Shown here: positions 1 through 20,205 of the stretch, piece after piece
How positions within the stretch are numbered: the stretch's first letter is position 1
How the letters are laid out: every line of letters begins with the position of its first letter
Origin: a virus
DNA length: 20,205 nt
Direction: 5' to 3' (one strand)
IMG/VR virus record: IMGVR_UViG_3300027969_000498
Span: 1 to 20,205 of that record
Made by a program: the position numbers and the translations under genes
Notes under the pieces: generated by a model
The model's input: only the letters and a program-made list of their open reading frames with translations
Databases searched by the model: none
Told to the model about the DNA's origin: nothing

Positions 1-357
1 TTAAGGCTTTATTGGGATTATGTTAGAAAAGGTTTATTAAAGATTTTAAGTAAGACTCCTGAGGGGTGGATTCCTGAGGATGTATATGTAGAATGTTTCA
101 ATAACAAGGCTCTTTTATGGGCTTTCTCGCAGGACAACCGAATAGTAGGTTTCTCGGTTCTGCAACCCCAAGGTGACAATCTACATATATGGTGTGCTTA
201 TTTTGAGCATAATCTTGATCCATGTTGGCAGGCTATATTAGATATAGCAAATGCTGGTGGAGCAAAGACAGTAACTTTTGAGTCCCATCGTAAAGGTTGG
301 GATGTAGTAGGTAAAAAATTAGGGTTTAGACCTAAAAAATGGATAAAGGATATTTGA
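1..357 (+). CDS. GNAT-like acetyltransferase-fold protein, C-terminal part
   Basis: The window opens inside this gene. Frame 1 is open for 118 codons to the TGA at 355-357, and the start lies outside. The visible part reads like the C-terminal half of a GNAT-type fold: a strand ending in IVGFSVLQP, a second strand (NLHIWCAYF), a helix, a strand (KTVTFESH), and a closing helix followed by LGFRP, the usual end of such domains. GNAT proteins transfer an acyl group from acyl-CoA to an amine, but the acyl-CoA-binding loop cannot be confirmed here. In many tailed phages a GNAT-like gene sits just before the internal virion genes, as here. The next gene starts one base after the stop, so the two are probably translated together. 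Enzymatic activity is unproven and a structural role is possible. Confidence 0.7.
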   Translation, partial: LRLYWDYVRKGLLKILSKTPEGWIPEDVYVECFNNKALLWAFSQDNRIVGFSVLQPQGDNLHIWCAYFEHNLDPCWQAILDIANAGGAKTVTFESHRKGWDVVGKKLGFRPKKWIKDI

Positions 358-358
358 T

Positions 359-1216
359 ATGAGCGCAATTGGTAATGTAATAGGCGGATTATTTGGGGGT
401 AGCGGTGGTCAGCAAGTAGACCAAAGAACTACAACTACAACCAATACAATTGATCCAATGCTCAAGCCTTATGTAGAGTTTGGTCTAGGCGAGGCAAGAC
501 GCTTATACGATGCGCCAGGCCCAGGATACTTCCCAGGTCAGACCTATGTTGGCCCTTCAGGAGCTACTTTATCAGCGTTCCAATCAGCAGAAAACAGAGC
601 AACTGCTGGTAGCCCATTACTAAGGGCAGCACAAGCCGAGAACTTGGCTAATGTACAGGGTCAATACCTAGGTGGAAACCCTTTCTTTCAAGGCGCATTT
701 AACCCTGCTGCCAAGGCTGCTCAACAATCATATTACGATGCCATCCAAAATGTAACATCTAAAGCCGCTAGTGCTGGTCGCTATGGCTCTGGTGCTTATG
801 GTCAGCTAACAGATCGTGCCGGTGGCACTTTTGCTAATGCACTTACTGATACTGCTGGCAAACTAGCCTATCAGAATTATGCAGATGAAAGAACAAGACA
901 GGCTGCTGCTACTGCTGCTGCACCTGGCATGGCAGAGGCAGATTACGGAGATATTCAGAAATTATTATCTTTAGGTCAGGGCAGAGAAGGCTACGAACAA
1001 ACTGCATTGCAAGATCAGATCAATCGTTATAACTACGAGCAAAATCTTCCACAAGCTAAATTAAGTTCATATTTAAGTGGTGTATATGGCGCACCTAGCG
1101 GTGGTGTTTCTACATCTAATCAGCCTATCTACTCCAACCCAAGCCAACAAGCCTTTGGAAATCTGCTTGGACTTGGTGGCACATCTGCGTTGCTCTATAG
1201 CGCATTTGGGAAATAA
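359..1216 (+). CDS. Putative internal virion or tail-associated protein (285 aa)
   Basis: A 285-residue protein starting one base after the previous stop, with a good ribosome site (AAAGGA at 345-350). It begins with a glycine-rich segment (IGGLFGGSGG), followed by a Thr-rich stretch and a region rich in Ala, Gln and Tyr. The middle is predicted to be mostly helical (about residues 75-225), and the C terminus is again Gly/Ser/Pro-rich with a hydrophobic end. No catalytic motif is visible. This composition and the place between a GNAT-like gene and ejection-type genes match proteins that podovirus-like phages carry between tail and internal core genes. Function in DNA delivery or tail assembly is inferred from position only. 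Confidence 0.75.
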   Translation: MSAIGNVIGGLFGGSGGQQVDQRTTTTTNTIDPMLKPYVEFGLGEARRLYDAPGPGYFPGQTYVGPSGATLSAFQSAENRATAGSPLLRAAQAENLANVQGQYLGGNPFFQGAFNPAAKAAQQSYYDAIQNVTSKAASAGRYGSGAYGQLTDRAGGTFANALTDTAGKLAYQNYADERTRQAAATAAAPGMAEADYGDIQKLLSLGQGREGYEQTALQDQINRYNYEQNLPQAKLSSYLSGVYGAPSGGVSTSNQPIYSNPSQQAFGNLLGLGGTSALLYSAFGK

Positions 1217-1218
1217 TT

Positions 1219-1998
1219 ATGACACTATCATTTTTAGATGATCTTTTACGAGGTATCGGAAATTTTGGTGCTGATACTGATAAATTTATGAAGCGTGAAA
1301 TGCCATTTGATTCTGGATGGGGTGCGCCTGCTGCTGCTGTAGCTGCATACTTTGGTGGCCCTGCTGTTTTAAGTGCATTAGGCGAAGGTGGTGCTGCTAG
1401 TCTTGGAGCAGCCGAAGGAACTGGAGCTGCTGCTGGTGGCGGTGGAATGTTAAGCTCATTAGGCGGTAGTGGCGGTGCTTTTGGTGGCGAGTTGTTTCAG
1501 TTAGGCGGTGCTGGTGCTGGTGCTGGTGGAGAAGGCGCATTGGGATTAGGTGGTATGAATGGTTATCTATCTAGCCTTGGTTTAGAAGGTGGTGGATCAT
1601 TTGCTGGTCAAGGGGCTTTTCAACTTCCTGCATCTGCTTACACTCCAGAATACTTAAATATGCTTGCTGATTATCAAGGCGTAGATGCTGGCAATGCAAG
1701 CTATTTAGATAGATTGATGGGCAATACAGAGCAAGGTCTATATAAACAAGAAGGGCTTGCAAAACAAGCGTCAGCACAAACTCCAGCAGATATGCTAAAG
1801 AAAAGGGCGCAACAAAGCGCACTAAGTCAGTTATCAAAAGGCGGTTCTGCTATGCAACAACAAGGACAGCAATCACCACAGATGCAAGTACCACAAGCAA
1901 TGATGAGCAGAGGGCAACCAGTAAATACAACTGCTGCATTACTCTCTTTATTGCAAGAAAAAGAAATGTTAAGACAACCAAGAATATCTTTAATCTGA
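1219..1998 (+). CDS. Gly/Ala-rich putative virion protein (259 aa)
   Basis: The gene begins two bases after the preceding stop. Residues about 35-140 are strikingly low in complexity: runs of Gly and Ala with scattered Leu and Ser (GGGGMLSSLGGSGGAFGG is typical), encoded by repeated GGT/GGC and GCT codons. The C-terminal third is Gln-rich and helical, with KQASAQTP, QQQGQQSPQMQ and a Leu-rich helix. The Gly/Ala part could be a flexible or membrane-active segment like those of ejected internal proteins. No enzyme motif or signal peptide is visible. It lies in an uninterrupted rightward run with the flanking virion-type genes. The exact role is not recognised. Confidence 0.7.
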   Translation: MTLSFLDDLLRGIGNFGADTDKFMKREMPFDSGWGAPAAAVAAYFGGPAVLSALGEGGAASLGAAEGTGAAAGGGGMLSSLGGSGGAFGGELFQLGGAGAGAGGEGALGLGGMNGYLSSLGLEGGGSFAGQGAFQLPASAYTPEYLNMLADYQGVDAGNASYLDRLMGNTEQGLYKQEGLAKQASAQTPADMLKKRAQQSALSQLSKGGSAMQQQGQQSPQMQVPQAMMSRGQPVNTTAALLSLLQEKEMLRQPRISLI

Positions 1999-2005
1999 GG
2001 CAAAC

Positions 2006-3232
2006 ATGGCACTAATTCCATCCTATTACGAAGGCTTACTATCAGAAGATGATATGTCATCTTTGCGTAACCAAGCATTAGCATCTGGGTTATTGGGTGC
2101 TGGTAGAGCGTTTGCTCAAGCTGGTGCGCCATCTTTAATGCCACAGGCTAGTGGTTTTACTAATGCCTTTTCAAACTTTCAAGAAGGCTATCAAGGCCAA
2201 TTAGACTCTGCATTAAACAATATGCTTAAAGCTACTCAGGTTCAAGAGCTAGTGCGTAAGCAAAAAGAAGCTCAACAATTAAAACAGTTGTATGCAAGTG
2301 CAGCAACTCCTAAGTATCAAACAGTACCAAGTACACAAGTTGCTATTCCTTCAGAGGTTGGCCCTGCTGTAACTGGTGCTCCAGAATCTCAAAAGCTAGT
2401 AGGATACGACTACGATTTAACTAAGATTATTCCTATGCTACAGGCTAGTGGTAATTTTGGTGCTATCAAAGATATTGCTGAAAGCACTAAATCTTTGCGT
2501 CAGTCTGGCCTTATGAGTGGCGGTCAAGCTCCTAGCCCATTTGCTGCTTATGCACAAGCCACAAGCCCACAAGTAAGAACATTGGCTAATCAGTTAGAAC
2601 AAGGCTTTAAAACTGGTGTCATTGATGAAGAAACTGCTTATAAGCGTTTAGATTCATTAGCAAGGATGGAAGATTCTTTTGTTAGCCGTCAAATTGCATC
2701 TGGCGAAAGAGCAGATAGACAAGCTCAAGCTGCTGCTGATAGAGAATTAAGACGAGCAGAAGGTAGAAAACCTACTGAGGCAGAACAAAAAGCTGCTGGA
2801 TTCGCACAGCGTATGGAATTATCAGACCAATTAATTAAAGACATAGAAAGCAAAGTATATACACAACAAGCGGCAGGAAAAGATGTTGGAACAATGTATC
2901 CAACAGCTAGAACTCAAGCATTAGGAAATGTTCCTTTAGTTGGTGGATATTTAGAAAATATTGGTAGCTCTACTCAACAGCAGTTATATAAACAAGCTCA
3001 AGAAAACTGGGTTCGTGCAAATCTGCGTAAAGAATCAGGTGCAGTAATTGGCACAGATGAAATGAAAGATGAGATTAGAACTTATTTCCCACAACCAGGG
3101 GATAGACCAGAGAAGATTGCACAAAAACAATTAGCAAGACAAGTAACTCAAAACGCAATGAAAACTGCTGCTGGCGCATCTTATGTTCCATTTGATATAA
3201 AACAGTTTAAAAAAGATAGAGAGTTAGAATAA
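2006..3232 (+). CDS. Putative internal virion (DNA ejection) protein (408 aa)
   Basis: The gene starts seven bases after the previous stop, and GAGG at 1997-2000 overlaps that stop and serves as ribosome site. The N terminus has a hydrophobic Ala/Gly/Leu helix (LASGLLGAGRAFAQAG). A charged coiled-coil-like stretch follows around residues 220-280. The C-terminal region contains NWVRANLRKESGAVI, then YFPQPGDRPEKIAQKQLAR. That pattern (LRRESG, then YFPQPGD with a Lys/Gln-rich helix) recurs in internal virion or DNA-transfer proteins of podovirus-like phages, as I recall it, so a place in the ejected core is plausible. The stop overlaps the next start by one base (TAATG), showing translational coupling. 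No peptidoglycan hydrolase motif was seen. Confidence 0.78.
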   Translation: MALIPSYYEGLLSEDDMSSLRNQALASGLLGAGRAFAQAGAPSLMPQASGFTNAFSNFQEGYQGQLDSALNNMLKATQVQELVRKQKEAQQLKQLYASAATPKYQTVPSTQVAIPSEVGPAVTGAPESQKLVGYDYDLTKIIPMLQASGNFGAIKDIAESTKSLRQSGLMSGGQAPSPFAAYAQATSPQVRTLANQLEQGFKTGVIDEETAYKRLDSLARMEDSFVSRQIASGERADRQAQAAADRELRRAEGRKPTEAEQKAAGFAQRMELSDQLIKDIESKVYTQQAAGKDVGTMYPTARTQALGNVPLVGGYLENIGSSTQQQLYKQAQENWVRANLRKESGAVIGTDEMKDEIRTYFPQPGDRPEKIAQKQLARQVTQNAMKTAAGASYVPFDIKQFKKDRELE

Positions 3233-5268
3233 TGGCATACGAAAAGTTTGAAAAAGTTATTCGTAATGTAGATAAATTATTAGCTAATCCTGATGTTAAG
3301 CCAACAGAGATTAATCAATATTTGAACGCAGAAGGCTATACAGCATCTAGATTTAAGAGTGCTGCTGAAAATTATTCTAAGGCTAAAGGCGCAACTTCTA
3401 CATATGGAAATATTGAAGCTGGTATTCAAGGTCTAACATTTGGATTTGGCGATGAGTTTGAGGCGGTCATTAAGACCCTTAAAAACAAAAGACCATACGA
3501 GCAAAACTTAGCTGCGGTTCAATTTGCTAAACAAGAATTTGAGGCAGAAAAGCCTTATCAAGCTATGGCATCTGAGATCGCTGGTAGTTTGCCGGTGGCG
3601 TTTGCTGCTGGTAAAACTGCTGTACAACTAGCTGGTAAATCTCCACAAGTTGCAAATCTATTATCTAAGATTCCATCTAGCTTTAGCACAGTAGCAAGCA
3701 CATCTGGAGCTGGTGCTATTGGTGGTGGATTAACTGGTGCTGGTACTGCTCAAGAAGGCGAAAGAATGGCAGGAGCAGAAAGGGGCGCAATACAAGGGGC
3801 GGTCTTAGCCCCTGTAGTCCTTGGTGGAATGAAGGCTGGTGGTGCAACTACTAAGGCTGTTGCTGAAAAGTTAGGAATACCTGATTTAACTAAAAACATT
3901 GTTGAGGCTACAAAAGACATTCCTATTGTTAGAGATATTACAGGCAAGACTGCTGAATTTTTTGGTATGAGTGGTGATGCTGTACAGCGCAAAGCAGACA
4001 CTAAAATTATCCAAGCTCTACAAAGAGATAGCCTAACATTGCCAGAGATCAAGTCTGCAATGGAGCAGATTAGATTATCAGGATATAAACCAGAAACCAT
4101 TATGGAGTTTGGCGGAAAAGCCACTAAACAACTAGGAGAAACTGTTGCAAGCTATCCTGGCGCAAGAGTTGTGGCTGAGAACTTAGCAGAGGAGCGAAAA
4201 GCTGGAGCAGGCAATCGCATCCTTACAGACTTCCAGCAAGCATTTAAGATCAATAAAGATCCAATGGAGATCGCAGACGATATTATTAAATTAAGAAATG
4301 CTGCCTCTAAACCTTTATATGATGCTGCTTATGCAAGTCCTGTATCTATTGGCAGTAAGACTATAGACAATATTATGATAGACCCTGCATTTCAAAGCGC
4401 ATACGCTAGGGCTAACAGAATTGCTACTAGAGAAGGTTTCCCATTAGCTCCATTAAAGCCAGAAGGCAATACTTTTGACCTTAAAACAATTGACTATGTT
4501 AAGCGTGGTATAGACGATGAAATCAATTGGAGCAAAACTCCTGCATCTGGTCTAGGCAAAGATGAAGTTAATTCTCTTAAAAATATTCGTGGCAAGTTTA
4601 TGAGTGAAGTAGATAGTCAAGCCCCTACTGAATATAAGCAAGCTAGACAAGCATTTGGCGGCCCTACACAAGTATTTGATGCTATAGAAAATGGCAGAGG
4701 ATTCTTTGATATTGATGCTCGCACACTTAAAAAGACTTATGACTCATTAAATCCAGCAGAAAAAGATGGTTTTGCTATTGGTGCTTATGATGCTATTCGT
4801 ACTAAGATTCAATCAGGTGCAGATGGTATAGATCAAATTAAGCGTACATTTGGATCACCAGAGAAACGAGATCAAATTAAGGTTCTAATTGGTGATGACG
4901 CTTTCAAAAACCTAGAACTGCAATTAGGCAGAGAAAAGGCTATTCGCTCTACCGACATTCAGATCACAGGTGGCAGCCCTACTCAACGCAGAACAGAGGC
5001 AGCCAGAGAATTTGAGGGTAGTACAGAGTTAGTTCCACAGATGGCAGAAAAAGGACTTGTAAAGGGTGGCATGGATTACCTATTGCGCTCAGTTACAGGC
5101 CCAGGTACTAGAACTGCTGAAAGACTAGCCCCAGACTTATTTTCTGTAGACCCTGCACAACAAGCAAAAGTAATAGATCGTTTAAAATTACTCGATGAAT
5201 ATTTACGCAATCAAGCATTACAACAACAAGTAGGTGCTGGTGTTGTTGCTCCTTCTCTATTGGAATAA
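3232..5268 (+). CDS. Large putative ejection/internal core protein (678 aa)
   Basis: This is the longest gene in the window. After a helical N terminus, residues about 59-80 carry GIQGLTFGFGDEFEAV, a motif common in large phage virion proteins. Residues 110-205 alternate Ala-rich amphipathic helices with Gly/Ala hydrophobic stretches (GAGAIGGGLTGAGTAQ; GAVLAPVVLGGMKAGG), which could cross or perturb a membrane. The remainder is long, charged and helical, with no recognisable transglycosylase or protease motif. The size, hydrophobic Gly-rich patches and place just before the tail fibre fit an internal core protein ejected with the DNA. A siphovirus tape measure is less likely given the neighbours. 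It overlaps the upstream gene by one base, and the fibre gene follows three bases later. Confidence 0.75.
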   Translation: MAYEKFEKVIRNVDKLLANPDVKPTEINQYLNAEGYTASRFKSAAENYSKAKGATSTYGNIEAGIQGLTFGFGDEFEAVIKTLKNKRPYEQNLAAVQFAKQEFEAEKPYQAMASEIAGSLPVAFAAGKTAVQLAGKSPQVANLLSKIPSSFSTVASTSGAGAIGGGLTGAGTAQEGERMAGAERGAIQGAVLAPVVLGGMKAGGATTKAVAEKLGIPDLTKNIVEATKDIPIVRDITGKTAEFFGMSGDAVQRKADTKIIQALQRDSLTLPEIKSAMEQIRLSGYKPETIMEFGGKATKQLGETVASYPGARVVAENLAEERKAGAGNRILTDFQQAFKINKDPMEIADDIIKLRNAASKPLYDAAYASPVSIGSKTIDNIMIDPAFQSAYARANRIATREGFPLAPLKPEGNTFDLKTIDYVKRGIDDEINWSKTPASGLGKDEVNSLKNIRGKFMSEVDSQAPTEYKQARQAFGGPTQVFDAIENGRGFFDIDARTLKKTYDSLNPAEKDGFAIGAYDAIRTKIQSGADGIDQIKRTFGSPEKRDQIKVLIGDDAFKNLELQLGREKAIRSTDIQITGGSPTQRRTEAAREFEGSTELVPQMAEKGLVKGGMDYLLRSVTGPGTRTAERLAPDLFSVDPAQQAKVIDRLKLLDEYLRNQALQQQVGAGVVAPSLLE

Positions 5269-5271
5269 AAA

Positions 5272-6039
5272 ATGGCAAAGACAAAGATTTCAGAATTTGA
5301 TAGCAATCCAGCTAACAATACGGATATAGACAGTATTAACATTGCAGAGGGCTGCGCTCCATCTGGCATTAATAATGCTATTCGTGAGCTAATGAGTCAG
5401 TTAAAAGACCAACAGACAGGCGCATCAGGTGATAACTTTACTGTAGGTGGAAACCTAGCGGTAACAGGAACCTCTACTTTTACAGGAAATTCAACTTTTT
5501 CTGGAACTTCTGCTGTTGTAGGGACATCAACAGCAGGATCGTTTAGTGGTGCTGGAACTGGTTTAACTGGTACTGCATCAAGCCTATCCATTGGCGGAAA
5601 CGCTGCTACTGTAACCAATGGTGTTTATACAACTGGAACACAAACTATTGCTGGAGCAAAAACATTTAGTTCAACAATTACAGGAGATATTTCTGGTAAT
5701 TCTGGAACTGTAACTAATGGTGTATATACAACTAATTTTACTGGCAGCAATCAGTCAATAACGGCTAATGGTTGGCAAAAAATGCCGGGCGGGTTAATTA
5801 TTCAATGGGGAAAAGTAGTTGCTGCTGCTGGAAATACAACAACAGCAGTTACCTTCCCTTTAGCGTTTCCAAATGCAGTTTTTTCTGTAGTTTCTACTGT
5901 TGAAGGTGATACAAATACAGGAGATACTGCTAATCTTGGAGCAATAAAAACAAATGCCATTACAACATCTACATTTAATTTAGTTTATTCTGATGATGTA
6001 ACATCAACATCAATAAGATGGTTTGCTGTTGGATATTAA
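5272..6039 (+). CDS. Tail fibre protein with gp53-like C-terminal domain
   Basis: A 255-residue fibre in three parts. Residues 1-45 (KISEFDSNPANNTDIDSINIAEG, then SGINNAIRELMSQ) form a head that probably docks on the tail. Residues about 55-155 are low-complexity Thr/Ser/Gly repeats, including two copies of TVTNGVYTT about 99 bp apart and the GNAAT/AGAKTFSS phrases usual in phage fibres. The C-terminal domain from about residue 160 (NGWQKMPGGLIIQWGK through to WFAVGY) matches the pattern of the putative tail fibre gp53-like C-terminal family, which forms the receptor-facing tip. Receptor is unknown. At 255 residues the fibre is short, so it may be an adaptor or a side fibre. Confidence 0.88.
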   Translation: MAKTKISEFDSNPANNTDIDSINIAEGCAPSGINNAIRELMSQLKDQQTGASGDNFTVGGNLAVTGTSTFTGNSTFSGTSAVVGTSTAGSFSGAGTGLTGTASSLSIGGNAATVTNGVYTTGTQTIAGAKTFSSTITGDISGNSGTVTNGVYTTNFTGSNQSITANGWQKMPGGLIIQWGKVVAAAGNTTTAVTFPLAFPNAVFSVVSTVEGDTNTGDTANLGAIKTNAITTSTFNLVYSDDVTSTSIRWFAVGY

Positions 6040-6043
6040 AACT

Positions 6044-6118
6044 ATGTCAAATTTTAATAAAAAGAAACCAACCACTAAAAAAGTAGCAACTAAAAAAATT
6101 GTACGAAAGAAAGCGTAA
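6044..6118 (+). CDS. 24-residue highly basic peptide
   Basis: ATG at 6044 opens a 24-codon frame ending TAA at 6116-6118, two bases before the next gene. The product is almost entirely Lys/Arg/Thr/Val: after MSNFN, twelve of the remaining nineteen residues are basic. It fills the gap between fibre and lysis genes exactly, which supports its being real, although no strong ribosome site is visible. A basic peptide of this kind could bind DNA or RNA, or be an artefact of an A-rich spacer. I do not recognise it. Confidence 0.4.
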   Translation: MSNFNKKKPTTKKVATKKIVRKKA

Positions 6119-6120
6119 TC

Positions 6121-6306
6121 ATGGCTAACCTAACAGAAAAAGAGATTGAGGATATTGTTGAAAAGGTAACGGAGAGAGTTATCGAGAATGTCTATACCTC
6201 AGTTGGTCGCTCAGTAGTTACTAAACTCTTTTGGACTGTTGGCGTTGCAGCAATAGGCGTTGTTACCTATCTTGCTGGCGTTGGTCATATTAAGATTGGT
6301 AGTTAA
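6121..6306 (+). CDS. Small single-TM protein of the lysis cassette
   Basis: 61 residues. A charged amphipathic N-terminal helix (EKEIEDIVEKVTERVIENVYTSVGR) is followed by one hydrophobic segment at about residues 34-53 (TKLFWTVGVAAIGVVTYLAGVG) and a short polar tail. The gene ends flush against the holin gene (TAA then ATG), so it belongs to the lysis operon. It could be a pinholin, an antiholin or a small spanin-like protein. The single TM and cytoplasmic-type charged N terminus do not settle which. Confidence 0.65.
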   Translation: MANLTEKEIEDIVEKVTERVIENVYTSVGRSVVTKLFWTVGVAAIGVVTYLAGVGHIKIGS

Positions 6307-6675
6307 ATGATTCTAGAAACCATTATTGGCGCATTAGTCCCAGTAGGAATTGATGGGATTAAAAGTTTAATTGGAATGTTTACAGGCGGTGTAAAGCCTA
6401 TTTCTGTAGACGAGCAAATTAAGCTAGACAATAACGAAATAAACAAGCTAGAAGCCATTGCAAAGCTCGATAATCCGTATGGCGTACCTAGCCAATGGGT
6501 AATAGATCTAAGAGCTTCTAGTCGCTATTTAGGCGCATTGTTTGTCATTGTTGTTGGTATTAGCACATTGTTTCTGCCTGTTGCTCCTGAGATCCAAAGA
6601 ATCGGTATTGAGGCTGCCAACATTGCTTTTGGGTTCTTATTCGGTACACGCATTATGGCTAATCTAAAAAAATGA
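6307..6675 (+). CDS. Holin, GTA/3TM type
   Basis: 122 residues. An N-terminal hydrophobic stretch (ILETIIGALVPVGIDGIKSLIGMF) is followed by a charged linker, then a TM segment at about residues 76-92 (LGALFVIVVGISTLFLP) and a third at about 100-115 (AANIAFGFLFGTRIM). The arrangement, with a basic RASSRY just before the second segment, matches the gene-transfer-agent '3TM holin' family. Holins open the inner membrane at a set time so that the endolysin can reach the cell wall. The endolysin gene follows with an ATGA stop-start overlap at 6672-6675, the expected partner and spacing. Confidence 0.82.
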   Translation: MILETIIGALVPVGIDGIKSLIGMFTGGVKPISVDEQIKLDNNEINKLEAIAKLDNPYGVPSQWVIDLRASSRYLGALFVIVVGISTLFLPVAPEIQRIGIEAANIAFGFLFGTRIMANLKK

Positions 6676-7208
6676 GTTTTGCTAAATGTTTAGAGCTACT
6701 ATTAAAGTCTGAGGGTGGTTTTACAGACGATGTTCGTGATCCTGGCAATAAGCTGCCAGACGGCAGACCTGGCTGTACCATGCTTGGAGTTACACAAGCT
6801 AACTGGGAATCCTTTGTAGGCCATCCAGTTACGCACAACGACATGAAGGCACTAACGCATGAAACAGTCGGAAACTTCTACAAATCGAAATATTGGAATC
6901 CTTGCTATTGCGATGTTCTTCCCAACGGCCTTAATTATTTGCTATTTGATTTTGGTGTCAATGCTGGCCCAGGAAGAAGTGTCAAACTATTTCAACAAGC
7001 TATTGGCGTTGTTCCTGATGGCGTTATCGGCCCTAGAACAATGGCTCTGGTTACCGAATCTGACGCAACCAATCTTATAGAGAAATTCTCCACAGAGAAA
7101 GAATCGTTTTATAGGGGTTTAAAGACCTTTCCTATATTTGGTAAGGGTTGGCTTAACCGAGTGCAAGAAGTCAAGCATATAGCCCTAGATATGGCTAAAA
7201 ACAGCTAG
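6672..7208 (+). CDS. Endolysin, glycoside hydrolase family 108 (N-acetylmuramidase)
   Basis: 178 residues, the usual family length. The N-terminal catalytic domain opens with LLLKSEGGF. Glu14 in the EGG motif is the expected catalytic acid, and GVTQANWE follows as in ZliS-type proteins. The second half (from about YWNPCYCDVLPNGLNYLLFDFGVNAGPG through GVIGPRTM) matches the paired peptidoglycan-binding domain. The enzyme cuts the glycan strand between N-acetylmuramic acid and N-acetylglucosamine. No signal peptide is visible, so export depends on the holin encoded just upstream, with which it shares ATGA. Its TAG stop is the last three bases of CTAG at 7205-7208, whose first three bases are the stop of the opposing gene. 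Confidence 0.93.
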   Translation: MSFAKCLELLLKSEGGFTDDVRDPGNKLPDGRPGCTMLGVTQANWESFVGHPVTHNDMKALTHETVGNFYKSKYWNPCYCDVLPNGLNYLLFDFGVNAGPGRSVKLFQQAIGVVPDGVIGPRTMALVTESDATNLIEKFSTEKESFYRGLKTFPIFGKGWLNRVQEVKHIALDMAKNS

Positions 7209-7696
7209 AATGGATCTGTTAAATCCACATACTTAAAATGACCAACAGGGACATCAAAAAAGAACTCGCCACTAGGCACTTCCCTATTCTTGACCTCTAC
7301 CAATGGACACTCTTTCACCAACTTTGCTTTCATCCAATACGCATGACTTAAGTCGTGAGTTAGTGCAAAAAATAGAACAGGGCGATCTTGCTGAAATAAT
7401 TTTGCTTTGCGATGGGCTATATGGATGGTGGGATGGTGGCAAAAGCTCCAGCTCCGTACTTCAACTTCAACAAAGCCAACTAGATTACCTTCTCTGTAAG
7501 CGATTAAATCAACTCCATAGACATTAGGGTTTTCCCTACACTCTAGTCCCCACTTCATCTTCATCCAATCCGTTACAGCTTTTCTAGCCGGTGGATCGTA
7601 CTTATCGTGCAACGCTTGGTCAAAGCGTTTGCCTGCATAATCGGAAGGGTGCAGGCTCTCCTTCGTGAAGGTTAATGCCGATCTCATCTGTAACAT
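7205..7696 (-). CDS. PD-(D/E)XK nuclease-like phage protein (163 aa)
   Basis: Last gene of the leftward operon. Residues about 58-82 read NVYGVDLIAYREGNLVGFVEVEVR: a strand with Asp63, then a strand with Glu77-x-Glu79 and Arg81. This is the spacing of the PD-(D/E)XK nuclease core, but the usual Lys is replaced by Glu79, so it may be a variant or an inactive relative. HIAHRKAKLFQ then gives a helix with basic and polar residues where family members often place one. It is adjacent to a recombination module (SSB-like protein, exonuclease), suggesting a DNA-processing role. The start is flush with the previous stop. A second in-frame ATG lies three codons downstream. Confidence 0.72.
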   Translation of the reverse strand: MLQMRSALTFTKESLHPSDYAGKRFDQALHDKYDPPARKAVTDWMKMKWGLECRENPNVYGVDLIAYREGNLVGFVEVEVRSWSFCHHPTIHIAHRKAKLFQQDRPVLFFALTHDLSHAYWMKAKLVKECPLVEVKNREVPSGEFFFDVPVGHFKYVDLTDPF

Positions 7697-7957
7697 TTAA
7701 AAGGGTACTTCGTCATCCTCGATGGTATGCTTTGGCATCTCATCGCTACCACGAGGTTTAAAGTTATCCTTTGGTGCTTTTTCTTTGCCGATTGATCCAG
7801 AAAAGAACTTACCATTTTTGCCATCTTTTAACCAGGCGTTAAGGTAGTGCTCTTTTCCATTAATCATTACTGATCCAGCGTAATCAGGATGCGTATCTTT
7901 TTCCTTACGATTATTCTTGAACAGACTAAAATTTCCTTCTTTCATTTCATAGGCCAT
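7697..7957 (-). CDS. Small SSB-like protein with an SSB-type C-terminal tip
   Basis: 86 residues. The N-terminal two thirds (MKEGNFSLFKNNRKEKDTHP, then GSVMINGKEHYLNAWLK and GKFFSGSIG) resemble the small OB-fold-like proteins of phages and plasmids built on the pattern SLFKN-R-HPDY-G. The last six residues are DDEVPF. An acidic tip ending in Pro-Phe is the hallmark of bacterial SSB proteins and recruits exonuclease I, RecQ, RecO, primase and others. This suggests a phage ssDNA-binding protein that can contact host SSB partners. The gene directly follows the exonuclease gene (TAATG overlap), a natural place for the third member of a recombination set. DNA binding is inferred, not shown. Confidence 0.75.
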   Translation of the reverse strand: MAYEMKEGNFSLFKNNRKEKDTHPDYAGSVMINGKEHYLNAWLKDGKNGKFFSGSIGKEKAPKDNFKPRGSDEMPKHTIEDDEVPF

Positions 7958-8595
7958 TATTTTCTCGCTTTCAATTTAGTTAATGTATCTTCGACCTCGC
8001 TTAAGAACTTCTCTACTTCTACTTCCATTGCCTTGATATACTCCTCATCCCTTTCAAGGCGCACTACAAACAGTTGCAAGTCATCTGGTAGCCTAGGGTC
8101 AAATGATACGAAATCGCACCACTTAGCCCCTGTTACTGCCATCTGGCATTGCATCTGAGGGATATACTTTGCTGGCGGTTTATCATCCGTCAAATACTCA
8201 ATATGCGTACTGCTATTGGGACATTTAATTTCAATGATCCCCTCTCCCACAAGCCCGTCTGGGCTACATCCAAAATACTTAATTGTAAGGTGATCTATAA
8301 ATCCCACTTGTTCTACAAAGTTACCTTTTGCAACCTCATACGCTACTCTAGCTAGAGGCTCGGTCTTTGTTCCCCATTCCATTGCAGCATTAGTAAACGA
8401 CTCTCCTGGCAATCCTGTAAGCCTTTGGACTACCAACTCAGTCCGATAGTTCTTACGACTTGCAGACTCCCCAGACTTACCCTTAGATAACACATCTGCC
8501 ATACGACTAGCAGTTACTTTTCCTAATCTAAGTTGATGCCAGGCATCTGTCCCCTGCTCTACTGCTACCCTATCTTCTGTTGTGAAGGTGGTCAT
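7957..8595 (-). CDS. YqaJ/lambda-type recombination exonuclease
   Basis: 212 residues, normal for the family. Early residues WHQLRLGKVTASRMADVL match the conserved 'W-x-R-x-G-x-x-T-A-S' opening. A helix near residues 70-85 carries WGTKTEPLARVAYE with the conserved Glu. The PD-(D/E)XK core is SPDGLV (Asp113) followed by IIEIKCP (Glu122, Lys124). These enzymes degrade one strand of linear dsDNA 5' to 3' and hand the 3' overhang to a single-strand annealing protein. The likely partner is the DUF1071-type gene in the same operon. Neighbouring genes overlap by ATGA upstream and TAATG downstream. Confidence 0.92.
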   Translation of the reverse strand: MTTFTTEDRVAVEQGTDAWHQLRLGKVTASRMADVLSKGKSGESASRKNYRTELVVQRLTGLPGESFTNAAMEWGTKTEPLARVAYEVAKGNFVEQVGFIDHLTIKYFGCSPDGLVGEGIIEIKCPNSSTHIEYLTDDKPPAKYIPQMQCQMAVTGAKWCDFVSFDPRLPDDLQLFVVRLERDEEYIKAMEVEVEKFLSEVEDTLTKLKARK

Positions 8596-8750
8596 TCTTT
8601 GGCCCTTGCAAGTTCTTTTAATGTATCTGCTAATGTTGCTACATTTTCAGCAGCTTTAGCAGCCTGCTCATAGTTGTTTTTTATTTGGTAGTTATAGTAA
8701 CTTTTAAGAGTCCGATTAATTTCTATATAAACTTCTGAGTAATCTGTCAT
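8592..8750 (-). CDS. 52-residue helical protein between overlapping genes
   Basis: ATG at 8748-8750 opens 52 codons ending TGA at 8592-8594. Both ends are ATGA overlaps: its start overlaps the upstream stop (8747-8749), and its stop overlaps the exonuclease start (8593-8595). This exact fit in the operon is strong evidence that it is a real gene despite its size. The product begins MTDYSEVYIEINRTLKSYYN and ends with an Ala-rich amphipathic helix. It looks like a small soluble helical protein. The fold and function are not recognised. Confidence 0.7.
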   Translation of the reverse strand: MTDYSEVYIEINRTLKSYYNYQIKNNYEQAAKAAENVATLADTLKELARAKE

Positions 8751-8944
8751 GTTTTTTTGCTATTCGTAGTTAGTTTCTGTGCCGTTGCTGGGTCGCATCG
8801 GTTCTTTTTCTGCATTGTTTCCATGTAATCTTTTGTGCAATCATCACAAATATTGACTACCTCTTGGGCATGATCTCTTAGATACAACCAAGCCTTGTAG
8901 TCCCATCTCGATGAGTAGCATAAAGGATACCATTCACTCGTCAT
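8747..8944 (-). CDS. Small protein with a CxxC motif (65 aa)
   Basis: I place the start at the ATG at 8942-8944. An in-frame TTG at 8974 would add ten residues and overlap the upstream gene more. The product has a Trp/Tyr-rich N terminus (SEWYPLCYSSRWDYKAWLYL), then VNICDDCTKDYMETM and a late Cys (NRCDP). With the earlier LC, four Cys could bind a zinc ion. The tail is polar and basic. The stop overlaps the next start by ATGA, and the start lies 11 bases inside the upstream gene. Function is unknown. Small zinc-binding proteins in such operons may contact nucleic acid or host enzymes. Confidence 0.65.
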   Translation of the reverse strand: MTSEWYPLCYSSRWDYKAWLYLRDHAQEVVNICDDCTKDYMETMQKKNRCDPATAQKLTTNSKKT

Positions 8945-9149
8945 CGTGCATTGGCTCTTGCTCTGGGTGGACAATAAAATCTATGTCCTCTAATTCGCTC
9001 ATCTCCCATTTGCGAGAAAACTCAGCAGATAAGGCATCAATCGCAGCGTTCCATCCTAGCATGAAATACTCTTGTGGATGGTATACCGGCTCAGATAAAC
9101 TATTGAAAGCCTCAAGACATTTTTTATTAATCACTTTCGTTTTCTCCAT
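8934..9149 (-). CDS. Hypothetical acidic protein (71 aa)
   Basis: 71 residues, with the ATG at 9147-9149 lying inside the end of the upstream gene. The centre reads YHPQEYFMLGWNAAIDAL, a pattern often seen in short phage proteins where an aromatic 'F-x-x-G-W-x-A-A' helix recurs. The C terminus is acidic (EDIDFIVHPEQEPMHDDE). No ribosome site is evident, so coupled translation from the preceding gene is likely. No enzyme motif is visible. Confidence 0.65.
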   Translation of the reverse strand: MEKTKVINKKCLEAFNSLSEPVYHPQEYFMLGWNAAIDALSAEFSRKWEMSELEDIDFIVHPEQEPMHDDE

Positions 9150-9349
9150 TGGTAAACGGCAGCATCATTAAGGATTATCTTTTTGGGATGATCATCTAAA
9201 GTTCTAGTAAATGTGGCCCTAAAGTCTGTCCACTTTTTCTTGTAGAACTCTTGCTCACTAGCTGGTACATAACCATAATGCTTTTTCCAGCGCAAAGTTA
9301 TATCTGTAGAGCTAGGGGTATAAATATAATCGTTAAGGTTTTTTTCCAT
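9131..9349 (-). CDS. Hypothetical small protein (72 aa)
   Basis: 72 residues, basic at the end (VYQWRKRK). The middle has WKKHYGYVPASEQEFYKKKWTDFR, aromatic and Lys-rich, which could suit nucleic-acid or protein contact. GAGG lies about 12 bases before the ATG, inside the preceding small zinc-ribbon gene, with which it overlaps by 17 bases. It overlaps the following gene by 19 bases. Operon membership is clear, but function is not recognised. Confidence 0.65.
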   Translation of the reverse strand: MEKNLNDYIYTPSSTDITLRWKKHYGYVPASEQEFYKKKWTDFRATFTRTLDDHPKKIILNDAAVYQWRKRK

Positions 9350-9476
9350 AATGTTTTTCAGCCTCTCGTTTTAAACAAACTTCACATTTCCATCTACTCG
9401 TTTTATTAACCTTTACCAGCTTAAAACTATGAGCTGGTCGTAAAACCTGGCAACTAACACACCACCTTGTTTCCAT
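9333..9476 (-). CDS. 47-residue zinc-ribbon protein
   Basis: ATG at 9474-9476 opens 47 codons ending TAA at 9333-9335. The product has two Cys pairs, WCVSCQVLRP (Cys6, Cys9) and WKCEVCLKRE (Cys31, Cys34), spaced as in a zinc ribbon, with Lys/Arg-rich strands between and after. It overlaps the upstream gene by 23 bases and the downstream gene by 17, filling what would otherwise be a gap in a gap-free operon. The paired motif makes a chance frame unlikely. Small ribbons of this kind usually bind nucleic acid or protein. Its target is unknown. Confidence 0.68.
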   Translation of the reverse strand: METRWCVSCQVLRPAHSFKLVKVNKTSRWKCEVCLKREAEKHYGKKP

Positions 9477-9651
9477 CCCAACCTTCCTTTAAATAGCCAA
9501 ACTCTGACGCATCGCATACGGCTCTGGTATCTAAACACACATCGCATTTATCCACCCATATCCTATATTGGTGATCTTTTGGTTTATGAACTCCCCAAGT
9601 GCTGCCACAAGGGGAACAAACATTATCAGGCTGCTCCTGTGCTAGTTTCAT
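9454..9651 (-). CDS. Small protein with two CxxC pairs, zinc-ribbon-like (65 aa)
   Basis: 65 residues. Cys12-x2-Cys15 (VCSPCGSTWG) and Cys36-x2-Cys39 (KCDVCLDTR) form a likely zinc knot. A third Cys (AVC) and a terminal Cys follow. It overlaps the end of the annealing-protein gene by 26 bases and the next small zinc-ribbon gene by 23. Ribosome site is weak, so coupling is probable. Function is not recognised. Two adjacent zinc-ribbon genes directly behind an annealing protein suggest helpers of DNA metabolism, but this is inference. Confidence 0.68.
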   Translation of the reverse strand: MKLAQEQPDNVCSPCGSTWGVHKPKDHQYRIWVDKCDVCLDTRAVCDASEFGYLKEGWDGNKVVC

Positions 9652-10177
9652 TGAATTGGGCTTTCATTTCGTTATAAGCGTTGGTGACAGCAGCAGTTTG
9701 TGTGGGTTTACCTTGGTACTTCTTGTATAATTTAGCAAAGGCCACCTTGAGTTCGGCAGGGCTTTTACTTGCCTGTATTTCCTTTATATCGGGTATTAGC
9801 GCATCTTCTGTATCTACATCATCCCAAAGATCCTCGCCCACATATAGGCTCAATCCAAGACCATGTAAGGCAATTGCTTTAGCCAGGCAACGCTGCATAG
9901 CAGTATTAACTGCAAACGCATCTGGATTAGGTACGGCTTTATTTCGATAGTCCATGACCGGCAACTGGGCAGTCATAGACTTGCCAAAAGCACTAACTGT
10001 ACAAAAGACCATTACTGTATCGCCAAACGCTACAGGCTGACCATAAGTCCATGTAGCCAATGGGTCGTGTTGTAACAATGTATCAACGGCCCATGCCCAG
10101 CTCAGATAACTAAGATTGTTTTTCTTTTCAATCTTATCTGATACATCTACATTCCTAAGTTCTAAATATGTGCTCAT
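9626..10177 (-). CDS. DUF1071/Sak3-like single-strand annealing protein
   Basis: 183 residues. It matches the DUF1071 (Sak3) pattern: LSYLSWAWAVDTLLQ at residues 22-36, a beta-rich middle, then PVMDYRNKAVPNPDAF and the helix NTAMQRCLAKAIALHGLGL ending LYVGEDL (to about residue 117). These proteins anneal complementary single strands in Rad52-like rings and work with a 5'-3' exonuclease. The YqaJ-type exonuclease and an SSB-like protein lie downstream in the same operon. The C-terminal third is Lys/Ala-rich and variable, as in other members. Start is supported by AAGGAA five bases upstream. This is a full phage recombination set. Confidence 0.88.
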   Translation of the reverse strand: MSTYLELRNVDVSDKIEKKNNLSYLSWAWAVDTLLQHDPLATWTYGQPVAFGDTVMVFCTVSAFGKSMTAQLPVMDYRNKAVPNPDAFAVNTAMQRCLAKAIALHGLGLSLYVGEDLWDDVDTEDALIPDIKEIQASKSPAELKVAFAKLYKKYQGKPTQTAAVTNAYNEMKAQFNETSTGAA

Positions 10178-10186
10178 CTTAATTCC

Positions 10187-10462
10187 TTAAATGTTATCTT
10201 CTACTTCACGAGTTGTTCTATCTTCCCAATATGTATAAAGGGTCGAGGATAATACTAAACCAGCTTCATCTGTTTTGCCTTGGGACAGCAAGGTAGCTAA
10301 TGTAGGCAAGCACTTAATCAAGCCATCATCGTATATTGCTTCACGAATGTTATCTTCTGAATACGGATAGTTATCATTCCTAAGCTCGTAATCAATGCGC
10401 TCTTGGATTTCCTCTGCATCATTGTCATCTTCTGGCTCGTAATACGAATCATTGTTATACAT
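10187..10462 (-). CDS. Hypothetical acidic protein (91 aa)
   Basis: I place the start at the ATG at 10460-10462, which has GGAG a few bases upstream and overlaps the preceding stop by one base (TAATG). An in-frame GTG at 10474 is less likely. The N-terminal half is very acidic (YYEPEDDNDAEEIQERIDYE). The rest is helical with Leu-rich stretches (GLIKCLPTLATLLSQG). A strongly negative small phage protein could mimic DNA or inhibit a host nuclease, but nothing specific supports that. It precedes the annealing-protein gene by nine bases. Confidence 0.65.
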   Translation of the reverse strand: MYNNDSYYEPEDDNDAEEIQERIDYELRNDNYPYSEDNIREAIYDDGLIKCLPTLATLLSQGKTDEAGLVLSSTLYTYWEDRTTREVEDNI

Positions 10463-10659
10463 TATCTTCTCCACGAATTATTAAAGTTGTTTAAGAATAA
10501 GAACGCTGGTGGGTTTTGCATAGGACAATCATTTGTCTGATAGCAAGGGGTCTGACTTACCACGCTAGTCTTATACTGCTTGATTGGGATTGGTGTAAAG
10601 GTTGGCATTGATGAACAGCCAACCAATAGAGTTGATAGGATCATGGCAATAGCTTTCAT
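10462..10659 (-). CDS. Putative phage lipoprotein (65 aa)
   Basis: 65 residues with a clear lipoprotein signal: MKAIAMILSTLLVGCSS, where Leu-Val-Gly-Cys is a lipobox and Cys15 would be the lipidated residue. Ser-Ser after the Cys favours outer-membrane sorting in the +2 Asp rule. The mature part is short, Pro-rich and has two more Cys (TPCYQTNDCPMQNP), a possible disulphide. It lies in the early leftward operon, far from the lysis genes. Phage lipoproteins in early operons often block receptors or DNA entry of rival phages. An outer-membrane spanin (Rz1-like) is the alternative but would be misplaced. The start overlaps the upstream peptide gene by ATGA. Confidence 0.72.
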   Translation of the reverse strand: MKAIAMILSTLLVGCSSMPTFTPIPIKQYKTSVVSQTPCYQTNDCPMQNPPAFLFLNNFNNSWRR

Positions 10660-10751
10660 AATGTATACACCCCAATACGAAAGCCATAAGTAATGAGAAC
10701 TACTGCTGCTATAAAGAATCCTAGCAAACCACCTAGTAGAATATCTTTCAT
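10656..10751 (-). CDS. 31-residue membrane peptide, first gene of the leftward operon
   Basis: ATG at 10749-10751 is preceded by a strong ribosome site (GAAGGAG, with CTCC on the plus strand at 10757-10760, spaced five bases). The product, MKDILLGGLLGFFIAAVVLI plus a short tail, is one transmembrane helix. The TGA at 10656-10658 overlaps the lipoprotein start by ATGA. It is too short for the usual gene finders. The ribosome site and exact overlap make it convincing. Role unknown. A companion of the lipoprotein at the cell envelope is a reasonable guess. Confidence 0.68.
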   Translation of the reverse strand: MKDILLGGLLGFFIAAVVLITYGFRIGVYTL

Positions 10752-10792
10752 GTTTACTCCTTCACGAGTGTTAAAAAGAACTGCATGGATAA

Positions 10793-10813
10793 ATATTAAT
10801 CTACAAATGTAGA
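10793..10813 (-). promoter_or_regulatory. Leftward promoter -10 with adjoining operator-like palindrome
   Basis: The plus strand reads TCTACAAATGTAGA at 10800-10813, 6-bp arms around AA. On the minus strand the sequence continues ATTTGTAGATTAATAT, in which TAATAT (plus 10793-10798) is a plausible -10 hexamer for the leftward operon, 42 bases before its first start codon. No convincing -35 was found. The palindrome lying next to the -10 is where a repressor would act. The 16-mer recurs with one change at 11776-11791. Confidence 0.5.
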
Positions 10814-10854
10814 GATTTTTCACCTTTGTAAAAATATATTTTAAGTGTTGCTTT

Positions 10855-10894
10855 TTTGCACAGTTTTTAGATGGTGTAGAATAAAATGTCTACA
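10855..10894 (+). promoter_or_regulatory. Rightward promoter and operator for the Cro-like gene
   Basis: TTTGCA (10855-10860), a 16-base spacer and TAGAAT (10877-10882) form a plausible sigma70-type promoter placing the transcript start near 10889. TGTAGA (10875-10880) and TCTACA (10889-10894) form an inverted repeat with an 8-base spacer that covers the -10 and the start site. These are the same arms as the palindrome at 10800-10813. This is consistent with autoregulation by the gene just downstream. Which protein binds is inferred. Confidence 0.45.
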
Positions 10895-10905
10895 AAGGAG
10901 CATAT

Positions 10906-11112
10906 ATGAATACTGTTGTAAATACCCCACAAACAAGTTCATTTGACAGGCTGATGGCTGAATTTGGCACGATCAAGACCTTATGCGAAAAGATTGGCGT
11001 GAAGTATGTAACGGCCTATGCCTGGAAGATGCGTAACGGCATCCCTAAGAAGTGGCACAAATCTATCATAGAGGCATCTGAAGGCAGACTGACAGAGAAC
11101 GACCTTGGCTAG
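10906..11112 (+). CDS. Cro/YdaS-like helix-turn-helix regulator
   Basis: 68 residues with a helix-turn-helix: LMAEFGTIKTLCEKIGVKYVTAYAWKMRNGIPKKW at about residues 16-50, where IKTLCEKIG and KYVTAYAWK are the two helices. The ending ASEGRLTENDLG matches the short C-terminal strand of Cro/YdaS-type proteins (G-x-[LV]-T-x-x-[DE]-L). Such proteins bind dyad operators and repress early promoters. Its ribosome site AAAGGAG is five bases before the ATG, and an inverted repeat overlaps its promoter. No CI-type partner was seen. Its stop overlaps the start of the next gene. Confidence 0.85.
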   Translation: MNTVVNTPQTSSFDRLMAEFGTIKTLCEKIGVKYVTAYAWKMRNGIPKKWHKSIIEASEGRLTENDLG

Positions 11113-11416
11113 TCAAAATGTCCGTACTGTGGCTCTTATGGAGTCTAGGGGCTATATGTGCGATGTGGTAGAAAGTTATAACGCTTTCACAAAGCGCAAG
11201 AAAGACCTATTCTCTATCTTTGACATCTTGGCTATTGGCAATGGAGAAACAGTAGGCATCCAGATCACCAGCAAATCCAATATGTCATCTAGGATTAAGA
11301 AGATTAGTGAATCAGATTTCTTACCGGAGCTAGTGCGATCTAACTGGAAGATACTGGTGCTAGGATGGTACAAACTGCCGAATGGAAGATGGGCTTGCAA
11401 AGAGTTTGAGTTCTGA
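11105..11416 (+). CDS. Small nuclease-fold phage protein (103 aa)
   Basis: Residues 38-62 read FSIFDILAIGNGETVGIQITSKSNM: a strand with Asp39 followed by a strand with Gln-x-Thr-x-Lys, a variant of the PD-(D/E)XK core. The upstream RTVALMESRGYMCDVVE and the downstream SRIKKI match a common phage family of such proteins. The frame starts at a TTG at 11105 that overlaps the previous stop. The first ATG (11138) would remove residues that look conserved, so TTG is preferred with moderate confidence. The third core residue is Gln where active enzymes carry Glu/Asp, so catalysis is uncertain. It lies in the same transcript as the regulator. Confidence 0.72.
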   Translation: MASQNVRTVALMESRGYMCDVVESYNAFTKRKKDLFSIFDILAIGNGETVGIQITSKSNMSSRIKKISESDFLPELVRSNWKILVLGWYKLPNGRWACKEFEF

Positions 11417-11424
11417 TGTAAGAT
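11395..11424 (+). promoter_or_regulatory. Candidate promoter for the structured region
   Basis: TTGCAA (11395-11400), an 18-base spacer and TAAGAT (11419-11424) resemble a sigma70 promoter, each hexamer matching four of six. The predicted start, about 11431, coincides with the 5' strand of the first hairpin. The sequence fit is modest. Confidence 0.3.
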
Positions 11425-11650
11425 GTAATTTCCTATTTCGAGGCTCTAACGACATACCAGGGAATAGGAAGATTAGTGCTACTGGGGGTAAAGGATGAAA
11501 CAGCACAAAGTAGGTGGCGAAGCCAGAGCCTACTCCTTGTAAGTCTGGCGGGTTCTGTAACTCCGATTGAGCACAGATGAAGGCGATCCTAGGTAGGCTA
11601 GGTTCGTTCACCGAAAGAGCAGTAACCTTACTAAAGACTAAGGTATAAAC
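11417..11650 (+). ncRNA. Candidate structured RNA or cis-regulatory leader, unknown family
   Basis: No credible gene occupies this stretch. By hand count 11471-11620 is 51% G+C, against 28% for 11651-11800. Stems: 11430-11439 with 11461-11470 (ten pairs, one G-U); 11476-11480 with 11502-11506; 11509-11518 with 11522-11525 plus 11529-11534, closed by a GAA loop (ten pairs, three-base bulge); 11554-11558 with 11573-11577 enclosing 11561-11563 with 11569-11571; 11588-11592 with 11598-11602; 11625-11630 with 11639-11644. Alternatives exclude some of these: 11522-11527 with 11544-11549, and 11441-11447 with 11525-11531 (a pseudoknot). It does not fit any RNA family I could compare by eye. It could be a small RNA, a 3' UTR structure, a switch or a replication origin. 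Strand is assumed from neighbours. Confidence 0.4.
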
Positions 11651-11664
11651 AATGTATATACATT
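11651..11664. repeat. Perfect 14-bp palindrome
   Basis: AATGTATATACATT reads the same on both strands. It directly follows the structured region and begins an AT-rich control stretch. Dyads of this length in a phage control region are typical repressor sites. Binding protein unknown. Confidence 0.55.
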
Positions 11665-11674
11665 GATACTTAAA

Positions 11675-11722
11675 CTTTACAAAAACCTATGTTTGTAAAG
11701 AACAAGAAACATTATTGTAAAG
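11675..11722. promoter_or_regulatory. 9-bp inverted repeat plus an extra half-site
   Basis: CTTTACAAA (11675-11683) and TTTGTAAAG (11692-11700) are perfect inverted arms with an 8-base spacer. The half-site TTGTAAAG occurs again at 11715-11722, exactly 22 bases after its copy at 11693-11700, about two helical turns. The core TTTGTARA is shared with the sites at 10800-10832, 10889-10896 and 11777-11784. Probable operator array. Confidence 0.5.
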
Positions 11723-11724
11723 TC

Positions 11725-11753
11725 TGAGCCGTATTTTCTACATTTACGGCTCA
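11725..11753. repeat. Hairpin-forming inverted repeat
   Basis: TGAGCCGTA (11725-11733) pairs perfectly with TACGGCTCA (11745-11753) across an 11-base loop. No run of T follows on either strand, so it is not a standard intrinsic terminator. It could be a transcript hairpin or an operator. Confidence 0.5.
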
Positions 11754-11761
11754 CAAAACAC

Positions 11762-11791
11762 TTGCATCAACTTAGATTTGTAGATTAGTAT
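11762..11791 (+). promoter_or_regulatory. Candidate promoter with repeated control motif
   Basis: TTGCAT (11762-11767), an 18-base spacer and TAGTAT (11786-11791) place a transcript start near 11798, the A of the next start codon, so the message may lack a leader. The segment ATTTGTAGATTAGTAT at 11776-11791 differs in one base from the leftward promoter at 10793-10808, with the TTTGTAGA half-site in the same position before the -10. The stretch 11417-11797 otherwise contains no gene. Confidence 0.4.
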
Positions 11792-11797
11792 GTATTT

Positions 11798-12130
11798 ATG
11801 AAACAAATTAAAAAGTCTATGTTTAATCTTTGTGCCGATGCCCATAGTTGTTTTCCTACCTGGCAAAAGAAACCCCTTAAAGTTGATTGGCTTAAAGATC
11901 GAGTTCTCTATAGAGGCATAACCAATATGGGCGAGATCATCTGTACGCCTGTTTACTTTTCAACTGATGAGTATAAGACTGCATACATCATGGATGCTAT
12001 TACCGGCACTTGCTACAAAGGTAGTAAATGTTGCACATCTGACAACCTTCAGCTTTTATCCTATAAGCCAGAGCTGGGGCTAGACAAAGAACTTTTATCC
12101 ATGCGTAATAACAAAACACTAGGAGTCTAA
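11798..12130 (+). CDS. Hypothetical protein (110 aa)
   Basis: 110 residues starting at an ATG without a visible ribosome site, which agrees with a leaderless message. It has a basic N terminus (KQIKKSMFN), a Trp/Lys-rich segment (WQKKPLKVDWLKDRV), beta-like stretches (GEIICTPVYF) and five Cys, including CYKGSKCC. No known motif was recognised. It is the first gene of a short run leading to replication genes, and the next start follows two bases after its stop with its own AGGAG. Confidence 0.65.
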   Translation: MKQIKKSMFNLCADAHSCFPTWQKKPLKVDWLKDRVLYRGITNMGEIICTPVYFSTDEYKTAYIMDAITGTCYKGSKCCTSDNLQLLSYKPELGLDKELLSMRNNKTLGV

Positions 12131-12132
12131 AT

Positions 12133-12369
12133 ATGTGGCTGCAAGAAAGGTCTTGGCAAAGATTAAAGATAGCAAAGTGGATAGGTACAACTCTATGTCT
12201 AATCGGCATATTCCTTACTTCTTTTAACATCTTTCCACTTAATATTTACTTTGGTCTATTAGGTAGTGCGGTCTGGGCTTTAGTTGGTATATACCAAGAA
12301 GATATACCACTATTTGTTGTAGAGTTTGTAGCAGTTTTATTCTATGTTGCAGGTGCATATTACTCGTGA
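12133..12369 (+). CDS. Small three-TM membrane protein (78 aa)
   Basis: 78 residues, mostly hydrophobic. Three likely membrane segments lie at about residues 15-32 (AKWIGTTLCLIGIFLTSF), 36-53 (LNIYFGLLGSAVWALVGI) and 58-76. A short basic-aromatic N terminus (MWLQERSWQRLK) precedes them. Proteins of this layout are common in phage early regions and are usually unassigned. AGGAG seven bases upstream of the ATG supports the start, and the next gene's ribosome site begins at its stop. It may act at the host membrane, perhaps against superinfection, but this is a guess. Confidence 0.75.
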   Translation: MWLQERSWQRLKIAKWIGTTLCLIGIFLTSFNIFPLNIYFGLLGSAVWALVGIYQEDIPLFVVEFVAVLFYVAGAYYS

Positions 12370-12379
12370 AGGAGCAATA

Positions 12380-12760
12380 ATGTTTGATGAATTTTGGAAG
12401 TTATACCCAAGAAGGGTAGCAAAAAAGGCAGCACAAAAAGTATGGTTAAGAATGACTAAACAAGAGCAAGAAGATTGTATTGAGGCTCTGCCAAACCATG
12501 TTGCGTATTGGAAACTAAAGCAAACTGAGATGGATTTCATTTGTCATCCAAGTACATTTTTGTCGCAGGGCCGATGGGAAGATGAGCTAGACATGGAAGT
12601 TAAGAAAGCTAAAAAGCCTGAGTTGCCTTGGTATAGCTCAGAAGATGCAACAATAAAAAAAGCTCAAGAGATAGGAGTCCAGGCTTATGCTGGAGAAGGA
12701 TGGCAGCAATGGCGAGCAAGGATCAGCCAACGCATTAAGCAGCTTGAGGAGCAGTTATGA
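12380..12760 (+). CDS. Replication-type phage protein (126 aa)
   Basis: I place the start at the ATG at 12380, preceded by AAGGAG with five-base spacing. An upstream in-frame start would lie inside the previous gene. MFDEFWKLYPRRVAKKAAQKVW opens the protein, followed by ALPNHVAYWKLKQTEMDFICHPSTFLSQGRWEDEL. The FWxxYPRxxxKxxAxKxW and HPxTxLxxxRWEDE patterns are the C-terminal hallmark of phage replication proteins related to lambda O or DnaT-like proteins. Here that module stands alone, without the N-terminal winged-helix part, so it may be a short replication accessory protein. The rest is Lys/Glu-rich and helical. It overlaps the methyltransferase start by ATGA at 12757-12760. Confidence 0.78.
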   Translation: MFDEFWKLYPRRVAKKAAQKVWLRMTKQEQEDCIEALPNHVAYWKLKQTEMDFICHPSTFLSQGRWEDELDMEVKKAKKPELPWYSSEDATIKKAQEIGVQAYAGEGWQQWRARISQRIKQLEEQL

Positions 12761-13830
12761 ACAAGGTCTATTTTGGAGATTGCAGAGATTCCATGCGCCA
12801 AATGGCAAAAGAAGGCATAAAAGTGCAAACTTGCATTACTAGCCCACCTTATTACGGATTGCGTGATTATGGAACTGCTATTTGGGTTGGTGGTGATATT
12901 AATTGCGACCATGTAGAAAAAATACAAGCTCATGGTGGAGAAAGAGCAAATCGTGACCAAACAAGTCAAATTTTTAAATTCAAAGGTATTTGTAAAAAAT
13001 GTGGTGCAAAAAGCGAAGATTTGCAAATAGGTAACGAACAAAATCCTAAAGAATTTATTGATAATTTAGTAGAAGTTTTTGCTTGCGTTTGGGATTTGCT
13101 TGAAGATAATGGAACACTTTGGGTAAATCTTGGTGATAGTTATTACAATTACAGACCAGGCAAAGGGCAAAGAGTTGTTGCAAATTCAATAGCTAGTCAA
13201 AAAGCATCTGAATTTGAACATAGCGCAAAGCGTGGAAATAAATTAGAAGGTTACAAAGAAAAAGATTTAATGGGTATGCCTTGGAGATTAGCATTTGCTT
13301 TACAAGACTTTGGATGGACATTACGACAAGACATTATTTGGCATAAACCAAATCCAATGCCAGAAAGTGTTACAGATAGATGCACAAAATCTCATGAATA
13401 TATATTTCTTTTAAGCAAAAAACCTCATTATTATTTTGATTACCAAGCCATACGAGAAGAAGGTGTAATTCCAGAGGGAACAAAAGCTGCTAAAGGAAGT
13501 GAGGAAAGACAAAATCAAAAAGGCGTTAATTCAAGACCACCAGAATATAAAATTTATGATGGCATGAGAAATAAGCGTGATGTATGGACAATTAATACAA
13601 AACCTTATTCTGGGGCGCATTTTGCTGTATTTCCACAAGAGCTTGTTGAGCCAATGATTCTAGCTGGTAGTAAAGTAGGAGATATTGTTCTTGATCCATT
13701 TTTTGGTAGCGGAACAACTGGGCAAGTTGCACAAAATTTAGGAAGAAAATGGATTGGATGCGAGCTAAACCAAGATTACGAGTCATTACAAAATGAAAGA
13801 CTCAAACAACAAGGACTTGAACTCGTCTGA
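12757..13830 (+). CDS. Orphan DNA methyltransferase, beta class
   Basis: 357 residues. TSPPYYGLRDYG at residues 28-39 is catalytic motif IV. DPFFGSGTTG at about 313-322 is the S-adenosylmethionine motif I. This order (IV before I) defines the beta class, and SPPY is typical of N4-cytosine and some N6-adenine enzymes. An insert after motif IV has Cys50, His52, Cys79 and Cys82, a likely zinc finger. No restriction endonuclease gene is adjacent, so it probably protects phage DNA from host restriction. Three sampled segments (360 bases) are 31% G+C by hand count, against 41% in the next gene, which suggests recent acquisition. Start codon and preceding stop overlap by ATGA. Confidence 0.9.
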   Translation: MNKVYFGDCRDSMRQMAKEGIKVQTCITSPPYYGLRDYGTAIWVGGDINCDHVEKIQAHGGERANRDQTSQIFKFKGICKKCGAKSEDLQIGNEQNPKEFIDNLVEVFACVWDLLEDNGTLWVNLGDSYYNYRPGKGQRVVANSIASQKASEFEHSAKRGNKLEGYKEKDLMGMPWRLAFALQDFGWTLRQDIIWHKPNPMPESVTDRCTKSHEYIFLLSKKPHYYFDYQAIREEGVIPEGTKAAKGSEERQNQKGVNSRPPEYKIYDGMRNKRDVWTINTKPYSGAHFAVFPQELVEPMILAGSKVGDIVLDPFFGSGTTGQVAQNLGRKWIGCELNQDYESLQNERLKQQGLELV

Positions 13831-14053
13831 AGAATGGCGTAAAGAATGTGAGGCTAGAGAGCTATTAACATGGCCTCTAGCTAAACGCAGAAAACAACTA
13901 GACCTAGTAGAGCAAAAAAGAGGATGGCAAGCCAGGCTAGAATTACAAGATGAAATGGAAAGATTATGGAAATTAGCCCGAACAAAGCAGTCGAGTTCAT
14001 CATCAAGCAATCAGGAGTCTTTGCAGCAGCCAAAGCAAATAGAACTTATATAG
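13793..14053 (+). CDS. Small helical phage protein (86 aa)
   Basis: 86 residues, starting 38 bases inside the methyltransferase gene. The core EEWRKECEARELLTWPLAKRRKQLDLVEQKRG followed by a second helix is a familiar pattern among short phage proteins, mostly of unknown function. The end is a run of serines, then Gln-rich residues. Those last 29 residues are encoded where the next gene overlaps in another frame, so the tail was probably shaped by the overlap. No enzymatic motif is seen. Confidence 0.72.
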   Translation: MKDSNNKDLNSSEEWRKECEARELLTWPLAKRRKQLDLVEQKRGWQARLELQDEMERLWKLARTKQSSSSSSNQESLQQPKQIELI

Positions 14054-14292
14054 AGAACTATCTGCGATCTGCTAAAAGCCGTCTTATGCTGGAATCTACG
14101 GCATCTAGCATTGCTGCTAAAGAGATGGAAGCCTACGCTACAGATGATTATGTAGAACTCTTACAAGGGTTAAAAGAGGCAGTAGAGGTAGAAGAAAAGT
14201 TAAAATGGCAACTGATAGCAGCTCAAGCAAGAATAGAAATATGGCGCAGTCAAGAGGCTACTAATCGTACTATAGATAGGGCTACTCAATGA
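13966..14292 (+). CDS. Conserved phage helical protein (108 aa)
   Basis: 108 residues, mainly alpha-helical. SPNKAVEFIIKQSGVFAAAK, YLRSAKSRLMLES and KWQLIAAQARIEIWRSQEA follow the pattern of a small conserved phage family whose members end in a helix with IEIWRSQEA. The start lies 88 bases inside the previous gene. The conserved opening begins within the overlap, so both frames appear to be used. The family function is unknown to me; association with replication genes is usual. Its stop overlaps the next small gene by ATGA. Confidence 0.78.
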   Translation: MEISPNKAVEFIIKQSGVFAAAKANRTYIENYLRSAKSRLMLESTASSIAAKEMEAYATDDYVELLQGLKEAVEVEEKLKWQLIAAQARIEIWRSQEATNRTIDRATQ

Positions 14293-14372
14293 GTGATCTG
14301 CCTTACTATATTGGTTTATTTATTATGGCTGCTACTTTAGTTTCTATATGGCTTGCTATTAATGGCAACTAA
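14289..14372 (+). CDS. 27-residue membrane peptide
   Basis: ATG at 14289 overlaps the preceding stop (ATGA) and opens 27 codons to TAA at 14370-14372. The product MSDLPYYIGLFIMAATLVSI plus a short tail is one hydrophobic helix. It overlaps the HNH gene by 11 bases. The tight overlaps suggest a real gene, but a peptide this short could also be a translational link. Function unknown. Confidence 0.5.
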   Translation: MSDLPYYIGLFIMAATLVSIWLAINGN

Positions 14373-14652
14373 AAATGAAAAGATCGCACTTAACAAGATT
14401 GCCGAACTCGGATGTATTCTCTGTTCCGAAGTCCTTGGGTTTGAAGGCACTCCGGCAGAACTCCATCATGTGCGTAGGTATGGAGCTAAACGGGCTACAT
14501 CCCCTGTCCTTGCATTATGTCCAGAGCACCATCGGAACGGAAATGATAGTATTCACAGATTGGGTGTCAAGTGTTTTGAAAGTCAATGGGGAATTACCTG
14601 TGAGGAGTTATTGGAGCGACAAAACGAAAGACTTGGAAAGGAAACTAAGTGA
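14362..14652 (+). CDS. Ref-like HNH nuclease (RecA-dependent type)
   Basis: 96 residues from the ATG at 14362. A TTG nine bases upstream is an alternative start. Cys18-x2-Cys21 (GCILCSE), AELHHVRRYG (His35, His36), CPEHHRNGNDSIHRLG (Cys53, His56, His57, His65) and a closing helix match the HNH domain of the phage P1 Ref family. Ref cuts DNA at displacement loops formed by RecA. It may stimulate recombination together with the exonuclease and annealing proteins encoded leftward. The P1 protein's long basic N-terminal arm is missing, as in many phage homologues. Its stop overlaps a GTG start (GTGA). Confidence 0.82.
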   Translation: MATKNEKIALNKIAELGCILCSEVLGFEGTPAELHHVRRYGAKRATSPVLALCPEHHRNGNDSIHRLGVKCFESQWGITCEELLERQNERLGKETK

Positions 14653-14828
14653 TCGAAACAAATAAAATTATTAATGAGCTAATAGACTTGTATACAGGCA
14701 AGATCATGACAAAAGAAGAAAATGAAATCTTGTATAGAACTGTAAAGCTAATTAGGGATTTAGAGGATCAGGCTAAGTTGTACAAGTCTTTATTGTCTAA
14801 TCAGACAATGGATGGTGGAAACCACTAG
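14649..14828 (+). CDS. Hypothetical coiled-coil-like protein (59 aa)
   Basis: Frame of 59 residues starting at GTG (14649-14651), overlapping the previous stop as GTGA. A later in-frame ATG lies at 14706. The sequence (INELIDLYTGKIMTKEENEI, then RTVKLIRDLEDQAKLYKSLL) has heptad-like Leu/Ile spacing and is helical. The stop TAG is the right part of CTAG at 14825-14828, which also holds the stop of the convergent protease gene. No function is recognised. Confidence 0.6.
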   Translation: MIETNKIINELIDLYTGKIMTKEENEILYRTVKLIRDLEDQAKLYKSLLSNQTMDGGNH

Positions 14829-15178
14829 AGTTCAAGGGGATCAAATCCTAGTTCATTGGCTACTATCTTGCAACGAGTTCTAAATGGCTTGCCATGCTGA
14901 GTCCATTTGTTTCCCTCTTGCCTATGAAAGCTCATGTGTACCATTTCATGCGCTAGGGTAGTAAGCATAGTGTAGTAATGCCCACATCTACCAGACGATA
15001 TAGTAACTGTATGCTCATAATCTTCCCCAGTATCGTATAGATAAGTTCCCATTACCTCTGGGTCTGGGGTAACAATAAATTCAATCTCCTCTGGCAACGG
15101 CATCTTCCATTTTGTAAATGGATAGCAACAATAAAGAGATGCGTAAAGGTTCTTTACAACCTCAGAATTTAACTTCAT
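14825..15178 (-). CDS. SprT-like zinc metalloprotease
   Basis: 117 residues. HEMVH at 77-81 is the HExxH zinc motif, and the QHGKPF at 94-99 supplies a possible third ligand (His95) as in SprT/Spartan-type domains. LAHEMVHM lies in the predicted active-site helix. Homologues in cells digest DNA-protein crosslinks; in phages the role is not settled, possibly release of proteins from DNA. The gene overlaps the metallophosphoesterase gene upstream (ATG at 15176-15178, stop at 15175-15177), so the two are co-transcribed leftward. Confidence 0.85.
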   Translation of the reverse strand: MKLNSEVVKNLYASLYCCYPFTKWKMPLPEEIEFIVTPDPEVMGTYLYDTGEDYEHTVTISSGRCGHYYTMLTTLAHEMVHMSFHRQEGNKWTQHGKPFRTRCKIVANELGFDPLEL

Positions 15179-16134
15179 ACTTTTTGAATTTTTCCTCTGA
15201 ACTCTACTTCATCTTCTCCCCAGACCCTAACCATTTCGGGCTGAAGTAATTTACTGCGTTCAAATGAAAGCATTACAAAACCACTATTCCAATCTTTAGG
15301 GGTATCCTCTGTATAACTAAACTGTTGTCCATTAGGATCAGCTAAAGTTCCTGTTTGAACTCCCCAGCGTGTGCCGTTGTAATCATTAAATGGAATAGCT
15401 GAAAGCACATGGGTATGGCCTGTAATCATATTTACCCCAGAATTGACAGCATTGTTTCTGCCGCCTGTCCAGCCACCCTTCCAACGATGCTTAATACAAG
15501 TATCCTCGTTTATCCATACGCTCCAACATGGAAGCCACATAGGGAAATAGTCTTTTAGGCTAGTGCCTGGTATACCTTCAAAAGAGGGAAGATTAGCCAC
15601 AATGTTTGCCTCTAGGCGTTGGTCATGATTTCCCATTGGGAAAAACAATTTAGCACCCTTGGCTACTGACTCAATCTCACCTAAGTAATATTGACAAGCC
15701 TCTAATTCCTCTTTCATTGTTGGTAGCTTGCTCCAATCTGTACGAGGGAATCGGCTAATAGATGCACCATCTAGCGCATCACCATTGCACACAACGGCAG
15801 TTGGCTTAAACTCTTTAATCATTTCTATAAGGGCTTTAAAAGCAGTAGTAGTTTCATCGGGCCAAAAATGAGCATCAGAAAAGACAATGACACGACCTTT
15901 TTCAATGTCCATTCCTCTACGAACATTGCCAGGCGTTTGCTGTATCTTTTTTACATAAGCTGGATTTTGGCTATTAAATGTATCTAATTTGATGCCAAGT
16001 CTATTTTCTAAAGACCTACGCCTAGCCATTACATTTCTAATGGCAATACCATTTATTTTGGCAAATTCGCCTGGGCTGCCAATCTTATTCCAAGATTCAA
16101 TCCATTCTTCATCAGTCAGGTGGTAGCCAGCCAT
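15175..16134 (-). CDS. HTH-containing phage metallophosphoesterase (319 aa)
   Basis: I start the gene at the ATG at 16132-16134 (AAAGG six bases upstream). A TTG at 16170 would extend it by twelve residues. Residues about 8-50 contain a helix-turn-helix-like segment (SPGEFAKINGIAIRNVMARR). The catalytic part has all metal motifs of calcineurin-like phosphoesterases: SDAH (Asp87, His89), NGDALD (Asp119), GNHD (Asn169, His170) and GHTH (His240, His242). It would hydrolyse phosphoesters with a two-metal centre, and the N-terminal domain may guide it to DNA. The substrate is unknown. It pairs with the protease gene in one leftward unit. Confidence 0.88.
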   Translation of the reverse strand: MAGYHLTDEEWIESWNKIGSPGEFAKINGIAIRNVMARRRSLENRLGIKLDTFNSQNPAYVKKIQQTPGNVRRGMDIEKGRVIVFSDAHFWPDETTTAFKALIEMIKEFKPTAVVCNGDALDGASISRFPRTDWSKLPTMKEELEACQYYLGEIESVAKGAKLFFPMGNHDQRLEANIVANLPSFEGIPGTSLKDYFPMWLPCWSVWINEDTCIKHRWKGGWTGGRNNAVNSGVNMITGHTHVLSAIPFNDYNGTRWGVQTGTLADPNGQQFSYTEDTPKDWNSGFVMLSFERSKLLQPEMVRVWGEDEVEFRGKIQKV

Positions 16135-16188
16135 ATATGCCTTTGCTTTAAGATATTGAATATAATACAATAAATTAATTAAAATTAA
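16135..16188. promoter_or_regulatory. Divergent AT-rich promoter region
   Basis: 54 bases separate divergent genes. TATAAT at 16161-16166 is a perfect -10 hexamer for the rightward gene, without a clear -35. The minus strand offers several AT-rich -10-like hexamers. TATTG (16154-16158) and CAATA (16168-16172) form a small inverted repeat around that -10. The rightward gene lacks an obvious ribosome site. Confidence 0.4.
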
Positions 16189-16602
16189 ATGACAAACATG
16201 GAAAGTCGGCTTAAGAACTGGGCTTGGTATGTTACTTGGGGAGTTATTGGCCCACAGGTAGATACAACTTGTCGCAGTTTTGAAAAGAACTATGTTCCAG
16301 AGTTAGGTAATTTATACGCAGACCCAGAGCCACACTATGAGCCAGACCATGTAGATGGTGACCTCATAGAACAAGCAATTAAGGGTTTACCCTTACAGTT
16401 AAGGCAAGTGCTTAAGATGAGATATGTAAGCCACCCTTATGCCTCGCTAAATCAATTAGCGCATAATGCTAGAACGACACCACATAAATTAGAAACAGAT
16501 TTACATAATGCAAAAAAACGACTCCAGCACGAACTGGATAAGAAGTCCAAGTCAAATCACTATCAGAGCTTGTGCAAGGTGCAAGCTCAAAAAAACAACT
16601 AA
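16189..16602 (+). CDS. Putative Q-like late antiterminator / sigma-region-4-like protein
   Basis: 137 residues. The N terminus SRLKNWAWYVTWG has the aromatic 'LxNWARWV' opening of phage Q-like antitermination proteins. Residues about 58-115 (DLIEQAIKGLPLQLRQVLKMRYV, then LNQLAHNARTTPHKLETDL) form a helix-turn-helix with sigma-region-4 character, as seen in this protein class. Q proteins bind near late promoters and make RNA polymerase ignore terminators. Placing it at the head of the run that leads to terminase and virion genes fits this. There is no clear ribosome site, and ATG codons occur at residues 1 and 4. The Q role is inferred from sequence pattern and position. Confidence 0.7.
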   Translation: MTNMESRLKNWAWYVTWGVIGPQVDTTCRSFEKNYVPELGNLYADPEPHYEPDHVDGDLIEQAIKGLPLQLRQVLKMRYVSHPYASLNQLAHNARTTPHKLETDLHNAKKRLQHELDKKSKSNHYQSLCKVQAQKNN

Positions 16603-16690
16603 AGACGGAATTATCCAAACATACAACGAAGGAATGAATGAACGATTCGTATGCCAATCTTGCCATAGTAATAGCAACAAAACACGCTAA
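16508..16690 (+). CDS. Zinc-ribbon protein overlapping both neighbours (60 aa)
   Basis: 60-residue frame with two Cys pairs, ACARCKLKK (Cys22, Cys25) and FVCQSCHSN (Cys49, Cys52), and a basic linker, a classic small zinc ribbon. The first 20 residues run through the end of the Q-like gene and look unconserved, so the true start may be further in, though no later ATG precedes the first Cys pair. It overlaps the following glycosyltransferase gene by 53 bases. The paired motif argues for a real gene. The unusual double overlap keeps confidence moderate. Confidence 0.5.
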   Translation: MQKNDSSTNWIRSPSQITIRACARCKLKKTTKDGIIQTYNEGMNERFVCQSCHSNSNKTR

Positions 16691-17321
16691 ATGCCTTCCT
16701 GTGCTGTTTACATCAATAGATGAGTATGTGCCAGCAGAAGTAACAGTAATCGTTGCTGGGAGCGATCTAGAGTGTTCTAGGCACAATACAATCAATCTGC
16801 CTAACAACGGCAATAATTATGGGGAATCCTACAACGATGTAGTGCGTTATGCCTTTGAGATGTTCCCTGAGATTATTGTGGCAAACGATGACATAGTATT
16901 AACCCCTAGTAGTTTTGACCTTCTGATTGAGGACAAGATACTACTTTCGCACCACAGTTTAGGTTGGTTATGTAGCCGGTCAGACTATGTGCGTGGGCCA
17001 CAGAACATTAGAAATGGCGAAGTACGCAACGGAGTTAAGTTTGTAGAAGAAAACCAAATCTTCCAAAGTGATGTGCTTTCTCCATTATTCGGGATTATCT
17101 CTAGAGAAGCATGGGTAGACTACAAGCCTATTAATTGGTATTCGGATGACATCCAATGTCTAGAAATCAGAGCTGCTGGATATAACAATTATGTCAGTAG
17201 ATCGTATGTACACCATGTCGGCAGTCAGACTATAGGCATGGATCACCAAAAGAATGACAGCGAGGCTAGGGCATGGATTCGGGATTCTATGCCAGAATTA
17301 TATGAGGTATGGTTTGCATGA
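16638..17321 (+). CDS. Glycosyltransferase, GT-A/family 2-like (227 aa)
   Basis: 227 residues; GAAGGA lies four bases before the ATG. LAIVIATKHAKCLPVLFTSI resembles the opening strand-helix of GT-A enzymes. EIIVANDDIVLTP at about residues 78-90 contains the Asp-Asp metal site (Asp84, Asp85), and NWYSDDIQCLEIRAAGYNNYVSR is like the acceptor-side D-E motif with the following 'AGY'. Such enzymes move a sugar from a nucleotide-sugar donor to an acceptor. It is cytoplasmic (no membrane segment). It overlaps the next gene, also a glycosyltransferase, by ATGA. Substrates may be host surface glycans, phage DNA or virion proteins; none is decided. Confidence 0.78.
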   Translation: MNDSYANLAIVIATKHAKCLPVLFTSIDEYVPAEVTVIVAGSDLECSRHNTINLPNNGNNYGESYNDVVRYAFEMFPEIIVANDDIVLTPSSFDLLIEDKILLSHHSLGWLCSRSDYVRGPQNIRNGEVRNGVKFVEENQIFQSDVLSPLFGIISREAWVDYKPINWYSDDIQCLEIRAAGYNNYVSRSYVHHVGSQTIGMDHQKNDSEARAWIRDSMPELYEVWFA

Positions 17322-18103
17322 AATTTACTATATATGCGCCAAGTTACAACGATAAAAGTGGCGGTGCATGGGTTCTACATTTCTTATGCGACCAGCTAAA
17401 TAAAATAGGATACGAGTCTAAGATATTTATCTACGAGGCTAGTCAGATAGTAAACCCAGAGTTTAATACCCCCATAGGATACTTAGAAGAATCAGTAGTA
17501 ATCTACCCTGAGATTATCGTAAACAATCCATTAAATGCTACAAAAGTAGTTCGCTACCTACTAAATAAGGAAGGGGCATTACAAAAGCGGATGATTAACT
17601 GGGGTAAGACAGACTACCCATTGGCATTTTCTAAAGCCTATAGAGCCGATTGCGAGTCCTTGTTTTATCCTAATTGTGATCTATCTATCTTTTATGATAA
17701 CGGCTCGGAGCGTACTCAAAACGCTTTCTACATTGGTAAGGGATACTTAACAGGGGATTGCCCTAAGTTAGATTGCTTTGAGATTACAAGAACTTTCCCT
17801 TCTACAAAGCAAGAGCTAGCAGAGGCATTGAGAAGGTCTAAGATTCTATTTAGTTACGATGCCCTGTCTGCTACTAATACAGATGCAGCGTTGTGTGGGT
17901 GTCTGCCCTATCTTCTACAAAAACCCATGCCAGGACTAGAGAACGCAGAACTAGGAAAGTATTGGGTAGAATCAACAGATGAGGTAGACCAGGCACTAGA
18001 GCAGATGTCTACCTTGTATGAAAGAATACAAGTATTACAACAATCTTTCCCAGAACGATTGGCAGATCAAGTTAAAAAAATAGAAAAACACTTTGCCTTG
18101 TAG
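17318..18103 (+). CDS. Glycosyltransferase-like protein, GT-B type (261 aa)
   Basis: The start at 17318 overlaps the previous stop (ATGA) and has GAGG ten bases upstream. An ATG nine bases earlier is possible. The N terminus (KFTIYAPSYNDKSGGAWVLHFLCDQLNKIGYES) has the Gly-Gly loop and helix found at the start of GT-B glycosyltransferases. The C-terminal part (ILFSYDALSATNTDAALCGCLPYLL) matches the donor-binding region, where E/D-A-x-x-x-G-x-P is usual. At 261 residues it is shorter than most GT-B enzymes. It probably works with the adjacent GT-A enzyme. Acceptor and sugar cannot be named. Confidence 0.72.
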   Translation: MKFTIYAPSYNDKSGGAWVLHFLCDQLNKIGYESKIFIYEASQIVNPEFNTPIGYLEESVVIYPEIIVNNPLNATKVVRYLLNKEGALQKRMINWGKTDYPLAFSKAYRADCESLFYPNCDLSIFYDNGSERTQNAFYIGKGYLTGDCPKLDCFEITRTFPSTKQELAEALRRSKILFSYDALSATNTDAALCGCLPYLLQKPMPGLENAELGKYWVESTDEVDQALEQMSTLYERIQVLQQSFPERLADQVKKIEKHFAL

Positions 18104-18164
18104 ACTGCTTAAAAAAGAGTTAAAATTGTTGTGGGCAAGTTCGCCTTAAATTTCTGCTAATAAT

Positions 18165-18536
18165 ATGAAACCACAAAAAACAACGATTATGATCGGCTTG
18201 CTTGGTGATAAGCCAAAGATGGGCAAAAAAGAAGAAGGTGGTTTATTGGCAGAGGATAAAAGCTCATGCCCATTAGCCACTCAAGATGCCGACATCAACA
18301 AGGGCAACATGAAAAAAGCCATTCTGACAGCCAACTATGGCGAGAAGGGCGATGGCGAAGGCAAGTGCAAAGCCTGTGAATACTTCTGCACACCTAAAGA
18401 AATGCCTGATTGTGGATTAGAAAAGACAATGGGCTACTGCGAAATCTACGACTTTATGTGCAACCAAAACAACGGATGCGATGCCTGGGAAGCCATTGGT
18501 AAAGAAGAAGAAATGGAGATGGAAGATGAAGAATAG
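18165..18536 (+). CDS. Cysteine-rich phage protein, HiPIP-like Cys pattern (123 aa)
   Basis: 123 residues with eight Cys at 35, 68, 71, 75, 83, 92, 99 and 105. The stretch CKACEYFC, GYCEIYDF and GCDAW gives a C-x2-C-x(n)-C-x(n)-C-x-A-W layout like the [4Fe-4S] ligand order of high-potential iron-sulphur proteins. The N-terminal half (DKSSCPLATQDADINKGNMK) and the acidic tail (EEEMEMEDEE) are not part of that fold. A zinc-binding or disulphide-rich protein is an alternative. It is preceded by 61 gene-free bases and leads a set of small proteins before terminase, so a virion or packaging role is possible. Confidence 0.7.
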   Translation: MKPQKTTIMIGLLGDKPKMGKKEEGGLLAEDKSSCPLATQDADINKGNMKKAILTANYGEKGDGEGKCKACEYFCTPKEMPDCGLEKTMGYCEIYDFMCNQNNGCDAWEAIGKEEEMEMEDEE

Positions 18537-18687
18537 TCTTTATGGAAATATTAACGCTAAACGCAAGCGTATCGCTGCTGGATCAGGCGAAAAGATGAAC
18601 AAGGTAGGTAGCAAAAACGCTCCTACAGCTAAAGACTTCAAGCAAGCAGCCAAGACTGCTAAACCTATGAAGGCCAAGAAAAAATGA
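18526..18687 (+). CDS. Small basic phage protein (53 aa)
   Basis: I place the start at the ATG at 18526, which has GGAG seven bases upstream. The preceding in-frame ATG at 18481 lies within the upstream gene. The product MKNSLYGNINAKRKRIAAGS followed by a Lys-rich end ([13 protein letters not shown]) is a short basic protein of a type often found beside terminase genes in aquatic phages. It may bind DNA or the capsid interior. It overlaps the upstream gene by 11 bases and the next by ATGA. Confidence 0.78.
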   Translation: MKNSLYGNINAKRKRIAAGSGEKMNKVGSKNAPTAKDFKQAAKTAKPMKAKKK

Positions 18688-18845
18688 AGATGACAAAGAA
18701 ACAAGCCAAGATTGGCAAGGTAATGGGCGAGTACAAAGCTGGCACTCTACATTCTGGCAAGGGTGGTAAGGTAGTTAAGAATCCTCGCCAAGCGATTGCA
18801 ATTGCCTTGAGTTCTGCTACCAAAAAATCTAAATTTAAGAAATAA
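18684..18845 (+). CDS. DUF6496-like small basic protein (53 aa)
   Basis: ATG at 18684 overlaps the preceding stop (ATGA), and TAA ends the frame at 18843-18845. The protein contains [20 protein letters not shown] followed by [13 protein letters not shown], the pattern of the DUF6496 family: a Lys-rich lead, a 'GKVMxExKxGxLxSG' turn and an '[11 protein letters not shown]' helix. It is a common, small, basic phage protein of unknown role, here one of a set with the adjacent 53- and 96-residue proteins. The end overlaps the convergent homing endonuclease gene by 11 bases. Confidence 0.82.
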
Positions 18846-19344
18846 GACTTAATTCAAGTTTTTGATGATCTGAGTTAGTTAAAAGCATAAGATTTTCAAT
18901 TCGATTATCTGTCCCATCTCCGTTTATATGGTGAACTTGCTCAAAAGATTCAAGGGTTCTGCCTAAATGAATTTGCATTAAATAACGATGCTCACGAATT
19001 TGTTTGCCATTAACTGTAATTGTTATATATCTTTTTGGTGCAGATAGACCAGCTCTTTTCATAACTGGGCTATTGTTTCTAGCTTTTTCTGTAATCTCAG
19101 GATGAGCTAATGTAATACATCTACGAGAACAAAATTTAGCAGTAGCCTCTCTGTATTGAGGAGCATAAGATTCTTTTGAACAAAATTGACATAAATATTT
19201 TTTACCTTGCCTTCTCTTTTCTCCATTAGATTTCGCATATATAGATGCTAGATGAGTTGCTTGGCAAACTCTACAACAATATTTTGTAGATTTTCTGCGT
19301 GGTTTAAAGTTTTTAGTACATTGTAGGCAATTAATGTTTTCCAT
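18835..19344 (-). CDS. HNH homing endonuclease with zinc-binding N terminus
   Basis: I prefer the ATG at 19342-19344, which has GGGGA eight bases upstream. An ATG five codons earlier lacks one. The N-terminal two fifths hold paired Cys ([26 protein letters not shown]), probable zinc knots. The C-terminal HNH part reads [20 protein letters not shown], then [18 protein letters not shown] and a final His, as in HNH-3-type homing endonucleases. These cut an uninvaded allele so that the gene is copied in by repair. It lies opposite to its neighbours and is about 34% G+C in two samples, against 45% in the adjacent basic-protein gene, marking it as an insertion. Confidence 0.88.
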
Positions 19345-19394
19345 AAAAGCTATCCCCATGTGTTTTGTATAGCTATAGTATACTGTGAGGCAAT
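18835..19394. mobile_element. Intergenic homing endonuclease insertion
   Basis: The 560-base block interrupts an otherwise rightward series of small genes (ends 18845, resumes 19395). It holds one gene on the other strand and about 50 bases carrying the palindrome TATAGCTATA (19368-19377). No intron core or terminal repeats were seen, so it appears to be a free-standing homing gene. Boundaries are approximate. Confidence 0.5.
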
Positions 19395-19685
19395 ATGAAG
19401 ATCAAGGAAGCCGCCAAGATATTTGAGCGCATAGGTGTAGCTGGGTACAACAAGCCCAAAAGAACTCCAAACCATCCTACTAAAAGCCATGTAGTAGTAG
19501 CAAAAGAAGGCAATCAGGTTAAGACAATCCGTTTTGGTCAGCAAAACGTTAGTGGTAGTCCAGAAAGCAAAAATGAGTCAGCAGCAGATAAGGCTAGGCG
19601 TAAGTCATTCAAGGCTCGCCATTCTGCCAATATTGCTAAAGGCAAAATGTCAGCAGCGTTCTGGGCAAATAAAGTAAAGTGGTAA
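19395..19685 (+). CDS. DUF5872-like conserved phage protein (96 aa)
   Basis: 96 residues, rich in Lys, Ala and Ser. The centre has [15 protein letters not shown], and the end is [20 protein letters not shown] followed by [10 protein letters not shown]. This strongly conserved C-terminal pattern (RRKxFxARHxxNIAxGK, AxxWANKxKW) occurs in many phages and large DNA viruses near packaging genes and is usually assigned to DUF5872. Function is unknown. A basic virion-associated or DNA-condensing role is plausible. It stands between the homing gene and small terminase, probably the old neighbour of the DUF6496-like gene. Confidence 0.82.
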
Positions 19686-19735
19686 AAGTGTTGTAGAATA
19701 GCAACATCATCAACCATTAACCCAAAGGGAATGGA

Positions 19736-20065
19736 ATGGAAAACGCTATAGAAAACAAGAATGTAGAAGTTGCCTCAACAAACAAGGGCGGTGCGCCTGT
19801 AGGCAATCAGAATGGCAAGAAGGGTAAGCTCTTTTACAACCAGCTCAGAGTAGCTCTAGTTCAAGAGGATAGCCGTAAGCTACGCACCATTGCAGAGAAG
19901 TTAGTAAAGGCTGCTGAACAGGGTGAGCCTTGGGCCATTAAGGAAGTAATAGACAGGGTAGACGGCAAGGCCGTACAGTCTACAGAGATTAGTGGTCTAG
20001 ATGGTGGCATATTAGAAACCCTAAACACAATCAATATCGTACTTAAAAAGCCTAATGGAGCTTAA
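19736..20065 (+). CDS. Putative terminase small subunit (109 aa)
   Basis: 109 residues. AAAGGGA at 19724-19730 lies before two close ATGs, and only 19736 opens this frame. GAPVGNQNGKKGKLFYNQLR is followed by the helical region LRTIAEKLVKAAEQGEPWAI and IKEVIDRVDGKAVQ. The GAPxGNxN start and 'AIKEVxDRxDGK' helix are common in small terminase or DUF5681-like phage proteins. The small terminase recognises the packaging site and hands DNA to the large subunit. The large terminase gene begins 11 bases before its stop, the usual arrangement. Assignment rests on pattern and position. Confidence 0.82.
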   Translation: MENAIENKNVEVASTNKGGAPVGNQNGKKGKLFYNQLRVALVQEDSRKLRTIAEKLVKAAEQGEPWAIKEVIDRVDGKAVQSTEISGLDGGILETLNTINIVLKKPNGA

Positions 20066-20205
20066 TGTAGAGTTCCCAGAGAAACTAGAGTTTCTGTTCG
20101 AGCCGAGCAGATACAAGGTTCTTTATGGTGGTCGAGGGTCTGGCAAGTCCTGGGGAGTTGCTAGGGCATTGTTAGTTATTGGGCTACAAAAGAGCATTAG
20201 AGTCT
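20055..20205 (+). CDS. terL: Terminase large subunit, N-terminal part
   Basis: The gene starts at the ATG at 20055, overlapping the small subunit gene by 11 bases, and runs off the window. The first 50 residues include VLYGGRGSGKSWGVARALL at about 23-41. GGRGSGKS is the Walker A loop (Lys31) of the packaging ATPase. The preceding aromatic-rich lead (LEFLFEPSRYK) is usual for phage large terminases. The protein pumps DNA into the procapsid with its ATPase and cuts concatemers with a C-terminal nuclease domain, not visible here. The downstream portal and capsid genes should follow outside. Confidence 0.93.
   Translation, partial: MELNVEFPEKLEFLFEPSRYKVLYGGRGSGKSWGVARALLVIGLQKSIRV

Follow-up and report, generated by a model that had tools for sequence, protein, structure and literature searches.

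A phage-borne Betaproteobacteria-1 RNA with three pseudoknots, an extended 3′ domain and matched variable repeats

The CI RNA of phage P4 and the c4 RNA of phage P1 are small immunity-region RNAs that pair with complementary repeats in cis. In lambdoid phages put RNAs or nut sites act after cro; the put RNAs of HK022, which are lambdoid antiterminators, are ~70 nt long, cis-acting and part of the leader. RF02932, named Betaproteobacteria-1, is listed in Rfam as an sRNA gene. Its model has three nested stems only, with all of the pseudoknots described here absent, and no paper describing the family was found in the literature searched. The GOLLD and ROOL RNAs are pseudoknotted non-coding RNAs of phages and prophages with unknown function and no known protein partner, about 650 to over 800 nt in length and located near tRNA islands (PMC12286853).

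The RNA described here lies within 20,205 nt of viral DNA (IMG/VR record IMGVR_UViG_3300027969_000498), referred to below as the window. It is a phage member of the Betaproteobacteria-1 family. The RF02932 model aligns over positions 1-120 of 120 with a score of 91.0 bits against a gathering score of 49.4 and E of about 1e-16 (cmscan, Rfam 15); its three stems are formed with zero non-standard pairs flagged, and it is the sole Rfam family found in the whole window. We regard the identity as virtually beyond doubt. Since RF02932 covers 11430-11553 above threshold, the class of RNA is already known; the preliminary description had matched no known class by eye, and is corrected on this point. 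Conservation continues to about 11626, so that the RNA is ~200 nt in length compared with the catalogued 120, with a conserved 3′ end lying ~75 nt beyond the end of the Rfam model. Our own covariance model (named R1, as is one of the repeats below) matches the full length over its positions 1-202 of 202 with 171 bits. The Rfam search of 11300-11820 was extended up to E 5, at which no group I intron or other ribozyme and no GOLLD or ROOL model matched, and ARAGORN found no tRNA or tmRNA genes in the window.

The region is bounded by the stop of a 103-aa gene (11416) and the start of the next credible gene (11798). It had been singled out as a gene-free stretch of raised G+C content with ordered stems, typical of structured RNA, and this description holds. 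Positions 11471-11620 have a G+C content of 51.3% and positions 11651-11800 one of 28.0%, with 40.4% for the whole window. Across the RNA no frame is open in more than 7 of 46 relatives, and the lengths of the RNA in relatives are spread over all three phases, arguing against a conserved protein frame. That the RNA is structured is supported both by covariation and by the Rfam match. The coordinates of all the features are collected in Table 1.

Table 1. Coordinates of the RNA, its helices and repeats, the neighbouring elements and the RNA modules of sister phages. Positions are those of the window unless a locus is given.
Feature	Position	Strand	Basis or remark
Cro-like DNA-binding protein gene	10906-11112	+	PHROG 409 transcriptional regulator
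103-aa protein gene	11105-11416	+	nuclease-like by eye; 3′ end marks RNA slot
-35-like TTGCAA	11395-11400	+	sequence; 18 bases before -10-like box; below consensus-scan threshold
-10-like TAAGAT	11419-11424	+	two bases past stop codon of upstream gene
Full-length Betaproteobacteria-1-type RNA including 3′ domain	11428-11626	+	own covariance model, covariation, 49/51 pairs formed
RF02932-covered part	11430-11553	+	cmscan
Helix P1: 11430-11439 with 11461-11470	11430-11470	+	93.7% paired, 9/9 modelled pairs double-sided
Pseudoknot A: 11457-11460 (P1 loop) with 11482-11485 (P2 loop)	11457-11485	+	100% paired
Helix P2: 11476-11480 with 11502-11506	11476-11506	+	97.4% paired, 5/5 double-sided
Pseudoknot B: 11491-11495 (P2 loop) with 11534-11538	11491-11538	+	88.6% paired, 5/5 double-sided
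Helix P5: 11510-11514 with 11529-11533	11510-11533	+	96.8% paired, 5/5 double-sided
Pseudoknot C (helix P4): 11523-11527 (P5 loop) with 11544-11548	11523-11548	+	98.2% paired, 2 pairs double-sided
Helix P6, outside Rfam model: 11554-11558 with 11573-11577	11554-11577	+	92% paired, 5/5 double-sided
Helix P7, outside Rfam model: 11582-11592 with 11598-11608	11582-11608	+	84-89% paired, double-sided changes
Direct repeat R1: CTCC, 4-base linker, variable word GAGCA	11561-11573	+	sharing test
Direct repeat R2: CACC, 4-base linker, variable word GAGCAG	11609-11622	+	sharing test
Replication-initiation-like gene, downstream	12344-12760	+	PHROG 270
Module X	L370:4438-4569, L393:4328-4460, L451:10425-10562, about 40 more	+	no Rfam match
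Module Y, ~230 nt	L370:4568-4798, L262:2070-2300	+	covarying, no Rfam match
Module V, ~190 nt	L451:10555-10764, L329:1020-1229	+	covarying, no Rfam match

The RNA has a compact core with three pseudoknots, followed by a 3′ domain of two hairpins. Ten helices covary in 80 distinct sequences, the three pseudoknots included; 90.9% of cells are paired, 45 of the 51 pairs exhibit double-sided changes, and 1002 double-sided compensatory cells are observed compared with 299 ± 19 in shuffles. Compensatory changes in homologues, proposed earlier as a check, are therefore many. On sliding the partners by 1-3 columns the paired cells fall to 33-47%, with every slid control collapsing. The structure was derived by hand and first counted on 37 aligned phage sequences, and the recount on the 80 followed realignment to a covariance model built from the 37. 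Because that realignment was guided by P1, P2, P5, P6 and P7, the nested hairpins of the structure, the counts for these five helices lean towards it. The alignment model left out the three pseudoknots, in which 88.6-100% of cells are nevertheless paired. The window RNA itself forms 49 of the 51 modelled pairs, and we place high confidence in the extended, pseudoknotted structure.

Starting at the 5′ terminus, the ten-pair stem noticed previously at 11430-11470 is P1, and corresponds to stem 1 of the Rfam model. In pseudoknot A, swaps from CG to UA and from AU to GC are seen; the helix that extends it outwards is paired in only 58% of cells. A hairpin closed by GAA had been drawn at 11509-11534. 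Its outer arm, which covaries, is retained as P5. The relatives do not bear out the inner GGC-GAA-GCC closure; in them 11523-11527 forms pseudoknot C instead. P5 encloses the conserved core UGGCGAAG, and this sequence, UGAAA and GAACG are the highly conserved unpaired core bases. At least six stems had been counted earlier; rather than six hairpins in a row, there are five, tied together by three pseudoknots. What we took to be a resemblance of the core GGUGGCGAAG to helix 23 of 16S rRNA is short, and was dropped.

R1 is located in the loop of P6 and R2 follows P7. Their general layout is CNCC, 2-5 bases and a variable word, which between phages is GAGCAG, GGGCA, AAAAGCAAC, GGACAGG, CGGCATG, GGGAACAA, GGTAAAG, GGGTATC and others. 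In 43 dissimilar RNAs the longest word common to R1 and R2 within an RNA has a mean length of 6.53 nt compared with 4.08 ± 0.16 nt on permuting R2, and 0 of 5000 permutations reach the observed mean. The controls of R1 against P7 and of the core against R2 reveal no excess sharing. The new feature is a repeat word that is variable between phages and constant within each RNA, and there is very little doubt that the matched repeats are real. Two matched recognition sites are suggested by this combination of variation between phages and matching within each RNA. Chromosomal copies of types D (CCGTAG) and E (GGGGCAT) retain the repeat, while type C is without R1 and R2. No convincing complement of the shared word was found near its own locus, the repeat word has zero further 9-base matches in a 58.6-kb contig, and no start-codon target was found in the complete phages AP1 and MW202545. 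Nor does the type-E word have a consistent chromosomal target in five genomes, where 11 of its 15 sites are in known RNA copies, one is in a partial copy, and the remaining three are in unrelated sequence without common context.

In the AT-rich phage group the RNA probably has its own promoter (11395-11424 in the window), judging from the recurrence of a -10-like box. Of 19 AT-rich members, 14 have a -10-like hexamer at a distance of 4-14 nt upstream of P1, compared with 2-9 of 19 in control windows, and a -35-like element is similarly placed upstream of several of them, including members with other upstream genes. The transcript start anticipated near 11431 would fit this arrangement, as the first modelled pair comes six bases after the end of the -10-like box at 11424. 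No promoter-like box was seen in the GC-rich phage group. An intrinsic terminator follows the RNA in 6 of 46 phage members, and none was found after it in the window.

The RNA is downstream of the Cro-like gene in 47 of the 53 phage loci that have a relative of this gene, which it tracks more closely than the replication-initiation-like gene; of the 70 loci that have a relative of the latter, only 23 carry the RNA. It is found with 35 of 62 searched relatives of the 103-aa gene, whose product has no Pfam or PHROG match. In GC-rich phages the gene preceding the RNA is the primase of a ParB-helicase-primase cluster. The phage neighbours vary (Cro-like, primase, PAPS-reductase-like), and 39 of 44 upstream genes and 30 of 41 downstream genes are on the same strand as the RNA. 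The proteins encoded at about 100 loci revealed no universal partner, and neither the Cro-like gene nor the 103-aa gene is an obligate one, because in other phages the RNA is preceded by primase or other genes. By eye the 103-aa protein looks like a nuclease (FDILAIGNGETVGIQITS); relatives of it are present in 94 phage stretches. Downstream of the RNA there are two possible operators, a palindrome CAATGTATATACATTG at 11652-11667 and an inverted repeat TTTACAAA...TTTGTAAA at 11680-11703, and a hairpin GAGCCGTA...TACGGCTC at 11728-11754 that is without a T-run.

A search for the core pattern returned 93 viral-contig stretches and 11 bacterial contigs, four of the latter looking like chance matches in coding sequence, and there are about 90 phage relatives of the RNA. 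Contigs of Paraburkholderia, Achromobacter, Thauera, Ottowia and Variovorax contain relatives, and many phages of Betaproteobacteria have the RNA in the early part of their genome. The RNA is present in Siphoviridae isolate ctpbd312 and in Acidovorax phage AP1, where it occupies an unannotated gap downstream of the primase gene, at positions 11856-12062 of the AP1 record. Copies occur in 57 of 398 sampled genomes from the family of a Paraburkholderia genome (Burkholderia-type) and in 3 of 200 from that of Thauera; the RNA is almost absent from class- and phylum-wide genome samples. The full-length model was matched by every phage source searched, all selected for carrying the core (one is truncated at the contig end), and the chromosomal copies match it too. 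The latter adjoin unrelated genes on either strand, and some are located on genomic islands with Tn7-like or defence-like genes. In L145, L156 (chromosomal type C), L146 and L160 the neighbours are an H-NS-like gene and an SF1 helicase, or TniQ-TniB-transposase genes; the helicase has an MTES_1575 nuclease domain (PDC-S37/Hhe-like). In L143-L147 two copies of the RNA lie in the same orientation 3-13 kb apart in one chromosome, and intact pairs of copies in types D and E have identical or almost identical repeat words.

Sister phages that have the Cro-like and 103-aa genes without Betaproteobacteria-1 carry other RNAs in the same slot. No Rfam family besides RF02932 was found in the loci scanned. 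The structures of modules X, Y and V are RNAalifold predictions, with double-sided changes in 14 of 39 predicted pairs for X (33 aligned), 20 of 40 for Y (24 aligned) and 19 of 40 for V (18 aligned); the shuffle and slide controls cover the Betaproteobacteria-1 RNA only. Module X is ~135 nt in length (GCAGA...TCTGC), with a long hairpin and then a T-run, and is often just 3′ of a TATAAT-like box. Its words are hypervariable yet complementary, e.g. TTGATACC with GGTATCAA. It lies immediately 5′ of Betaproteobacteria-1 in 5 of 92 loci, and also in L393 and L402. Module Y, with core pattern GAACATTATCTTAGG in 54 viral stretches, replaces Betaproteobacteria-1 in the slot. Module V, with core pattern GGGTCGACACCTNCGATAGCCG in 87 viral stretches, is found there alone or after X or Z. 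Module Z is a hairpin RNA of X-like build (CAACCCCAGTATTTTTAGGCGGGGTATG...ACATACCCC...TTGGGGTTTTCC) before V, located 3′ of the 103-aa gene in L374, L375, L378, L379, L381 and L384.

While the identity of the RNA is nearly certain, the mechanism is one that we infer. The RNA may well be a trans-acting early phage cargo RNA with two matched recognition sites, a reading we hold at a little less than an even chance. It would start at its own promoter, immediately downstream of the Cro-like and 103-aa genes in the early region, and act in trans as swappable early cargo. On this reading the RNA would be free-standing and probably swappable, and swapping is suggested because the same slot in sister phages holds other covarying RNAs. 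The pseudoknotted core would be a scaffold read by something host-encoded, because no phage protein gene accompanies the RNA everywhere, and R1 and R2 would both bind one partner specific to the phage or host, base pairing being the simplest way for them to do so. More tentatively, and with considerable doubt, the Betaproteobacteria-1 RNAs might be two-armed, the scaffold presenting two identical phage-specific words to one partner, and might belong with X, Y and V to one interchangeable non-coding RNA slot in the early region of freshwater phages. If so, the slot would be the RNA counterpart of protein-coding anti-defence and superinfection hotspots.

The main rival to a trans-acting RNA is a cis-regulatory leader, i.e. 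an antiterminator, attenuator or riboswitch-like element of the early transcript that controls the downstream replication genes. This would suit the position of the RNA, between cro-like or primase and later early genes and mostly co-directional with them in phages, and the presence of module X, with its hairpin and T-run end, in the slot or just upstream of the RNA in some sister phages. We nevertheless consider it unlikely, because the neighbours differ and the chromosomal copies adjoin unrelated genes on either strand. The downstream genes vary among phages, the RNA accompanies the same replication gene in the minority of loci given above, and the chromosomal homologues are free-standing, often with opposite-strand genes downstream; the copy in L146 is directly followed by a T-run terminator. 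Moreover, a simple attenuator would not be expected to have matched repeats.

Somewhat less probable again is that the RNA acts as a decoy or inhibitor, blocking host defence or redirecting host machinery through binding to a protein of the host or a component of the ribosome; R1 and R2 would then be two sites for a dimeric protein with host-dependent specificity. The lack of any phage protein constantly alongside the RNA, the slot as a hotspot of unrelated RNAs, and the defence-like or Tn7-like genes on the islands of some chromosomal copies are all consistent with this, whereas the recurrence of words such as GAGCAG in distant phages and the chromosomal copies outside phages argue against it. 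We know of no defence-linked phenotype or protein partner. The conserved unpaired core bases and compact pseudoknotted fold might also suggest a ribozyme or self-processing element, having a catalytic multi-pseudoknot core with R1 and R2 as substrate sites. This is very improbable, as none of the Rfam models for ribozymes or introns gave a match, the two repeats vary freely, and a cleavage-like boundary is not seen. Finally, chance structure in a non-functional spacer would agree with the folding energy of the window RNA, for which the comparison with shuffled controls suggested in the preliminary description did not set the RNA apart (z = -1.13, with 31 of 200 shuffles folding equally well) in a test that is blind to pseudoknots. 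It is refuted by the overwhelming covariation and the Rfam match, and its probability is negligible. Covariation is decisive here; folding energy alone is insufficient to reveal the structure.

The named but unexplained RF02932 family becomes a testable object through the longer model, the pseudoknots and, most of all, the matched repeats, and its Rfam model may be extendable at the 3′ end and by pseudoknots. If the slot with several covarying non-Rfam RNAs is confirmed, this would mean that modules of non-coding RNA are exchanged between phages at one fixed position, in parallel with their exchange of defence and anti-defence genes. Among known systems the window RNA is closest to RF02932, being alike in sequence and structure over the first 120 positions with relatives in the same bacterial group, and it adds to that model three pseudoknots, two 3′ hairpins and the repeats R1 and R2. 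Like GOLLD and ROOL it is elaborate, pseudoknotted, phage-borne and without a known protein partner, but it is far shorter at ~200 nt, lies near cro and replication genes, and is also found on chromosomes outside phages. Like the HK022 put RNAs it is structured and located 3′ of cro on the early transcript, and it differs in having free-standing chromosomal homologues. It resembles the P4 CI and P1 c4 RNAs as a small early- or immunity-region RNA whose repeated specificity words vary from phage to phage; in contrast to these, its word has no consistent cis complement, and no other Rfam family matches it.
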